This document shows, piece after piece, positions 1 to 64,000 of a DNA stretch of 64,000 nt. The notes beneath the pieces are model-generated. The model ran no database searches, had not been told where the DNA came from, and saw nothing but the letters and a program-made list of their open reading frames with translations. Every line of letters starts with the position of its first letter. The stretch's first letter is position 1. A program made the position numbers and the translations under genes. The DNA lies in assembly GCF_963667685.1 (NCBI RefSeq), contig NZ_OY763930.1, positions 465,001 through 529,000 on the forward strand, written 5' to 3'. This stretch comes from Maridesulfovibrio sp. (GTDB taxonomy: Bacteria; Desulfobacterota; Desulfovibrionia; Desulfovibrionales; Desulfovibrionaceae).

Positions 1-276
1 GCTTTTCTGGAGATCCAAGAAAAATTCGGCAGCTTCGATAATTACATATGGCAGTTCACAAACGGGAAGACAATCCAGAACAACTGGAAATCACTAAGCG
101 AAGTTCCCGCCAAAACACCTGAAGCGGAAGCAATGAGCAAGGACCTGAAAAAAAAGGGTTTTAATTTCGTAGGCCCGACAATCTGCTATGCCTACATGCA
201 GGCCACGGGAATGGTTAACGATCATCTGGTCAGTTGTTTTCGCCACCAGGAATTGCTTGAAGCAGAAAAAGGATGA
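1..276 (+). CDS. tag: DNA-3-methyladenine glycosylase I, C-terminal part (cut by window edge)
   Basis: This is the last 91 codons of a gene whose start lies left of the window. The visible protein ends with the FVGPTICYAYMQATGMVNDH block that is characteristic of the Tag family (constitutive base-excision repair enzyme removing 3-methyladenine from DNA in the cytoplasm). The final cysteine/histidine residues (SCFRHQE) fit the C-terminal zinc-binding part of the family. The stop is TGA at 274-276, and a strong intrinsic terminator follows at 360-394. The upstream operon context cannot be seen. Confidence 0.9.
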   Translation, partial: AFLEIQEKFGSFDNYIWQFTNGKTIQNNWKSLSEVPAKTPEAEAMSKDLKKKGFNFVGPTICYAYMQATGMVNDHLVSCFRHQELLEAEKG

Positions 277-359
277 ACACAGGCGTGGCAAAACTTGACA
301 CACTGCCACTCAGACACTAATTCTTACGAGTTGCCATAGCGCACCCAAAGTGAACCGGA

Positions 360-394
360 ACCGGATTTGAGAAAAACCGTCCGGTCTTTTTTTT
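360..394 (+). terminator. Intrinsic terminator after tag
   Basis: ACCGGA at 360-365 pairs with TCCGGT at 380-385 and is followed by eight Ts at 387-394. It separates tag from the next gene, whose RBS lies about 50 bases further on. Confidence 0.75.
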
Positions 395-457
395 CTACTG
401 AATTTTTAACAGGCATACACGGCCGCAATCGGTCCCGCCTGGCAAGGAGAATACTAA

Positions 458-796
458 ATGGCTTACGATGTAAAACTTTTCAAACTGATTAACGGTGACA
501 TGGTCATCGGTAAATGGGACGCAGAGAGCAACCAGATCAAAGATCCCGCAGTGCTCCAGACTGTTCCATCCCAGCAGGGTGTGCAGATGATGATCCTGCC
601 ATACGGCTACCCCTTTGATAACGAAATCGAAGGTGAAATCGACGGACGTCACGTTATCTACGAATACAAGAACTGCCCCGAAGATGTTTCCACCAAATAC
701 CTCGAAGCATCCAGCAACCTGACCCTTTCCTCCGGCGGACTCGGCGGCATGGGCGGCGGAAATATTTCCGATATTTCTGAACTGCTGAAAAAATAA
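458..796 (+). CDS. Small conserved acidic protein, function unknown
   Basis: A 112-residue protein starting at ATG with AAGGAGA about 8 bases upstream. The N-terminal half (VKLFKLINGDMVIGKW, then predicted beta strands through residue ~75) has the look of a small SH3/LSm-like beta barrel. That is an impression from pattern, not a proven family match. The C-terminus has a Gly-rich linker (GGLGGMGGG) and a short amphipathic tail. There is no signal peptide or membrane segment, so it is probably cytoplasmic. It stands alone between a terminator (360-394) and a stem-loop at 805-841. I do not recognise a function; possible roles include RNA binding or assembly into rings. Confidence 0.75.
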   Translation: MAYDVKLFKLINGDMVIGKWDAESNQIKDPAVLQTVPSQQGVQMMILPYGYPFDNEIEGEIDGRHVIYEYKNCPEDVSTKYLEASSNLTLSSGGLGGMGGGNISDISELLKK

Positions 797-804
797 TTCA
801 AGAA

Positions 805-856
805 GCCTCCGGCGGGTCAACAGACGGTCCCTGCCGGAGGCCCTAAATACTTTTTG
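805..856 (+). terminator. Possible terminator / GCCGGAGGC stem-loop
   Basis: GCCTCCGGC (805-813) pairs perfectly with GCCGGAGGC (833-841) across a 19-base loop. The T-run (852-856) starts 11 bases beyond the stem, so termination would be inefficient. The same GCCGGAGGC core recurs in other intergenic regions of this window (6612-6628, 25142-25158, 39203-39213). Confidence 0.45.
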
Positions 857-1110
857 TAAAAAGGGTTTGTTACACTGCCGCTATCTCTAAGACTCGCGGA
901 AGACCGCTCGCCTAGGAGCTAGTGCAGGAATCCCAAAAACGTCTATTAAGGCTTCGCCGTCTTTTTGTTTGAGATACGCCTTTTAGCTCTACTTGCGAAG
1001 CATATCAAAAAGTTTTGGGGGGATGGGGGCCGGGAAACTTTTCCCCAAATTTACTCTTCTCCATCCGCCGGAGTCATCATCAAAAAATCAACAAATATAG
1101 GGTTTAAGTT
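857..1110. other. Gene-free stretch before the radical-SAM gene
   Basis: About 250 bases without a convincing ORF. It contains G-rich and T-rich tracts (for example around 1010-1050) and a CCGCCGGAG core near 1066-1074 that resembles the interspersed repeat found elsewhere in the window. No clear -35/-10 pair or riboswitch was recognised. Confidence 0.4.
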
Positions 1111-3624
1111 TTGAAAAAGCTGCTTCCCCTTTTACCCCGTCCGACCCGCTATCTGGGTTCTGAATGGGGTTCGGTCCACAAGGACCCTGCTAAGGTCAAG
1201 GCTCATATAGCCATTGGTTTCCCGGATCTTTATGAGATCGGCATGTCCTATCTCGGCCAGAAGATACTGTATGAAATTGTTAACCAGCATGAAGATTTTT
1301 ACGCCGAGCGCGTGTATACTCCGTGTCTGGAAACAGCGGAAATCATGCGCGAACACGGCGAACTGCTGGCCACACTTGAAAGCGACACTCCGCTTAAGGA
1401 TGTGGACGCACTGGGAATCAGCCTGACTCACGAGCTTTGCTACACAAACGTGCTATACATGCTCGATCTTTCCGGAATTCCGCTCAAGTCCGCTGACCGC
1501 GACGATTCCTGTCCTTTGGTCATAGGTGGTGGCGGTGCCTGTTTCAACGCCGAACCCGTTGCAGACTTCTTTGATGTGATAATGCTTGGTGACGGCGAAG
1601 AATCCATCATTAAGGTCATGAGCATCATTGCACAGTGCAATGAGCAGGAATTGGGACGAAAAGCGCGGCTGGAGAAACTGGCCGAACTGCCCGGAATATA
1701 TATTCCGGAATTTTTCGATCCGGAGAATCCCGGTGATTTTTTTGTTGAAAAGGCTGTGGTGGAAGATTTCGAACCTATCCCCTTTCCCAAAGAACAGATT
1801 CTGCCTTATGGTCAGGTTATCCACGACCGTCTGACCATGGAAATCGCACGAGGCTGCACCCGTGGCTGCCGATTCTGTCAGGCCGGAATCATTTATCGTC
1901 CGGTACGTGAGCGCACCCCGGACACCCTCACCAAAACCCTTATGGAAGGTTTGGAAGAAACCGGTTACGAAGAGACATCATTTCTATCATTAAGTACAGG
2001 CGACTACTCAGCTCTGGATACCCTTTTCGCCAAGTCGTTCGATAACTGCGCCGCTGAGCAGATATCTATTTCTCTGCCATCTCTGCGTGTAGGTTCTCTT
2101 TCAGAACCTATCATGGAGCGTATAGCCACTATCCGCCGTACCGGAGCAACCCTGGCCCCTGAAGCAGGAAGCCAGCGCATGCGTGACGTAATAAACAAGG
2201 GCATCACAGAACAGGCACTGCTGGATCACGCGCTGATGCTATATGAAAACGGCTGGCAGAACATCAAACTCTATTTCATGATCGGCCTGCCCACCGAAAC
2301 TTTTGAAGACCTCGATGCCATTGTCGACCTTTGTGTAAAAGTCCGCGACGTGGCCGGAAAACATATCAAAAAACTGAATATTACCGCTGCTGTGTCGCCC
2401 TTTGTGCCAAAGCCCCATACCCCGTTCCAGTGGGAACGCCAGATTTCACTTGAGGAAATCAGCGAACGGCTTGATTACATGCGCGATAAATTCAGCATGC
2501 ATAAGCGCATCAAAATGAAATCCCACATTCCCCGCATGACCTTTCTTGAAGGAATCTTCTCTCGGGGCGATCGTAGACTGGGCCCCGTAGTTGAGAAGGC
2601 CTACGCAAAAGGAGCTCTTTTCTCAAGCTGGAAAGACCACCTCAAACTTGAACCCTACCTCGAGGCAATGGAAGAGGAAGGGCTTGATCCTGAAGAATTC
2701 ACCGGCGCGAGAGATCATGACGCCCGCCTGCCCTGGGACCACCTTTCCTCCGGGGTCAGCAAACGCTTCCTGTTGGCAGAACTCAAACGCGGTATCTCTG
2801 AAAAAATAACCGGAGACTGCCGTTACGAAGAATGCCGCAATTGCGGAGTATGTAACTTCGACGGTCGTAAATCCCTGCTTTCAAAGCAGGCTGAAACAAT
2901 GGATCTGCGCCCCAAAATGGTATTTGAAAGCCGCGACCAGACCGAAGATGTTCCTCCTTTTGTACAGGAAGAAAAACCGGACCTCGGCATTAAAGGAAGC
3001 AATTTCCGTCTTTGGTACACCAAGACCGGAACCTCGGCCTACCTTTCGCAACTGGACCTGCAACCTGTAATTGAAAGGGCCATGCGCCGGGCCGGACTGC
3101 CGCTGACATTCTCGCAGGGCTTCCATCCCATGCCGCGCATGTCATTCGGACGGGCACTTCCCGTCGGCGTGGAAAGTTTGAAAGAATGGATGAACATTAT
3201 GCTGCGCACCAAAATCAGCGCGCAGGATCTATTGGAGCGCCTAAATAAGCAGATGCCTATGGGCATGAAGATTGTCGGTGCTGAAGCGCTCAATCTTTCC
3301 AAAAAACAGCAGCACCCGGAAGTGGAAGATTTCACTCTTATTTTCACCTGCTCCGAGGATGAAGCGGAAGATAAATTAAACAGATTGCGCGAATATGCCC
3401 AGTCGGATGAGTATATCGTTTCACACACCACTAAGAAGAAGGTCAAAGATAAAAATATTCGCCCCATGCTGGTTAATTTCGAAGAGCTGAACGGCCGAAC
3501 TTTGAAAATGACCTTCAACTGGACCACCATGTACATGAGTCCGGTCAAGATGATAGCTGCCATATGCCCCGGAACAACCCTGCTGGACTACAACCTGACT
3601 AAAACCGACCAGCGATTCGAGTAA
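1111..3624 (+). CDS. Fused radical SAM protein with C-terminal DUF2344-like domain
   Basis: An 837-residue protein from a TTG start (no ATG fits upstream; the RBS is weak). The N-terminal ~230 residues look like a B12-binding-type Rossmann region. A radical SAM core follows with Cys249-x3-Cys253-x2-Cys256 (RGCTRGCRFCQAG) to bind the [4Fe-4S] cluster and SAM. Residues ~565-585 hold a second cysteine set (CRYEECRNCGVC) that could bind another cluster. From ~625 on (LWYTKTGTSAYLSQLD...SQGFHPMPRMSFG) it matches the TIGR03936/DUF2344 module that is separate in many bacteria and fused here (the TIGR03960-type arrangement). The substrate is unknown; methylthiolation-type or tRNA-related chemistry has been suggested for relatives only by analogy. 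It is a monocistronic gene with a good terminator. Confidence 0.85.
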   Translation: MKKLLPLLPRPTRYLGSEWGSVHKDPAKVKAHIAIGFPDLYEIGMSYLGQKILYEIVNQHEDFYAERVYTPCLETAEIMREHGELLATLESDTPLKDVDALGISLTHELCYTNVLYMLDLSGIPLKSADRDDSCPLVIGGGGACFNAEPVADFFDVIMLGDGEESIIKVMSIIAQCNEQELGRKARLEKLAELPGIYIPEFFDPENPGDFFVEKAVVEDFEPIPFPKEQILPYGQVIHDRLTMEIARGCTRGCRFCQAGIIYRPVRERTPDTLTKTLMEGLEETGYEETSFLSLSTGDYSALDTLFAKSFDNCAAEQISISLPSLRVGSLSEPIMERIATIRRTGATLAPEAGSQRMRDVINKGITEQALLDHALMLYENGWQNIKLYFMIGLPTETFEDLDAIVDLCVKVRDVAGKHIKKLNITAAVSPFVPKPHTPFQWERQISLEEISERLDYMRDKFSMHKRIKMKSHIPRMTFLEGIFSRGDRRLGPVVEKAYAKGALFSSWKDHLKLEPYLEAMEEEGLDPEEFTGARDHDARLPWDHLSSGVSKRFLLAELKRGISEKITGDCRYEECRNCGVCNFDGRKSLLSKQAETMDLRPKMVFESRDQTEDVPPFVQEEKPDLGIKGSNFRLWYTKTGTSAYLSQLDLQPVIERAMRRAGLPLTFSQGFHPMPRMSFGRALPVGVESLKEWMNIMLRTKISAQDLLERLNKQMPMGMKIVGAEALNLSKKQQHPEVEDFTLIFTCSEDEAEDKLNRLREYAQSDEYIVSHTTKKKVKDKNIRPMLVNFEELNGRTLKMTFNWTTMYMSPVKMIAAICPGTTLLDYNLTKTDQRFE

Positions 3625-3648
3625 CCAGACAAGATAACAGACAAGAAC

Positions 3649-3690
3649 AAATCCCCCGCATACTCGTATGAGAATGCGGGGGATTTGTTT
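3649..3690 (+). terminator. Intrinsic terminator after the radical-SAM gene
   Basis: AAATCCCCCGCAT (3649-3661) pairs perfectly with ATGCGGGGGATTT (3674-3686), followed by a T-rich stretch. The A/T ends of the stem would let it work in both directions. Confidence 0.85.
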
Positions 3691-3786
3691 ATTTAATCCA
3701 AAGCAGCACTTTGACAGAGAACTGAAAATAGTCTTTATTTTTATCAATCATAAATGCAGGAATATTCAAAACGCAAAGGAACAAAT

Positions 3787-4077
3787 ATGAATGCGCCCAT
3801 GCATAATCCCAGCCAGCCCCTCCCCCATAGAAGAAAAATAAAATTGCTATTAGTCGAAACCCTAGGCTGGTATGGAACAATTGCCATTATATTGGCCTAC
3901 ATTCTGGTTAGTTTCGGCATGCTTGATTCCAAGGAACCAGCCTATCAGATATTAAATCTCAGCGGAGCAGTCGGCATAATTTCTATTTCACTTCATAAAA
4001 AAGCCTACCAGCCTGCGGTCCTCAATATAATCTGGGCAGCTATCGCGCTGGTGGCAATCGTTAAGGCCATATGGTGA
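3787..4077 (+). CDS. Small membrane protein, CBU_0592-like
   Basis: The chosen start is ATG 3787, because AAAGGA lies 6 bases upstream; an in-frame ATG at 3754 has no RBS. The 96-residue product has a hydrophilic N-terminus and then three hydrophobic segments (about WYGTIAIILAYILVSF, YQILNLSGAVGIISI and VLNIIWAAIALVAIVKAIW). This spacing and the YQxLNLxGAxGI signature are typical of the CBU_0592-like family of inner-membrane proteins, often found fused or adjacent to regulators. No enzymatic residues are evident and the role is unknown. It lies between two terminators or convergent ends and appears monocistronic. Confidence 0.7.
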   Translation: MNAPMHNPSQPLPHRRKIKLLLVETLGWYGTIAIILAYILVSFGMLDSKEPAYQILNLSGAVGIISISLHKKAYQPAVLNIIWAAIALVAIVKAIW

Positions 4078-4168
4078 TACCACCGGCCGAATCCGAAAGC
4101 TGAACCATGTCCAGGACTACCGTCCGCAGCAAGGACAAACAGAAAACAGAACGTTAAAAGCTGTCTGG

Positions 4169-4612
4169 CTACCAAGTCCAGAACGGCGGGCCATCCTTTG
4201 TTATATCCATATTGATTACCTTGTAGGCATCGCGGGTCTCTTCATGTGCTCGTTTTATGTTGATGATTACCGGAGCCGCGCCAAGCCCTACGGTGGTGAA
4301 CTCAAACCGCCAGCGTCCGAAATCACCCATCAGGCCGGACTCAGGTTTGATAATTGTAAACTTATCCAGACTTACGAGTTCCGGGTCGAATGAAACCCCG
4401 GCAAACTGATATCCACCGGACCCGGGATTACGCATTTCGAAAGCAAGCTTCTCACCCGGCATAAGTCCAAGGTTGATCTCATGTCTTCCGTCCAGATCAT
4501 ACCCGGCAATTGAATCTGAAAAAGGATTCATGGAAGAACAGCCGCTACACATAAATGTCAATAAAAGCAGCCAAAACACGCCACGGAACGAATTATATTT
4601 TTTTATTCTCAT
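4169..4612 (-). CDS. Chagasin-like (I42-type) putative lipoprotein
   Basis: A 147-residue protein with a basic N-terminus, hydrophobic stretch and a lipobox-like MCSGC ending at Cys25, so probably membrane-anchored after lipidation. The mature part resembles the I42/chagasin fold of cysteine-protease inhibitors: an NP-loop (NPGSGGY, residues 62-68, versus the family NPTTGY), a Gly-containing loop (GLMGDFGRW, near 95) and a final IKRAHEE strand in the place of the RPW loop. The loops deviate from the inhibitory consensus, so inhibitory activity is inferred only. It converges with the membrane-protein gene and has no obvious partner protease nearby. The lipobox position -3 residue is unusual. 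Confidence 0.6.
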   Translation of the reverse strand: MRIKKYNSFRGVFWLLLLTFMCSGCSSMNPFSDSIAGYDLDGRHEINLGLMPGEKLAFEMRNPGSGGYQFAGVSFDPELVSLDKFTIIKPESGLMGDFGRWRFEFTTVGLGAAPVIINIKRAHEETRDAYKVINMDITKDGPPFWTW

Positions 4613-4733
4613 AAATTTTGCATTTTTATATGTCTTTTACGACACCAATGTTAACAAATAATTTTTTACAAAACATTTCAGCAAGTTAAACATTTGAGAA
4701 AAAGCTGAATCAAGTGTAATAATATTAAGCGCA

Positions 4734-4780
4734 TACGGCAAGGGGAAGCCGTAGCCTGTAACAGTTTTAACTGTTATAAT
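4734..4780 (+). promoter_or_regulatory. Putative promoter/operator region of the peptide ABC operon
   Basis: A perfect TATAAT at 4775-4780 has no good -35 at standard distance (4752-4757 reads TAGCCT). It is overlapped by a perfect dyad AACAGTT-TT-AACTGTT (4760-4775). Just upstream a second dyad, TACGGC (4734-4739) with GCCGTA (4748-4753), can form a hairpin. A poor -35 with an operator-like dyad on the -10 suggests control by a DNA-binding regulator; this is inference. Confidence 0.4.
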
Positions 4781-4872
4781 ACTCATTTCGATGTGCGCTA
4801 TTTCTGGATGTTCCCGAAATGTGGCGCTTGATGCTTTTATCACAGTATTTACCATTTCTAAGGAGTGTGAGG

Positions 4873-6486
4873 ATGAAACGTTCACTACTGTTTCTTGCGC
4901 TTGTTGTTATTCTGAGTCTCGGACTCGCCGGATGCAGCGCGGAAAAAAAAGAAGAGGCCCCTGCCAAAAAGGAAACCACTGAAGCAGCTCCCGCTGCCGC
5001 AGCGGGTAAAACCCTTAAACTGGCTATGGATGCCGACCCTGTCTCCCTTGACCCTCATGTACAGCTTTCCGGTGGTATGCTTCAGTACTCCCACATGGTT
5101 TTCGATCCTCTCGTACGCTGGGCGAAAGACGGTTCATTCGAACCACGCCTTGCTGAAAAATGGGAACGCATCGATGATAAAACCATGCGTTTTCACCTGC
5201 GTAAAGGTGTGAAATTCCATTCAGGCAACCCCTTCACTGCTGAAGACGTTGTCTGGACAATCAACCGCCTCAAAAAAAGTGCTGACTACAAAGGACTTTT
5301 CGAGCCTTTCCTGCCCGCAAAAGCAGTTGATGCCAACACAGTTGATATCATCACCAAGGAGCCTTACGGCCTCCTCCTGAACATGGCTACCTATATTTTC
5401 CCCATGGACAGCAAATTTTACTCCGGCATGGATGAATCCGGCCAGCCCAAAGATGCTATCGTTAAAACCGGTCCTTCCTTTGCCAACGTTAACGAATCCG
5501 GTACCGGTAAATACGTGGTTGCCGAACGTGAACAGGGTGTACGCGTTGTATTCAAGACTTTTCCCGAATACTGGGACAAAGCCGGTAACGTTGATACCAT
5601 CATCCTGACCCCCATTAAAAACGACGCCACTCGTGTAGCTGCCCTGCTTTCCGGAGACGTTGATTTCATTATGCCCGTTCCCCCACAGGATCTGAAACGC
5701 GTTGAATCAACAGAAGGTTTACAGCTCGTAACCATGTCCGGTTCACGCATCATTACCATTCAGCTGAATCAGAAACGCCAGAAACCTTTCCAGAATCCTA
5801 AAGTCCGTCAGGCTATCGTATACGCTACCGATAACACCGGTATCGTGGACAAAGTTATGAAAGGCTTCGCAACTGTTGCATGCCAGCAGGGCCCTGAAGG
5901 ATTCGCAAGCTACAATGCAGAACTCAAGCCCCGCTACGACCTTGAAAAAGCCAAGCAGCTCATGAAGGAAGCCGGCTACGAAAACGGTTTCGAGTGCACC
6001 ATGATCGCACCCAACAACCGCTACGTTAACGACGAAAAAATCGCTGAAGCATTCGTTTCCATGCTCGGCAAAATCGGTATCAAGGTTAACCTGAAGACCA
6101 TGCCGAAAGCCCAGTACTGGGATCAGTTCGACGCACAGGTTGCCGATATCCAGATGATCGGCTGGCACCCCGATACCGAAGACTCCGCCAACTACACTGA
6201 GTTCCTGCTCATGTGCCCCAATAAAGAAACCGGTTACGGCCAGTACAACAGCGGTAACTACTGCAACCCTGAAGTTGATGCCCTTATTATCGGCACCCAG
6301 ACTGAAACAGATATTGCAAAGCGTAGCGCAATGCTCCAGAAAGTGGAAAAAATCCTCTACGACGAAGCAGCATTCGTACCCCTGCACTGGCAGAACCTGT
6401 CATGGGCTTCCAAGGACGGTATGAACACCGAAGAAATCGTAAACGTACAGAACTTCCCCTACTTCGGAGACCTCGTCATCAAGTAG
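4873..6486 (+). CDS. Peptide-type ABC transporter substrate-binding lipoprotein (family 5)
   Basis: The chosen start is ATG 4873, preceded by AAGGAG. A longer in-frame reading from 4819 would displace the signal peptide. The 537-residue product has a lipoprotein signal with lipobox LAGC (Cys21) and a Glu/Ala-rich linker, then the SBP_bac_5 fold (LDPHVQLSGGMLQYSHMVFDPLVRW, FHLRKGVKFHSGNPFTAEDVVWTINR). It is the extracytoplasmic receptor of the importer encoded by the next four genes. The family binds di-/oligopeptides, nickel chelates or related ligands, and the actual ligand cannot be read from sequence. The stem-loop after the gene probably makes its mRNA more abundant than the permease mRNAs. 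Confidence 0.93.
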   Translation: MKRSLLFLALVVILSLGLAGCSAEKKEEAPAKKETTEAAPAAAAGKTLKLAMDADPVSLDPHVQLSGGMLQYSHMVFDPLVRWAKDGSFEPRLAEKWERIDDKTMRFHLRKGVKFHSGNPFTAEDVVWTINRLKKSADYKGLFEPFLPAKAVDANTVDIITKEPYGLLLNMATYIFPMDSKFYSGMDESGQPKDAIVKTGPSFANVNESGTGKYVVAEREQGVRVVFKTFPEYWDKAGNVDTIILTPIKNDATRVAALLSGDVDFIMPVPPQDLKRVESTEGLQLVTMSGSRIITIQLNQKRQKPFQNPKVRQAIVYATDNTGIVDKVMKGFATVACQQGPEGFASYNAELKPRYDLEKAKQLMKEAGYENGFECTMIAPNNRYVNDEKIAEAFVSMLGKIGIKVNLKTMPKAQYWDQFDAQVADIQMIGWHPDTEDSANYTEFLLMCPNKETGYGQYNSGNYCNPEVDALIIGTQTETDIAKRSAMLQKVEKILYDEAAFVPLHWQNLSWASKDGMNTEEIVNVQNFPYFGDLVIK

Positions 6487-6513
6487 TGAAGATTACTGCA
6501 TAATACTAAATCC

Positions 6514-6542
6514 AAAGGGAACTCCGCGCCGGGGTTCCCTTT
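6514..6542 (+). terminator. Intercistronic stem-loop (attenuator/mRNA stabiliser)
   Basis: AAAGGGAAC at 6514-6522 pairs with GTTCCCTTT at 6534-6542, with only two following Ts. Its position between the binding-protein gene and the permease genes is typical of partial terminators that raise receptor stoichiometry. Confidence 0.65.
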
Positions 6543-6611
6543 GATGCGTTTAAAACACGGTTAATTCATTTAAATTTTCCTGACATGGATTCCGAAGGGG
6601 ACATCCCTTTG

Positions 6612-6628
6612 GCCGCCGGAGGCGAAAT
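6612..6628. repeat. Interspersed intergenic repeat copy 1 (17-bp core)
   Basis: GCCGCCGGAGGCGAAAT is identical to the copy at 25142-25158. It lies between the binding-protein gene and the first permease gene. Shorter related cores are at 833-841 and near 39205. Confidence 0.6.
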
Positions 6629-6685
6629 AAATTCGTCAAAAGCGAGAAGCGCCTCAACTGTTTGCCGTCTGGAGTTAAATAAAAA

Positions 6686-7660
6686 ATGTTTGCTTTTATA
6701 GTCCGCAGGATCGCACAGGCGATCATTGTAATGCTTATCATCAGCTTCATCGGCTTTGCCATCAAGCAAAGCTTCGGTGACCCGGTGCGCGAGATCACCG
6801 GCGTATCCGTGTCCGCTGCTGAAAGAGAGAAAATCAGGGACGAACTAGGTCTAAACGACCCGTTCCTAGTTCAATTCAGCCGATTCATGCAGGGAGCAGT
6901 CAAGGGAGATATCGGCCGTTCTTTCTTCTACAAGAAATCAGCCCTTGCTGTAATTCTCAACAAGGCCCCGGCCACACTGGAACTGGTCATGTGCTCCGCG
7001 CTGATCATTGTTCTTTTCTCCATCCCGCTGGGTATTTACTCGGCCATCAAGCCCAAAGCTTTTTTTTCGCGGTTTGTCATGGGCGGGTCGATTGTCGGAG
7101 TTTCGATCCCGGTATTCCTTACCGCAATCCTCATGATTTATATTTTTTCAGTCGAACTGCACTGGCTCCCCTCGTATGGCCGTGGGGAAACAATTAATCT
7201 CGGTGGTTGGCATACCGGATTTCTGACTATTGACGGCTGGAAACACCTTATTATGCCTTCCATTGCCCTTTCCTCCATCATGCTCCCTCTCTTCATCCGG
7301 CTTATCCGTTCCGAAATGATGGAAGTTCTTGAGAACGACTATATAAAATACGCATGGGCCAAAGGTTTAATGCCCAAACGGGTCTGGATTGTCCACGCTT
7401 TCAAAAACACCCTGCTCCCGGTCATAACTGTAGGCGGTGTCCAGCTGGGAACAATGATCGCCTTTACCATCCTCACTGAAACCGTTTTCCAGTGGCAGGG
7501 TATGGGCTTCATGTTCATCGAAGCCGTTGAACGCGGAGATGCTCCGCTCATGGTGGCCTATCTTATGGTTGTCGGACTGATATTCGTAGTTGTTAACACC
7601 GTGGTTGACGTCATTTACGGACTAGTCAACCCGCAGGTCAGAATCACGGGGCAAAAATAA
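6686..7660 (+). CDS. Peptide-type ABC transporter permease, DppB-like
   Basis: A 324-residue inner-membrane protein with six predicted membrane segments and the BPD_transp_1 fold. It opens with the MFAFIVRRIAQAIIVMLIISF helix typical of DppB/OppB. The EAA loop that contacts the ATPases is visible around residues 215-245 (DYIKYAWAKGLMPKRVWIVHAFKNTLLPVIT). GGAG lies 12 bases ahead of the ATG. The gene ends with TAA immediately followed by the ATG of the second permease, so the two are translationally coupled. It forms the heterodimeric channel with the next gene product. Confidence 0.93.
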   Translation: MFAFIVRRIAQAIIVMLIISFIGFAIKQSFGDPVREITGVSVSAAEREKIRDELGLNDPFLVQFSRFMQGAVKGDIGRSFFYKKSALAVILNKAPATLELVMCSALIIVLFSIPLGIYSAIKPKAFFSRFVMGGSIVGVSIPVFLTAILMIYIFSVELHWLPSYGRGETINLGGWHTGFLTIDGWKHLIMPSIALSSIMLPLFIRLIRSEMMEVLENDYIKYAWAKGLMPKRVWIVHAFKNTLLPVITVGGVQLGTMIAFTILTETVFQWQGMGFMFIEAVERGDAPLMVAYLMVVGLIFVVVNTVVDVIYGLVNPQVRITGQK

Positions 7661-8587
7661 ATGAAAACCAGATCACGCTGGCAGAGATTCAAAGAATCGT
7701 ATTTTCTGCACGATTTTCTGCACGACAAAGTTGCCCTCACAAGCTTCATCATTCTGGTCGTGCTCTTGTTCGCAGGCTTTGCGGCTCCACTCGTGGCACC
7801 ATCCAATCCATACGATGCCAATAACATCAACATCTTAAATTCGGAGATTCCGCCTTCCTGGCTTCCCGGCGGTAATCCTGCTTTCCTGCTCGGCACCGAC
7901 GCACAGGGCCGTGACCTCTATTCCACAATGCTTTATGGAATGCGGGTTTCCCTTATTATCGGTATCGGTGCTGTGGCCCTGCAGGCCTTCCTCGGAATCA
8001 TGGTCGGGCTGGTTGCCGGTTTTATGGGCAAAAGAGTGGAATCCATCCTTATGCGCGTGGCTGACGTACAGCTTTCTTTTTCCACTTACATGGTCGCAAT
8101 TTTCATTTCAGCTATCTTTCAGGCTGCATTCGGAGTTGCAAAATACGAAGAGATTGCGATCCCGCTGCTGATTCTGGTCATCGGCTTTGCTGAATGGCCA
8201 CAATATGCGAGAACAGTGCGTGCTTCCGTACTGGCTGAAAAGAAAAAGGAATACGTGGAAGCGGCAAAGGTCATCGGACTTTCTCAAAAAAGAATAATGT
8301 GGCGTCATGTGCTGCCGAATACCCTTTCTCCGGTATTCGTCATCTCCACTATTCAGGTAGCTAACGCGATCATGAGTGAGGCCGCCCTTTCCTTTGTAGG
8401 ACTGGGAATGCCTGTTACACAGCCTTCTCTGGGATCGCTGATCAACGTCGGCTTCGAATATATCTTCAGCGGATCATGGTGGATAACCATGTTCCCCGGC
8501 ATTGTCCTTGTCGTACTTATTCTGGTCATCAACCTGCTTGGCGACTGGCTGCGCGACTTCCTAAACCCGAAACTGTACAAGGGGTAA
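7661..8587 (+). CDS. Peptide-type ABC transporter permease, DppC-like
   Basis: A 308-residue membrane protein with the OppC_N segment at the start (a hydrophobic helix after about residue 28), the LGTDAQGRDLYSTMLYGMRVSLIIG motif of DppC/OppC, and an EAA loop near residues 205-235 (EYVEAAKVIGLSQKRIMWRHVLPNTLSPVFV). It abuts the upstream permease with no spacer, and the ATPase gene starts 4 bases after its stop, confirming one operon. Confidence 0.93.
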   Translation: MKTRSRWQRFKESYFLHDFLHDKVALTSFIILVVLLFAGFAAPLVAPSNPYDANNINILNSEIPPSWLPGGNPAFLLGTDAQGRDLYSTMLYGMRVSLIIGIGAVALQAFLGIMVGLVAGFMGKRVESILMRVADVQLSFSTYMVAIFISAIFQAAFGVAKYEEIAIPLLILVIGFAEWPQYARTVRASVLAEKKKEYVEAAKVIGLSQKRIMWRHVLPNTLSPVFVISTIQVANAIMSEAALSFVGLGMPVTQPSLGSLINVGFEYIFSGSWWITMFPGIVLVVLILVINLLGDWLRDFLNPKLYKG

Positions 8588-8591
8588 TTAA

Positions 8592-9560
8592 GTGCAACCG
8601 CTTCTTGATGTTAAGAACTTAAGTGTCGAGTTCGCATTGCGCCAAGGCCCTCTTGAGGCAGTACGCAATGTCAGCTTTAATTTAGAGAAAGGTGAAAGAC
8701 TTGGTCTGGTCGGTGAATCTGGAGCCGGTAAATCAGTCACTGGATTCTCAATCATAAACCTCATTTCCAAACCCGGCTATATCTCAAACGGTTCAATCAT
8801 GTTTGAAGGGCATGATCTTGCTAAAATGCCCTTTGAAAAAATGCGCGGTATCCGTGGCAACCGCATTTCCATGATCTTTCAGGACCCGATGATGACCCTC
8901 AACCCGGTCCTCACTGTGGGCACCCAGATGGTTGAAACCGTGCTGGCCCACAGAAACGTAACCCGGAAGGAAGCTGAAGAAATAGCGCTGGAAAAACTGC
9001 GCAAGGTTTATATTCCTTCCCCCCGCAAACGGCTGGCCCAATACCCGCATGAATTCTCCGGCGGTATGCGTCAGCGCATCGTTATCGCTATTTCGCTCCT
9101 GACCGATCCGGCCCTGATCATCGCCGACGAACCGACCACCGCACTGGATGTTACCATTCAGGCCGAGATCATGGACCTGCTGCTGGAACTATGCAAAACC
9201 GACAACATGGGATTGATTCTGATCACCCACGACCTTGCCGTTGTTTCGGAAGTTACCCAGCGCATCGCGGTAATGTATGCAGGAGGAATCGTTGAAACAG
9301 GTTCCACCCGTCAGGTTACCGGAAATCCCGGCCACCCCTACACTCAAGGTCTTATCGCCGCGCTTCCCCAGTCCGGGGGGGCAGGTGACCGTTTGATGCA
9401 GATTCCCGGTGCCATGCCCTCACTAATGAACATGCCCGCAGGCTGTCCTTTCAACCCCAGATGCCAACACTGTACCGACATCTGTAAGCAGGAACGGCCA
9501 GAGCTTAAAGAAAATAAATCCGGCGTTATGGTGGCCTGCCACCATGCCGACAAGGTATAG
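8592..9560 (+). CDS. Peptide-type ABC transporter ATP-binding protein, DppD-like
   Basis: A 322-residue cytoplasmic ATPase starting at GTG 8592 (no ATG fits). Walker A GESGAGKS is at 41-48, Q-loop FQDP near 96-99, signature FSGGMRQR at 155-162, Walker B LIIADEP at 175-181 and the H-loop in LITHDLAV. The C-terminus carries the oligopeptide/dipeptide oligo_HPY extension (GHPYTQGLIAALP) and a Cys cluster (CPFNPRCQHCTDIC). In some relatives this cysteine set binds an Fe-S cluster; that role here is inferred. It pairs with the next ATPase as a heterodimer. Confidence 0.93.
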   Translation: MQPLLDVKNLSVEFALRQGPLEAVRNVSFNLEKGERLGLVGESGAGKSVTGFSIINLISKPGYISNGSIMFEGHDLAKMPFEKMRGIRGNRISMIFQDPMMTLNPVLTVGTQMVETVLAHRNVTRKEAEEIALEKLRKVYIPSPRKRLAQYPHEFSGGMRQRIVIAISLLTDPALIIADEPTTALDVTIQAEIMDLLLELCKTDNMGLILITHDLAVVSEVTQRIAVMYAGGIVETGSTRQVTGNPGHPYTQGLIAALPQSGGAGDRLMQIPGAMPSLMNMPAGCPFNPRCQHCTDICKQERPELKENKSGVMVACHHADKV

Positions 9561-9566
9561 TTCGTC

Positions 9567-10580
9567 ATGCAAAACGATTCCCTCGTAAAAATAAAAAATC
9601 TGGTCAAACACTTCGATATTTCAGGCGGGCTGCTCGACCAACTTAAATTGGAAGCCGGACGGATCACCCGCAAGAAAACCATCGTCAAAGCTGTCAACAA
9701 TGTCAGCTTTGAGATTAAACAGGGTGAAACCTTGAGCGTGGTTGGAGAATCAGGATGTGGTAAATCAACTTTAGCGCGAACAGTTATGGGCCTCTATCCG
9801 CCCAATTCAGGCGAAGTTTACTACGGCGGCCAGCGTATTGATAACCTGCCGCATGCAAAGATGCTGCCCTACCGCACAAAAATGCAGATGGTTTTTCAGG
9901 ACCCGTACGCTTCGCTTAACCCGCGCATGACAGTACGCCAGATAATTGAAGAGCCTATCTATTTTCACAATCCGGGCATTTCAAGAGGCGACGCCAAAAC
10001 CAAACTACATGAAGTTATGCGCAGTGTAGGCATGGACCCGGAATGGGCAGGAAATTATCCTCATGAATTCTCCGGCGGTCAGCGTCAACGCATCAGCATA
10101 GCCCGTGCGCTGGCGGTTGAACCTGAATTCATTGTCGCAGACGAACCGATTGCCGCGCTGGATGTATCCATTCAGGCCCAGATCCTGAACCTGCTCATGG
10201 ATGCCCAGGAAGAACGCAACCTGACCTATCTGTTCATCAGCCATGACCTCTCGGTAGTTGAACACATTTCCACCCGCGTGGCGGTTATGTATCTGGGCAG
10301 TCTATGTGAGCTGGGTTCGGCCAAGGAAATCTTCGCCAACCCGCAACATCCTTACACAAGGGCACTGCTTTCAGCCATCCCGACCCTTGGTGGGGAAAAG
10401 AAAAAACATGTGCACCTTTCCGGTGACGTGCCGACTCCGATCAACCTGCCCCCGGGATGTGTATTCCACGGACGCTGCCAGTTTGCCAATGACCGCTGCC
10501 GGGAGGAAATCCCTATTTCACGCAATCTGGATAACGGCAGCCTCTGCGCCTGCCACGCCGTGGAAGAGGGAAGAATCTAG
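9567..10580 (+). CDS. Peptide-type ABC transporter ATP-binding protein, DppF-like
   Basis: A 337-residue ATPase with Walker A GESGCGKS (60-67), signature FSGGQRQR, Walker B FIVADEP and an H-loop in FISHDLSV. It ends in an oligo_HPY extension with a Cys cluster (GCVFHGRCQFANDRC). The N-terminus has the long loop before Walker A typical of DppF/OppF. Its start lies 6 bases after the previous stop. It completes the order receptor-permease-permease-ATPase-ATPase of the dpp/opp/nik class. It is the last gene, and a very stable terminator follows. Confidence 0.93.
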   Translation: MQNDSLVKIKNLVKHFDISGGLLDQLKLEAGRITRKKTIVKAVNNVSFEIKQGETLSVVGESGCGKSTLARTVMGLYPPNSGEVYYGGQRIDNLPHAKMLPYRTKMQMVFQDPYASLNPRMTVRQIIEEPIYFHNPGISRGDAKTKLHEVMRSVGMDPEWAGNYPHEFSGGQRQRISIARALAVEPEFIVADEPIAALDVSIQAQILNLLMDAQEERNLTYLFISHDLSVVEHISTRVAVMYLGSLCELGSAKEIFANPQHPYTRALLSAIPTLGGEKKKHVHLSGDVPTPINLPPGCVFHGRCQFANDRCREEIPISRNLDNGSLCACHAVEEGRI

Positions 10581-10606
10581 CGTCATCAACTTTTATTTGC
10601 CGATAA

Positions 10607-10658
10607 CCAATATAGAAAGGCCCGTTTATAAATATTTGAACGGGCCTTTCTATATTGG
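10607..10658. terminator. 20-bp perfect inverted repeat; bidirectional-type terminator
   Basis: Bases 10607-10626 are perfectly complementary to 10639-10658 (loop of 12). The arms run from CCAATATAG through a GGCCCG core. The U-tract is inside the stem's 3' arm (TTTC after the GC core), so it can terminate the ABC operon. A partial copy of the arm's end (CCAATATAGGAAA) recurs near 10744. Confidence 0.8.
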
Positions 10659-11106
10659 CGAGACAGAAAGCAAAGTGATTAAAATGATATGCAGTAGCGG
10701 ATTCATTGACTGACGTTCCTGATGTGTACTGCCAAACATAAAGGCCAATATAGGAAACAGCACTGCAACACAAAAATTGAAGCCCGAAGCTTATACAGAT
10801 TTTACCGTCGCAGAAAATATCAAGCCCACACCCGGCCATTCAAAACTCATGAATGAGCCATTCTTTGCCCCAAATATATTCTAAGAACCATAAGAACAAC
10901 AAACGCCCATAAGGTGTCTGTGGAAAGACCTCCTCCAGATACCTTTGAATTCAAGACTACAAACAGCTTGTCTTTCACCAAAAAGATTTCTAATCTATAT
11001 TCCATAAAATCATACTTATAACAGTTCCGTTTAATACTTCACAATAACCGTGAGATATTATACTAAAACAATTGGCATGAATGATTTTTTCGTCTGAGAG
11101 GAGTAG
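10659..11106. other. Intergenic region with a stem-loop and a promoter before the TPR/PilZ pair
   Basis: No gene is seen. A bulged hairpin of about 12 pairs is formed by 10911-10924 and 10934-10945, without a U-run. A promoter-like pair, TTCACA (11038-11043) and TACTAA (11061-11066) with 17 bases between, lies 40 bases upstream of the TPR gene start. The rest is AT-rich and unexplained. Confidence 0.45.
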
Positions 11107-11841
11107 ATGAGCGAAATTTCTCAAGTTCTGGGTGTTTTTACTAAAAACATCAAAGATCACACCGGAGCAGGAGCTACCCTGCAGCGCTCTGAAAGCAAGA
11201 CATTTTATTATGTAACACGCTCCGGCGTTGACACTTACCATGCTCAGCCACTTAATAAGCAGAACATCCCATCCGGACTGGTTATTACCCTCACCAAAAA
11301 AGAATTCATCACACAATTTACTCCGGAACTGAAGTACTACGAAAAAAAAACGCTTCCTGCTCTAAAATCACTGAAAGACAAGCTGGATAAAGGCGAAAAA
11401 AACTTCATGAGCGGAAACCTTGATGAAGCGGAACAATCTTTTGCTAAAGCTTTATTCCTTGACCCAGAAAATCCCAGAGCCAATCTCGGCATGGGCTCCG
11501 TTCAGTGCAGTAAAAATAATTTTGACAAGCTTTCCAAGATCATCAGCAAACTTCTGAATAACGACAGTGTCTTCATGGAAAGGCAACGTCATGAATTCAA
11601 TCTCTTTGCCATCAGCTTACGCAAGGAATCCCTTTTTGAAGAAGCTATAACTTTTTATAACCGGGCAATCGAAATAAATCCCAATGATGAAAATCTGCAT
11701 TTCAACGCAGCCCGCGCTTACTTTGATGCAGGTGACTTTGATAATGCACTGTCCCATTTGGATGAAGCCTTAGAGGTGTCCCCTGAACTTGGAGTGGCCT
11801 CCATGTTTAAAAAATATATCATCAAGCGGTTGGATAAATGA
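11107..11841 (+). CDS. TPR-repeat protein
   Basis: A 244-residue protein with GAGGAG just before the ATG. The first ~95 residues are not recognised (they include the acidic/basic stretch KYYEKKTLPALKSLKDKLDKGEK). From about 92 there are TPR-type helices (FMSGNLDEAEQSFAKALFLDPENPRA, then FEEAITFYNRAIEINPNDENLHFNAARAYFDAGDFDNALSHLDEALEVSPEL). There is no signal peptide, so it is cytoplasmic. The stop overlaps the start of the PilZ gene by four bases (ATGA), implying translational coupling and probably a functional link with c-di-GMP signalling. A protein-protein adaptor role is inferred. Confidence 0.8.
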   Translation: MSEISQVLGVFTKNIKDHTGAGATLQRSESKTFYYVTRSGVDTYHAQPLNKQNIPSGLVITLTKKEFITQFTPELKYYEKKTLPALKSLKDKLDKGEKNFMSGNLDEAEQSFAKALFLDPENPRANLGMGSVQCSKNNFDKLSKIISKLLNNDSVFMERQRHEFNLFAISLRKESLFEEAITFYNRAIEINPNDENLHFNAARAYFDAGDFDNALSHLDEALEVSPELGVASMFKKYIIKRLDK

Positions 11842-12491
11842 TTACCCAGAAAGAAAAGCTTAAAGCACTCTGCACTCCCGGTTTGAAAATGACCATTGAA
11901 CTCGGCGGATTGAACGAAAAGGCCCAGACAGTGGTTATCGGAGGAGACTTCATAAGGTCACTGATTGTCAAAGAACCCATGGTACATCATGCGGATAAAC
12001 CCCTCTGGTCCGAATATCTGTATCCGGGCAATGAAGTTACCATCCGCTACATATATGACGGTATTGCCTCAGGTTTTAAAACCTCGGTAATCAGAATGAT
12101 CAGTTCGCCAGACAGACTTCTTTTCCTTAAATATCCCAAGAGAATTGAGTCCTATAACCTGCGCAGACACAAAAGGGTTTCCTGTTTCATGGAGGCTCAA
12201 ATTGCTAACGGCGAGAATAAAAATGTAGCAGTTATGGAAGACCTCAGCACAAGCGGGTGCTGTATTAGCTACATAACGGATACCAAAATGCCAGATCCAG
12301 AAATTGGCGATGAGATTAACGTTTTCTGTTCCTACTTCACAGAGGACAATAATTCTTATATCCCCTGCAAAATTCAACGTTGTACCAAAGATTCCAGAAA
12401 AACTATTCTAGGAATGACCTTTGAAAAGCCGTCACCGGAAATCCTTATCAAAATTCAGGACTACGTTGCTACAATTCTTTACCACACATAA
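11838..12491 (+). CDS. PilZ-domain c-di-GMP-binding protein (YcgR-like architecture)
   Basis: A 217-residue protein. The N-terminal ~100 residues form a beta-rich YcgR_N/PilZN-like module (VTIRYIYDGIASGFKTSVIRMISSPDRLLFLKYP). The PilZ domain follows with the c-di-GMP signature R109xxxR113 (LRRHKRVSC) and D135LSTSG140, both intact. This predicts a real receptor that could act as a flagellar brake or a regulator of surface behaviour. It overlaps the TPR gene by four bases. The window also encodes a GGDEF protein (right end) and flagellar genes, but a direct link is inference. Confidence 0.88.
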   Translation: MITQKEKLKALCTPGLKMTIELGGLNEKAQTVVIGGDFIRSLIVKEPMVHHADKPLWSEYLYPGNEVTIRYIYDGIASGFKTSVIRMISSPDRLLFLKYPKRIESYNLRRHKRVSCFMEAQIANGENKNVAVMEDLSTSGCCISYITDTKMPDPEIGDEINVFCSYFTEDNNSYIPCKIQRCTKDSRKTILGMTFEKPSPEILIKIQDYVATILYHT

Positions 12492-12494
12492 AAT

Positions 12495-12550
12495 TACAAA
12501 ATACGAAAAGGCCCGGCTGCACACGCTGCCGGGCCTTTTCGTATTTTGTA
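12495..12550. terminator. 23-bp perfect inverted repeat; bidirectional terminator
   Basis: Bases 12495-12517 are perfectly complementary to 12528-12550 with a 10-base loop. An AAAA tract on one side and TTTT on the other flank a GGCCCGGC core, so it serves both the PilZ gene (+) and bioB (-), which converge here. Confidence 0.9.
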
Positions 12551-12560
12551 TCAACTAAAT

Positions 12561-13547
12561 TTAATTTTTTTTATTACGGACAGTCAGCCCCAGATCAGAG
12601 AGCATAGTCAGGTCATGCTCAATGCCCTGACCTGCCACTGTCAGAAAATCACCAACCATAAGTCCGTTGCACCCAGCATGAAAAATGAAAGACTGTAGGG
12701 AGCGTAAAGCTGCGCGGCCCGCGGCCATACGAACTTCCGCATGGGGATTGACCAGCCTGAACATGGCAATGGTCAGCAGAATTTCAAGTGGCTGGAGAGG
12801 CTCAACATTTTCCAATGGTGTTCCGGGGATGGGAATCAGAAAATTGAGCGGGATTGAATCGACTTCCAGTTCAGATAAAGCCAGTGCCAACTCAACGCGC
12901 TGAGCATGGCTTTCGCCAAGACCAAGCAGACCGCCACAACAGACTTCCAGACCGGCCTTTTTTGCATCCCGCACAGTGCGCACCCGCTCATCATAGCTAT
13001 GGGTGGTGCAGACATTAGGGAAATAAGATTCTGAGGACTCAAGGTTATGGTGATAGCGGACAACACCTGATTCACGCAACCTCTTTAAAGATTCGAAATC
13101 CATACAGCCCAGCGAAGCGCAATGGTTGAAGCCGTGTTCCGGCATGTCCTCAACAGCTTCACAGAGATGTTCAAGGGTTTTGCCCTTAAGAGCCCGTCCG
13201 CTGGTTACATAACTAAAAAATTCAAGAGGTGCCTGATCAGCCTTTGCAGCACATTTCTGAATCTCTTCCTTTTCCATAAGAGGATAAGTAGGAGCCGGAG
13301 TTCCTTTGAAATGGCTGGACTGGGCGCAAAAGGTACAGTCTTCAGAACAGTTGCCGCTCCTGACATTGGCAATAGAACAAAGGCTCACCTCACGCCCGAA
13401 CCTGCGCACGGTCATAGTATGCGCGGCGTGAAGAATTTCTGCTAATTCCCCGTGGGAAGCACCTAGTACTGAAACAGCAGTATGCTCATCTATAGGTTCA
13501 CCGCCATGAACAGCGTTCCACAAAGACTGTTTCTCTTTTCTATCCAA
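12561..13547 (-). CDS. bioB: Biotin synthase
   Basis: A 328-residue radical SAM enzyme that inserts sulfur into dethiobiotin, the last step of biotin synthesis. The Cys67-x3-Cys71-x2-Cys74 motif (GNCSEDCTFCAQS) binds the [4Fe-4S] cluster. The rest (YHHNLESSESYFPNVCTTHSYDERVRT, CCGGLLGLGE) is typical BioB, supplying ligands for the second cluster and SAM. It is the last gene of the minus-strand operon, 6 bases after bioA. Confidence 0.96.
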   Translation of the reverse strand: MDRKEKQSLWNAVHGGEPIDEHTAVSVLGASHGELAEILHAAHTMTVRRFGREVSLCSIANVRSGNCSEDCTFCAQSSHFKGTPAPTYPLMEKEEIQKCAAKADQAPLEFFSYVTSGRALKGKTLEHLCEAVEDMPEHGFNHCASLGCMDFESLKRLRESGVVRYHHNLESSESYFPNVCTTHSYDERVRTVRDAKKAGLEVCCGGLLGLGESHAQRVELALALSELEVDSIPLNFLIPIPGTPLENVEPLQPLEILLTIAMFRLVNPHAEVRMAAGRAALRSLQSFIFHAGCNGLMVGDFLTVAGQGIEHDLTMLSDLGLTVRNKKN

Positions 13548-13553
13548 TTTATA

Positions 13554-14825
13554 TTACCCCTGAAGGCTGACCACTTCGCAAATAGCCGAAGTAAGGGCCT
13601 CAAGTTCAAGATTTGAAATAACATAGGGCGGCATCACATAAACAAGCTTGCCAAATGGGCGTACCCAGATGCCGCGCCTTACAAATTCACTCTGGATGGT
13701 GCCCATGTCAACCGGCTTTTTAAGCTCCACCACCCCGATGGCACCAAGACAGCGCACCTCGGCTACACAGCTTAACTTCGCGCAGGGAGCCAGACCTGAA
13801 CGCAAGATCACGGCTATTTCCGCCACCCGCTCCTGCCAGTTGCTCTTTAGCAGCAGGTCAATAGAAGCATTGGCGACAGCACAGGCCAGCGGATTGCCCA
13901 TGAAAGTCGGGCCATGCATAAATACACCGCCCTTTGAAGATATGCCTTCGGCAACTTCTTTGGTCGCGAGAGTAGCGGCCAGAGTCATCATACCACCAGT
14001 TATGGCCTTACCTACGCACATGATATCCGGACTGATCCCGGCCATTTCGCAGGCAAACATGGACCCGGCACGCCCGAATCCGGTTGCGATTTCATCACAG
14101 ATAAGCAGAACACCATGCTCGTCACAGGCTTCCCGGACCCGCTTAAGATATTCGGGGGAATAAAACCGCATACCCCCGGCACCCTGCACTACCGGCTCCA
14201 GAATTACGGCCGCGAGTTCATTTGCATGGGCTTCAATCTTTGCCTTGAAATCAGCAAAATCCTCATCAGTACACCCGGCGTCAAAACCGCATTGCGGGGC
14301 CTCGGCAAAAATATGCTCAGGGAGCACCGAAGTAAACATGGAATGCATGCCGTTCACAGGATCACAAACCGACATGCACCCGATGGTGTCACCGTGGTAT
14401 CCGTTGCGGACAGTCATTAACCGGTTCTTTTCCGGTTTTCCGGTGGCGTACCAGTATTGAATAGCCATTTTTATGGCCACCTCAACTGAAACAGACCCGG
14501 AATCAGCCAGAAAAACCTGTTGCAAAGGAGCCGGGGAAATCTCAACCAGTTTACGGGCCAGCTCCACCGCAGGTTCGTGGGTCAGGCCGCCAAACATGAC
14601 ATGAGGCATGGTTTCGGCCTGATCGCATAACGCTTTACGTAACACCGGGTGGTTATAACCGTGAATGGCGCACCACCACGAGGCCATGCCGTCAATAAGC
14701 TCTGTGCCGTCCTCAAGGATTATTTTAACACCTTCGGTACGCTTGGCCGGATAAACAGGTAATGGATTGGTCGCAGATGTATACGGGTGCCAGAGATGGT
14801 CCCGGTCAAATTCCAGTATGGACAT
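13554..14825 (-). CDS. bioA: Adenosylmethionine-8-amino-7-oxononanoate aminotransferase
   Basis: The start is placed at ATG 14825 because GGAGG lies just upstream and bioD ends 13 bases earlier; a longer reading to 14903 would run into bioD. The 423-residue class III PLP aminotransferase makes 7,8-diaminononanoate. Seen: HLWHPYTS near the N-terminus, the cofactor aspartate D244 ([11 protein letters not shown]) and the PLP lysine K273 (VGKAITGG). [11 protein letters not shown] is the substrate-pocket region. The middle position in bioD-bioA-bioB is consistent. Confidence 0.96.
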
Positions 14826-14838
14826 GATGCCTCCGCTA

Positions 14839-15531
14839 TTAAGCCTCAAGGGCTTTATCAATGAGTTCCCAGCATTTTGGATCACTGTGATCCCAATCTT
14901 CAATGTAGGGAATGGAAGCGATTACTTTTACTTCAGAAATCTTTTCAATAAACCGGATATTCTCTTCTGCAATGCCGAATGTATCGGGTTCGGGCCTTTT
15001 GGGGCAGGTCATAACCAGCCCGGAAATTTCCAGCCCGGACTGTTGCAGGGCGGCAATGGAGAGAAGTGCTTCATTGATGCATCCCAGCTTGTTTTCAACA
15101 ACCAGAATGACTGGATAACGAAGCTCTTTCATTAGGTTGAGCATGGATGCTTCCTCACTGAGGGGAACCATTATGCCGCCAGCGCCTTCCACCAGAAGGA
15201 ATCCGTCTTTCTCGCGCTCACGCACTTTGGCTGCGATTTCTACAGGATCAAGTTCCACTCCGGCAAGTTTTGCAGCCAGATGCGGAGATGTAGGCGGTTC
15301 AAAAATGTAGAGGCACTGTTTATTGATATCCCACTCTGCCCCGGCGGCCTTATAAACATCACCGTCAGGAGAATCCAATGCTCCGTCAGGCATGACGACT
15401 GCACCGGACTGAACAGGCTTGACCGGAAGAATCTTACGTCCCCCCTTCATGAAGAAACGGGCAAGGCCTGCAGTAACTACAGTCTTGCCCACATCCGTTC
15501 CGGTCCCGGTTATGAAAAAACCGGCAGACAA
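14839..15531 (-). CDS. bioD: Dethiobiotin synthetase
   Basis: A 230-residue ATP-dependent ligase converting diaminononanoate and CO2 to dethiobiotin. Walker A is GTGTDVGKT (9-17), with the KPVQSG substrate/Mg segment and a VEGAGG motif near residue 115. The start is TTG 15531: the codon in the plus strand is CAA, and no ATG is available that keeps the P-loop. A G-rich RBS overlaps the end of the upstream 118-residue gene, whose stop lies 1 base away, implying coupled translation. Confidence 0.95.
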
Positions 15532-15532
15532 T

Positions 15533-15889
15533 TTATTCGCCCCCCGCGGACGCGATTACTTCAAGCGGATCGCGTTCACTGGTTGGCGCGAAAAAAAGTT
15601 CCTTGTCATAAGGACCGAAATGCCCTTCGTCACCAACGAGGGTAAAAAACTCTATGCGGGAATAACGTCGGCAGCGTTTTTCATTGACCTGATAAGTAAG
15701 GTAGTAATTGAACTTGTCCATGGAGTGTGTTGATTGACCAAGATCGATAACACGGTCAGCAAACTCACACCATGCATGGGCGACCCACTTGCCGTCTTTA
15801 AAAATCCATCCCTGCACAACCTCAGTCGCGGTATTTTCGCTGGCTGGTTCTAAACAATATTCGTATGCGGAAGGTTGATTTCTACTCAT
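15533..15889 (-). CDS. 118-residue unknown protein in the biotin operon
   Basis: A small soluble protein without signal peptide or membrane segment. Its central segment (GWIFKDGKWVAHAWCEFADRVIDLG) recalls the His-Asp part of transglutaminase/papain-fold proteins, where the pattern is HAWxE...xxxD. Cys12, His38 and Asp49 would be in the right Cys-His-Asp order, although spacing is compressed. This similarity is my pattern reading, not a family assignment. It overlaps the HyuA-like gene by 8 bases and precedes bioD by 1 base, so it is co-translated with biotin genes. A role in biotin metabolism is inferred only from this position. Confidence 0.7.
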   Translation of the reverse strand: MSRNQPSAYEYCLEPASENTATEVVQGWIFKDGKWVAHAWCEFADRVIDLGQSTHSMDKFNYYLTYQVNEKRCRRYSRIEFFTLVGDEGHFGPYDKELFFAPTSERDPLEVIASAGGE

Positions 15890-17543
15890 TGCAAGAATCC
15901 TCTTTCATTTTAGCAAGAGCCATTTTGATCGCTCCCAGTGCGTTGCCTACTTCATGATGGGAAGGGAATACAGCTTCGGTATACAATCTTTCAGCAACTT
16001 CAGGCAGCAATTCCCGGGCAGCCGCACCGATTCCGACGATAGGCAGATTCAATGATGCGTCAAAGCTGACCAAGGGGCTGGAAGTACGTCCGGAAATAAA
16101 CCCGGCCATGTTACCGCCGATTTCCTTACGCACGATATGCTCAAGCATGGCGTTCTCGATTTTAAGCCTTGTTTCAGAGAGAACCATATCGGCAAAAGCG
16201 TCTGCGTCCATATCAAATTCCCTACCCATAATCGTTGCAGCGGCTTCGGAAACAGACTTGTCTCCAATCGCAAGATGTCCCTGAACATGCAGCGCGTCAG
16301 TTGGAGTAAAACCAACTTCTTCCACGAGCTGTTCACGTACCAGTTTCTGGACCTTGCCGCCAAGTCCGATTTCACCAAGCCCGGTTCCGGCCATAATCTG
16401 ACCGAAGGTAGAGGGGCCGTTTTCAAAAAGATATTTCAGAACCGCATCATCAGAACTTTTTTCCGCAGAAGGTCCGGTCTTAAGCAGATGCGACTCATGC
16501 CCTTTGCCCAGCCATTTTTCTGGTGCGGGGATATCCCCTGCCATACACAGCGGAACAACCCTGCCCGGTCCTACTTCAAAATTTCCGGATCTGTTTATGC
16601 GGGCAAAGCTGTCCCCCCCCACACCGACAGTAAACATCTCCACTGCTTCAACATGAGTTTCCCAATCGCCGATAATGGAGCCGCTTTCCTGTATGGTGGG
16701 CTTGGAATTACGGATCAGGGTAACGTCGGTTGTAGTTCCCCCCACATCAACAATCAGGGCGTCTTTTGCAGGTGAATAGATAGAACCGTAAAATGCGGTG
16801 GATGCCGGTCCGCTGGCAAAAGTTTCTGCCGCACGTTGAACTGCGTCTTTCATGCTCATGGGAGTGGCATTACCCCGCACAACTACGACAGAAGAACCAA
16901 GCCCGCGCTCATCAAGAGCCTTGCCTACCCCGGCCAGAAAATCTTTCATAACAGGCATGAGCCTGGCGTTGAGAACTGCAGTGGCAGCTCGTTCTGCCTG
17001 TCCGGCACGGGTACTGATTGTGTGGGAACAAAAAACAGGCTTGGGATCGGTAAGGGAAATAGCCTTTTCGGCAATCAGCTCATGGGCGGGGTTCTTGATG
17101 CTCATGGCGGAACAGACAGCGTAAGCGTCAACATGCCCGGCCATATCCTGAATACCGTCCACAAGGGACTCAATATCAAGCGGATCTTCTTCAGCGCCGG
17201 TGATTTTATGACCGCCTTTGACATACCGCAGAGTCACGACCGGAAGCTTGAGAGCCTTTGTTGTGCCGATCATAAACAGGCCGACACGCGCACCTTTATT
17301 CTCCACAATAGCGTTTGTGGCCAGAGTTGTGGAAACCGAAACCAGTTTCACATCGTCCGGGCTTATCCCGCTTTCCTGCATGGCTTTATCCAAAGAGGAA
17401 GAAAGCCCCAGACTCAGGTCATGGTGGGTGGTTGGAGACTTGGCCGTAGCCACAACGCTCTCGTCAGCACAATTTACAACAACAGTGTCAGTGTAGGTTC
17501 CGCCAGTATCAATCCCGATTGCATAACCGCTCTCAAAAATCAT
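15882..17543 (-). CDS. Hydantoinase/oxoprolinase (HyuA-like) family protein
   Basis: A 553-residue protein starting at ATG 17543. It has the two ASKHA phosphate motifs of HyuA-type proteins (AIGIDTGGTYTDTVVVN at residues ~7-23 and LIVDVGGTTTDVTLI near 265) and the TISTRAGQAERAATAVLNARL segment. The family hydrolyses ring amides with ATP, usually with a partner B subunit. Here no HyuB gene is present and the protein is shorter than classic HyuA (~680-700 residues). It is the first gene of the bio operon. Substrate and role are unknown; involvement in biotin salvage or synthesis is only suggested by position. Confidence 0.82.
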   Translation of the reverse strand: MIFESGYAIGIDTGGTYTDTVVVNCADESVVATAKSPTTHHDLSLGLSSSLDKAMQESGISPDDVKLVSVSTTLATNAIVENKGARVGLFMIGTTKALKLPVVTLRYVKGGHKITGAEEDPLDIESLVDGIQDMAGHVDAYAVCSAMSIKNPAHELIAEKAISLTDPKPVFCSHTISTRAGQAERAATAVLNARLMPVMKDFLAGVGKALDERGLGSSVVVVRGNATPMSMKDAVQRAAETFASGPASTAFYGSIYSPAKDALIVDVGGTTTDVTLIRNSKPTIQESGSIIGDWETHVEAVEMFTVGVGGDSFARINRSGNFEVGPGRVVPLCMAGDIPAPEKWLGKGHESHLLKTGPSAEKSSDDAVLKYLFENGPSTFGQIMAGTGLGEIGLGGKVQKLVREQLVEEVGFTPTDALHVQGHLAIGDKSVSEAAATIMGREFDMDADAFADMVLSETRLKIENAMLEHIVRKEIGGNMAGFISGRTSSPLVSFDASLNLPIVGIGAAARELLPEVAERLYTEAVFPSHHEVGNALGAIKMALAKMKEDSCNE

Positions 17544-17625
17544 CGCACATATATCCTTCGCCCGCAGCAGGCATTATTGTTCTCGAGTGCCGCTCATCCA
17601 AAGACACAACGTGACTTTTCCTTTG

Positions 17626-17677
17626 CCTGAAATAAATATGAAAATATTTCAGGTGCAACACATATACAACCTGCACC
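17626..17677 (-). promoter_or_regulatory. Putative promoter and operator dyads of the HyuA-like/bio operon
   Basis: On the minus strand TTGTAT and TATTTT are spaced by 17 bases. The -10 lies inside a perfect dyad CCTGAAATA (17626-17634)/TATTTCAGG (17645-17653), and the -35 inside a second dyad GGTGCA (17652-17657)/TGCACC (17672-17677). No convincing match to the usual BirA box was found. The arrangement suggests repressor control, which is inference. Confidence 0.45.
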
Positions 17678-17729
17678 ACAGCAGGTCTGACCAGTACAAA
17701 TAATGCCGCTTTTCGCGATTGGCAAGGGA

Positions 17730-18542
17730 TTAAGAAATAATAACCCCGGCGTAGGCTACGACTCTTTTATAATCCCCGGTAGCTTTACCGGAGTTGGTAT
17801 ACTCAATTAACCTGCCGGACGTAGCGCCGAGGACTTTGGCCGCAAACATACCCATGGTCATGGGCAGAACTCCGCACATACTGATCTGGTTGGAAGAAAC
17901 AATGGAATAAAGGTCCTTGGGGTCCATGCGGATGATCGCTTCCAACGCCATTGAATCCATCTTTTTGGCCTGATCAGAGGAAATAAAATGACTCATATCC
18001 GAACTGACCACTATGGAGACTGGCTCAGTATGGTTCTTGATAATTTCGGCCATGAATTCACCGGCCTTGCGCAGGCCGGAAGGGGACGCCGCTGAGACGC
18101 AGACCGGAATAATTTTCATGTCCGGGTTCAGACGATGCAGGAAGGGGACGATGACCTCAAGGGAGTGTTCCCTGGTATGGGCGGCCTCATTGGTAACGAA
18201 CCCGGCTCCGCTTTCAATCAATTTTGCGGCCAGCTCTTCATCCACATCCAGCTTACCTCCGGGAAACTCCCAACTGCCTTTACTCCATACAGAAAGAGGC
18301 GATCCCAACCCGGTATGATTAGGGCCGAGCAGAAAAACAGTGGAAGGAAGTCTGCTCTCGGCAATGGTTTTCCCGCAAGGTTCGCCTGAAAAAACATAAC
18401 CGGCATGGGGCACCATTACCAAACGGTCGTAGGGACCGCCCTGCGCCGGGGAAATGGAAGGCATATACTTTTTCAGCTCTTGATTAAGTTGTTCTGGGCT
18501 CTCTGGGTAAAAACGTCCGGCAACGACAGGCTGTCTATTCAT
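17730..18542 (-). CDS. MEMO/AmmeMemoRadiSam-B family protein
   Basis: The start is ATG 18542, because AAGGAAGG sits at good distance; the GTG six bases upstream is too close to it. The 270-residue product opens with RQPVVAGRFYPESPEQL and carries the MEMO landmarks VPHAGYVFSG, LLGPNHTG, EHSLEVIVPFL and SSDMSHF. These hold the histidines of the LigB-like metal-site fold. The usual neighbours of the AmmeMemoRadiSam cluster (AmmeR-like and radical SAM proteins) are not adjacent. It follows the large TPR gene by 18 bases. Biochemical function is unresolved; the fold suggests a metal-dependent redox or ring-cleavage ancestor. Confidence 0.88.
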   Translation of the reverse strand: MNRQPVVAGRFYPESPEQLNQELKKYMPSISPAQGGPYDRLVMVPHAGYVFSGEPCGKTIAESRLPSTVFLLGPNHTGLGSPLSVWSKGSWEFPGGKLDVDEELAAKLIESGAGFVTNEAAHTREHSLEVIVPFLHRLNPDMKIIPVCVSAASPSGLRKAGEFMAEIIKNHTEPVSIVVSSDMSHFISSDQAKKMDSMALEAIIRMDPKDLYSIVSSNQISMCGVLPMTMGMFAAKVLGATSGRLIEYTNSGKATGDYKRVVAYAGVIIS

Positions 18543-18560
18543 AACCACCTTCCTTAAATA

Positions 18561-21500
18561 TTATTGAAAAACCGGGTCCGGCTTGAACTTTGAAGCATCC
18601 TGTTCAATCTTATGTGTTTCCAGCGCAGAGGTTGCCAGACGCCCATAAAGATCTCCCGGCTTTTTCTCGGCTACTTCCTGCATCAATTTTTTCCACTCAC
18701 TCATTGCTCCGGCCTTTTCATACAGCTGAGCCAGACGGAAACGGGATGAAGCCCATTCCGGGTCGGAAAGCGGAATATATTTGTCATATTCAGCTGCCCA
18801 TTTAAGAGCTTCCCGGTAACGTCCGGAACTTTCCGCCGCGAAAATAGTCATAAGAATACAATCCTTGATCTTTTCACGGTCACCTCCGGTTCCCAGAAGC
18901 ATGGAAAGGGCTTCCTGCGCGTAGACAAAAACTTTTTTCAATTCCTTTTTCTTCATGGAAGACTTGGCCATGTAGTACATGGCATAAGCACGGGATGACT
19001 CCGGCAGGAGCAGATTGGACGCCAGTCCAGCCCAAAGCGGTGTGCTACGCTCTGTTTCGCCCAGATTTTCATATGCCATCGCCTGTGCGTATTCAATATG
19101 GACCTTCTGCTTGGGATCGAGCTTCCAGCCGTCTTTGGCAAGATCGACAAGTTTAGTAACCTTGCTCCAAGCCTGCCCATCAACATAGATACCAAGTGCC
19201 ATATCAAGAGCCATGGCTGAATATTTAGGAACTTCATCTCCCTGCAAATAACGTTCGATTAATTCCAGAGCTTTTTGCGGCTGCTGCTTTTTCCAGAAGC
19301 TGAGAGCAACTCCGAGTCTGGTTTCATCATTTACATCTTTGCCTTCATTATTCTTCTTGGCGTATTTATTCCAGTAATCAACGACGCGACCATAATTCTC
19401 GTCTTTAACCAGCTCTGGAACCGCTTTATCAAAAACCCGTGTCCCCAGTTCACTGGCTCTGTCACGCAATCCGCTTCGCGGATACTTATCCAGAAAATCC
19501 TGCACTGCTCCCAGGCAGTCGCCGTACTTCTTGTTCCAGTAATACCACATTGCGAGTTTGAGTTGAGCGAGGGGAGCCAAGGGGCTTTCCGGAAATTTTT
19601 CAACAATATGAGTATAGATTTTCTGAGGGCGCAGGTTGTACGGCCGGTCAAAAACCTTATCCATCTGACTCATGCTTGGATCATCGTAGATGCCTTCCTC
19701 AGCAAGACGCATCATGGAGACAAGGCCACCTTCCTTATCAGGAAAATCTTTAGCCGCCTTTTCGTAAATCTCCTTGGCAGCTGTTTTATCTCCGGTCTTG
19801 AGATAGATATCACCGATACGTGCCAGCACTATGTCTGCTTCCGGGGCTTCAGGCGCGAGGTTATAGTAGGCCCAATAGTTTTCACGGGCATCATTAATCT
19901 TGCCCAGCCTGTTCTGGGTGTTTGCAGCCATCAGCAGAAAACGCAGATCTTCAATGTAAAAGCGTGGCCAACGTTTATCAATATAATCAATTATCTGAAA
20001 AGCCTGTTCATCATATCCGAGAGCATCCAATGCCTTGGCCAGACCTATTGCGGCATCACGGACGATCTTACTGTCCGGATACATCTGGACCAGATACTGA
20101 AACTGATCCGCGGCCTTCTCATACTCTTTCATGCCCAGGTAATATTCACCCCAATAGTAACTGATATACGGAATATTAGGATCGTTGGGATATTGTGATT
20201 TCAGTAAATTAAAATATGCCTTGGCCTCAGGCATGTTGCCGACTTTCAGATTCAACAGACCGAGGTTGAGCAATGCCATAGGTACATTGGGAGACTTGGT
20301 ATCCGCATTCATGGCTTCCATCCATGCGCTGGCGATCTCACCATAGTTATCGGCCATTTTGTCACGGTTAAACTCGGTCAAGGCTTCAGCTTTACCGTAA
20401 AGAGCGCGCATACGCATATCCTGCGGCAGACCGTTCATCAGCGAAACTTCGGTAAAACCTGAAATAGCAGCTTCAATCTCACCCTCATCGAGAGCACTTT
20501 CAGCGGCAAGCAGGACACCCTTTGCAACCTTGATCCGGTCCTCGGGACTTGGCTGCTTTTCACCTCCGTCTCCTTCCCCTGCATCAGCGCCATCTCCACC
20601 TTCGTTGAGCTGACCGGAATCTTCAACAGGATAGGCATCTGATTCAGATATTGACTGCTCGCCTTCTACTGCTTCATCCCTGACACTCGCATTCGCAACT
20701 TTTGGAGTATCTCCGCCTTTTTCTTTAAGCGGTGGAGAGTCAGTCGCTTCAAACGAATCACCATTTTTCTGAGGAGGAGCAACCTGACCGGAAACACCTG
20801 AATCCGGCGGAGCGACCGGCCCCCCGGTCTGTCCTGAAACTTCACCTGAAACTTTACCACCCTGAGAGGGCGGTGGAGAAATCTGCCCGCTGACACTACC
20901 GGAAGCACTACTTTCCTGAGTAGGTGGCGGGGCTATACGGCCGGTAACGCTTCCAGAAGCCTGCTCTTCCTGAGCTGAGGGCGGAGCTATGCGGCCGGTA
21001 ACGCTTCCAGAAGCCTGCTCTTCCTGAGCTGAGGGCGGAGCTATGCGGCCGGTAACCCTTCCAGAGGCCTGCTCTTCCTGAGCTGAGGGCGGAACGACAT
21101 TACCTGATGCACTACCTGATTCACTCACAGCGGACTGCGGCGCAGACGGAACCGCACCGGATGCTGGGTCACCTTCAGGCACATCTCCCCTGTATTCAGA
21201 ATCTTCAGTAACCGGAGCTTCAGTAACAACAGGAGTATCAGCGACTTTATCAAGCGCTGCATCAATTTCATCATCATAACTTTCCCCGGAGTCATTGGCA
21301 GACGGAGGAACAATGGCACCGCCGACAGAACCACCGGGATAAACAGGATTTATACTGCCGGAGACCTGCCCGCCTACGCTGCCACCGGTCTGGGGAACTT
21401 CATCTTCCCCTGCAACCGGGGTGACACGCTTTCCAGCTCTGGCCGGCGGTATAGAAGTATCCACAGGCTGAGCCTTTCCCGGACCGACCATCGCGACCGG

Positions 21501-22217
21501 AGCACGGTAAGTATACGGAACTGAATAAAAAGGACGTTTCGCCGGCTGAACCGGAACCTGCTTAGCGGGATCTGCTATTTCCTGAGCTTGATCAAGATCC
21601 TCTTTCAGCACCGGTGATGCATCAGCATCAGGAAGATCGACTTCGGCGATAACAGGAGGTGTTTCTTTTCTCTCCACTACCTTTTGCTCGTTTGCATTTT
21701 CCTGTGCAGCACTTTGTGCAGCGGACTTTTTACGTGCTGCTCCTTCTGCCGCAGCTTTCTTGCGTGCCGCTTTTTTACGTTCGGCTTCCTGCTGTGCTTT
21801 TTCTTTTGAAGAACGCCACTTTGAACCGATAGGATCACGGAAAAATTGAATTTGCATCTGCCCGTTTCCGGCAGGCATACGAATAAAACCGAAACCACTC
21901 GTTCTGGTCCCGATAGTAATGGAACTTGGTCCCATCTTAAGGGAATTTACTATGCGAAGGGAGGATAAGGGTGCCGGAACAGGCTGTTTTTCAGCCTTAA
22001 GCGCATTCTTAGGAAAAGAAACAGTTATCTGCTGCCGTCCTGTCCGGGACACTTTTCCCGAAAGATTCTTCTGATCAAAGACAAGACGTATGGAATCCAT
22101 GTCGGCCTTAGTATTTATAAAATATTCTAAGGCGTAACCAGGATGGGGGCAGGCGAGACAAAAAATGACCGCCAGAGAAAGGAGCCGGAAAAATCCGGTA
22201 AGTCGGCTAAGCGTCAC
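18561..22217 (-). CDS. Very large secreted TPR protein with 54-bp tandem repeats
   Basis: A 1218-residue protein. The start is GTG 22217; no in-frame ATG precedes the signal peptide (hydrophobic residues ~10-28, ending ALEYF), though the RBS is weak. Residues ~30-130 resemble an AMIN-like beta domain. A charged Ala/Lys/Glu-rich coil follows (~135-190). Residues ~190-560 are a disordered Pro/Gly/Ser segment with near-identical 18-residue repeats (SGSVTGRIAPPSAQEEQA). The last ~650 residues are TPR-like helices (EAKAYFNLLKSQYPNDP, AADQFQYLVQMYPDSK). This AMIN-linker-TPR layout resembles polar hub proteins such as FimV, suggesting a periplasmic scaffold; this is inference. It is probably co-transcribed with the sigma-54 activator upstream (60-base gap). 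Confidence 0.8.
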   Translation of the reverse strand: MTLSRLTGFFRLLSLAVIFCLACPHPGYALEYFINTKADMDSIRLVFDQKNLSGKVSRTGRQQITVSFPKNALKAEKQPVPAPLSSLRIVNSLKMGPSSITIGTRTSGFGFIRMPAGNGQMQIQFFRDPIGSKWRSSKEKAQQEAERKKAARKKAAAEGAARKKSAAQSAAQENANEQKVVERKETPPVIAEVDLPDADASPVLKEDLDQAQEIADPAKQVPVQPAKRPFYSVPYTYRAPVAMVGPGKAQPVDTSIPPARAGKRVTPVAGEDEVPQTGGSVGGQVSGSINPVYPGGSVGGAIVPPSANDSGESYDDEIDAALDKVADTPVVTEAPVTEDSEYRGDVPEGDPASGAVPSAPQSAVSESGSASGNVVPPSAQEEQASGRVTGRIAPPSAQEEQASGSVTGRIAPPSAQEEQASGSVTGRIAPPPTQESSASGSVSGQISPPPSQGGKVSGEVSGQTGGPVAPPDSGVSGQVAPPQKNGDSFEATDSPPLKEKGGDTPKVANASVRDEAVEGEQSISESDAYPVEDSGQLNEGGDGADAGEGDGGEKQPSPEDRIKVAKGVLLAAESALDEGEIEAAISGFTEVSLMNGLPQDMRMRALYGKAEALTEFNRDKMADNYGEIASAWMEAMNADTKSPNVPMALLNLGLLNLKVGNMPEAKAYFNLLKSQYPNDPNIPYISYYWGEYYLGMKEYEKAADQFQYLVQMYPDSKIVRDAAIGLAKALDALGYDEQAFQIIDYIDKRWPRFYIEDLRFLLMAANTQNRLGKINDARENYWAYYNLAPEAPEADIVLARIGDIYLKTGDKTAAKEIYEKAAKDFPDKEGGLVSMMRLAEEGIYDDPSMSQMDKVFDRPYNLRPQKIYTHIVEKFPESPLAPLAQLKLAMWYYWNKKYGDCLGAVQDFLDKYPRSGLRDRASELGTRVFDKAVPELVKDENYGRVVDYWNKYAKKNNEGKDVNDETRLGVALSFWKKQQPQKALELIERYLQGDEVPKYSAMALDMALGIYVDGQAWSKVTKLVDLAKDGWKLDPKQKVHIEYAQAMAYENLGETERSTPLWAGLASNLLLPESSRAYAMYYMAKSSMKKKELKKVFVYAQEALSMLLGTGGDREKIKDCILMTIFAAESSGRYREALKWAAEYDKYIPLSDPEWASSRFRLAQLYEKAGAMSEWKKLMQEVAEKKPGDLYGRLATSALETHKIEQDASKFKPDPVFQ
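20930..21095. repeat. In-frame 54-bp tandem repeats inside the TPR gene
   Basis: Three successive copies of a 54-base unit (18 codons, SGSVTGRIAPPSAQEEQA with small variants) are almost identical at the DNA level, and degenerate copies flank both sides. The length is a multiple of 3, so copy-number changes would not break the reading frame. Confidence 0.85.
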
Positions 22218-22277
22218 AATCAGTTATCGTTGCAAAATTCCTGCCTACCCCTCAAAAACTCCACGACTTTTAAAAAA

Positions 22278-23294
22278 TTAAACTTCAAGATTCCTCTTTT
22301 TAATTTTTTCAATCAGTGTGGTCCGCTTAACTCCTAGCAGCTCTGCAGCCTTATTTTTCACGCTGCCTGCCTTCTCTAGAGCCTCTATCACAAGCCGGTC
22401 CTCGATCTTTTCCAGAAAATCCTTAAGCCCATTGGCCCCATGTTCTTCCATATCTGCGAGAGTCGGCCAATTGAAACCAACAGGCTGCATTAACTCTGCA
22501 ACCTTTTTCTTGGGTTCCTTGCCAACATCTTTCCATATCTTTTCCGGCAGATCGTCAGGAACAATCTCATCCTCATCACAGAGGATGCACATGCGTTCCA
22601 TAAAATTCTCAAGTTCACGGACATTGCCGGGCCAAGTATAAGAGACCAGCATATCGGCCGCATCAGGATGAACCTTCAGCTGATCCATATCCTTATCTTC
22701 GCAAAAACGGGCAAGGAAATGACTGGCCAGCAGAAGCACATCCCCACCTCTTTCGCGCAGTGGCGGGAGGTGCATGGGAATAACATTCAGGCGGTAAAAA
22801 AGATCCTCACGGAATCTTCCGGCGGCAACTTCGGTTTCAAGGTCACGGTTGGTGGCAGCTACAATACGCACGTCCACCTTTTTAATGGAAGTCCCGCCGA
22901 CACGTTCAATTTCTTTTTCCTGCAGAACCCTTAGGATCTTCACCTGCAGACTGAGATCCATTTCCCCGATCTCATCAAGAAAGATAGTTCCGCCGTCCGC
23001 CAGTTCAAAACGGCCCGGACGAGACCGCACTGCATGAGTAAAAGCACCCTTCTCATGCCCGAAAAGTTCAGATTCAAGCAGTTCCTTGGGAATTGCGCCG
23101 CAGTTTACAGGAACAAAAGGCTTTTCTTTACGTTTACTGTTGCGGTGCAAGGCACGCACAAGCAGCTCTTTACCCGTACCGGACTCCCCGGTGACCAGCA
23201 CGGTACTGTCTGTAGGCGCTACCTTTGCCAGAATTGCAAAGACCTCCTTAAGCGCAGGACTGTTTCCAATTATTCCACATAAATTAAGAGCCAT
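22278..23294 (-). CDS. Sigma-54-dependent activator lacking a sensory domain
   Basis: A 338-residue protein that starts directly with the AAA+ domain. Walker A is GESGTGKE (36-43), the sigma-54-contact loop reads GAFTHA (83-88) instead of the usual GAFTGA, and Walker B is [10 protein letters not shown] (101-110), followed by an arginine-finger region. A Fis-type HTH lies at the C-terminus ([22 protein letters not shown]). The missing receiver/GAF domain means control must be by expression, a partner protein or ligand on the AAA+ core. It lies upstream of the big TPR gene on the same strand. Possible targets include the sigma-54 flagellar promoters in this window, but that is only inference. 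Confidence 0.9.
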
Positions 23295-23410
23295 TCGGCC
23301 TCCAAAATTATTCTAGTCCGGGGAACTTTCTGCACTGTTCCGCCTTGTACTGATTTTCCAAAAATATTTTTATGGAAAACCTTACACATTCACTGTCAAT
23401 GAAATGACAC

Positions 23411-23475
23411 AAAGTCAATATGCAAGTCGATTTTTCTTGCAAAAATCAATGAAAAAACAGTCAAATATTGACTTT
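23411..23475. promoter_or_regulatory. Nested dyads upstream of the sigma-54 activator gene
   Basis: AAAGTCAATAT (23411-23421) is perfectly complementary to 23465-23475, and inside it TGCAAG (23421-23426) pairs with CTTGCA (23436-23441). The copies place TTGACT-like -35 elements toward the regulator gene. Function is inferred; no known box was recognised. Confidence 0.35.
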
Positions 23476-23494
23476 TAACTCCAGGCTCAAAAAT

Positions 23495-24907
23495 CTATTC
23501 CATATCCTCAAGTTCCCGGCCGCTGGTCTCCCTGAGACAAAAGAGTACAAAGAAAAAAGACAATACTGCAAAAAAAGCATATATTGAATAAGTTACCCCC
23601 AATCCAGCCCACTGAACAAGAGAAGGGAACGAAGCGGAAACAATGAAGTTTGCCACCCATTGCGCCCCGGTACCGAGTGCCAATGCTGAGGCACGGATGC
23701 GGTTATTGAACATTTCACCAAGAAGAACCCAGACCACCGGCCCCCACGAAAAACCAAAGCAGAAGACATAAAGATTTGCTGAGTATAGTGCGGTTGTGGC
23801 TGAAGCGCCGTGCAGAACCGGATGCCCGGAAGAATCAAGCGGTGCATTCCCGAACAGATAGGCAAGAATACCAAGTGTGACAATCATTCCGAGAGAGCCG
23901 GCGAGCAAAAGCGGTTTGCGTCCTACCCGGTCAATAAGGGCGATGGCCACCAGTGTGGTAACAATATTCACGACTCCGGTAATAACTGTGATCCACAGGG
24001 AATTCTCTTCCGAGAATCCGACACTGCGCCAGAGCATGGAACCATAATAAAAAATAACATTTATACCGACAAACTGCTGCAAGACCGAAAGCCCCAACCC
24101 GACCCAGACAACTGGTTTGAGACCGGCCTTGCCTTTAATGGCAGCAAAAGAAGCTTGCCCTTCAGCCTTGAGAGTGAATTTAATCTCCTCAATCTTTTCA
24201 ACCACACTTTCGCCCAACACCCTGCCAAGGATATGTCCGGCCTCTTTTTCACGCCCGGTCCCGATCAGGTAACGCGGTGACTCGGGGATCATCAGCGCCG
24301 CAAAGCCGTAAATAAGTGCAGGCGGAACCTCGGCCCAAAACATCCAGCGCCATGCTTCAACCCCCAACCAGAGTTCGTTATCCGCTGATCCTCCTGCAAA
24401 TTCGACTAGCGTATAATTGCTGAGCATGGCCACAAAAATACCCGCAACAATAGCAAGCTGCTGCAAAGATCCGAATCGTCCTCTCAGACTGGCCGGAGAG
24501 ATTTCCGCAATGTAGGCCGGGGTGATTGCGCTGGACAGGCCGATGCCCACTCCGCCCATAAAACGCCAGAAAATAAAATCCCATACGCTGACAGGCAATC
24601 CGGACCCGACTCCGCTGGCAGTGAAAAGCAATGCGGAAATAAGCATGGGCTTGATACGGCCATAGCGATCTGAAACCGGTCCGGAAAGCAAAGCACCAAA
24701 TGCAGATCCAATCAACGCAAGAGAAACGGACATCCCTACCAGCACCGGCCCGACATTAAAATGAGCCCCAAGAGCAACAACCGCCCCATTAATCACAGCG
24801 GTGTCAAAACCGAAAAGAAAGCCGCCAAGCGCAGCGGCAACAGAAATCAGGAGGACAAAATAGATAGAGGCCGATTGTTTGAAGCCAGAAGCCTTACCAG
24901 CGGACAT
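23495..24907 (-). CDS. Sugar porter, major facilitator superfamily
   Basis: The start is ATG 24907 with AGAGG upstream; the longer reading adds a non-homologous hydrophobic tail. The 470-residue protein has 12 predicted membrane helices and sugar-porter signatures: GFLFGFDTAVINGA in helix 1, the GRxxGG-type loop (RYGRIKP, DRVGRKPLLLAG) and PESPRYLI after helix 6. QQFVGINVIFYYG in helix 7 is a typical sugar-binding motif. It is probably a proton-coupled hexose or pentose importer. The gene stands alone, with no sugar kinase next to it, so the substrate cannot be named. Confidence 0.9.
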   Translation of the reverse strand: MSAGKASGFKQSASIYFVLLISVAAALGGFLFGFDTAVINGAVVALGAHFNVGPVLVGMSVSLALIGSAFGALLSGPVSDRYGRIKPMLISALLFTASGVGSGLPVSVWDFIFWRFMGGVGIGLSSAITPAYIAEISPASLRGRFGSLQQLAIVAGIFVAMLSNYTLVEFAGGSADNELWLGVEAWRWMFWAEVPPALIYGFAALMIPESPRYLIGTGREKEAGHILGRVLGESVVEKIEEIKFTLKAEGQASFAAIKGKAGLKPVVWVGLGLSVLQQFVGINVIFYYGSMLWRSVGFSEENSLWITVITGVVNIVTTLVAIALIDRVGRKPLLLAGSLGMIVTLGILAYLFGNAPLDSSGHPVLHGASATTALYSANLYVFCFGFSWGPVVWVLLGEMFNNRIRASALALGTGAQWVANFIVSASFPSLVQWAGLGVTYSIYAFFAVLSFFFVLFCLRETSGRELEDME

Positions 24908-25011
24908 GCTAAACCTCTTGAAGTTGAAAAATAACATCGAAGCAGCAGTAACAAACAATACAAGCTGTTACCACACTCTGCGTAACAATGTCATCACAAC
25001 TTCAAGGCAAG

Positions 25012-25056
25012 CGCAAAAAAAGGGAGACACCGACCAAAGTCAGCCTCTCCCTTTTC
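25012..25056 (-). terminator. Intrinsic terminator of the FAD oxidoreductase gene
   Basis: On the minus strand AAAAGGGAGA pairs with TCTCCCTTTT and is followed by more Ts (total run of seven), giving a standard Rho-independent terminator. Confidence 0.8.
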
Positions 25057-25115
25057 ATGGTATATTTTCTCAATCCCCGGCAAGGCCAAAACTATTAAAA
25101 GTTTTTGGGATTTTT

Positions 25116-25158
25116 AAGACCTTTTTCCAAAAAGGTCTTAAGCCGCCGGAGGCGAAAT
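25116..25158. repeat. Interspersed intergenic repeat copy 2 with hairpin
   Basis: AAGACCTTTTT (25116-25126) and AAAAAGGTCTT (25129-25139) form a near-perfect palindrome, followed immediately by GCCGCCGGAGGCGAAAT (25142-25158), identical to 6612-6628. It lies in the 3' region of the FAD oxidoreductase gene. Confidence 0.6.
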
Positions 25159-25186
25159 CATTTCAGTAAGAACACGTAGCGCAACT

Positions 25187-26593
25187 CTATTTTTTAGCCC
25201 GCTTGGCAATCTCTTTAGCTGGAATAATTCCGGTTGCGGATGCGGAAACAATGTTCCCGGCAACTCCCGGACCGTCACCGGCCACGAAGAGTCCCTCGAG
25301 AGCGGTTTCGAGCTGGTTGCTGGTTTCCACCTGAGTGGAGAAAAACTTGATTTCAGGTGCGTAGAGCAGGGTTTCCTCATTGGCAACACCGGGCACTACG
25401 TCGTTGAGTTTTTCAAGACCTTCGATGAGGTTACGCACGATACGCTCGGGCAGGGCCATAGCAATATCACCGCAGGTAACGTTCTTCATAGTCGGCTCAA
25501 CAAAGCTGTTGCGTACACGGTTCCATGTGGAACGGCGGCCGCGCTTGAGATCACCAAACCGCTGAAGAATAGGTTTACCGCCACCGATGATGGTAGCCAG
25601 TTTACCGATGGATTCACCGTAAGCCTGATTATCTGTCACCGGTTCTTCAAGCACCACCTTGGAGAGGAAAGCGAAGTTTGTGTTCTCGGATTTCTTATCC
25701 ATATAGGCATGTCCGTTTACGCAGACAAAATCCTGATAGTTTTCAAGAGCTACAAATCCACCCTGGTTGGTACAGAAAGTACGTACCTGATCATCGTAGG
25801 TATTGGTGCGGATGAAAAAAGTGGGGTCATAGATCACAGAACAGAGATCGCGCATAATGTCACCGTGAACTTCCACACGAACGCCGACCTCAATACCGCG
25901 CTGGGTGATAGCCAGATCGTGCTTCTTGGCAACATTTCCCATCCACTCGGAACCGACACGACCCGGCGCGAGGATGACATTCCTAGCTCTGTATTCAGCT
26001 TTCTTGGTCACAACACCGGCCAGTTCGCCGTTTTCGATAAGAATATCTTCAACGTGTTCACCGGTACGGAAAGTTACCCCTTTCTCCATGCAGTATTTAG
26101 CCATTCCGGCAATGTGGCCGGGCAGGTTGTCACTGCCAAGGTGCTTTTGTTTGATCAAAAGCAGGTCGATACCATGTTTAAGGGCGTCTTTGCGAATATT
26201 TTTAGCTTCATCCATGTTAGTCGGGTAAACCTGACCATCCATGTTGAAACGGTTGAAAATCACTTCAGTTTCGTCGATGAGCGCTTTGGCCTCTGAAACC
26301 GACATGAACTGAGTAAGATCGGTCTTACCGAGCTTGTGAATATAGTTGAGCTTACCGTCGGAAAAAAGGCCAGCCCCGCCGACGCCGGACAGGATGTTGC
26401 ACGGTTTGCATTTAATGCATTCCTGATCCCCGGTTATGGGGCAATGTCTTTTGAGAGAATCCTTTCCCCTTTCAATGACCAGAACATCAAGGTCAGTGTT
26501 CTCGCCAAGATAGTAGGCTGCGAATAGTCCCGCAGGGCCTCCGCCGACAATAATTACATCAAACTCTTTTTTCCCGTTATCTTTCGGGCTCAT
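25187..26593 (-). CDS. FAD-dependent oxidoreductase (COG2509-type)
   Basis: The start is ATG 26593 with GGAG 7 bases upstream; an upstream in-frame reading adds 20 unsupported residues. The 468-residue protein has an N-terminal FAD Rossmann motif (VGGGPAG, 16-22) and the family's cysteine segment CPITGDQECIKCKPCN, then GVGGAGLFSDGKLNY. A C-terminal GDGPGVAGNIVSASATG closes the FAD fold. The COG2509 family is uncharacterised biochemically, with geranylgeranyl-reductase-like relatives. It is monocistronic and the substrate is unknown. Confidence 0.88.
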   Translation of the reverse strand: MSPKDNGKKEFDVIIVGGGPAGLFAAYYLGENTDLDVLVIERGKDSLKRHCPITGDQECIKCKPCNILSGVGGAGLFSDGKLNYIHKLGKTDLTQFMSVSEAKALIDETEVIFNRFNMDGQVYPTNMDEAKNIRKDALKHGIDLLLIKQKHLGSDNLPGHIAGMAKYCMEKGVTFRTGEHVEDILIENGELAGVVTKKAEYRARNVILAPGRVGSEWMGNVAKKHDLAITQRGIEVGVRVEVHGDIMRDLCSVIYDPTFFIRTNTYDDQVRTFCTNQGGFVALENYQDFVCVNGHAYMDKKSENTNFAFLSKVVLEEPVTDNQAYGESIGKLATIIGGGKPILQRFGDLKRGRRSTWNRVRNSFVEPTMKNVTCGDIAMALPERIVRNLIEGLEKLNDVVPGVANEETLLYAPEIKFFSTQVETSNQLETALEGLFVAGDGPGVAGNIVSASATGIIPAKEIAKRAKK

Positions 26594-26785
26594 AATATTC
26601 TCCAAGTATTGGTCTTTTTTGCCTGCTCTGCACAATCCACGCAGACATGCCAATATACGCTTTTACCCAGAATTTAGCAAAAAGACAAGTGCTAATTATT
26701 TTTTTTCAAATAAACAAAAAACAGCTTTTTTACAGATACTTACAATCAAAACATCAGTAAACACCCCTGGCATGAACCAAGACCC

Positions 26786-26814
26786 TTGACCCAGCTCAAT
26801 TACTTTTCTAAATA
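26786..26814 (+). promoter_or_regulatory. Sigma-70-type promoter of the Rrf2 gene
   Basis: TTGACC (26786-26791) and TAAATA (26809-26814) with a 17-base spacer, 25 bases before the ATG. An RNA start near 26821 leaves a short leader containing AAAGGAAA. Confidence 0.6.
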
Positions 26815-26839
26815 ATCAAATAAACCAAAAGGAAATTTC

Positions 26840-27277
26840 ATGAGACTGACAACAAGAAGCAGATACGGAACAAGAATGATACTGGACATCGCCATGCATT
26901 GTACTGCCGGCCCGGTCCGTATCAGTGACATTGCCAGCCGTCAGGGACTTTCAACAAAATATCTGGAAAAGCTTATTCGTGAACTTAAGCGTGCCGGTTT
27001 TATAGCCAGCAAACGCGGTCCCGGCGGTGGGCATTCTTTGTCCATGCCTCCTGAAGACATCAGTGTAGGTGATGTTGTAAGAAGTCTCGAAGGTGAAGCC
27101 GGGCTGGTTGAATGCCTTGAAAACGACGAACTCTGTCAACGAATTGAACAGTGCCCAACCCGTGAAGTATGGGTTAAAGCAAGCAAGGCCATGTACGCCG
27201 CCCTTGATGAAATATCCATTGCCGACCTCCTCAAGGAAGGCTCGTTCTGCATCCGCACAAATCCGGCCGGATCGTAG
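26840..27277 (+). CDS. Rrf2-family transcriptional regulator
   Basis: A 145-residue winged-helix protein (MRLTTRSRYGTRMILDIA; recognition helix STKYLEKLIRELKRAGFI; wing SKRGPGGGHSL). Cys92, Cys99 and Cys105 (CLENDELCQRIEQC) sit where IscR/NsrR/RsrR proteins bind an Fe-S cluster, so redox, iron or NO sensing is likely. The spacing (x6, x5) is close to that of IscR. No isc/suf genes are adjacent; it is monocistronic with a strong terminator, so its regulon cannot be read here. AAGGAA precedes the ATG. Confidence 0.9.
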   Translation: MRLTTRSRYGTRMILDIAMHCTAGPVRISDIASRQGLSTKYLEKLIRELKRAGFIASKRGPGGGHSLSMPPEDISVGDVVRSLEGEAGLVECLENDELCQRIEQCPTREVWVKASKAMYAALDEISIADLLKEGSFCIRTNPAGS

Positions 27278-27291
27278 TCATAAATTTTTAC

Positions 27292-27323
27292 CCTGATCTG
27301 TAACTGACAGATCAGGTTTTTTT
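27292..27323 (+). terminator. Intrinsic terminator after the Rrf2 gene
   Basis: CCTGATCTGT (27292-27301) pairs with ACAGATCAGG (27307-27316), loop of 5, followed by a run of seven Ts. Confidence 0.9.
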
Positions 27324-27422
27324 CTTTTTAAAGGAAGACACTTAATATCTTCACAACCTTCTCCAAAAACATTTTCCAATTCTCCTTGCTTCAACTGCCG
27401 AAAATGCTTTACTCTTGGAGTT

Positions 27423-27872
27423 ATGATTTACAAACTAAGCATTTTAATAATTATTGTCTTCATTGCCGGGCTTTTCATTGCTGCCAATTTTTCCACCCCG
27501 CCCAAAAATCTAGGTATGACCGGGGGCAAGCTGTCCCCTTGTCCGGACAGTCCCAATTGTGTTTCATCACAGGCCTCATCCAAAGAGCATGGAATCATGC
27601 CTATCAAGGCTCGGGGAACAAACTCGCAGGTCATTAAAAAACTGGAATCATGCATTAGGAAAATGGGTGGGTCGATTGTGTCCAGTAATGGACCTTACCT
27701 GCATGCAGAATTTAAAAGCAGATTTTTCCATTTTGTTGATGACCTTGAGTGCGTCTACAATGAAGTCGAAGAAACAATTGAGATTCGCTCAGCTTCCAGA
27801 CTGGGATATTCCGATCTGGGGGTCAACAGGAAACGGGTTGAAGAACTGCGTACACTTTTCGAAAACAACTAA
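27423..27872 (+). CDS. DUF1499 protein, membrane-anchored
   Basis: A 149-residue protein with an N-terminal membrane segment (residues ~5-21), then the family landmarks LSPCPDSPNCVSSQ and SASRLGYSDLGVNRKRVEELR. DUF1499 proteins are widespread and uncharacterised. The topology suggests a periplasmic domain held by one helix. The GGAG is unusually close (2 bases) to the ATG; no better start codon exists upstream in this frame. It is monocistronic between two terminator-like structures. Confidence 0.85.
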   Translation: MIYKLSILIIIVFIAGLFIAANFSTPPKNLGMTGGKLSPCPDSPNCVSSQASSKEHGIMPIKARGTNSQVIKKLESCIRKMGGSIVSSNGPYLHAEFKSRFFHFVDDLECVYNEVEETIEIRSASRLGYSDLGVNRKRVEELRTLFENN

Positions 27873-27959
27873 GACCGATACAGAGTAGAATACCCTCACC
27901 ATAAAAAAGCATTGCGTATCTCAGATTAAGCTGCTGAAACCGCTTTTCTAATCAGACAG

Positions 27960-27990
27960 ATGGTCGCAGCCCACTGAGCGCCGCGACCAT
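27960..27990. other. 8-bp perfect stem-loop, unexplained
   Basis: ATGGTCGC (27960-27967) pairs with GCGACCAT (27983-27990), loop of 15, without a U-run. It lies about 90 bases after the DUF1499 gene and 50 bases before a TATAAT at 28039-28044 that probably belongs to the rhodanese promoter. It could be a weak terminator or regulatory element. Confidence 0.35.
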
Positions 27991-28148
27991 AACATAGCCA
28001 AACATCTCAAACAAACACACCGCCGTACGCAATCAGGCTATAATATAGAAAATTTAGGACTTAGGTATAACCATCTATCAGATTTATATATTCGACGAAA
28101 TATGCTCTTGAGTTTAGCTTATAGGATTAAAATTCAGGAGGACGAGAA

Positions 28149-28583
28149 ATGAACATGACAAAAAAATTGATGGTACTGCTGGCCAGTGCGGCAATTGTCG
28201 TTTGTGTTGTTGCCAACGCTTTCGCAATGAAAGAAGAATACAACTACATGAGCCCTGCGTCATTGCAAAACGCAATTGAAGCTAAAGCCGACATTGCCAT
28301 CGTGGATATTCAGGTCGCTGACGAATTTAAGGAACACCACATAAAAGGAGCCATTGAGACTGGTGCCTATCCGGTTAAAACTGACGTTGACACACAAAAA
28401 CTGGACAAAACACTGGCTGACCTCAAAAGCTCAACTAAACCGATCGTAGTCATCTGCCCACGCGGTAAAGGTGGAGCAGAAAGGACAGTGGATTATTTCG
28501 CCAAAAACGGAATTGCCCCATACCGTCTGTTCATCCTTACTGAAGGACAGGGCGACTGGCCCTACGCAGTTGAAAAGAACTAA
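28149..28583 (+). CDS. Periplasmic rhodanese-domain protein
   Basis: A 144-residue protein with AGGAGG at 28136-28141 before the ATG. A classic signal peptide ends ANAFA (residues ~22-26). The rhodanese domain has the active-site loop Cys103-Pro-Arg-Gly-Lys-Gly-Gly, the Asp53 of IVDIQ, and a C-terminal GDWPYAV. The domain transfers sulfane sulfur or binds it as a persulfide. Export suggests handling of polysulfide or thiosulfate outside the cytoplasm, which would fit a sulfidogenic organism; this is inference. It is monocistronic. Confidence 0.88.
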   Translation: MNMTKKLMVLLASAAIVVCVVANAFAMKEEYNYMSPASLQNAIEAKADIAIVDIQVADEFKEHHIKGAIETGAYPVKTDVDTQKLDKTLADLKSSTKPIVVICPRGKGGAERTVDYFAKNGIAPYRLFILTEGQGDWPYAVEKN

Positions 28584-28602
28584 CTGCCGCCTCATATAGA
28601 AT

Positions 28603-28643
28603 AAAAAAGCTCCCGCTGGAAATTCCTGCGGGAGCTTTTTTTA
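28603..28643 (+). terminator. Intrinsic terminator after the rhodanese gene
   Basis: AAAAAAGCTCCCGC pairs with GCGGGAGCTTTTTTT: a GC-rich stem with A- and T-tracts at its ends, usable in both directions. Confidence 0.9.
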
Positions 28644-28755
28644 TCTCTTAAAAGAGTCGCCGCAATCGCTCAGACCCTTAGGTAAGCAACTGCGGCTTTC
28701 GGCGGAGCCAGATGAGGTATAATCCCCTCTGCCTCCTTACTATAATAGTAAGCAC

Positions 28756-29526
28756 TTATTCAGATTTGGCAATACTTGCAAAGGCACAATGATTGTGAAT
28801 TGACTCGAAACTTTCCACGTCTACTTTGTACCACAGAATCTTAGGGTGTTTTTCCAGACCCATAGCGGCATTACGTACCACATCTTCTACGAAAGTGGGG
28901 TTTGCAAAACTTTTTTCTGTCACGTATTTTTCGTCCTCGCGCTTGAGTAGAGAAAAGACTTCACACGAACCGGCACCTTCAGCAATTTCCACCAGATCCT
29001 CAATCCAGACAAATCCTTTCGACTTTGTTTTAATATGCACCACAGCCCGCTGACTGTGAGCACCTTCGTCGCTGATTGCCTTGGAGCAGGGGCAGACTGT
29101 CATAACCGGGACTTTCACTCCAAGTGTGAACTCCAGATTCTCCCCGATCATCTCCCCTTCAACTGTGCATTCATAACTCATAACACCTTTGCGGCCGCTG
29201 ACCGGAGAAGTCTTTTGCAGGCAGTAGGGAAAACTGAGTTCCGCATGCGCGCGTTTGGCTTCCAGACGGCGCAGGATGTCACTGAGCAGATTGTAAAAGC
29301 TCTTGTAGTCCAGCTCTTCTGACCAATCTTCAAGAGCCTCAACAAAACGGCTCATGTGCGTTCCTTTGAAATGCGCTGGAAGATCAACAGATAATGCTAC
29401 CTTAGCCATAGTGTTCTGGCTGCCGGATTCGCGGTCGCGGACAACAAGAGGAAGGGTCAGGTCACGCACACCGACACGGTCGATGGGCATGGCCACTTTT
29501 GCAGGACTGTTCTGTACGTCTTCCAT
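28756..29526 (-). CDS. folE2: GTP cyclohydrolase IB
   Basis: A 256-residue enzyme of the FolE2 (type IB) family that converts GTP to dihydroneopterin triphosphate for folate/queuosine-type pathways. Motif [17 protein letters not shown] supplies the metal-site Cys145/Cys147 region and His157. FolE2 differs from FolE by tolerating metals other than zinc. Its ATG overlaps the nikR stop by one base (TAATG), so it is translationally coupled to a metal-responsive regulator, a suggestive arrangement. Confidence 0.95.
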
Positions 29527-29945
29527 TAAACCAACTCTTCCCCGGTTGTAGTAAGACCCAGTTTGCCGTGCTTAACTCCTTTAGTAGAGATCAGGCGGTG
29601 GGCCAGCTCTTTTATCTGCTTGCCGTCTCCCTTGAGCACCATGACTTCAAGGCAGTTATCGTGATCCAGATGCACGTGCAGAGTGGACATAATCAGATCG
29701 TGACTGTCGTGCTGCAATTCGGTCAGGCGCTGTGACAGTCCGCTGTGGTGATGGTCATAAACTAAGGATAGAGTCCCCGCCATTTCGCCGTCAGCCTCAT
29801 CCCATTCCTTTTCCACCAACATGTTGCGGATCAGGTCGCGAATTGCTTCAGAACGTGTTTGATAACTTTTTTCATCACAAAGCTTGTCAAATTTTTCAAG
29901 AAGATCGGAATCAAGGGAAACTCCGAAACGTATAGTTTTACCCAT
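29526..29945 (-). CDS. nikR: Nickel-responsive regulator NikR
   Basis: A 139-residue ribbon-helix-helix repressor. The N-terminal RHH is [21 protein letters not shown] and the C-terminal ACT-like domain binds nickel. The four high-affinity ligands are all present at positions equivalent to the E. coli set: His79, His90, His92 and Cys98 ([15 protein letters not shown]). It starts one base after the methyltransferase gene with GGAGG upstream. The usual target, a nickel transporter, is not adjacent; its neighbours are a methyltransferase and folE2. It may therefore control them in addition to distant sites. Confidence 0.94.
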
Positions 29946-29946
29946 T

Positions 29947-30636
29947 TCAAACCTCCGTAACGATCATATTGGATTTACCGGGGACAACCTCCCGGATATT
30001 AACTGTCATTTCCGCACTGCAACAGGCGGCCTTCTCGGTCAGTGGGAGCGAGGTCTTCCAGCCGAGGGATTCCAGTTTTTCCCACACAGGCACGGAAACG
30101 TCACGCACAGGCTCGGCCATCCAGATAGTTCCACCAGGCTTCAAAGCCTGACGAAACAGCTGTTCAAGCGGATCGAAAAATCTTTTCTCGTACAAGATAT
30201 CACCGCCCCAGATAAAATCAAAAGAATGCGGGGCGAGGGATGATTCACGCCAGTCCATCTGCAACCAGAGCGGCTGAGAAGTCATATTTGTTATGGCGTT
30301 ATCTTTAGCAAAATAGAGGGGCGGTAATTCATAATCAAAAGCTACAACTTCAGCGCCAAGGGATTGACCCACAATCGCGGTCAGCCCCAACCCGCAGCCC
30401 AGATCAAGACATTTGCGTCCCTTGATCCGTTCGACATTACGGTATAACCATTCACCGAGCAGCACACTGGCGGGCCATAGTTCGGCCCAGTACGGCAAAC
30501 GCTCGTCATCACCGAAGTCATCTTCGCCGATCTCATCCCAAAGGGTTTCCAGATCAGCAGTACGCTCAATTTTCCAAACCCTTCCGGCGGTCTCGACTTC
30601 TATGGTTTCCCGTTCACCGGAAACATAATCTTTCAA
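29947..30636 (-). CDS. Class I SAM methyltransferase (METTL/Methyltransf_16-like)
   Basis: A 229-residue protein with motif I LDLGCGLG (77-84), acidic VVAFDYE after strand 2 and [15 protein letters not shown] as motif IV. This resembles the lysine methyltransferase/ETFB-type group more than small-molecule methyltransferases; the substrate is unproven. The start is TTG 30636, with GGGAG 8 bases upstream; no better ATG exists. It is the first gene of methyltransferase-nikR-folE2, all with 0-1 base spacing or overlap. Confidence 0.85.
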
Positions 30637-30987
30637 TGCGAAAACTCCCTTGCAAGAAAGTTTCAGACTGGTGTAAAAGAATCCAACGGAAAGGTCGTGT
30701 ACCCCTGATAACTCGCTATCAGTCCACCTTACGCCGCAGATGGTGCCTCTTCAACCGACTGCGTATGCTTTTTTTCGCCAAAAGACAAGACTGCGTAACA
30801 CGGATTATCTGGTGCCAAAATTATAAAATCATTTAATTTTGATTTTTGAATAATTTTTAAGAATAATTTTCTAAAAAATAGGCATGCAGAAGCCTTTTAT
30901 TTCTTAAGCAGGAATGCTATCAGGAGCGAGTTATCCATATAGACACTTTTAAAACACACTATTATCAGTATACAAGAAGGAGGCCCC
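30637..30987. promoter_or_regulatory. Divergent regulatory region between the methyltransferase-nikR-folE2 and gcv operons
   Basis: No gene is seen. It holds a direct repeat GACTGCGTA at 30757-30765 and 30789-30797 (32-base spacing), and an inverted pair ATAACTCGCT (30708-30717)/AGCGAGTTAT (30925-30934), of which the first sits in a CTGATA/TATCAG dyad. A promoter-like TTGATT (30839-30844)-17-AATAAT (30862-30867) points toward gcvH. I could not match a glycine riboswitch or a full NikR operator. Confidence 0.45.
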
Positions 30988-31368
30988 ATGATTCCGCAGG
31001 AACTTCTTTACGCCAAATCTCACGAATGGCTCAAGGTTGATGGTGAAAACGGAACTATCGGTATCACCCATTTTGCTCAGGAACAGCTCGGCGACCTTAC
31101 TTTCGTCGAACTTCCGCAGGAAGGCGACACCTTCGCTGCCGGTGACGAATTCGGGTCTATCGAATCCGTAAAGGCTGCAAGCGAAATGTACGTTCCGGTT
31201 GATTGCGAAGTAGTAGCGGTTAACGAACTGCTGGAAGACGCACCTGAAAAAGTCAACGAAGATCCTTACGGTGACGGTTGGATGATCAAAGTGAAAATCA
31301 CCGGCCCTACCGACGGACTTCTGGATGCTGCTTCTTACGAAAAGGTAACTGAAGAAGAAGCCCACTAA
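30988..31368 (+). CDS. gcvH: Glycine cleavage system H protein
   Basis: A 126-residue lipoyl carrier protein that shuttles the aminomethyl group between the P, T and L proteins. The lipoylated Lys62 lies in [19 protein letters not shown] stands ahead of the ATG. It is the first gene of gcvH-gcvPA-gcvPB-lpd. A terminator-like hairpin after it likely lets gcvH be made in excess of the large P subunits, matching the known need for more H protein. Confidence 0.95.
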
Positions 31369-31397
31369 TCGGAGCCGTTCTTTAATATAGTACACAA

Positions 31398-31440
31398 ACT
31401 TCCCCGCCGACCGCTTACGTCAGCGGGGAAGTAATTTTTT
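31398..31440 (+). terminator. Partial terminator between gcvH and gcvPA
   Basis: ACTTCCCCGC (31398-31407) pairs with GCGGGGAAGT (31423-31432), followed by six Ts (31435-31440). It is probably leaky, since gcvPA follows 15 bases later in the same operon. Confidence 0.75.
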
Positions 31441-31455
31441 ATACCGGAGGACATA

Positions 31456-32787
31456 ATGCCTTACGTACCCCATTCCCCGGAAGAAATCCGGGAAATGCTT
31501 GATGTGATCGGCGTGAACTCCGTGGAAGACCTCTTTGCTGAAATTCCGGCCGAACTGCGCCCCAAAAGCTTTGACCTGCCCAAAGGCAAAAGCGAAATGG
31601 CAGTGCTGGAAAAGCTGTGCAAAATGGCTGCAAAGAACACCACGGACCTAACCAGCTTTCTCGGAGCAGGTTTCTACGACCATTTCATTCCCGCAGCGGT
31701 TGATGCCCTTTCCTCCCGCAGCGAATTTTACACTGCCTACACCCCTTACCAGCCAGAATCCTCTCAGGGGACCCTGCAGGCAATCTTCGAATACCAGACC
31801 GCTATGGCCCGGCTTCTGGACATGGATTACGCCAACGCATCCGTTTACGACGGCGGTTCAGCACTCTACGAAGCGACCCTCATGGCTGTGCGTAAAACCA
31901 GACGCAGGAAAATTATTGTTAGTGAAGCACTGAACCCCATTTACCGGGTCATGCTGAACTCCTATACCACCAACCTGAACATTGAGCTTGTCACCGTGCC
32001 CCACAACCATGGCCGCACCAACGTCAAGTCCATCACCGCAGCAGTAGATAAAGACACCGCAGCGGTCATTGTTCAGAACCCCAACTTTTTCGGTTCCGTA
32101 AACGACTTCACAGAAATGTTTGAAGCAGTGCACGAACACAAGGCTCTGGCTATCATGTCCACTTACCCGGTCATGCAGGCCCTGCTGAAAACTCCCGGCC
32201 AGATGGGTGCAGACATTGCTGTCGCAGACGGTCAGTCCATTGGGCAGCCTCTCTCTTTCGGTGGTCCCTACCTCGGAATCATGACCTGCAACAAAGCCCT
32301 TGTCCGCCAGATGCCCGGACGTATTGCCGGACGTACCGAAGACGAAGACGGCAAGACTGGTTACGTTTTGACCATTCAGGCCCGCGAGCAGCATATCCGC
32401 CGCCAGAAAGCGACTTCCAATATCTGCTCCAACCAGGCCCTCTGCGCCCTGCGGACCCTGATCCATCTCTGCCTGCTGGGCGAGGAAGGTTTGCGCCGTA
32501 CTGCGGTACTTTCCGTTGAACGCGCCCACTACGCGGCTGAACGTCTCACTGCCATCGACGGCGTGGAAATGTTCACCAAAGGGCCCTACGGTAATGAATT
32601 CGCTATTTCCCTTCCGGTAAACGCCTTTGAGGTAATCGACACACTTACCGAACGCGGCATTATCCCCGGCTTCCCCGTGGGACGTTACTACGAAGGATTT
32701 GAAAATGTACTGCTGGTGGCTTGCACCGAAAAGACCACTGAAGAACAGATCGGCATCTTCGCCGAAATTCTGCGGGGGGCAATCTAA
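31456..32787 (+). CDS. gcvPA: Glycine dehydrogenase (decarboxylating) subunit 1
   Basis: A 443-residue alpha subunit of the split P protein, with GGAGG before its ATG. It starts with YVPHSPEEIREMLDVIGVNSVEDLF and contains FLGAGFYDHFIPAAVD and YTPYQPESSQGTLQAIFEYQT, typical of GcvPA. Together with GcvPB it decarboxylates glycine using PLP bound to the partner subunit. Its TAA overlaps the ATG of gcvPB by one base, so both are made in equal amounts. Confidence 0.96.
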   Translation: MPYVPHSPEEIREMLDVIGVNSVEDLFAEIPAELRPKSFDLPKGKSEMAVLEKLCKMAAKNTTDLTSFLGAGFYDHFIPAAVDALSSRSEFYTAYTPYQPESSQGTLQAIFEYQTAMARLLDMDYANASVYDGGSALYEATLMAVRKTRRRKIIVSEALNPIYRVMLNSYTTNLNIELVTVPHNHGRTNVKSITAAVDKDTAAVIVQNPNFFGSVNDFTEMFEAVHEHKALAIMSTYPVMQALLKTPGQMGADIAVADGQSIGQPLSFGGPYLGIMTCNKALVRQMPGRIAGRTEDEDGKTGYVLTIQAREQHIRRQKATSNICSNQALCALRTLIHLCLLGEEGLRRTAVLSVERAHYAAERLTAIDGVEMFTKGPYGNEFAISLPVNAFEVIDTLTERGIIPGFPVGRYYEGFENVLLVACTEKTTEEQIGIFAEILRGAI

Positions 32788-34232
32788 TGAAAACAGTATT
32801 TGAAAAATCCGTTCCGGGTCGTGAAGGCTGCTGGCCTGATGAGCCGAAGGCAAAAATCGAGGACCTCATTCCTGCCGAATTACTGCGTGAAAAATCCGGC
32901 ATGCCATCCCTTTCTGAACTGGACGTGGTTCGCCACTTTACCCAGCTTTCCCAGAAAAACTTCGGTGTGGATTCCAACTTCTATCCGCTTGGTTCCTGCA
33001 CCATGAAATACAACCCCAAGTTTACCGAACAGGTGGCTGCAATGCCCGGATTCGCTAAACTGCACCCGGTCATTTCCCAGCTCAAGGGAGCAGGACGCCA
33101 TTGCCAGGGTGCACTTGAGGTTATTCACGAAACCGAATCCCTGCTCAGCGAACTGACCGGCATGGCAGCTTTCACACTGCATCCCATGGCCGGTGCCCAC
33201 GGCGAGCTGACCGGGGTTATGCTCATGGCCGCCTACCATCGCGACAAGGGCAATAATAAAACCAAAGTCATCTGCCCCGACTCCGCTCACGGAACAAACC
33301 CGGCATCCGCAGCTGTTGCCGGATACAATGTTGTTTCCGTTGAATCCAAAGACGGTATCATCACCCCTGAAGCCCTTGCGGAAGTGCTGGATGATGAAGT
33401 CGCGGGTGTAATGATGACCTGCCCCAACACCCTCGGACTTTTTGAGACCCATCTACCTGAACTGGTCAAGATGATTCACGAAAAAGACGCCCTGCTCTAC
33501 TATGACGGCGCAAACATGAACGCCATCATGGGCAAGCTGCGTGTTGGCGATGCCGGGTTCGACATTGTGCACCTCAACCTACATAAAACCCTCGCCACCC
33601 CGCATGGTGGCGGCGGTCCCGGTTCCGGTCCGGTCGGAGTAAGCGAAAAACTCATACCTTTCCTGCCCATTTCCCGCGTCAAAAAGCTGGAAGACGGACA
33701 GTACTACCTCTCTTACGACGAACCTAAATCCATCGGTTACGTTGCCCCGTTCTACGGAAACTTCGGTGTTTACCTTAAGGCATACGCATACATGCTCCGC
33801 CTCGGTCGCGAAGGTCTGACCCGCGCAACTGAAGGTGCGGTCCTCAGCGCAAACTACATGCGCAAGCGTCTCGAAAAATATTACGAGATTCCTTATAACC
33901 GCATCTGCATGCACGAGTTTGTTGCTTCCGCAGTGGAACAGGCCAAGAACGGTGTCCGCGCCCTCGACGTTGCAAAAGCACTGCTCGACAAAGGGCACCA
34001 CGCTCCGACCATCTACTTCCCGCTCATCGTGAAGGAATGCCTGATGATCGAACCGACCGAAACCGAGAACAAGGAAACACTCGACCGTTTCATAGATGAT
34101 CTCATTGAGATTGCTGAAATAGCGGAGAAGAACCCTGAACAGTTGCAGGCAGCGCCCATCACTACCTCTGTTAAGAGACTGGACGAGACCAAGGCTGCAC
34201 GTTCCATGGTGATCACTGATGACTGCAAATAA
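32787..34232 (+). CDS. gcvPB: Glycine dehydrogenase (decarboxylating) subunit 2
   Basis: A 481-residue PLP-bearing beta subunit. The PLP lysine is K267 in LNLHKTLATPHGGGGPGSGP, and FYPLGSCTMKYNP and HPMAGAHGELTG are typical of the C-terminal half of P proteins. It overlaps both gcvPA (1 base) and lpd (14 bases). With the other gcv products it forms the glycine cleavage or reductive glycine route. No gcvT is present in this cluster. Confidence 0.96.
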   Translation: MKTVFEKSVPGREGCWPDEPKAKIEDLIPAELLREKSGMPSLSELDVVRHFTQLSQKNFGVDSNFYPLGSCTMKYNPKFTEQVAAMPGFAKLHPVISQLKGAGRHCQGALEVIHETESLLSELTGMAAFTLHPMAGAHGELTGVMLMAAYHRDKGNNKTKVICPDSAHGTNPASAAVAGYNVVSVESKDGIITPEALAEVLDDEVAGVMMTCPNTLGLFETHLPELVKMIHEKDALLYYDGANMNAIMGKLRVGDAGFDIVHLNLHKTLATPHGGGGPGSGPVGVSEKLIPFLPISRVKKLEDGQYYLSYDEPKSIGYVAPFYGNFGVYLKAYAYMLRLGREGLTRATEGAVLSANYMRKRLEKYYEIPYNRICMHEFVASAVEQAKNGVRALDVAKALLDKGHHAPTIYFPLIVKECLMIEPTETENKETLDRFIDDLIEIAEIAEKNPEQLQAAPITTSVKRLDETKAARSMVITDDCK

Positions 34233-35601
34233 TTTGCCGACAGATACACGCTCCTACGACCTCGTGGTCGTAGGAGCCGGTCCGGGTGGATTTGACGCGG
34301 CTCTCGAAGCTGCGGAAGAAGGCATCAAGGTCGCGCTGGTTGAAAAAGACCTTCTCGGTGGAACTTGCCTCAATGTGGGCTGCATTCCCACCAAAATGTA
34401 CCTCGGTGCAACATCACCGGTGGAAGAACTTGCCGCGCAGTCCAAGGCACGAGTCGCCAAAGGTGAAATCAGTATTGATTTCGATGCACTGTGCACCAAG
34501 AAGGACCGTTTCATCGCCGCCACCCGCAAGGCTATGTCCCAAAAGGCAAAAAATCTTGGTATAGACATTTACCCTGCGGTTGCCAGGATTATCGGGCCGG
34601 GTAAAGTTGAAGTTTCCCACCCTGAGGAAAAGGCTGTACTTGAGTATAAAAACCTGATCCTCGCTACAGGTTCCCACCCGACAGTCTTCCCCGGTCTGGA
34701 ACCTGATAATGAAACAGTTCTGGATAACACCGGATTCCTGTCCCTGACTGAAATACCCACTTCGCTTTTAGTTATCGGCGCAGGTTTCATCGGTCTTGAA
34801 ATGGCTCAGATTGCCCACCGCACCGGATGTAAAATCACAGTGGTGGACGCTCTCGACCGCATTGCCGTTTACGAAGACCCCGAAGTTTCCAAAGCTTTGC
34901 AGTCTGTTTTCAAACGGCATAAATGGGAATTCAATCTCGGCGTGAAGGTTAAATCCGTTACTGCTGAGAACGGTCAGGCTGTACTGCGCACCGAAGACGG
35001 TGAAGAATTCACTGCTGAAAAAGCTCTCATCGCCATCGGACGCCGGCCCAATTCCGCTGATCTGGGAATCGAAGCCCTCGGACTGGAGACTGAAGGTCCC
35101 GGTTTCATCAAGGTTAACGAAAATCTTGAAGCCGCACCAAACGTCTACGCCATCGGTGACCTGAACGGCAAAATCCTGCTCGCACACGCCGCCAGCCATC
35201 AGGCCGGTTACGTAGTGCGCCGCCTCGCCGGAAAAACCGAATCCCCTTATGAGCACGGTCCCATCCCGTCCATTCTCTACGGTTCACCGGAAACCATGCG
35301 CGTAGGACTCATGCCCGCTGATCTTGAAGGTAAAGGCGAAGTTAAAACTTCCTCTTTCCCGCTGGTAGCCAATCCCATCGCACAGGCCTACGCATCCACT
35401 CAAGGATTTGTAAAAGTGGTCTGGCTCGACGGACGCGTTGCCGGAATCACCGCTGTGGGACACCACGTAGCCGGGTTCACCACCGCAGCTGCCATGATCG
35501 TACAGGAAGGCTGGACCAAGGACGATATCCACAAAGTAGTCTTCCCCCATCCCTCGCTGGACGAAGCCCTTTTAGGTGCGCTGAAAGCAGAACAGAAATA
35601 A
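34219..35601 (+). CDS. lpdA: Dihydrolipoyl dehydrogenase (glycine cleavage L protein)
   Basis: A 460-residue FAD/NAD enzyme with GAGPGG (19-24), the redox-active Cys50-LNVG-Cys55 (GGTCLNVGCIPTK), a second NAD-binding motif GAGFIGLEMAQ and the catalytic His444 (FPHPSLDE). It reoxidises the dihydrolipoyl arm of GcvH. The ATG lies inside gcvPB (14-base overlap), which fixes it as a coupled operon member dedicated to glycine cleavage rather than to a 2-oxoacid complex. A good terminator follows. Confidence 0.95.
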   Translation: MTANNLPTDTRSYDLVVVGAGPGGFDAALEAAEEGIKVALVEKDLLGGTCLNVGCIPTKMYLGATSPVEELAAQSKARVAKGEISIDFDALCTKKDRFIAATRKAMSQKAKNLGIDIYPAVARIIGPGKVEVSHPEEKAVLEYKNLILATGSHPTVFPGLEPDNETVLDNTGFLSLTEIPTSLLVIGAGFIGLEMAQIAHRTGCKITVVDALDRIAVYEDPEVSKALQSVFKRHKWEFNLGVKVKSVTAENGQAVLRTEDGEEFTAEKALIAIGRRPNSADLGIEALGLETEGPGFIKVNENLEAAPNVYAIGDLNGKILLAHAASHQAGYVVRRLAGKTESPYEHGPIPSILYGSPETMRVGLMPADLEGKGEVKTSSFPLVANPIAQAYASTQGFVKVVWLDGRVAGITAVGHHVAGFTTAAAMIVQEGWTKDDIHKVVFPHPSLDEALLGALKAEQK

Positions 35602-35619
35602 AATTAACTTTAAAATTTA

Positions 35620-35652
35620 GGCCGTAATATTTTACTATATTACGGCCTTTTT
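35620..35652 (+). terminator. Intrinsic terminator of the gcv operon
   Basis: GGCCGTAATAT (35620-35630) pairs perfectly with ATATTACGGCC (35637-35647), loop of 6, followed by five Ts. The AT end of the stem can also serve the opposite-strand VOC gene. Confidence 0.9.
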
Positions 35653-35683
35653 CCATCCTAAAATATATCGTAATTCAGCTATT

Positions 35684-36034
35684 CTACTCTGACCATACGG
35701 CATATTCATTCCCGTTAGGATCGGCAAAATGGAATCTGCGGCCTCCGGGAAATGAAAAAATCGGTTTTGTAATTGTTCCGCCAGCAGCTATGATTTTCAG
35801 CTGGGTTGCCTCCAATTCCTCGCTATACAAAACAACGAGCACACTACCTTTGTCAGTAGTTGAGGTCAGGTCGGATTTATAAAATCCTCCATCCATACCG
35901 CCATCCACAATCGCTATGTATTCAGGACCATAATCAACAAATGACCAGCCAAAAGTATCACCGAAAAATTTCTTGGTTATTTCTAAATTCTTGGAAGGAA
36001 ACTCAACATAATTAATTTTTTCATGCTTGTTCAT
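35684..36034 (-). CDS. VOC-superfamily (glyoxalase/bleomycin-resistance-like) protein
   Basis: A 116-residue single-module VOC protein (INYVEFPSKNLEITKKFFGDTFGW and FHFADPNGNEYAVWSE at the ends of the fold). The metal-ligand positions are not all obvious, so it could be an enzyme or a binding protein. Members are small homodimers acting on glyoxals, antibiotics or other small molecules; none can be named here. GGAG precedes the start by 11 bases. It is apparently monocistronic, converging with the gcv operon. Confidence 0.85.
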   Translation of the reverse strand: MNKHEKINYVEFPSKNLEITKKFFGDTFGWSFVDYGPEYIAIVDGGMDGGFYKSDLTSTTDKGSVLVVLYSEELEATQLKIIAAGGTITKPIFSFPGGRRFHFADPNGNEYAVWSE

Positions 36035-36084
36035 TTGTAGCTGTTCTCCATTTTTTTACTAATAACCAACACACAAAACAAACG

Positions 36085-37266
36085 TCACTGCCCAACAAAT
36101 TTTTCTATTTCATCAATTCTGTCCAGATAATCCTGAGTATAAAGCGGCCCGTTAGCACTGAACGCGGCTGCATTAACTCGATGAACCTGACACCAGTGCG
36201 CAAGAACAGGATTAGGCCAGATACGGCTGTATGTTTTAATCATATGCAGGGTATTGTGGCAGACCGGGGTGAATTCTGCTGTGCGGGCCAGAAGCTCAGT
36301 GTAATCTTTGCCAAGATCAAGAAAGAAAGATCCGACAGCACGTGCACAAAGATAATTTGATCCGGAGGCCAGCATCCGTAAAAGCTGGTCCTCGGGAAAC
36401 TTCTCCGGCTCCCAGGGACGCAGCCATTCCTCAGGAACATTTTCTTCTACTGAATATTCTATCTGCCCTTCTTTTAAAAAACGGTCTATTTTGCGGGCCA
36501 GCACAGGCCACATCGAACCGATATGCTCAACATCGCGACTGGCATGCAGCCCGGTGATGGAATCGTTTTCTTCAGTGAGCTCGAATTTAAGAAACGGGCA
36601 ATGCGCTTCAATCTTCTGCTCCGCACCTTTTCCATTCCATATCCCGGCAAAGATACGGTCCAATTCAATTACAGTAAGATTCTCCAGTTCACTTTCCCAG
36701 CTCTTGAGCAGGCTGCCAGCTGTTTGCCACAGCCTGTCCCAGCCTTCTAGATAGGAATAAGGATCGGGACCGAATGCGGGATAGTGCGACAGGCGGGACA
36801 CCACGATAATAGGAACTTCAGGAAAATTCTGCCGCAAATTACCGAGCATTTCCCGGTAGCGTTTCAGGTATCCCTCCGGCTTAGCCTGCACAATGCCGCA
36901 ATTAGCTTTCATCCATTGTTCAAATTCCGGATACTCTTTCCATGATTCAGCATTAACGAAAAAGATATATTTATCTGCAACATGCACAAAAAGCGGACTG
37001 TTTTCATGAAACAGATTCAAAACAATAAGCTCAGGCCTGACGTCTTCAGGACCGATCATCTGGAATTGGTGGAGCAATTTTCGATCATGATAATATTTAC
37101 TCAGATCAAACTTTCGGTCCATGGCTGCCAGCTCCTCAGGAATAACTCCCGGTGAACTGTTATATGTAAAAGGAGATGCAAGCACCCGGTAGGTACAGGG
37201 ATATCCTGACCTCCGTAACGCCCTGCCAAGGAAATCCATTTGACAATTTCCCAAGAAATAAAGCAT
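36085..37266 (-). CDS. WcbI-like polysaccharide biosynthesis protein
   Basis: The start is ATG 37266 with AAGGA 6 bases upstream; the longer reading (to a GTG at 37311) lacks support. The 393-residue protein begins MLYFLGNCQMDFLG, where GNCQ (6-9) is the signature of the WcbI family, an SGNH-like enzyme group from capsule loci. No signal peptide or membrane segment is seen. It is a lone gene, divergent from the metallo-hydrolase. It could transfer or remove acyl groups on a surface glycan; the substrate is unknown. Confidence 0.7.
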   Translation of the reverse strand: MLYFLGNCQMDFLGRALRRSGYPCTYRVLASPFTYNSSPGVIPEELAAMDRKFDLSKYYHDRKLLHQFQMIGPEDVRPELIVLNLFHENSPLFVHVADKYIFFVNAESWKEYPEFEQWMKANCGIVQAKPEGYLKRYREMLGNLRQNFPEVPIIVVSRLSHYPAFGPDPYSYLEGWDRLWQTAGSLLKSWESELENLTVIELDRIFAGIWNGKGAEQKIEAHCPFLKFELTEENDSITGLHASRDVEHIGSMWPVLARKIDRFLKEGQIEYSVEENVPEEWLRPWEPEKFPEDQLLRMLASGSNYLCARAVGSFFLDLGKDYTELLARTAEFTPVCHNTLHMIKTYSRIWPNPVLAHWCQVHRVNAAAFSANGPLYTQDYLDRIDEIEKFVGQ

Positions 37267-37343
37267 TCTAAATCCTTGATAGTTGCTGTTTTTTAGTATG
37301 CAAGATTTCACTCTATTGCCGACATACAGTCAAGCCCCGAACA

Positions 37344-37967
37344 ATGAAAGAAATACAGGTTGAGACTTTTGTACTGGGTCCACTTGAGACTAATTCCTAC
37401 CTGCTCAGCTCTGGCTCTGATGCGGTGGTTATAGACTGCGGAATTGACCCTGACCCCATGATGCAGGCCATCCATGACCGCAAGCTGAATGTAAGCTCCA
37501 TCTACCTGACCCATATGCATCTTGATCATGTTGGCGGGGTGGGTTTTCTGCAAAAAATGACCGGAGCAAAAGTATACGGCAGCCACAAGGATTTATACCT
37601 GAATGAAGTTCCTCTGAACGATGGAGGATGTCTTGAATTTCAAAAGGAGCTTGATTTCGAAGTAATTGATCTACAACAGGGTCGCCAGACTATTTTGGAT
37701 AACCCGGTAATAATAATTGAGACCCCCGGCCATACTCCCGGAGGGCTGTCATACTTCTTCCCGGTACAGGGCTGCATATTTGTCGGCGATCTGCTGTTTA
37801 TGATTTCAGTGGGGCGAACCGACCTGCCCGGCGGCAACAGCGCCGAACTGCTCAGTTCTATCAGTAATCGTATTTTCATCCTGCCCGGGGATACCAAAGT
37901 TTTTTCAGGGCATGGCCCCATGACCACTGTAAAACATGAAATACGCAATAATCCTCTGTTTGTTTAG
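37344..37967 (+). CDS. MBL-fold metallo-hydrolase (glyoxalase II-like)
   Basis: A 207-residue protein with the metal-binding THMHLDH (56-62), an ETPGHTPG motif (third His), a GDLLF aspartate and a final SGHGP histidine. This set makes a complete di-metal site of the glyoxalase II/persulfide dioxygenase branch. Its true substrate (lactoylglutathione or other thioester) is not determined by sequence. No clear RBS is seen at ATG 37344, but no better start exists. It is monocistronic. Confidence 0.88.
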   Translation: MKEIQVETFVLGPLETNSYLLSSGSDAVVIDCGIDPDPMMQAIHDRKLNVSSIYLTHMHLDHVGGVGFLQKMTGAKVYGSHKDLYLNEVPLNDGGCLEFQKELDFEVIDLQQGRQTILDNPVIIIETPGHTPGGLSYFFPVQGCIFVGDLLFMISVGRTDLPGGNSAELLSSISNRIFILPGDTKVFSGHGPMTTVKHEIRNNPLFV

Positions 37968-37983
37968 ATTGCTTCCTGTCATA

Positions 37984-38025
37984 AAAAAAGGAGAAACAGC
38001 TTAAGCCGTTTCTCCTTTTCTTTTG
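37984..38025. terminator. Bidirectional terminator between convergent genes
   Basis: AAAAGGAGAAAC (37986-37997) pairs with GTTTCTCCTTTT (38008-38019), with A-runs before and T-rich sequence after, serving both the metallo-hydrolase and the opposite DRTGG gene. Confidence 0.85.
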
Positions 38026-38042
38026 TTTTTTTAGGATGAAGC

Positions 38043-39110
38043 CTAATAGTTCAGCCCCAGCTTCTTTTTCAAGTAGCCGAAATCAATATGCTGTTCTACC
38101 AGATCGACGCCATGCTTGATCTTCGCGGATTCACGTAACTTGTGACGGGAAAGTATATCTTCCATTTTCTTAGCCACTGAGAAAGTATCATCCCGAACTA
38201 TGATAATCGGGGTTTCCAAAACCTCGGACCGGGTCAGAATAATGTCGTTAGGATAAAGGTTACCGGTCAGCACAAGACAAGGGCATTCACCCTCAAGGGC
38301 TACCAGCTGGACATCAGAGCGGTCACCACCGACAATCACAGCGGAATTGCGGTGTCTGCGGAAGTGGGTCATGAAGTTTTCAACCTGCATAGTACCTATG
38401 AGAAAGCTTTCCACAGGCTGATCGGTACGGTTATGCGCAGTGATAATCTTTCCACCCAGACGGTCGGCAAGATCACCTACTTTGATGGTCCCCATGAGGG
38501 GGTCCTTGGGAATCACGCCGAGGACTTTTATTCCTTTGCGCTCAAGAAACGGTTTTATCAGCGTACTGATCTCATCCATAAAAGTCGGCGGAATATCATT
38601 AAGAACAACCCCGACCAGATTATCACCCAGTGATTCTTTCAGCACCACCAGATAGTCGTAGTTAAGCTCCTTCTGGAAACGGTCGATAACCACACACTTA
38701 ATGCCCAGTTTCTTGACCAGATGGATACCGTCCACCCCGCAATATTTGCCGGAATACATGGAACCGGACCCGGCAACAAGAGTCAAATCCTTGCCGGAAC
38801 TTATCTTTTCATAACTGTCGACAATGGGCTGCACATGGTCCTCAACCTTGCCGTTGAAAGCCTGCACTTTGAAATCGTGGGTAACAACTACCGGGGTAAC
38901 AACATTCGGCGGATTAGAGACACCAAGCACTTCCTGAATAAAAAAGGCATCCTCATCACCGAGTCTGCCATCAACTTCAGCTGGAATAGCCCCGACGGGT
39001 TTCATATAACCGATGCTTACACCATGCTTCTGAAAATGAAGCCCCAACCCCATGACAATCATGTTCTTACCGGAATAACCGCTTGTAGAACCAATATATA
39101 AACCGGACAT
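38043..39110 (-). CDS. BioD-like/DRTGG-domain protein (phosphotransacetylase N-terminal type)
   Basis: A 355-residue protein with an N-terminal BioD-like P-loop fold (GSTSGYSGKN, 7-16, with Asn where Thr/Ser is usual) and the IGYMKPVGAIP segment. A C-terminal DRTGG domain follows (around residues 215-320: NFMTHFRRHRNSAVIVGGDRSDVQLVALEG). This is the COG0857 architecture otherwise found fused to phosphotransacetylase, present here without the transacetylase. It lies just downstream of the ADP-forming acyl-CoA synthetase gene on the same strand, so the two probably work together in acetyl-CoA/acetate energy metabolism or its regulation. This is inference. Confidence 0.88.
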   Translation of the reverse strand: MSGLYIGSTSGYSGKNMIVMGLGLHFQKHGVSIGYMKPVGAIPAEVDGRLGDEDAFFIQEVLGVSNPPNVVTPVVVTHDFKVQAFNGKVEDHVQPIVDSYEKISSGKDLTLVAGSGSMYSGKYCGVDGIHLVKKLGIKCVVIDRFQKELNYDYLVVLKESLGDNLVGVVLNDIPPTFMDEISTLIKPFLERKGIKVLGVIPKDPLMGTIKVGDLADRLGGKIITAHNRTDQPVESFLIGTMQVENFMTHFRRHRNSAVIVGGDRSDVQLVALEGECPCLVLTGNLYPNDIILTRSEVLETPIIIVRDDTFSVAKKMEDILSRHKLRESAKIKHGVDLVEQHIDFGYLKKKLGLNY

Positions 39111-39159
39111 AAAGTCCTCCTTGTAATCAAAACAAAATCAAGAAATATCCTTAAGCAGA

Positions 39160-39191
39160 CCAGAGAAGAACTTCACAATAACCTTCTCTGG
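39160..39191 (-). terminator. Intercistronic stem-loop between the acyl-CoA synthetase and DRTGG genes
   Basis: CCAGAGAAG (39160-39168) pairs with CTTCTCTGG (39183-39191). No strong U-run follows, so it is likely an mRNA-processing or partial termination site. A GCCGGAGGC repeat core is just beside it (39205-39213). Confidence 0.5.
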
Positions 39192-39217
39192 CCCCCGAAT
39201 GGTTGCCGGAGGCATTC

Positions 39218-41326
39218 TTAACTAACAGTCATACGCATATTTGCTACAACTGCACCGTGCGGACCAGCGATAACAGGGTTGAATTCGGCTTCCTGAATTT
39301 CCGGCAGATCCGAGGCCATTTGTGAAACCATGAGCAGCACATCTTCCAATGCTCCCAGATCTACAGCAGCTCCGCAGCGCACTCCACGCAGAATGGGATA
39401 AGCTTTAATTTCGCGGATCATTTCCTGGGCATCATTGAGAGCCAGCGGTGCGAGCCGTGATGATACATCACCAAGCAGGTCTACGTGAAGCCCTGCAAGG
39501 GAAAAATTTATAAGCGGACCGAACTGGGGGTCACGTTTGAAACTGACCACAATTTCGTGGGAATCCTTCGGCCCCATAGCCTGCACCAGACACCCGGTAA
39601 TGTAGGCATCCTTGCACCTTCTGGCCGCGCGGGTGGTTATTTCCAGAAAAGCCTTGCGCAAAGCCTGCGGGGTCTCAATGTCAGTGACAATCAACCCGAG
39701 CTCCTGCTTGCGGGAAATCTGTGGAGAAGCAACCTTGAGTACTACCGGGTACCCTATTCTCTTAGCAGCTTTTGCGGCCTGATTGGAAGTACGGGCCAGC
39801 ACGGTTTCCGGAACCGGAAGCTCGTACGCGGAAGCGAGTTGCTGGGCATCCAGCTCCACAAGCTCAGTAAGTCCGGTCTTGCGGCAATTTTCAACTATGG
39901 ACTTGGCCTTGGAGTAATCGCGCCTGAAACACACATCAATGGGCCAATCTTTTTTCTGCCAGCGATAACAACGGGTCATGGCATCAAGGGAACGCACCGC
40001 TGCTTCCGGAAATTCATAGCAGGGAATCCCGGCTGCACGGAGCTTCCTACGTGCTTTCCTAGTCGAATGGTCGCCCATGAAACAAGTCAGAATAGGTTTA
40101 TCACACTCTTTCGCCAGCTCAATAATATCGTTGGCTACTTTTTCCACATCTTCCAGAATGTTCGCCGCCGGAGTCAGGATAACCAAAATGGAATGGAAAA
40201 CATCATCCTGCGCAACGGCCCGCAAAACTTTGTGATATGTATCCGCCTTGGCGTCGCCCAGCATGTCGATGGGATTATAAAGTGAGGCATAAGGCGGCAG
40301 CACTTCCTTCATCTTTTCGAGCGTTGGGGACGAAGGGCGGGAAATATTCAGGGAACCTTTCTCACACATGTCGGTAGCGAGGATTCCGGGACCGCCGGAG
40401 TTGGTAACAATCGCAACATTAGAGCCAGCGGGCAGTGGCTGGCAGGAAAAAGCATGGGCGAGATTGAACATATCCTCAATATCAACAGCCTGCAGAACTC
40501 CGGTCTGCCGGAAAGCGGCGTTGTACGCAGCAGTGGCACCGGTCAAAGCTCCGGCATGGGCGGATGCGGCGCGGGCACCGGCAGGTGTTTCTCCGGCACG
40601 CAAGAGGATTAGGGGTTTCTTAAAAGTGGTATCGTAAGCAGTGCGCAGAAAATCCTGCCCGTCTTTTAGGGTCTCGCAATAGCCGACAATTACTTTTGTA
40701 TCCTCGTCATTGGCGAGGTAGCTGAACATTGTCGCTTCACCCAGAACAGCCTTATTGCCAAGACTGATAAATTTGGAAAAACCGACACCTTCACTATTAG
40801 CCCAGTCAAGCGCAGTGCTGCACATGGCTCCGGACTGCGAAAGAAAAGCAATATTTCCTTTGAGGGTGATATCAGGATTAAGACTGGCATTCATAGGCAG
40901 AGCTAAATTCATCAGTCCCATGCAATTGGGGCCGAGGATAATCATATCATGATTCTTGGCAGCTCTTGCCAATTCACGTTCCAGACGGTAACCTTCGCGT
41001 CCGGTCTCACCATAGCCGCCACTGGTGACAACAGCAGCCCGGACCGGGATATTAGACAATTCGTCCACAGCTTTTACAGCTTCCGCAGGCGGCAGACATA
41101 TCATTGCCAGATCGGTACCACGGGGCAACCCGGATATGGACGAAAACGCTTTTAAACCATGAACTTCGAGCCCTTCTCCATTGACGGGGAATATTTTTCC
41201 CTTATATCCAGAGGCAAGAAGATTTACAGTAATTAAGCTGGCTTCATCCTGAGGGTCGGCAGTAATTCCGATTACGGCAATTGATTCAGGCTCAAATAAG
41301 GCCTTTAAACATGAATATGAATACAT
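39218..41326 (-). CDS. ADP-forming acyl-CoA (acetyl-CoA) synthetase family protein
   Basis: The reading frame is open to a TTG at 41344, but ATG 41326 is the more natural start; neither has a clear RBS. The ~702-residue protein has a CoA-binding Rossmann domain (LFEPESIAVIGITADP...GYKGKIFPVN), a succinyl-CoA-ligase-like middle (LGPNCMGLMN, LSQSGAMCSTALDWA, TNSGGPGILATD) and a C-terminal ATP-grasp domain (YPVVLKVASPQISRK). It interconverts acyl-CoA, ADP and Pi with acid, CoA and ATP, conserving energy. The fused alpha+beta form is typical of Acd-type enzymes. Confidence 0.88.
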   Translation of the reverse strand: MYSYSCLKALFEPESIAVIGITADPQDEASLITVNLLASGYKGKIFPVNGEGLEVHGLKAFSSISGLPRGTDLAMICLPPAEAVKAVDELSNIPVRAAVVTSGGYGETGREGYRLERELARAAKNHDMIILGPNCMGLMNLALPMNASLNPDITLKGNIAFLSQSGAMCSTALDWANSEGVGFSKFISLGNKAVLGEATMFSYLANDEDTKVIVGYCETLKDGQDFLRTAYDTTFKKPLILLRAGETPAGARAASAHAGALTGATAAYNAAFRQTGVLQAVDIEDMFNLAHAFSCQPLPAGSNVAIVTNSGGPGILATDMCEKGSLNISRPSSPTLEKMKEVLPPYASLYNPIDMLGDAKADTYHKVLRAVAQDDVFHSILVILTPAANILEDVEKVANDIIELAKECDKPILTCFMGDHSTRKARRKLRAAGIPCYEFPEAAVRSLDAMTRCYRWQKKDWPIDVCFRRDYSKAKSIVENCRKTGLTELVELDAQQLASAYELPVPETVLARTSNQAAKAAKRIGYPVVLKVASPQISRKQELGLIVTDIETPQALRKAFLEITTRAARRCKDAYITGCLVQAMGPKDSHEIVVSFKRDPQFGPLINFSLAGLHVDLLGDVSSRLAPLALNDAQEMIREIKAYPILRGVRCGAAVDLGALEDVLLMVSQMASDLPEIQEAEFNPVIAGPHGAVVANMRMTVS

Positions 41327-41354
41327 TCGATAATATAAATTCAAGCAGGTTTGT

Positions 41355-42056
41355 ATGGTAGAAAATTTTTCACGCCTCCAGCAAGGTATCCACTATCGAT
41401 TTTCTCAAGTCAAGCATTTAGCCACTGCTCTTACCCACAGTTCATGGGCAAATGAACAGTCTGAACCTGTTGAAGACAACGAAAGACTGGAATTTTTGGG
41501 AGATGCAGTGTTGGAACTTTGCGTCACCGAAGAACTGTATAAGCGCTTCACAGACGCCCATGAAGGACAGCTGACCAAGATCAGATCAAAGCTGGTCAAA
41601 GAAAAAAGTCTCGCTGCAATTGCCCGCGAACTGGATATTAACGAATTTTTAATGCTCGGCAAAGGTGAAGAAGCACAAGGAGGGCGCAACCGTTCTTCCC
41701 TGCTTGCTGACGCAATGGAAGCTGTTATCGGGGCTGTGTTCCTGGATGGCGGCTACGCTGAAGCGAAAAAATTCATAATGCGGATATTTGAAGACAAGTG
41801 GCCTGAAACATTCAAAATTGAAAGCTCCAAAGATTTCAAGAGTAAACTGCAGGAAGAGACTCAGGCCAGATTCAAAGAACGTCCCACCTATGTACTTAGC
41901 GGAACGAAAGGGCCGGAACATGAAAAGACTTTTATAGTTAATCTGAGTCTTCCGGACGGGAAATCTTTTGATTCAGAAGGTACAAGCCTGAAGAAAGCCG
42001 AGCAGACAGCTGCGGCAAAGGCTCTTGACTATCTCTCTGAGATTGAAGCGGAATAA
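41355..42056 (+). CDS. rnc: Ribonuclease III
   Basis: A 233-residue double-strand-specific endonuclease. The catalytic signature NERLEFLGDAVLE (42-54) and the second acidic motif DAMEAVIGAVFLDGG are intact. A C-terminal double-stranded-RNA-binding domain begins near residue 156 (DFKSKLQEETQARF...TYVLSGTKGPEHEKTF). It processes rRNA and regulatory RNAs. Its ATG is only about 30 bases from the divergent acyl-CoA synthetase start, so both promoters must lie within the other's 5' coding end. It is monocistronic, without the usual era neighbour. Confidence 0.95.
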   Translation: MVENFSRLQQGIHYRFSQVKHLATALTHSSWANEQSEPVEDNERLEFLGDAVLELCVTEELYKRFTDAHEGQLTKIRSKLVKEKSLAAIARELDINEFLMLGKGEEAQGGRNRSSLLADAMEAVIGAVFLDGGYAEAKKFIMRIFEDKWPETFKIESSKDFKSKLQEETQARFKERPTYVLSGTKGPEHEKTFIVNLSLPDGKSFDSEGTSLKKAEQTAAAKALDYLSEIEAE

Positions 42057-42098
42057 TATTAAATTGCTTTCCCGAAAATCCTGCCCCAAAAATAGCTC

Positions 42099-42138
42099 AA
42101 GGACTGGGAGGCGGTGATCAATCGCCTCCACAGTCCTT
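42099..42138. terminator. Terminator between rnc and the flagellin gene
   Basis: AAGGACTG and a GAGGCG segment (42099-42112) pair with CGCCTC and CAGTCCTT (42123-42138), with small mismatches between the blocks. It sits between convergent genes; the T-run is short. Confidence 0.7.
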
Positions 42139-42166
42139 AATCTTCACCCGATTATCTCAAGCGGTT

Positions 42167-43039
42167 TTAACCGCCAATGAGCTGCATTGCCATCTTCGGC
42201 AGTGAGTTAGCCTGCGAGAGCATTGCTACCGCGGACTGAGTGAGAATCTGGTTCCGCACGAATTCAGTCATTTCGGTTGCTACGTCGACATCGGAGATGC
42301 GTGATTCCGCTGCCTGAACGTTTTCTGCCTGAATAGAAAGGTTGGTGATGGTGTTTTCCAACCTGTTCTGCATGGCACCGAGATTCGCACGAATCTTATC
42401 TTTAGAAATAATTGCCTGCTGAAGCTTATCAAGGGACTTCTGCGCAAGTTCCTGTGTTGATACGGAAGTATTGACGCCAAGTGAAGAAGCAGTAGAGCTG
42501 CCGATGGCGACATAGTAATAGTCTTCTGCGCAGTCGTTACCTGTACCGAAGTGAACCTTAAGCGGGCCTGTTGAATGAAGCCCTGCGCCATTATGATCGC
42601 TGCTCGCACCGGAAAGGTTACCGTTCAGCAGGTGGATACCGTTAAAGTCGGTCGCCATTGCGATTCGGGTGATTTCCGAAGCCATGGCCTGATATTCAGA
42701 GTCAATGATCAGACGCTGATCGGAGTTGTAGGTACCGGTGGATGCCTGGGTTGCAAGCTCTTTCATGCGGATGAGCTTTTCATCGATAACCTGCAGCGCA
42801 CCGTCTGCGGTCTGAATCATGGAAATTGCGTCGTTTGCGTTTCTCATACCCTGGTTAAGGGATTTAACGTCTGCGCGCATAAGTTCGCGAATTGCGAGAC
42901 CTGCAGCATCATCTGCTGCTGTGCCGACTCTCAAACCTGAGGAGAGACGACGAGTTGAAGTACCGAGATTGCCGTACGCTTGCTGTAAGTTGCGTGAGGC
43001 GTGCATTGCCATCATGTTGTGGTTAATGACTAAGGACAT
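42167..43039 (-). CDS. fliC: Flagellin
   Basis: A 290-residue filament protein with GGAGG before its ATG. The conserved N-terminal D0/D1 coil (MSLVINHNMMAMHASRNLQQ, RLSSGLRVGTAADDAAGLAI) and C-terminal coil (QNRLENTITNLSIQAENVQAAESRISDVDVATEMTEF, ending NSLPKMAMQLIGG) are complete. The variable D2/D3 region is only about 60 residues, so the filament should be thin and compact. It is exported by the flagellar type III system. A strong sigma-54 promoter precedes it. Confidence 0.95.
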   Translation of the reverse strand: MSLVINHNMMAMHASRNLQQAYGNLGTSTRRLSSGLRVGTAADDAAGLAIRELMRADVKSLNQGMRNANDAISMIQTADGALQVIDEKLIRMKELATQASTGTYNSDQRLIIDSEYQAMASEITRIAMATDFNGIHLLNGNLSGASSDHNGAGLHSTGPLKVHFGTGNDCAEDYYYVAIGSSTASSLGVNTSVSTQELAQKSLDKLQQAIISKDKIRANLGAMQNRLENTITNLSIQAENVQAAESRISDVDVATEMTEFVRNQILTQSAVAMLSQANSLPKMAMQLIGG

Positions 43040-43090
43040 ATCTGAACCTCCTTGTAGTTCACAAAATTCCGTTTTTGTTACCCAACCTTA

Positions 43091-43107
43091 AGCAGAGCAC
43101 GTGCCAA
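43091..43107 (-). promoter_or_regulatory. Sigma-54 promoter of the flagellin gene
   Basis: On the minus strand TTGGCACGTGCTCTGCTT has GG and GC exactly 10 bases apart, the invariant -24/-12 arrangement. The predicted RNA start near 43080 gives a 40-base leader with the GGAGG. It requires an AAA+ activator bound upstream. Confidence 0.85.
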
Positions 43108-43150
43108 AAACACTTTATACTTACATTTCAAATATTTAAGCATATAAATA

Positions 43151-43315
43151 AAGTCTAGACTTCTTTAGGCTAAGCTAAAGAGTCAATTTTTTCCCGCTAT
43201 CACGACCAGTTTTTGCTCTAACCGGAAAACATGTCCTAGCAGATGTCAACTCTCTGTTTTTATTGTATTTTGTAAAAACAGATATCTGTTTAGGCGATAA
43301 ATTCCGACGTCGGAA
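43151..43315. promoter_or_regulatory. Palindrome cluster upstream of the flagellin sigma-54 promoter
   Basis: Perfect palindromes AAGTCTAGACTT (43151-43162), AACAGATATCTGTT (43277-43290) and TTCCGACGTCGGAA (43302-43315), plus the dyad CTTTAG/CTAAAG (43163-43180), are centred about -76, -203, -228 and -91 from the predicted RNA start. Sigma-54 enhancer sites are normally found at such distances. Which regulator binds is unknown. Confidence 0.5.
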
Positions 43316-43404
43316 AATTAATCAACAGTCAAAAAAACATATCAGGTCGGGGAAAAGCTTAAGGCGGAGCAAAAGATTCTTAAGAAAGGCGGGAATGAAA
43401 ATGA

Positions 43405-43444
43405 GAACCCCGCATCCAAAACGGCATATTCGGATGCGGGGTTC
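43405..43444 (-). terminator. Intrinsic terminator of the fliK-flgD-flgE operon
   Basis: GAACCCCGCATCC (43405-43417) pairs perfectly with GGATGCGGGGTTC (43432-43444); on the minus strand it is followed by TCATTTT. It lies 100 bases beyond flgE. The stretch between holds no gene I can support. Confidence 0.75.
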
Positions 43445-43543
43445 CCGGGTACCTGTGCAGTCGGGGGAGTCAATCCCGTCTGCGGAGGTTGTAGAAGGAG
43501 TTTTCCTATATATTCAGCATCAATTCAGGATACATCATTCACT

Positions 43544-45214
43544 TTAGCGCTTAAGCTGGATCAGCTCGCCCATCATGGTATCAGTAGTGGTAATAATCTT
43601 CGAGTTCGCCTGAAAACCGCGCTGGGTAGTAATCATGTTTACAAATTCGACCGCAAGGTCAACGTTAGACATCTCAAGGGAGTTGGAAGCTATGGAGCCT
43701 TTACCGCTGGTATTAGGCAGACCGGTCAATGCATCTCCGGATTCCCTTGTCTCGGTGAAAAGGTTACCACCTTCTCGCCGCAGTCCCCAGTCATTGTTGA
43801 ATGAGGCAAGAGTAAGGACATAAAGTTCCTGAATCTGGCCGTTTGAGTAACGCCCTGTCAGAACACCGTCCCTGCTTACAGAAGTACTCTGCAGGAAACC
43901 TGCGGTGTAACCGTCCTGAGACTGGAACAGGGTGGTTGAACCGGAGCTGTAACTGGTAGTAGAAAGAGCACTCTTTTCAGCATCACCAAAGTTGGGGAGG
44001 GTGCTGATATCGGTAATATTAGAACCGAGCAGGCTCGCGTTGGAGATTGTTGTGTTACCCCAACCCTTGGTTGATCCGAGTCCTGACAAATCAGAGTTGT
44101 TAAGTCCGAAGTTCATCTCAATAGTAACCGGCTCATTGCTTGCGTTGGTGTAACTGGCATTCGACCTTGAGAGGAAGTTTGCGGTCATTACCGGCAAACC
44201 ATCCTGCGAAAATTCCGCCAGAGTCCACATGTCTGCATCCTTTGATGTTGTCGGATCTACCGCAGCACCGGGACCTGCCGACGCGTTACTCTTCAAGGTA
44301 AAGGCAGAGATTCCAGTCAGATCACCGGCTGCGTTGAAAGTCATGGTTCCTGTCATGAGAAGTCCGGCAGCAGCGTTGCTTGCGAATGAGTCTGTTCCGT
44401 TAGGGAACATGCGTCCATCTTCTTCGGGACTGCAGGTTACGATAAATTCCCAAACCTTCTTACCACCGGCGTTACTGAGGGTCACCTGGTCAAAATAGGT
44501 AGTGACGTTATGCGCAGAGCCGTTGGCGTCATATACTTTGATGGTTGACTGGTAACCGTACAGAGAATCGCCGATGGGCGGTTCTGCTGTTCCATCCCAG
44601 GAATTGAAGAGAGCAAGGTAAGGTTGTGTTGCATCATCGGCCCTGCTTGCTTCATGTGAATCAAGGTTGGTAACCATGTTAATGGTAGTGGTTTCCTTTG
44701 GAGCAGACTGAAAGTTTTCCAGTCTTATATCAGTAGGTACGCCGATGGTACGAACTGAATTGCTGGTATTCACACTTGTTCCGGTAGCAACTTGTGAACC
44801 GCTTTCATCCTGAACCTGCCAACCCTGAAGTACGTAACCGTGAGGATCGGTGAGGTAACCGTCTTTATCAAAACGGAAGTTGCCGGCACGAGTATAGTAA
44901 GAAGTGTCTTCATCCTTTGGAGAGACAATGAAAAATCCGTCACCGCCGATTGCAAGGTCAGTGGATTCAGAAGTCGTTTCAAAAGACCCCTGAGCGTAGT
45001 CGGCATAAATAGCCCCTACCTGTACACCGCGACCTACCTGTGCTATTCCTGTGGCGGTAGACATGTCCTGACTGATAGCATCTTCAAAGTGCATCTTAGC
45101 GCTTTTGAAGCCGATGGTGTTAACGTTTGCGATGTTGTTACCAAGCACGGACATTTTATCTCCGTGTGCCTGTAAACCGGTAATACCTGAGAATAATGAT
45201 GCTGATAAACCCAT
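43544..45214 (-). CDS. flgE: Flagellar hook protein
   Basis: A 556-residue protein with the rod/hook N-terminal motif (GLSASLFSGITGLQAHGDKMSVLGNNIANVNTIGFKS), the hook core (DLAIGGDGFFIVSPKDED...YTRAGNFRFDKDGYLTDPHGYVLQGWQV) and the C-terminal coil (NVDLAVEFVNMITTQRGFQANSKIITT). The middle region is long and Ser/Thr/Asn-rich, probably surface-exposed. It builds the universal joint after FlgD caps the growing hook. It is the last gene of fliK-flgD-flgE. Confidence 0.95.
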   Translation of the reverse strand: MGLSASLFSGITGLQAHGDKMSVLGNNIANVNTIGFKSAKMHFEDAISQDMSTATGIAQVGRGVQVGAIYADYAQGSFETTSESTDLAIGGDGFFIVSPKDEDTSYYTRAGNFRFDKDGYLTDPHGYVLQGWQVQDESGSQVATGTSVNTSNSVRTIGVPTDIRLENFQSAPKETTTINMVTNLDSHEASRADDATQPYLALFNSWDGTAEPPIGDSLYGYQSTIKVYDANGSAHNVTTYFDQVTLSNAGGKKVWEFIVTCSPEEDGRMFPNGTDSFASNAAAGLLMTGTMTFNAAGDLTGISAFTLKSNASAGPGAAVDPTTSKDADMWTLAEFSQDGLPVMTANFLSRSNASYTNASNEPVTIEMNFGLNNSDLSGLGSTKGWGNTTISNASLLGSNITDISTLPNFGDAEKSALSTTSYSSGSTTLFQSQDGYTAGFLQSTSVSRDGVLTGRYSNGQIQELYVLTLASFNNDWGLRREGGNLFTETRESGDALTGLPNTSGKGSIASNSLEMSNVDLAVEFVNMITTQRGFQANSKIITTTDTMMGELIQLKR

Positions 45215-45287
45215 TAGAACCTCCTAAAGTCCTATTGACTCTCGATTGTTTCCTACCCCTTTAAGCCTGGTCTTGCCGTAGACCTTA

Positions 45288-46097
45288 TCAGCTTTCAGAA
45301 GTTTGTTCGGTTGAATCACCAGATTCGCCTGATTCACCAGATCCACCAGAATCTCCTGTGTCACCAGAATCACCTGTGTCATCTGATTTGTTAGGGTCAT
45401 CCGGCTCGGAAACTACCGTCGGACTTACTACTTCCTTGATGTTGAGGAAGTTGATGTAGCGACCATCTTTAAGGTGCAGATATTGCTGACCACCCTCGGA
45501 AACAACTCCTGAGACTTCACCACTAACTTCCGTCTTAACCATAACAGGACTTCCGTTTGCATCTTCCGCCGCCATTGCGATGGTATAGACACCGTCTGGA
45601 ACTTCCTTGCCACCCCAGTCCTTTCCGTCCCATTCGAACTCATAGGTCCCTTTAGCCTTTGAGCCGAGCTGAACAGTGCGAACAAGGTTTTTGTCTTTGT
45701 CGTAAATGTTGATGAACGCGTTTGCGACAGGTTCGCCAAGACCATAAAAGACCTTGCTTATTTTTCCGTTGTCACGACTGATGTTGTAACCCTCAGCTTT
45801 TACTTCTTTGCCGATGAAGTTTACAGCTGAAACCATCTGTTCCTGAGTTCCGTTATCAATCATTGTCTTGATGTTGCTGTTCACCTGAGTGAGCTGTTCA
45901 AGACTGGAGAACTGTGCCATCTGCGCCATGTATTCTTTGTCTTCCATGGGGTTGGCGGGGTCCTGATTCTGCATCTGGGTAAGGAGAAGCTTCAGGAAGT
46001 CATCCTGATTAAGCTGATTTTTATGCTCAGGCTGGTTGCTGGCTGCCATATCGGCTTCCGCCCTTCCAAGTATGTTACTGAACCCTACGTATCCCAT
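45288..46097 (-). CDS. flgD: Flagellar hook assembly (cap) protein
   Basis: A 269-residue protein with AGAGGTG before the ATG. The conserved N-terminal scaffold QDDFLKLLLTQMQNQDPANPMEDKEYMAQMAQFSSLEQL and the FLGD-Ig-like region (KGTYEFEWDGKDWGGKEVPDGVYTIAMAAED) are clear. After residue ~235 comes a low-complexity Asp/Ser/Gly tail (DDTGDSGDTGDSGGSGESGESGDS), encoded by short imperfect repeats, which is not a conserved part of FlgD. It lies between fliK and flgE in an operon with 40-75 base spacers. Confidence 0.94.
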   Translation of the reverse strand: MGYVGFSNILGRAEADMAASNQPEHKNQLNQDDFLKLLLTQMQNQDPANPMEDKEYMAQMAQFSSLEQLTQVNSNIKTMIDNGTQEQMVSAVNFIGKEVKAEGYNISRDNGKISKVFYGLGEPVANAFINIYDKDKNLVRTVQLGSKAKGTYEFEWDGKDWGGKEVPDGVYTIAMAAEDANGSPVMVKTEVSGEVSGVVSEGGQQYLHLKDGRYINFLNIKEVVSPTVVSEPDDPNKSDDTGDSGDTGDSGGSGESGESGDSTEQTSES

Positions 46098-46139
46098 GAA
46101 TACACCTCTTTGTTTTTACTAAGCCGGCCCAAACTTTTG

Positions 46140-47885
46140 TTAAGCCACTATGTAAAGTCCGCTTTGGGAAATTTGTGCCTTGTGATTTACACTCTGCATT
46201 TCCCGGGCCAAAGAGGTTCCTTCTTGTCTCAACGTCTTCCAACGCCTGCGCATTTCCGACATCATTTCCTGATATTGTGCAGAGTTATGGTCTTCAGCAT
46301 TTTTCCATGAGGTGTCGGTCTGCCCATCAGAAATTCCGGTCTGGACTTCAAGTTTTTCTACCTTGAGACCCTGTTCTTCCAGAGCCTGCTTCACAACTTC
46401 AAGCTTCTCGGCAATAACCTTCGCTGTTTCGTGGTTTTCGGCCCGAATTGTAGCCTGCACTTCCTTGTTCTTGACCTGCAACATTACATTAACAGCCCCA
46501 AGATCATGAGGATTAAGCTGTAATGTAAGCTGCTTGCGTCCCTGCCCCAGGTTCTTGAAGACGCCTTCCTGAACCTGCTCAAGGATATTGGAGCGTGCAC
46601 TTTTTTCCCACATGGCATCAGCCTTACCTGCCTGTGCAGACTTTACCGCACTCTGCAAGGAGCCCATGCCGTTACCGAAGATGCTGCCTGTAAGATTGCC
46701 TTCGCCCTTCACGAAAGACTCATCCGTTAGCTTGCCGAAAAACTCATCCCAGCCATCTACATCATTGGAATCTTCGAGAAGTTGTTCAAGCCAGTGGCGG
46801 TTGGAGTTTTTGTTTTCACTTTGCCCTGCCTGCTGCTTACCGGCATTGGAATCACCCTTCATGTCTGTGCCGTTCTTTGCAGCGTTGCCGTCCTTCTGGG
46901 CAGAATTTTCTGCAGCTCCCTGAGTTTCCTGCTTAGCGTTTTCACCGATCTCCTTGCTCACACCCATGGAATCACTGATCACCTCAGCAGAAGCCATGCG
47001 CACGACACTGGGGCTCTGATCGGAAGCTTTTTCCATCGCAGAACGTAAAGAATCGCTAACTGTCTTAACCAGCTTTAGATCCTTGGCATCCTGTGCGGAT
47101 TGCTGGTGTGCCAGAGCTGTCTTGAGAACTGAAAATCCTTTTTTAAAATCAGCAACGGTTGCGCCGTCAGTGCTAAGCAGTTGAGTAATCTTTTTACCAG
47201 CATCTCCACCCAGCTTAAACAAGTCGGTCAGAGTCTTTGTTTCATCTTTGGAAAGCTGAAGCTTTGCGGAGTCAGACATTGCCGCAAGCTTGGCCTGCAT
47301 CTTTTCTACTACATCTCCAAGATTACCCTTGCGTATGGAAGCCAGCATCTGCTTTGATTCACCAGGATTGAATCCCAGCTGAGCAAAAATTGAATTAAGA
47401 TTCTGCTCCTGAACAGGACTCAAATTAATCCCCTTCCGACCCTTCATCATAGCAGAAATATCGGAAACGAGCTGGCCGTAGGTAATACCATTTTCACTCA
47501 TCACCTTTTCTTCAAGCTCGTTAATATCCTTTTTATCAAGACCGTACTCTTCGAGTTCATCCTTGATTTCTTTCCAGTCTTCGCGGCTGACAGTAATATT
47601 CTGCGGCTGCTCTTCGACAGACTGCATTGCAATATCTTCCGTGGCCTCATCAATATAATCAGACGCGCTCTCAGAATTTGTATATGAAGTAGATCCTTCA
47701 TACCTAGATCTTGAGTCACTGATCATATCCTGAGCCTGCTGATAAGAAGATTCAACCTCTGATCGGCTGGAATAAAGGAAATTATCAAACATTGATGAAC
47801 GGTAAGAGCTTTCAGACAGTGATGTTCTGTCCAAAAGACTGCTCAAATCCTGATTACTGTTTTCGAGATGTGGAAGTATTTTCAT
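46140..47885 (-). CDS. fliK: Flagellar hook-length control protein
   Basis: The start is ATG 47885, because GAGGAG lies 7 bases ahead. The longer open frame to 47927 begins with TTGGCACG, which looks like a sigma-54 -24 element, so it is probably not coding. The 581-residue protein has a long, low-complexity, Gln/Ser/Lys-rich N-terminal 'ruler' and ends in the FliK C-terminal domain (RKQLTLQLNPHDLGAVNVMLQVKNKEVQATI, EQGLKVEKLEVQ). It is secreted and sets hook length through interaction with FlhB. The operon order fliK-flgD-flgE supports this call. Confidence 0.9.
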   Translation of the reverse strand: MKILPHLENSNQDLSSLLDRTSLSESSYRSSMFDNFLYSSRSEVESSYQQAQDMISDSRSRYEGSTSYTNSESASDYIDEATEDIAMQSVEEQPQNITVSREDWKEIKDELEEYGLDKKDINELEEKVMSENGITYGQLVSDISAMMKGRKGINLSPVQEQNLNSIFAQLGFNPGESKQMLASIRKGNLGDVVEKMQAKLAAMSDSAKLQLSKDETKTLTDLFKLGGDAGKKITQLLSTDGATVADFKKGFSVLKTALAHQQSAQDAKDLKLVKTVSDSLRSAMEKASDQSPSVVRMASAEVISDSMGVSKEIGENAKQETQGAAENSAQKDGNAAKNGTDMKGDSNAGKQQAGQSENKNSNRHWLEQLLEDSNDVDGWDEFFGKLTDESFVKGEGNLTGSIFGNGMGSLQSAVKSAQAGKADAMWEKSARSNILEQVQEGVFKNLGQGRKQLTLQLNPHDLGAVNVMLQVKNKEVQATIRAENHETAKVIAEKLEVVKQALEEQGLKVEKLEVQTGISDGQTDTSWKNAEDHNSAQYQEMMSEMRRRWKTLRQEGTSLAREMQSVNHKAQISQSGLYIVA

Positions 47886-47911
47886 TTTCTGACTCCTCGA
47901 CATTCTTGTAT

Positions 47912-47927
47912 TCACGAGGCGTGCCAA
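47912..47927 (-). promoter_or_regulatory. Possible sigma-54 promoter of fliK
   Basis: On the minus strand TTGGCACGCCTCGTGAAT carries a perfect -24 (TTGGCACG). At -12 it reads GA where GC is expected. If used, transcription starts about 18 bases before the fliK ATG. A TTTCAG/CTGAAA dyad (47944-47949/47972-47977) lies just upstream. Confidence 0.5.
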
Positions 47928-48019
47928 AAATAAAAACGCATCATTTCAGTATATTATGAAAAGATTTAAGACTGAAACATGGAACATTCTTCCCACTCAA
48001 GAAAAAAAGTTCACCAGAA

Positions 48020-49432
48020 TCAACTTTGACTTATCAGCGCTGCCAGCTGTTCATAGTAGGAAAGCACTTGGATCCAAGAATGACGGTTGTAATCATTATT
48101 CTGAAGGAAAAGATGTATGAATCCAGTGAATTGTCTTAAAATCAGGGGACATGAATTCCAAAAAGAATCATCAAGGGTCTTACTGCGGGCAAGTCCACGG
48201 CTGAATTCTTTTCCAAGACGGGGAAGATGAGCTTCCATTTTATGGGCCAGTAATGGATTCTGCCCCGCTAACTCCATCCAGACCGACGCGGCTTGCTCCA
48301 TGTCCCACAGCCCAAAAAGCGCACCAAAAAATTGCTGCCAGAAACGTCCCAGTGAATCTACAGCCTGAGACCGGCTGCCACTTTTCTGATCAAGGAAATA
48401 CAGGCCGTCGTCGTTACGGGAGGACAGCGCCATACGTAATCCCGGCATGTTCATCTTAGACAGCCCGGCACGGTCTTCAACAATTATACGTTTAGCGGCA
48501 ACAGCAATACGGGAAGGGGTAAACGGGCTATGGCAGTAAAGCTTATCCCGGCGACAGGACCAGCACCCCAAAGCACAACTCATGGTTGAGCGAAGCACAT
48601 AATGATCACTCTGGTACGGACCAGTCTCCCAGGGGTTCACGTTTCCCATTGAAAGATTGAGCACCTTCATTCCGGACCATGCAGCGAGATGCATTGGACC
48701 TGTGTCCGGAGTAATAAATAGCTGTAACGACTGACCAACGGCTATCAGTTCTGCAAGGTTCAGCTTACCGCACATATCCAGCACCGGACCTTTAAACAAC
48801 CCGGCTACTTCCTGCCCCATGCCCTGTTCCATTGGACCGCCGAAAAGCACTGGACGCAGCCCTCGTTTCAGGAGTTCGGCACACAAATCGGCCCAAAATT
48901 TTACTGATGGCCGTTTGGCTTCTTCGCTGGCGCCAAGAAAAAGCCCGATTCGGTTTGAATCTTTATGTAATGTCCGGGGTTGAGGCCATGTAGTCTGCGC
49001 AATACTGCCCAAAGGGATACAGTCCAGAGCATTCAAATCGGCCCAATGGAAAAGATTATGACGGTTGTTCTCAACCACACTGGCCCTGTAAAGCTGCCAG
49101 TTTCCGAAAATATGAGTGGCCCCATTTTCCAAAACAACCGGTCCGAGCTTGGCCTCAGCGTCAAGCTCTCCGGCCAGCTTCGCAGCTTCATTGCGGATGC
49201 TCAAGTTGATGATCAACTCATACCTGTTCTGGAGCAAAGCGTTCACTCCCTCCCATGGGAAGTAGTAAACTCGAGGACTTACGTTCATAAGTGGCCGAAA
49301 AAATTTTTCCTCGGCAACGACCCAGATGGGATGGCCGGGGTATGTTCGCTCCAGCCAGAGAACAAGCGGAAAGGAGAGAATTAAATCTCCCATTCGCTGC
49401 ATCTGAAGCACAAGTATCGGACGTTTGGACAT
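48020..49432 (-). CDS. Family 9 glycosyltransferase (heptosyltransferase-like)
   Basis: A 470-residue protein whose first ~330 residues match GT9 (ILVLQMQRMGDLILSFPLVLWLERTYP, FITPDTGPMHLAAW). Cys-rich SCALGCWSCRRDKLYCH follows the core, and a helical C-terminal ~140 residues have no recognised fold. GT9 enzymes transfer heptose or related sugars in LPS core synthesis; similar enzymes near flagellin genes sometimes modify flagellin. Its position directly upstream of fliK-flgD-flgE and near fliC fits the second option, but this is inference. No clear RBS is seen at the ATG. Confidence 0.8.
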   Translation of the reverse strand: MSKRPILVLQMQRMGDLILSFPLVLWLERTYPGHPIWVVAEEKFFRPLMNVSPRVYYFPWEGVNALLQNRYELIINLSIRNEAAKLAGELDAEAKLGPVVLENGATHIFGNWQLYRASVVENNRHNLFHWADLNALDCIPLGSIAQTTWPQPRTLHKDSNRIGLFLGASEEAKRPSVKFWADLCAELLKRGLRPVLFGGPMEQGMGQEVAGLFKGPVLDMCGKLNLAELIAVGQSLQLFITPDTGPMHLAAWSGMKVLNLSMGNVNPWETGPYQSDHYVLRSTMSCALGCWSCRRDKLYCHSPFTPSRIAVAAKRIIVEDRAGLSKMNMPGLRMALSSRNDDGLYFLDQKSGSRSQAVDSLGRFWQQFFGALFGLWDMEQAASVWMELAGQNPLLAHKMEAHLPRLGKEFSRGLARSKTLDDSFWNSCPLILRQFTGFIHLFLQNNDYNRHSWIQVLSYYEQLAALISQS

Positions 49433-49481
49433 GCACGCAGTTTACAGGAATATTTTATAAAATTCCAATATCCAAGGGGCC

Positions 49482-49509
49482 AAAAAAAAGGCCCTTCGCA
49501 TGAAGGGCC
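49482..49509 (-). terminator. Intrinsic terminator of the transaldolase gene
   Basis: GGCCCTTC (49490-49497) pairs with GAAGGGCC (49502-49509), loop of 4. On the minus strand it is followed by a run of eight Ts (the A-run at 49482-49489). Confidence 0.9.
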
Positions 49510-49538
49510 GAAGCCGAATTCAAATATGATATACAGGA

Positions 49539-50183
49539 CTACTTGGTCAGCTTTTCCCAGTCCGCATTAAAAGCGGCCAGTCCCTTGTCAGTTAGAGGGT
49601 GGGCTGCCAGCTGACTGATGACGTTATAAGGGATAGTGGCCACATCCGCCCCGATCATTGCGGAATCCAGCACATGCATGGGATGGCGGATTGAAGCCAC
49701 CAGGATCTTGGTTGGAAAATCATAATTATCAAAAATAGTCCTGATCTGGCGGATCAACTCCATGCCGTCATGGGCAATTCCATCCAGCCGTCCCACAAAC
49801 GGACTCACATAAGTCGCACCGGCTTTAGCTGCCAGCAACGCCTGCAATGGAGAAAAGACTAGTGTAACATTAGTCTTCATGCCCTTACGGTAAAGGCTCT
49901 TGGTAGCCACCAACCCCTCGTTGGTCATGGGAACCTTGATCACGACATTCTCGCCGAAACCGGCAAGGTCTTCAGCCTCACGGATCATTTCTTCAGCAGT
50001 TTTCCCGACGACTTCCAGACTGACCGGTCCTTCAACTACGGAGCAGATTGCCTCGGCCTGCTTACGCCAATCCCCACCTTCCCTGGAAAGAAGAGTCGGA
50101 TTTGTAGTCACTCCATCCATCAATCCCTGATCCTTGGCCTTCCTAATCTCGTTAAGATTGGCAGTGTCCAGAAAAAATTCCAT
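49539..50183 (-). CDS. Small transaldolase / fructose-6-phosphate aldolase family protein
   Basis: A 214-residue TIM-barrel class I aldolase ([32 protein letters not shown]). The Schiff-base lysine is K83 in [16 protein letters not shown] and [11 protein letters not shown] are further family marks. The family includes small transaldolases and fructose-6-phosphate aldolases, and sequence alone does not decide between them. AGAGGT precedes the ATG. It would feed pentose phosphate interconversion in the cytoplasm. It is divergent from the trp leader region, with no sugar genes next to it. Confidence 0.9.
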
Positions 50184-50351
50184 GCATACCTCTCACAAGT
50201 TCTGATATTGCAGTTAATTATCAAAGAAAATAAACCTTAAATTCAATAAATATTGTTCAGAACATATCTCATTTTTCTTTTGACTAAAAGGACTATATAT
50301 AAAAATAACCGAGAGTTAACTGAAACAAGTATCTGAATATTTCAGATTCTG

Positions 50352-50380
50352 TTGACAACTTTTCAGGAGAGGGGTAAACA
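50352..50380 (+). promoter_or_regulatory. Promoter of the trp leader
   Basis: A perfect -35 TTGACA (50352-50357) and TAAACA (50375-50380) with a 17-base spacer. A second, weaker candidate (TTGACT at 50280-50285, AAATAA 17 bases on) lies upstream and would give a longer leader. Confidence 0.55.
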
Positions 50381-50390
50381 CTTAGCCACT

Positions 50391-50444
50391 ATGAACGTTT
50401 CTTACTCCAACTTTACCCTTTATTCTTGGTGGTGGCGCAGCTAA
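50391..50444 (+). CDS. trpL: Trp leader peptide (three tandem Trp codons)
   Basis: A 17-residue ORF, MNVSYSNFTLYSWWWRS, with three consecutive TGG codons (50427-50435) just before its stop. The downstream hairpins (see the attenuator entry) fit classical translation-coupled attenuation. When charged tRNA-Trp is scarce, the ribosome stalls here, letting the antiterminator form. The best RBS-like sequence (AGGAGAGGGG) is 17 bases upstream, too far for usual initiation, and the nearest promoter would start RNA only a few bases before the ATG. The leader may thus be translated almost leaderless, or the upstream promoter is used. Confidence 0.85.
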   Translation: MNVSYSNFTLYSWWWRS

Positions 50445-50531
50445 TGCGTCGCGGTTGGTTACGTTCAAAAAACAGGTAACATATAACAAAATTATTGAAC
50501 CGCGACAGTGAAAACTGATCGCGGTTTTTTT
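50434..50531 (+). promoter_or_regulatory. Trp attenuator (pause, antiterminator and terminator hairpins)
   Basis: Region 1 GGCGCA (50434-50439) can pair with TGCGTC (50445-50450) around the leader stop. Region 2 GTCGCGGTT (50448-50456) pairs perfectly with region 3 AACCGCGAC (50498-50506), the antiterminator. Region 3 AACCGCGA (50498-50505) alternatively pairs with region 4 TCGCGGTT (50519-50526), followed by Ts to 50531: the terminator. These are mutually exclusive, as in the E. coli trp leader. Confidence 0.9.
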
Positions 50532-50574
50532 ATGCCTGCACAGCACTGTCGTAGAAAAAATTCAGGAGAAAAAA

Positions 50575-51786
50575 ATGACTAAGAACGCAATTATCAATGC
50601 AGACGGCTTTTTTGGTGAATACGGCGGACAGTTTGTTCCCGAGCAGGTTCTTCCTGTCCTGAATGAACTGGCTGAGAATTATGAAAGATATCGCAATGAC
50701 CCTGAGTTCATTGAAGAATTTAATTACTATCTTACAAAATATTCCGGACGCCCCACTCCACTCTACCTTTGCTCCAATCTCACTGAAGAGCTTGGCGGTG
50801 CTAAAATATACCTCAAACGTGAAGACCTCAACCACCTCGGCGCACACAAAGTAAACAACACCATCGGTCAGATCCTGCTTGCTAAACGCATGGGCAAGAA
50901 AAAAATCATCGCTGAGACCGGTGCAGGCCAGCACGGCGTTGCAACCGCAGCAACCTGCGCGCTCATGGACATGGAATGTACTATTGTCATGGGTGAAGTT
51001 GACATGGAGCGCCAGAAGTTAAACGTCTTCCGCATGCGTATGATGGGTGCGAACGTGGTCGCTGCAAAATCAGGCCAGAAAACCCTTAAAGAAGCTGTTG
51101 ACGAAGCTTTGGCCGCTTGGATCGGTGACGCTGAAAACACTTTTTATCTGCTCGGTTCCGCAGTTGGTCCCCACCCGTACCCAAGCATGGTCCGCGACTT
51201 CCAGTCCATAATCGGCCGCGAAGCCAAGCAGCAATGCCTTGAAGATGAAGGACGCCTTCCTGACTACTGCATCGCCTGCGTCGGCGGCGGTTCCAACGCA
51301 ATAGGCATGTTCGCTGATTTCATTGACGATGAATCTGTTAAACTTATCGGAGTCGAACCTTCCGGCCGCGGCCTTGAACCTGGTGAACATGCGGCAACCC
51401 TCTGTCTCGGAGAACCCGGCGTAATGCACGGATTCAACTCCTACATGCTTAAAGACGAAAAGGGCGAACCAGCCCCTGTCTACTCAATTTCCGCCGGACT
51501 AGATTACCCCAGTGTAGGTCCCGAGCATTCTCACCTCAAGGACCTCGGGCGCGCCCAGTACGAGCATGCTTCCGACAAAGAAGCAGTTGACGCTTTCTTC
51601 AAGCTTTCTCAGACTGAAGGGATTATCCCTGCTCTAGAATCTTCACACGCGCTGGCCCACGCTCTCAAGCTGGCCCCCCAGCTCGACAAAGATAAAATCA
51701 TCATCGTCAACCTCTCCGGCCGCGGTGACAAAGACGTTGCTCAGATCGAAGAGATGATCGACAAAGGGGAAATTAAACTGCCTTAA
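50575..51786 (+). CDS. trpB: Tryptophan synthase beta chain
   Basis: A 403-residue TrpB1-type enzyme joining indole and serine. The PLP lysine is K92 in [13 protein letters not shown], the phosphate loop is [10 protein letters not shown], and GPEHSHL and AETGAGQHG are typical. AGGAG precedes the ATG. It is the only gene behind the trp attenuator: a palindromic terminator follows and no trpA or other trp gene is seen in the window. As TrpB1 it normally needs TrpA from another locus. This may be a second trpB copy or the displaced member of a split operon. Confidence 0.95.
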
Positions 51787-51831
51787 ACCCTTTTGTTAAG
51801 CTTCGCAGACAGCTTTAAAAGAATAGATCAT

Positions 51832-51874
51832 AATAAACCCCGTAATATAATTATATTACGGGGTTTATTTTTCC
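51832..51874. terminator. 38-bp perfect palindrome; bidirectional terminator
   Basis: Bases 51832-51850 are the exact reverse complement of 51851-51869, without spacer, and a T-run follows (51870-51874). It lies between convergent trpB and the cysteine-cluster gene. Its centre (CCCCGTAATATAA and reverse) resembles the gcv terminator at 35620. Confidence 0.85.
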
Positions 51875-51917
51875 AAAAATTTCTGCCCCTCACAAAGCAT
51901 GACTAAAAAAAGTCCCC

Positions 51918-52676
51918 CTACATCTGTCCGTTCAGCTTTTCTCCGCCAAGCCATTTGGCATAGCTTCCATCGAAGTCAGTCAGGATCTGGGCCATAAGCG
52001 GCATGAAGGAACAGATATTTCCATCTATACCGAATCCTGCCAGATATGCGGCCTGCCCGGCATATATCAGATCTTTCTGAACCATCACCAGCGCATTCTG
52101 CGGTATACTGATTTTGTTTCTTGAATCAAAACTTTTGCGGCACGCTCCAACGTCCGTGGAAACCCAGTTCCGACCCAAGATAGGACGAACTTCATAAACC
52201 GAACATTTGTCGTCTTTTAAAAACGGACACATTTGAAAATATTTTTTTGCGAATTCTTCGATGCCTGTGGAATCAAGGCCTGAACTGATTTCAATACACT
52301 GCTCTGCCAGTTTGGTAAATTCTTCTGCGCTCCGGGTAGCGGCAAGGTGCAGGGCAATGTGGAATCCTTCCTGCGGAGTAACTGTGATGTGCGAGGAGCA
52401 ACAGTAGGAGCATCCTGCCTTACAGGCAATTTTGAACGAAGGGTCAAGAGATTGTACCTGTCCGAGAATAGCCTTATAATTTGCCTCAAATAACGAAATT
52501 CCCTTTTGGGCAAGCAGTGAGGGAAAAAGTTTCTGGTCCGGTGAAATATTGGCAGAGTCAGCGCATACAGCCATGCTCATATCCCGCAAAAGTTTCTGCA
52601 ACTCTGGATGCAGCTCGAACAAGGGATAAACATTGGCCAGAATGGAATCGATAATTTCGTCAAGACTTTCCTTCAT
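51918..52676 (-). CDS. YkgJ-type cysteine-cluster protein
   Basis: The start is ATG 52676, with AGGAGGAG upstream; a start at 52700 would overlap the transporter gene more. The 252-residue protein has Cys85-x3-Cys89-x2-Cys92-Cys93 (CKAGCSYCC) and a later CPFLKDDKCSVYEVRPILGRNW. This is the CxxCC pattern of YkgJ-like proteins, which bind zinc or an Fe-S cluster. It has no membrane segment. It overlaps the BASS transporter gene by 17 bases, so the two are co-translated, but a joint role is only inferred. Confidence 0.78.
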   Translation of the reverse strand: MKESLDEIIDSILANVYPLFELHPELQKLLRDMSMAVCADSANISPDQKLFPSLLAQKGISLFEANYKAILGQVQSLDPSFKIACKAGCSYCCSSHITVTPQEGFHIALHLAATRSAEEFTKLAEQCIEISSGLDSTGIEEFAKKYFQMCPFLKDDKCSVYEVRPILGRNWVSTDVGACRKSFDSRNKISIPQNALVMVQKDLIYAGQAAYLAGFGIDGNICSFMPLMAQILTDFDGSYAKWLGGEKLNGQM

Positions 52677-53604
52677 GCTCTCCTCCTGAAGAAACAGCAC
52701 GGTTACGGTTGGCTATAAATATCCCCGAAATATTATGCCATAGACTGAATAACGCCCCTGGAAGTGCACTTGCTATACCAAAATATTTTGTAGCCAAAGC
52801 TACCCCCAGTCCGGAATTCTGCATACCGACCTCAATCGCCATGGTCAGACTGTCGCGATGATTGAATCCGGACAGACGCCCTGCCCCGTATCCGGCTCCA
52901 AGTCCTCCAAGATTATGCAAGGCAACAGCGATAAATACAAGCAACGGAAAAGAAGCCAGCATATCGCGATTCAAACCGATAATGCAGGCAACGAGCATTG
53001 AGATAATCAAAATGGATATGGATGGGAAAATATGCAGCAGCTGGTCTAGCCTCTGCTTAAGCAGTCTGCGTAGAACAAGACCATCCACCAGTGGAAAAAC
53101 TACAATCCAGAATACAGATTTTACCATGGGCAAAAAAGGAATCTCGATCTGCTGATTAAGCAGAAGGTAGATGATAAGCGGGGTCAACACTGGAGCGAGG
53201 CAGGTTGAAATCAGGGTCATGGTCACAGAGAGCGCAACATTGGCTCTGGCAAGGTGGGCGATAACATTTGAAGCAGTTCCCCCGGGACAGGCTCCAACAA
53301 CAACCATACCGATCAACGCATCCTGCGGAAGACCTAATAATGCACTTATCCCCACTGCAAGAAGAGGCATAACGGTATATTGCAGCAGTACTCCCATACC
53401 GACAGCTTTATAATTCCTGACAGCCGCCTCAAAATCACTGAACTCCAGAGTCAGGCCCATACCGAACATAATAATGCCGAGACTCACGGCAATATATGCT
53501 TTCATCCATACAAAAAGGACAGGTTGCACAAAAGCGGCAAGACTCAATGCTATTGCCAGTAAAAGAAAATGCCGCTCGATTAACCGGCATACGAAACTTA
53601 TCAT
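52660..53604 (-). CDS. Bile acid:sodium symporter (BASS) family transporter
   Basis: The start is ATG 53604, with AGGAG 5 bases upstream; the GTG at 53610 overlaps that RBS. The 314-residue inner-membrane protein has about nine to ten hydrophobic segments and the BASS motifs MFGMGLTLEFSDF, GACPGGTASNVIAHLA and EVGMQNSGLGVALA. Bacterial BASS proteins carry organic anions with sodium; the substrate is unknown. It is the first gene of a two-gene operon with the cysteine-cluster protein. Divergent from the DUF2156 gene. Confidence 0.9.
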   Translation of the reverse strand: MISFVCRLIERHFLLLAIALSLAAFVQPVLFVWMKAYIAVSLGIIMFGMGLTLEFSDFEAAVRNYKAVGMGVLLQYTVMPLLAVGISALLGLPQDALIGMVVVGACPGGTASNVIAHLARANVALSVTMTLISTCLAPVLTPLIIYLLLNQQIEIPFLPMVKSVFWIVVFPLVDGLVLRRLLKQRLDQLLHIFPSISILIISMLVACIIGLNRDMLASFPLLVFIAVALHNLGGLGAGYGAGRLSGFNHRDSLTMAIEVGMQNSGLGVALATKYFGIASALPGALFSLWHNISGIFIANRNRAVSSGGEHEGKS

Positions 53605-53686
53605 TTTCACTCCTGCATACGCTATTTCCTGAACATCAGTGGCTTATAGCATTCTTCCTTACCGAGCAAGCTGCCGCTAATCGCTC

Positions 53687-53716
53687 TTGAATATACATCT
53701 GTTTTTTGCATATAAT
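53687..53716 (+). promoter_or_regulatory. Sigma-70-type promoter of the DUF2156 gene
   Basis: TTGAAT (53687-53692) and a perfect TATAAT (53711-53716), spacer of 18, place the RNA start near 53723. This makes a start codon at TTG 53706 impossible and supports ATG 53748. Confidence 0.65.
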
Positions 53717-53747
53717 AAGGCATAAACCTCAATCATTATCTGAAACT

Positions 53748-54767
53748 ATGAATTTAAACGTAACTACACAACTCCATTTCTTGAACAGTGGGGACCATGA
53801 ATGTATCCCCACTCTGCTGCCCTACCTCAAACAATTAGGCAACAGGTGCATGTCATACTCGACCATGCAGCCGGGATTGAATCACGCTATTCTGGATAAC
53901 TTCGGCTATATATCTTGGCTGGATATCTCGCCCCTGAATATTGGTAAGCATGCGGTAGTTCTTTCCGAACCTGTCGCTGCACCTCATAATCAGCTTGAAC
54001 TTATCACAAAACTTGAAGAACACTGCGGAAAACTGACACTCGTTCAAATCGGTCCGCAACTGGCTGAAACTCTCTTTCAAGAAGGATATGCCGTATATCA
54101 GATAGGAGTGGAAACCGAACTGGATATCCTAAACTACAGCCTTGAAGGGAAAAATAAAGCCGACCTTAGGCGCTGGCGCAACAAAGCCTTTAAGTCCGGG
54201 GTGACCGTAGAAGAAAAATTGCTGTCGAGTACCGATTGGGACGAAGTAGAAAATATCAGCCACGACTGGTTACAGGGACGAGGCGGCAAAGAATTATCAT
54301 TCCTGACACGGCCATTGCCTAAAAATGATGAAGAGGGTGTCCGTTTTTTTTGGGCGAGGCAAAATGGAAGGCTGATCGGCTTTTCCGGATTTGATCCAAT
54401 ACATTCAAACGGAAAAATAATTGGTTACTACCACAATTTTGACCGCATCAGTTCAAATGCAGTAAACGGCACGTCTCCATTCATCCTGCTCGAAGCAATG
54501 GAAAAATTCCGTGCCGAAGGGATTAAAATTTTGAATCTAGGACTTTCGCCTCTTTCAGGAATGGAAAAAGGCTACAACCTTTCAGGCCCATTACTAAAAC
54601 TAGCACATTCCTTCTACAGATACGGCGAGAAAGTATACCCCTTCAAAGGAAACTCAAGGCACAAGGCAAAATTCTGCGGAAAAAAGGAACGCGTTTACGT
54701 CGCAAGCAACGCAGGCTGGTTCAAAACTATGGTATCCGCAGCGATAGCCTGCGGACTTGAAGTATAA
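53748..54767 (+). CDS. DUF2156 / phosphatidylglycerol lysyltransferase-like protein
   Basis: The start is ATG 53748, because the earlier in-frame TTG lies within the promoter. The 339-residue soluble protein has the tandem GNAT-like fold of DUF2156 (LPG_synthase C-terminal domain): NKADLRRWRNKAFKSGV, FFWARQNGRLIGFSGFDPI, and LGLSPLSGMEKGYNLSG...LLKLAHSFYRYGEKVYPFKG. Such domains transfer aminoacyl groups from tRNA to lipids, or act as other acyltransferases. The membrane flippase part of MprF is absent, so the acceptor is uncertain. No RBS is obvious. It is monocistronic, converging with the Hpt gene. Confidence 0.8.
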   Translation: MNLNVTTQLHFLNSGDHECIPTLLPYLKQLGNRCMSYSTMQPGLNHAILDNFGYISWLDISPLNIGKHAVVLSEPVAAPHNQLELITKLEEHCGKLTLVQIGPQLAETLFQEGYAVYQIGVETELDILNYSLEGKNKADLRRWRNKAFKSGVTVEEKLLSSTDWDEVENISHDWLQGRGGKELSFLTRPLPKNDEEGVRFFWARQNGRLIGFSGFDPIHSNGKIIGYYHNFDRISSNAVNGTSPFILLEAMEKFRAEGIKILNLGLSPLSGMEKGYNLSGPLLKLAHSFYRYGEKVYPFKGNSRHKAKFCGKKERVYVASNAGWFKTMVSAAIACGLEV

Positions 54768-54794
54768 ATGAGTAAAGGTGAACACTATATTTAC

Positions 54795-55112
54795 CTAACT
54801 TACTTGAATTTTTAATTCCTCAAGGTAGAATCTATATTTTTTGACCAAAGGATACAAAGCATCCTTCATACCAAGCTTGGAAACATCCTGAATCGCCATA
54901 CCAAGACGACAAAGCGGATCAAGACAGAAATTGGCGGCAGCACCTTTAAGACTATGTCCCAGACGCGCAACATCCTTCAGGTCACCGTCATCTAGGCTGT
55001 TTTCCATTCGCTCCAGCTCTTCGAACTGGTGCAAAACAAAATGCGGGATTAATTCTTTAAGATCGTCATTAATGACAAATAAATCCTTTCCTGAATATTC
55101 TTCAGACACCAT
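54795..55112 (-). CDS. Hpt (histidine phosphotransfer) protein
   Basis: A 105-residue single Hpt domain, with the phosphoacceptor His53 in LGHSLKGAAANF. Its ATG lies 2 bases after the hybrid kinase stop, so it is the kinase's dedicated phosphotransfer partner. The final response regulator is not encoded nearby and must be elsewhere. Confidence 0.93.
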   Translation of the reverse strand: MVSEEYSGKDLFVINDDLKELIPHFVLHQFEELERMENSLDDGDLKDVARLGHSLKGAAANFCLDPLCRLGMAIQDVSKLGMKDALYPLVKKYRFYLEELKIQVS

Positions 55113-55114
55113 TG

Positions 55115-57490
55115 TTACTCCAGAATATTAATTTCTTCAGGGAGACCTGAATTTGCGGCAACTGCCGTGATTGTTGATCTTATGGTATCCCATTTGACAG
55201 GCTTGAAAATAAACCCGTCACACCCGGCCCGGGCCGACTCCTGCCTGTTTGAGCTATAGGCCCGCGCAGCAAGGGCAACAATTATCGATTTTGACTGGTT
55301 ATGCCCGTTTTCTAGTTCACGCATTTTCCGAACGGCCGAAAGCCCATCAAGAATAGGCAATTCTAGATCCATGAAAACAAGATCATAACTATTGTCTGTA
55401 AAAAGCTGTAGTGCCTGCAGACCGTCAGCAGCTATGCTTATATCAGCCCCGGTATCGAGAATGAACAGTTCAAGAATTTTACGGTGATCTTCATTGTCTT
55501 CAACCAGAAGTATATTCAGCCCTTTCCCGGAATGATATTTTTCCTTTCCCGAACCTTCCAGCGACGTAAGACAGCGAATCAGGTCGGCATCGAAAACCGG
55601 CTTAATCAGAGTGTAATCAGCACCGGCCATACGTGCAGCCTGCCGGTCTTCATCTGTGCACCCGGCAGAAAACATCATAGCCACCCTGCCGGGAAGCCAT
55701 TTTTTTTGCTGTGCTTTTAAAAGGAAGTCAACCCCGCGCATGCCGGGCATATCGCTATCCACCAAAAGCAAATCATATTTCTTGCCATGATCTTGTGATA
55801 CTTCAAGATACTTAAGACCTTCCTCACCGTCAGCAGCCATCACCGCATCTATTCCAAAAGCACTCATCCTCCGGGCAAGCACCTCACGCACGGTGCGGTT
55901 GTCATCGACCATGAGAACACTGGTTCCGGAAAAATCAACGACACTGCGCACCGGTTCATAAACCGATTTCTTGAACGGAATAGAGAAATAAAAAACACTT
56001 CCTTTGCCGCTTTCACTATCAAAACGGATATGGCCATCCATCAGCCCTGCCAGCCTAGAAGCCGCTGCGAGCCCAAGGCCAACTCCGCCGAATTCCCGCG
56101 GGGTTGATCCGTCATCCTGCACAAAGCTTTCAAAAATATTTTGCCTGTGCATCTCAGGAATGCCTATGCCGGTATCCCGGACAGTGTAAAGCAACCGTTC
56201 ATAATCATCACCGGACTCTTCAAGACTCAAACGAACATCGACCTCACCGCTGGAAGTAAATTTTACGGCATTGGAGACTATATTAAGCAAAATCTGGCGA
56301 ACACGAGCAGGATCGCCGACAACCTGCGATGGGACATTAGAATCTACATCACAAATAACTTCAACATCACGCGCATTGGCAGAATGGGCCACACTTTTGC
56401 AAATACTCTGGACATCACATGCAGGATCAAAAGGAACCGGAACAAGCTCAATATGTCCAGACTCAATCTGCACAAAGTCAACTATATCGTCGATTATTTT
56501 GAGTAACAGTTCTCCGGAACCCCGGAAAATTTCCACATAGCCCATCTGTTCCGGATCAAGATCAGTGTCCAGCAGCAAATCCCCCATTCCTAGAATTGCG
56601 TTCATGGGAGTCCTTATTTCATGGCTGATCATTGCCAGAAACTGACTCTTGAATCTGCTTGCTGTTTCTGCCTTGTCTTTTGATTTCTCCAATTCGCGAA
56701 CAGCAAAAGCCAGCTCATCCAAAGCAGCATGTAAATCTCTTTCGGCCTTGCGCCTGACGCCAATTTCTTCCGTAAGCTGACGGTTCACTTCCTTTAGATC
56801 TTCAGTCCGGCCTTCAACTTTCAAATCAAGGTCTGTCTGTATACTTCTCAATTTTTCAGAAAATTGCTGCATGGACTCAGCAAGAAGCCCTATTTCGTCA
56901 TCTCTGCTTATTCCTTCGAAGACAACAGGTTCACCGTCTTGAGCCTGCTTTACCTGTTCCGAAAGCCGTGCAAGCGGAGAAAAGAGAGATTTGCAGACAA
57001 ACAAACGTATGCAGACTCCGCTTAGCAGAACCACCCCAAGCAGCCACGGAAGGATATGGGTCAAATAATACCATGAATTGCCCGCCAAAGATTCATCAAG
57101 AATTCCAATTCGGACAAATCCCAGATATTCGCCATCCTTTAAGATACGCCGTTCAATCTGGAAAACCCGGCCCCCATCTTTACTATCAGGCTTTTCAAAT
57201 TCGCTGAGCACGACTCCGGACTGATTAAAAACAACACAAGAAACTATACCTTTAGTATTACAGACATTTTCAACAAGCTCATCAAGTCTGTAGTTCTGGA
57301 AATTCAAAATAGCTTCACTGCTCGAAAAAGCGACGAGAGCGGCAACGCTATCTCCTTTTGACTCGATCAAGCCATGTACATCAGCCCTGTACATCTCGCT
57401 GAAAAAATATCCCATAGGCAACACTACAGCCGCCAGTATGCTTACCAGCCCAACAGTTAGTATATGCCTGACCCGGAAAAAAATCCCCAT
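55115..57490 (-). CDS. Hybrid sensor histidine kinase with two receiver domains
   Basis: A 791-residue inner-membrane protein. Membrane helices are at ~9-29 and ~146-166, enclosing a periplasmic sensor of about 115 residues; HAMP follows (~165-220), then a coiled coil, HisKA with His290 ([12 protein letters not shown]), HATPase_c (N-box [10 protein letters not shown] ~403-412; GVGLGLAAA ~469) and two receivers with Asp578 and Asp708 (DLELPILDG). Both receivers keep the conserved Lys (630, 763). Signal passes from His290 to the receivers and then to the Hpt protein. The binding-protein gene 16 bases upstream may supply the ligand receptor. The RBS is weak. Confidence 0.93.
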
Positions 57491-57506
57491 TAAAAAATAT
57501 TCCTAT

Positions 57507-58514
57507 TTATTTCACTGAAGCATCAGGCTTTACCTCGCCAGAGATAAGCTTTGCCTTCAGTTCACCGAGTTTCTTCAAAACACCTGGCTTAAGCAGATGC
57601 CGGGTATATGTCATATCACTGAGTCCAACACCATCGTTGGCCAAATGATACGTCTTGCAACCCGGAGCAGAAGTTCCGTTTACGATAGCAAGCACTTCTT
57701 TATAAACAGCTATGTCCATTCTTTTTATCATGCTGGTCAAAACAGAACCTTTGGCCATGTAGTCCTGATCCGAATCGACCCCCACAACCAGATTTCCTGT
57801 TCTATGAGCGGCCTGAATAGCTCCGTTACCCGACAGGCCGGCAACAGAATAAATAATATCCACGCCGTCAGCATACATATTCATAGCCATAGTATAAGCT
57901 TGCTTGGGGTCCTCAAAACCTTTCAACGACACCCCGGGACGAATATATCTTACTAAAATTTCAACATCCTGCCCGGAATACTCCACCCCTTTTCGAAACC
58001 CGGTCAAAAACTCTTTGACCACCGGCATTTCATTGGCACCCAGAAAACCTATTTTTCCGGTTTTAGTCTGCCATGCGCAAAGAGCCCCAACCAGACATGA
58101 CCCCATACCATGGGCATAGTCAATGGAAATAATATTGGGGTAACCTTCGATCTTCGCATCATTAATAATAAAAGTCGTATCAGCATGATCAAGCGCAAAA
58201 ACCCCGAGTCTATTCCCGTACGGAACACCGTTAACAAGTATGACACGGACACCTTCAGCAAGCAGAGATTCAATCGCACCTACAGTTTCTTCCATAGAGA
58301 ATCCCCCCCTGCGGGGTAACACCCTGACATGCTGTTCTTTCTGCAGTTTGCGTAAACCCGTGGCAACCATTTCGTTAAACGAATTATCGTTTATTGTGTC
58401 TCCTGAATAGATAAAGCCGACTTTTACATCCTTTGCGTGGCAAATGGCTGATCCATAGATTAAACACAAAACCACAAAACAAGTAATTATGCTGATCAGC
58501 CTTATTTTAAACAT
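57507..58514 (-). CDS. BMP-family (PnrA-like) periplasmic binding protein
   Basis: The start is ATG 58514, with AGAGG 8 bases upstream; the GTG at 58523 overlaps the RBS. The 335-residue exported protein has a signal peptide (hydrophobic residues ~5-24, ending CHA) and the BMP/PnrA fold: VGFIYSGDTINDNSFNEM, GFLGANEMPVVKEFLTGFRKGVEYSG and VVGVDSDQDYMAKGSVLTSMIKRMD. The family binds nucleosides (PnrA) or related ligands for ABC import. No permease or ATPase genes are near; instead a histidine kinase follows 16 bases later, so it is probably a signalling receptor. It is 18 bases downstream of hydF. Confidence 0.88.
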   Translation of the reverse strand: MFKIRLISIITCFVVLCLIYGSAICHAKDVKVGFIYSGDTINDNSFNEMVATGLRKLQKEQHVRVLPRRGGFSMEETVGAIESLLAEGVRVILVNGVPYGNRLGVFALDHADTTFIINDAKIEGYPNIISIDYAHGMGSCLVGALCAWQTKTGKIGFLGANEMPVVKEFLTGFRKGVEYSGQDVEILVRYIRPGVSLKGFEDPKQAYTMAMNMYADGVDIIYSVAGLSGNGAIQAAHRTGNLVVGVDSDQDYMAKGSVLTSMIKRMDIAVYKEVLAIVNGTSAPGCKTYHLANDGVGLSDMTYTRHLLKPGVLKKLGELKAKLISGEVKPDASVK

Positions 58515-58532
58515 TCGATTCACCTCTGAAGG

Positions 58533-60044
58533 CTATTCGTCGTTATTATCATCCGTATCCAGTAAACCGCCCAAATCTGCACCTAAAACCCGGCCGGGCC
58601 ATTTATAAAAACAATACCCGTGCTCTTCCACAAACTTGCGTATCTTCTGCTGACCGCCCCGGGCAAAAGGTAGAGACGTGAAACCAATATGCTTTTTAGT
58701 CACTTCAATATCACCGAAGAGATACATCAGGTTGAACGGAACTGCTTTTTCTGGATGAATCTCTGCCGGGACAACCAGATGCATTGCCTGCGAGTTACTG
58801 CCCCGGTAGACATTTATCTTTCCGGTCAGTTCCCTGCGCTCTTCGTCAATATCCTTAAAAAATGGTTCAATCAGGCGCTGAAGGGTTCCGTCAACCTTGG
58901 CTACGGCAAGACCGTAGTTGGTGATGGGAACCTGCTGCCGGTCGCAATCCCTGATCCGGCGGAGCATATCAGCTCTTTCCTGCATACAGGCTCCGCAGTG
59001 CACGACCAGCTTGTATTCAGAAAGATCAAGAGGCAGACCGCACCCGGTCTTGGATTCAAAAATAATTTTCCGATCAGTATAGCCGGCTATACGTGCGGGG
59101 ATCATTTCATTCCCCAGATCTTCAGCTTTGGGGTGGTGAGGGCACGCTTCAACAATTAAGACCTTGTCCCCGTCCTGCAATGAGTCAATGGCATTCGCGC
59201 CTTGAACGAGCTGTTCCAGATTTCCTTTATGCCGAGCAAAAAGAATAGGGAAAGTTGTAAGAGAAACATCGCGGGGGATGAGGTCCATAACTTTTTTTAT
59301 CGGCTCAGAATCAGCAATAACAAGGGCAGGACGCCGCTTATGTCCTGAAATAGTCTGGTAAAGCTCGCCTTCCTTGACGATAACTGCGATTCCACCAGCA
59401 TCCAGAATTTCACGGATTACCTGCGACTTCGGAAGCCCCAGACGCCCCTTTGGAGAAACGGGATCCTCGGAAACAACGCAAACCACAAAGTCACCGCGCC
59501 CCATCAGATCTCGGGCCAGAACCGGGTCGAGCATATTCTCTTCCGGTGCAAGAGCCATAATTGATTTCTTAAGCCGCTCAATGCCCCGGCCGTCCTCTGT
59601 TGAAGTTGCCACAAAGCGAATTCCACGCGAGCCGCAAAACTCCATATCCGCTAGGCTGGGACGTCTGATGTCAGCTTTATTAAAAACCATCACGCACGGG
59701 ATGCCCCGATCCAGAAGCAGAGAAGTGAGTTCCCGCTCTTCGTCAAGAATGCCGGACTCATCTGTAACAACAACAGCTACATCAACACTGAATAAACCTT
59801 CTCTTATGGCTCTGGCCCTGTCATCACCCGGAACATGAGCATCCGTGTCATAAATTGTCACCGGCCCCAAAGGATGAATTTCCGCCCTTGTCAGGGGATA
59901 CATTTCATCTTCGCTTGCAACGGGACTGACTTCATCAAGCCGCTCAATACCGGAAAGAGCACGGATAATTGAAGATTTACCAACATTACTCCTTCCGGCT
60001 ATGGCTATGGCGAGTTTGGATCCGTTTCCAATTTCATTACTCAT
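58533..60044 (-). CDS. hydF: [FeFe]-hydrogenase H-cluster maturation GTPase with C-terminal extension
   Basis: A 503-residue GTPase/scaffold that loads the H-cluster precursor onto hydrogenase. P-loop GRSNVGKSS (17-25) and NKAD (122-125) define the GTPase. The Fe-S site Cys301-x-His303 (ACPHHP) ... His349-Cys350-x2-Cys353 (VVHCGAC) is complete with family spacing. The canonical protein ends near residue 396; about 107 extra residues follow (KINVYRGSNSQAMHLVVP...YCFYKWPGR) with no function I recognise. GGAGG precedes the ATG. hydE and hydG are not in the window. The next gene starts 18 bases downstream. Confidence 0.92.
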   Translation of the reverse strand: MSNEIGNGSKLAIAIAGRSNVGKSSIIRALSGIERLDEVSPVASEDEMYPLTRAEIHPLGPVTIYDTDAHVPGDDRARAIREGLFSVDVAVVVTDESGILDEERELTSLLLDRGIPCVMVFNKADIRRPSLADMEFCGSRGIRFVATSTEDGRGIERLKKSIMALAPEENMLDPVLARDLMGRGDFVVCVVSEDPVSPKGRLGLPKSQVIREILDAGGIAVIVKEGELYQTISGHKRRPALVIADSEPIKKVMDLIPRDVSLTTFPILFARHKGNLEQLVQGANAIDSLQDGDKVLIVEACPHHPKAEDLGNEMIPARIAGYTDRKIIFESKTGCGLPLDLSEYKLVVHCGACMQERADMLRRIRDCDRQQVPITNYGLAVAKVDGTLQRLIEPFFKDIDEERRELTGKINVYRGSNSQAMHLVVPAEIHPEKAVPFNLMYLFGDIEVTKKHIGFTSLPFARGGQQKIRKFVEEHGYCFYKWPGRVLGADLGGLLDTDDNNDE

Positions 60045-60183
60045 CCTGCAACCTCCGGTTCATACCTGGATATATTCAAAACAGCTTCAACTAGATCAGG
60101 TATTATCAACAATCCAATAATTAGCACTTTCTGCAAAATCTTTCATCCCTATAGCTATACCTGAAATTTACAGGCCGTAATCA

Positions 60184-60222
60184 CTAAAAATAAAATGCGG
60201 GACCCCCGGAAGGACCCCGCAT
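60184..60222 (-). terminator. Intrinsic terminator of glnS
   Basis: On the minus strand AATGCGGG pairs with CCCGCATT around a 14-base loop that contains a CC/GG block, and is followed by TTATTTTTA. Confidence 0.8.
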
Positions 60223-60254
60223 TAGAAATTATCAACACCCGCTAAGGTACAGTA

Positions 60255-61949
60255 TTATTTTTTCTGGTTATTGGCAATTTTCTTCCATGTGTCCCGCAAG
60301 GTGGCCGTACGGTTGAAAACAGGCTTCTCTGGAGTTGAGTCCGGGTCGACGCAGAAATAACCTATTCTTTCGAACTGGCAGCGGAATCCGGGTTCCACAT
60401 TGGCAAGAGAACGCTCCACATAACATTTAGGGCGGACTTCAAGTGAATCAGGGCTGATATGATCCTTAAAGTCGGAGCCGTCTTTGTTGTCCATGGGGTT
60501 CTCTTTGGTGAAGAGATGGTTGTAAAGACGGACCTCTGCTTCAACTGCATGATCAACGGACACCCAGTGAATTGTTCCTTTAACTTTGCGTCCATCCTTG
60601 GACCAGCCGCCGCGGGTGTCAGGATCGTAAGTACAGTGAAGTTCCACAACCTTACCGTTCTCATCTTTGACCACATCGGTGCAGGTCACATAATATGCCG
60701 CACGCAAACGGACTTCGCGTCCTACAGAAAGCCTGAAAAACTTCTTGGGAGCATCTTCCATGAAGTCGTCACGCTCAATGTAAAGAGTCTTGGAGAAAGG
60801 AACCATACGGCTTCCGGCGGACTCATCTTCAGGATTATTCTGGCATTCAAATTCCTCAACCTGACCTTCGGGGTAGTTATCAATGACCAGTTTGATGGGG
60901 TCAATGACACCCATTACCCTGTGGGAATGTGCGTTGAGATCTTCACGAACAGAAAATTCAAGCAGTGCGAAATCGACCATGTTAGCCGCCTTGGCAACAC
61001 CGATGCGTTCGCAGAAATTACGGATTGAGGCCGGAGAGTATCCACGTCTGCGCATACCCGAAATTGTAGGCATGCGGGGATCATCCCAACCAGAAACATG
61101 TCCCTCTTCCACCAGCTGAATAAGGCGGCGCTTACTCATTACAGTATAGCTCAGGTTGAGTCTTGCGAACTCAATCTGCTGAGGGCGGTAAACTCCCAGG
61201 TTTTCAAGAGTCCAATCATAAAGGGCGCGGTTGTTCTCGAACTCGAGAGTACAGATGGAATGGGTTATTTTTTCCAATGAATCGGAAATACAGTGGGTGA
61301 AATCATACATAGGATAGATACACCACTTGTCACCGGTACGGTGGTGATGAGCTTTTCTTATCCTGTAGATAGTCGGGTCACGCAGGATAACATTGGGCGC
61401 GGCCATGTCAATTTTGGCACGCAAAACATGCTCTCCATCATCAAATTCACCGTTTTTCATGCGCTCAAAGAGATCAAGGTTCTCTTCCACGGACCGATCA
61501 CGGTAAGGGCTGTTTTTACCTGGTTCCTTAAGTGAACCGCGATATTCACGAATCTCTTCAGCACTGAGGCTGTCTACATAGGCCTTGCCTTCTTTGATGA
61601 GCTGCACGGCAAACGCATAGAGCTGATCAAAATAATCAGAAGAGTAATGCAGCCTGTCTTCCCAGTCGAAACCCAGCCAGCGGACGTCTTTCTCAATGGA
61701 TTCAACATACTCGGTATCTTCTTTGACCGGATTGGTATCGTCAAAACGCAGGTTGCAGGTTCCTTTATAATCCTTGGCAAGCCCGAAGTTAAGGCAAATG
61801 GATTTTGCATGGCCTATATGCAGATACCCATTAGGTTCAGGAGGGAAGCGGGTTGCCACCCTTCCTTCGTACTTACCTGTTTCATTATCCTTATCAATAA
61901 TCGCGGTAATAAAATTCTTACCTACATTGGACTCGGTATTCTCTGACAT
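60255..61949 (-). CDS. glnS: Glutaminyl-tRNA synthetase
   Basis: A 564-residue class Ic synthetase. HIGH motif at 44-47 ([14 protein letters not shown]), the KMSKS-equivalent VMSKR at 270-274, and the C-terminal beta-barrel anticodon domain ([18 protein letters not shown]...[23 protein letters not shown]) are all present. AAGGAT lies 9 bases ahead of the ATG. Its presence means tRNA-Gln is charged directly in this organism. It is monocistronic. Confidence 0.97.
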
Positions 61950-62332
61950 GTATATGTATCCTTCGAACTATTTCTTTGCCGCAACCTGCTAAAACATTCG
62001 CGGCTTTGTTTGATAAGCAGCAATCACTTTGAAGCTAATTCAAATACGAAAATTTATCACAACGGTCAAACATCATAAACTCAAGAGGTATGCTCCTGCA
62101 ATCAGAATACACAGATAAATATCAAAGGTCTAAATGAAAAGATTGAGTCAAAATATCGGAACCACTCGTTAAATAAATTGTTCATGATCTAATTTTCTGC
62201 TAGACTTCCAACAGTGCAAATCAAAACGGATTAATTCAGGTAGATCCGGAATCCAGATAATGAATATTCGCTGGAGAATAAGGTCTGCCGGACGAACAAT
62301 ATATATGCCCACTTTTTTAAGGAGTCTTAATA
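61950..62332. other. Intergenic region between glnS and cheX
   Basis: About 380 AT-rich bases without a gene I can support. A weak promoter-like pair TTGTTC (62178-62183)-17-TAGACT (62201-62206) would give cheX a 120-base leader. No riboswitch or strong repeat was seen. Confidence 0.4.
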
Positions 62333-62791
62333 ATGAACGTAGAATTGGCAAAACCTTTTATCAAGGCAACCTCGGACATCCTGACTATGATGGCCATGAT
62401 CACGCCAAAAGCGGGTAAGCCGTTTGTGAAAAAAGGCAATGTCGCAACCGGAGATGTAACAGGTATCGTCGGGTTTACAGGTACTGTCAGCGGGAGTGTC
62501 TCTATTTCATTTGAAAAGGCATGTGCCGCTCAGGTTGTAAAGAACATGCTCGGGGACGACATTCAGGATATCATTCAAGACGTTAAAGATGCTGTGGGTG
62601 AAATCACCAACATGGTTTCCGGTCAGGCTCGTGCCGGATTAACCGAAATGGGTTACAAACTTCAAGGGTCCACTCCTACCGTTATTATGGGAGATAACCA
62701 CACCATCGCGCACGTGACTGCCGGTCCGGTCATGGCAATTCCATTCACAACCGACTACGGAAAATTCACCATCGAATTCGGATTTGATTAA
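62333..62791 (+). CDS. cheX: Chemotaxis phosphatase CheX
   Basis: A 152-residue member of the CheC/CheX/FliY fold with AAGGAG ahead of its ATG. The phosphatase signature E90-x-x-N93 (VGEITNMVSGQAR) is present once, as in CheX. It dephosphorylates CheY-P and so shortens the flagellar signal. No other che gene is near; it works with the chemotaxis proteins encoded elsewhere and with the flagellum encoded in this window. It is monocistronic. Confidence 0.9.
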   Translation: MNVELAKPFIKATSDILTMMAMITPKAGKPFVKKGNVATGDVTGIVGFTGTVSGSVSISFEKACAAQVVKNMLGDDIQDIIQDVKDAVGEITNMVSGQARAGLTEMGYKLQGSTPTVIMGDNHTIAHVTAGPVMAIPFTTDYGKFTIEFGFD

Positions 62792-62797
62792 AAAATT

Positions 62798-62827
62798 CCC
62801 CCCTGGAAATGAGTATTTCCGGGGGGG
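62798..62827. terminator. Bidirectional terminator between cheX and the GGDEF gene
   Basis: CCCCCC and GGAAAT (62798-62810) pair with ATTTCC and GGGGGG (62815-62827), with a mismatch between blocks, and AT-rich tracts on both sides. Confidence 0.75.
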
Positions 62828-64000
62828 CTAATTTTCAGGCGAAATCTGCACTTTGACCTGATTACGCCCGGCCTCCTTGGCAGCGTAAAGCCCAACATCC
62901 GCAGCCTTAAGCATCTTTTCCAGCGAATCCGTCATATCATTATAAGTGGCAACTCCTATGCTCACTGTAATTTTCAATGAACCTGAGCGAGTAAGCATTG
63001 TTTCCGCTTCTATTTCCGCACGCAGCCTTTCTGCTACCTGTGCGGCTCCCTCTATCCCGGTGTCAGGCAGGAGTATGGCAAATTCTTCACCACCGATCCG
63101 ACCAAACACATCAATATTACGTAAAAGTTTCAATCCTGTTTTGGACAAGCATTTCAGAACATCATCACCAGCGTCATGTCCATAGGAATCATTGACCTTC
63201 TTAAAAAAATCAATATCCATCATTAATAATGAAAGACTATTTCCGTAACGACGGGAACGCTCCATCGCATCTTCTGCACTGTCCATAAAAAAACGACGAT
63301 TATACAGTCCGGTCAGCGGATCAGTAGTGGCAAGCTTGCGTAACTTATCTTCAGCTTCCTTACGTTCGGTAACATCCCTGAAAGTACCGACAACCCACCA
63401 CTGATCATCCCTGCGCAGAGGCGAAAGCAGCACTTCGGCAGGGAAAACATCCCCACCCTTGCGCCGGATATTCACTGTAAAAGATCCGTAGCTGTGCAAC
63501 AGCCCTCCTACATATTTACCGCTATCTCCATCAAAGTCAGGCGAAACATTGTCCTCAGCATAGAAACAGCATTCCAGACTTTCACCCAGCATCTCTTCAG
63601 CACTGAAACCAAAAATGTTTTCCGCGGCCATATTCCAGAAATGAACCAGACCATTTTCATCCATCAAAACAAGTGCATCCTGAACGGAGTCACTTATGCT
63701 CTGAAGCATATCTTCACGATCCTGCAAATCCTGCAAAGCTTTTTTCTGTGCACTGATGTCCGATGACGCTCCACGAAAACCGATAACTGTCCCCTCGGCA
63801 TCAAGCAGCGGTACGCCGTTGAACTCAAGCCACACCCTGCGCCCATCGCGATTCACAAACTTGAACACCAAGCCCCTGAAACTATTACCGAACTGGGCTG
63901 CATCCAAGAATTCCTTGCGCACATCCCAAGAAGATTCCTCATCTACAAAATCGAAAGGAGAACGGCCTATCAATTCTTCGGCACTGTACCCAAGAACATC
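62828..64000 (-). CDS. PAS-PAS-GGDEF diguanylate cyclase (cut by window edge)
   Basis: The frame is open to the right edge; what looks like an internal TTG start near 63973 is not the real start, since a PAS domain (VLGYSAEELIGRSPFDFVDEES) continues upstream. The visible 390 residues hold the end of one PAS-PAC module, a second PAS-PAC (ISDSVQDALVLMDENGLVHFWNMAAENIFG...VVGTFRDVTERKEAE) and a C-terminal GGDEF domain with the active-site GGEEF and an RxxD inhibition site (RNID) five residues before it. It should make c-di-GMP, and product feedback is likely. The N-terminal sensor is unseen. Confidence 0.92.
   Translation of the reverse strand, partial: DVLGYSAEELIGRSPFDFVDEESSWDVRKEFLDAAQFGNSFRGLVFKFVNRDGRRVWLEFNGVPLLDAEGTVIGFRGASSDISAQKKALQDLQDREDMLQSISDSVQDALVLMDENGLVHFWNMAAENIFGFSAEEMLGESLECCFYAEDNVSPDFDGDSGKYVGGLLHSYGSFTVNIRRKGGDVFPAEVLLSPLRRDDQWWVVGTFRDVTERKEAEDKLRKLATTDPLTGLYNRRFFMDSAEDAMERSRRYGNSLSLLMMDIDFFKKVNDSYGHDAGDDVLKCLSKTGLKLLRNIDVFGRIGGEEFAILLPDTGIEGAAQVAERLRAEIEAETMLTRSGSLKITVSIGVATYNDMTDSLEKMLKAADVGLYAAKEAGRNQVKVQISPEN

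Follow-up and report, generated by a model that had tools for sequence, protein, structure and literature searches.

A putative tryptophan attenuator ahead of a solitary trpB gene in Maridesulfovibrio and its relatives

The solitary trpB gene of the window, i.e. of the whole 64,000-nucleotide stretch of DNA that was analysed (G000:C1:465001-529000), appears with high confidence to be governed by a ribosome-mediated tryptophan transcription attenuator of a known kind. The best explanation of this arrangement, and one that we consider quite probable, is that the attenuator acts on a single stand-alone gene of the TrpB1 type, the product of which would most likely serve in indole salvage, making tryptophan from serine and free indole under tryptophan starvation. 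The sequence itself shows the anatomy of the leader, its competing pairings, their conservation and the surroundings in the genome; from it we infer a leaderless start, a response to tryptophan and indole as the substrate in vivo. The novelty would lie in the solitary trpB as the target, in an extra strand of the leader (strand 5) and in a companion arrangement at tyrA. A starvation switch of this kind would provide a testable regulatory argument for what the extra trpB does. No Trp attenuator on a solitary trpB was found described in the open-licence literature of PubMed Central, including the topics of D. vulgaris trpB fitness, stand-alone trpB and indole salvage. Predictions of such attenuators may be contained in Vitreschak et al. 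2004, Merino et al. 2008 or Xie et al. 2002.

Architecture of the trpB leader

A preliminary description of the locus had proposed a 17-residue leader with three Trp codons, followed by an antiterminator and a competing U-run terminator, and a 38-bp palindromic terminator closing off trpB. All of these elements were recovered, the leader at 50391-50444 and the palindrome, which is perfect, at 51832-51869. The antiterminator (50448-50456 with 50498-50506) consists of nine perfect pairs and the terminator hairpin (50498-50505 with 50519-50526) has an energy of about -18.5 kcal/mol. The two are mutually exclusive, as strand 3 is common to both. The protector hairpin, the TTGACA box and strand 5 are additions to the earlier description (Table 1). 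From the position of the leader stop codon, strand 2 would be covered by a ribosome that terminates there and left uncovered by one stalled at the Trp codons, a geometry for which the ribosome footprint is taken at its generally known size.

Table 1. Features of the solitary trpB locus and of the tyrA-trpE junction. Positions are those of the window unless a locus or contig is given.
Feature	Position	Strand	Remarks
-35-like box TTGACA	50352-50357	+	39 nt ahead of leader AUG
-10-like TAAACA	50375-50380	+	17-nt spacer after TTGACA
Leader peptide ORF	50391-50444	+	17 codons, MNVSYSNFTLYSWWWRS*; putative leader read from sequence
Leader Trp codons, WWW	50427-50435	+	sequence
Leader stop UAA	50442-50444	+	sequence
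Strand 1 of protector (pause, 1:2) hairpin	50432-50439	+	within Trp codons and beyond; partner 50445-50452
Strand 2	50445-50456	+	50445-50452 partner of strand 1; 50448-50456 (GTCGCGGTT) partner of strand 3
Strand 3	50498-50510	+	50498-50506 (AACCGCGAC) antiterminator; 50498-50505 terminator 5' arm; 50503-50510 partner of strand 5
Strand 4, terminator 3' arm	50519-50526	+	partner 50498-50505
U-run, seven T	50525-50531	+	continues from strand 4
Strand 5, CACTGTCG	50544-50551	+	complementary to 50503-50510; between terminator and trpB ribosome-binding site
Solitary trpB, TrpB1 type, 403 aa	50575-51786	+	TIGR00263, monocistronic
Perfect palindromic terminator, 38 nt	51832-51869	+	after trpB; -21.7 kcal/mol, then T-rich
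Flanking gene, divergent	49539-50183	-	
Flanking gene, convergent	51918-52700	-	
Candidate attenuator, tyrA end/trpE	L004:11960-12130; G000:C1 ~583960-584130	-	tyrA stop region pairs with 5' arm of U-run hairpin

In the proposed mechanism, RNA polymerase would start at the leader AUG or a few nucleotides before it. When charged tRNA-Trp is ample, the ribosome would pass the three Trp codons to the UAA at 50442-50444 and cover strand 2, the 3:4 hairpin would form and transcription would end at the U-run. With little Trp-tRNA available, the ribosome would stall on 50427-50435, covering strand 1 and leaving strand 2 free, so that the 2:3 pairing would form, the terminator would be blocked and trpB would be transcribed. 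If the leader were not translated, the 1:2 and 3:4 hairpins would form and trpB would be off.

At the window locus, the predicted 5' end of the transcript lies 0-4 nt upstream of the leader AUG. The spacing between TTGAC and the AUG is 34-40 nt in all 31 leaders found in this and related genomes (36 nt in 11 of them, 37 in 8 and 35 in 6), a spread that is somewhat too narrow because the start nearest to 36 nt was taken where there were several in frame; at many leader loci there is only one in-frame AUG. Given such spacing, the usual sigma-70 layout puts the transcript start at the AUG or a few nucleotides before it, and the leader mRNA is thus predicted to be leaderless or almost so.

Both strands of the window were scanned for open reading frames of 8-45 amino acids with WW near the C-terminus, and eight distinct C-termini were found, two on the plus strand, including the trpB leader, and six on the minus strand. 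Among the eight, the trpB leader alone is preceded by a TTGAC box at a distance of 34-40 nt, and it alone is followed by a U-run hairpin. A chance origin of the leader is untenable because it is conserved in 31 loci. The Rfam scan of the window gave no family at gathering score, Trp_leader (RF00513) included. A T-box riboswitch was considered and rejected, there being no Rfam T-box match in the window; nor was any found in 20 relatives from other groups.

In the E. coli trp operon leader (Rfam Trp_leader, RF00513) tandem Trp codons are combined with exclusive 2:3 and 3:4 pairings and a U-run terminator. The solitary trpB leader likewise has tandem Trp codons, strands 1-4 with exclusive 2:3 and 3:4 pairings, and a U-run. 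Unlike the E. coli leader, it lies below the Rfam gathering score, is directed at one solitary trpB, has an AUG that coincides or nearly coincides with the predicted start of transcription and possesses strand 5 at most loci outside Desulfomicrobium. The earlier statement that attenuators normally control whole trp operons is too broad: Sinorhizobium meliloti trpL is described as controlling only trpE(G) (PMC7298713), and a candidate attenuator lies ahead of trpS2 in Streptomyces avermitilis (PMC1262725). The S. meliloti leader is a WWW leader on a leaderless transcript that begins with the trpL AUG (PMC7298713), and the trpB attenuator resembles it in having a single-gene target, a WWW leader and a predicted leaderless start; the target here is TrpB rather than anthranilate synthase, and the passages on trpL in that paper make no mention of a strand 5. 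As an Rfam-based survey places amino-acid leaders mainly in gammaproteobacteria (PMC3766115), the present leaders would extend Trp attenuation to a group outside its focus.

Conservation in relatives and co-variation of the pairings

The sample comprised 59 genomes from the family, 23 of which carry a TrpB 62-100% identical to that of the window. Together with 20 named records (19 of L064-L082, plus L110) these give 43 solitary loci; the same organism may recur between the two sets. A leader ORF with WW or WWW precedes trpB at 31 of the 43 loci and in 20 of the 23 carriers of the sample, the named leader carriers including records of Halodesulfovibrio, Desulfomicrobium and Salidesulfovibrio. 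A U-run hairpin lies behind 30 of the 31 leaders and was not found at L009. The leader is missing at 12 loci (L006, L016, L018, L074 and L075-L082); those without the attenuator include a genome of the same genus (G007) and a rumen/termite group, and L077 has a short ORF containing WW without the attenuator layout. In the record of Salidesulfovibrio brasiliensis (L110) the frame of the solitary trpB is broken, 164 residues being read, and the leader is intact.

A FastTree phylogeny was calculated from 80 TrpB sequences, L110 being left out for its broken frame. All 42 solitary sequences fall together in a single clade with a support of 0.887 (root arbitrary), apart from the operon copies. Since leaders are found in the earliest-branching members of this clade, the leader is probably old and has been lost repeatedly. 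Beside the clade stand lone trpB genes of the Metabacillus/Neobacillus type (L084-L087, L089, L090, L095, L099 and L101), and a scan of two of these loci, L084 and L085, gave no Rfam match. L074 belongs to Desulforhopalus vacuolatus, a member of another family, which has an 81%-identical solitary TrpB and no leader; horizontal transfer of this trpB is possible.

The pairings were examined by comparing each strand's own partner with partners swapped between loci in 29 of the 31 leaders, L012 (short U-run) and L009 being left out. A crude string-similarity rule for dereplication kept 21 of the 29. For the 1:2 pairing the energies were -13.2 kcal/mol with own and -10.9 kcal/mol with swapped partners (0 of 20,000 permutations), and the dereplicated set also gave 0 of 20,000. 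The corresponding values for the 2:3 pairing were -14.5 and -13.3 (4 of 20,000). After dereplication its co-variation is weak (-13.9 versus -13.2; 641 of 20,000), partly because strands 2 and 3 hardly vary.

The 3:5 pairing gave -15.1 kcal/mol with own and -12.6 kcal/mol with swapped partners (0 of 20,000 permutations; 1 of 20,000 after dereplication). Compared with shuffled tails, its mean z was about -2.1 to -2.3, with 17-18 of the 29 loci below -1.5, and a repeat on 26 loci put 15 below that value. The pairing was not found in three Desulfomicrobium-type loci (L070, L071 and L073) and is weak in several further ones. In the particularly divergent L026, strands 3 and 5 have both changed and the pairing is kept. 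Putative strand 5 is conserved at most loci outside Desulfomicrobium. That strands 3 and 5 form an inverted repeat for binding a protein to DNA is the less favoured reading, because the changes are partner-specific, which argues for base pairing in RNA. Because strand 5 sits past the U-run, 24 nt ahead of the trpB start, it cannot decide termination; any action of it would be confined to read-through mRNA, where it may influence folding, stability or translation.

The solitary TrpB and its probable role

The solitary TrpB scores 618.1 bits against the TrpB1 model TIGR00263 (cut-off 392.45). A TrpB2 identity was rejected, the scores being 185.5 against NF009057 (cut-off 366) and 177.7 against TIGR01415 (cut-off 518.85). 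The gene is flanked by a gene of the transaldolase/fructose-6-phosphate aldolase family and a CxxCxxCC-domain gene, both on the opposite strand. The flanks fetched for the 43 solitary loci, usually 1.5-3 kb and shorter at contig ends, hold no trpA, trpC, trpD, trpE, trpF or trpG at any of them. The earlier view that trpB is the only gene controlled thus stands, and no sign of other trp genes co-transcribed with the leader was found. The search for trpEGDCFBA and a second trpB that had been suggested with it revealed a full operon with its own trpB about 61 kb away; this second trpB is 54% identical to the solitary one and adjoins the genome's only trpA match. The lone trpB is therefore additional to a complete trpEGDCFBA operon in this genome. 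A rearranged trp operon was rejected as an explanation in view of the flanks and of the complete operon.

LBCA-TrpB and Pelodictyon luteolum TrpB are stand-alone TrpB1 enzymes (PMC11917138). The window protein shares the TrpB1 type with LBCA-TrpB (5ey5), which is its best match among solved chains (585.5 bits); the operon copy, too, matches LBCA-TrpB best (499 bits). Six residues tied to stand-alone activity of the LBCA type (Res6) are given as E, E, T, S, A and M (PMC11917138); the solitary TrpB has E, N, T, S, F and N, an agreement of three in six, as read by hand from an ungapped alignment with an inferred numbering offset of +2.

Two roles had been suggested for the gene, indole scavenging and compensation for a trp operon elsewhere. 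The latter is not needed, because the operon elsewhere in the genome is complete. Indole scavenging has become the better supported of the two, through the carriers without a match to trpE, trpC, trpF or trpA and the mutual exclusion with TrpB2-type genes. A cell without the other Trp steps can make tryptophan with a lone TrpB only from indole supplied from elsewhere. Six carriers of the sample have no match to TrpE, IGPS, PRAI, TrpA or the chorismate-binding family, and the leader is present in all six; their completeness is 95% (G008), 98% (G011), 96% (G034), 99% (G039), 72% (G033) and 54% (G052). If scarcity of charged tRNA-Trp alone induces the lone TrpB, environmental indole is probably a real source of tryptophan for these sulfate reducers, because genomes in which no other trp genes were detected keep both leader and trpB. 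The proposed conversion of outside indole to tryptophan has a parallel in Bifidobacterium, the TrpB of which salvages extracellular indole (PMC11085991).

Among the 59 genomes, only two have a tryptophanase above cut-off, and the genome of the window is not one of them, so that indole would come from outside or be leaked by the operon's own synthase; tryptophanase as an internal source was rejected for this genome. G042, which is 99% complete, has no trpA, trpC or trpE and no trpB, and salvage is therefore not universal among auxotrophs. G003 (89% complete) is a carrier with trpA, trpC and trpF matches, no TrpE or chorismate-binding match and no leader.

TrpB2 is regarded as an indole-scavenging enzyme. 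Of the 59 genomes, 23 have a member of the solitary clade and 21 a TrpB2-type match, and none has both (Fisher 1.1e-6, kinship ignored); the five TrpB2-type matches that were tested all pass both TrpB2-type models. At 3 of the 20 TrpB2 loci read (L149, L150 and L152, from G028, G013 and G054) a WW leader is present, with TTGAC at 36-37 nt by hand count, WWRWR or WWCWR and then a hairpin; the other 17 have no WW leader with the trpB-type layout. The solitary trpB thus resembles TrpB2 in being a lone extra copy outside the operon and in the kind of leader that these three genes of the family have, and differs from it in the TrpB1 type of the window protein. Read most simply, the two kinds of lone TrpB would be alternatives in one and the same role, regulated by tryptophan. 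The role of TrpB2 (TrpB-like, NF009057/TIGR01415) as an indole scavenger is quoted as speculation in PMC11917138.

Indole salvage has to be weighed against other uses of the gene. With the same attenuator, the solitary TrpB could be a dosage or backup beta subunit that joins TrpA of the main operon under tryptophan starvation, raising flux or recapturing leaked indole. This is rather unlikely: the TrpB1 type, which is normally paired with TrpA, the trpA match in 17 of the 23 sample carriers and the plausibility of leaked indole where no tryptophanase is above cut-off would all suit a backup subunit, but six carriers have no trpA match, the operon copies lie outside the solitary clade, and solitary trpB and TrpB2-type genes exclude each other, TrpB2-type proteins not being known to show the usual pairing with TrpA.

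Promiscuity occurs among TrpB enzymes, and the solitary TrpB might use another nucleophile or amino acid instead of turning indole into tryptophan and be merely Trp-regulated. The strong TrpB1 model score, the specificity of the leader codons for Trp and the presence of the gene where other Trp steps were not detected make this highly improbable. Least probable of all is that the gene is a fragment displaced from an ancestral trp operon, with an attenuator kept by inertia and no special role. Pairings kept despite sequence change, persistence in genomes where no further trp genes were detected, the monophyly of the 42 solitary sequences (support 0.887), and the same layout ahead of unrelated TrpB2 genes all argue against such inertia, to which the ordinary trp operon type of the leader and its absence from 12 of the 43 loci would be agreeable.

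The tyrA end as a possible leader of the main operon

The genes of the main locus lie on one strand in the order pheA, EPSP synthase, tyrA, trpE, trpG, trpD, trpC, trpF, trpB, trpA. Pfam matches above cut-off were obtained for pheA, EPSP synthase, tyrA, trpE, trpG and trpD and also for trpA, trpC and trpF; TyrA and TrpE did not reach some of the NCBIfam cut-offs. The C-terminus of tyrA reads ASWWWRENNT* and stands directly ahead of an attenuator-like hairpin of trpE.

Among 47 trpE loci, tyrA is upstream in 36 and has WW near its end in 34 of these. A hairpin rule was passed by 17 of the 34, all with WWW, and these 17 were taken into the pairing test. In them a segment that begins at the last Trp codons and extends slightly beyond the tyrA stop pairs with the 5' arm of the hairpin, at -21.8 kcal/mol with own and -17.4 kcal/mol with swapped partners (0 of 20,000 permutations); the mean z is -3.1 and 16 of the 17 are below -1.5. 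The main trp operon may thus have a full-length enzyme gene, tyrA, as its Trp leader. The other 17 loci keep WW without a recognised terminator, and the Trp run of tyrA therefore probably has a role in the protein too. No description of tyrA as a Trp leader was found in the open-licence literature of PubMed Central. For the D. vulgaris cluster aroA'>aroB'>aroQ-pheA>aroF>tyrA>[trp operon], a putative attenuator is drawn at the start of the cluster and not before trpE in the scheme given in PMC1173090.

A tentative reading, possible rather than probable, joins the two arrangements into a Trp-starvation regulon of the Desulfovibrionaceae with two attenuators, namely a five-strand leader of the indole-salvage trpB, with post-termination control by strand 5, and the 3' end of tyrA as the leader of trpE-trpA. 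If this were true, strand 5 would compete for strand 3 in read-through mRNA, giving a second level of control beyond termination, and translation of an enzyme, rather than of a small peptide, would decide the transcription of trpE to trpA. Strand 5 and the putative leader embedded in tyrA raise new mechanistic questions. Of the 11 trpE loci without an adjacent tyrA, four (G040, G026, G006 and G017) have, as judged by eye, a short leader-like stretch with WW before a hairpin.
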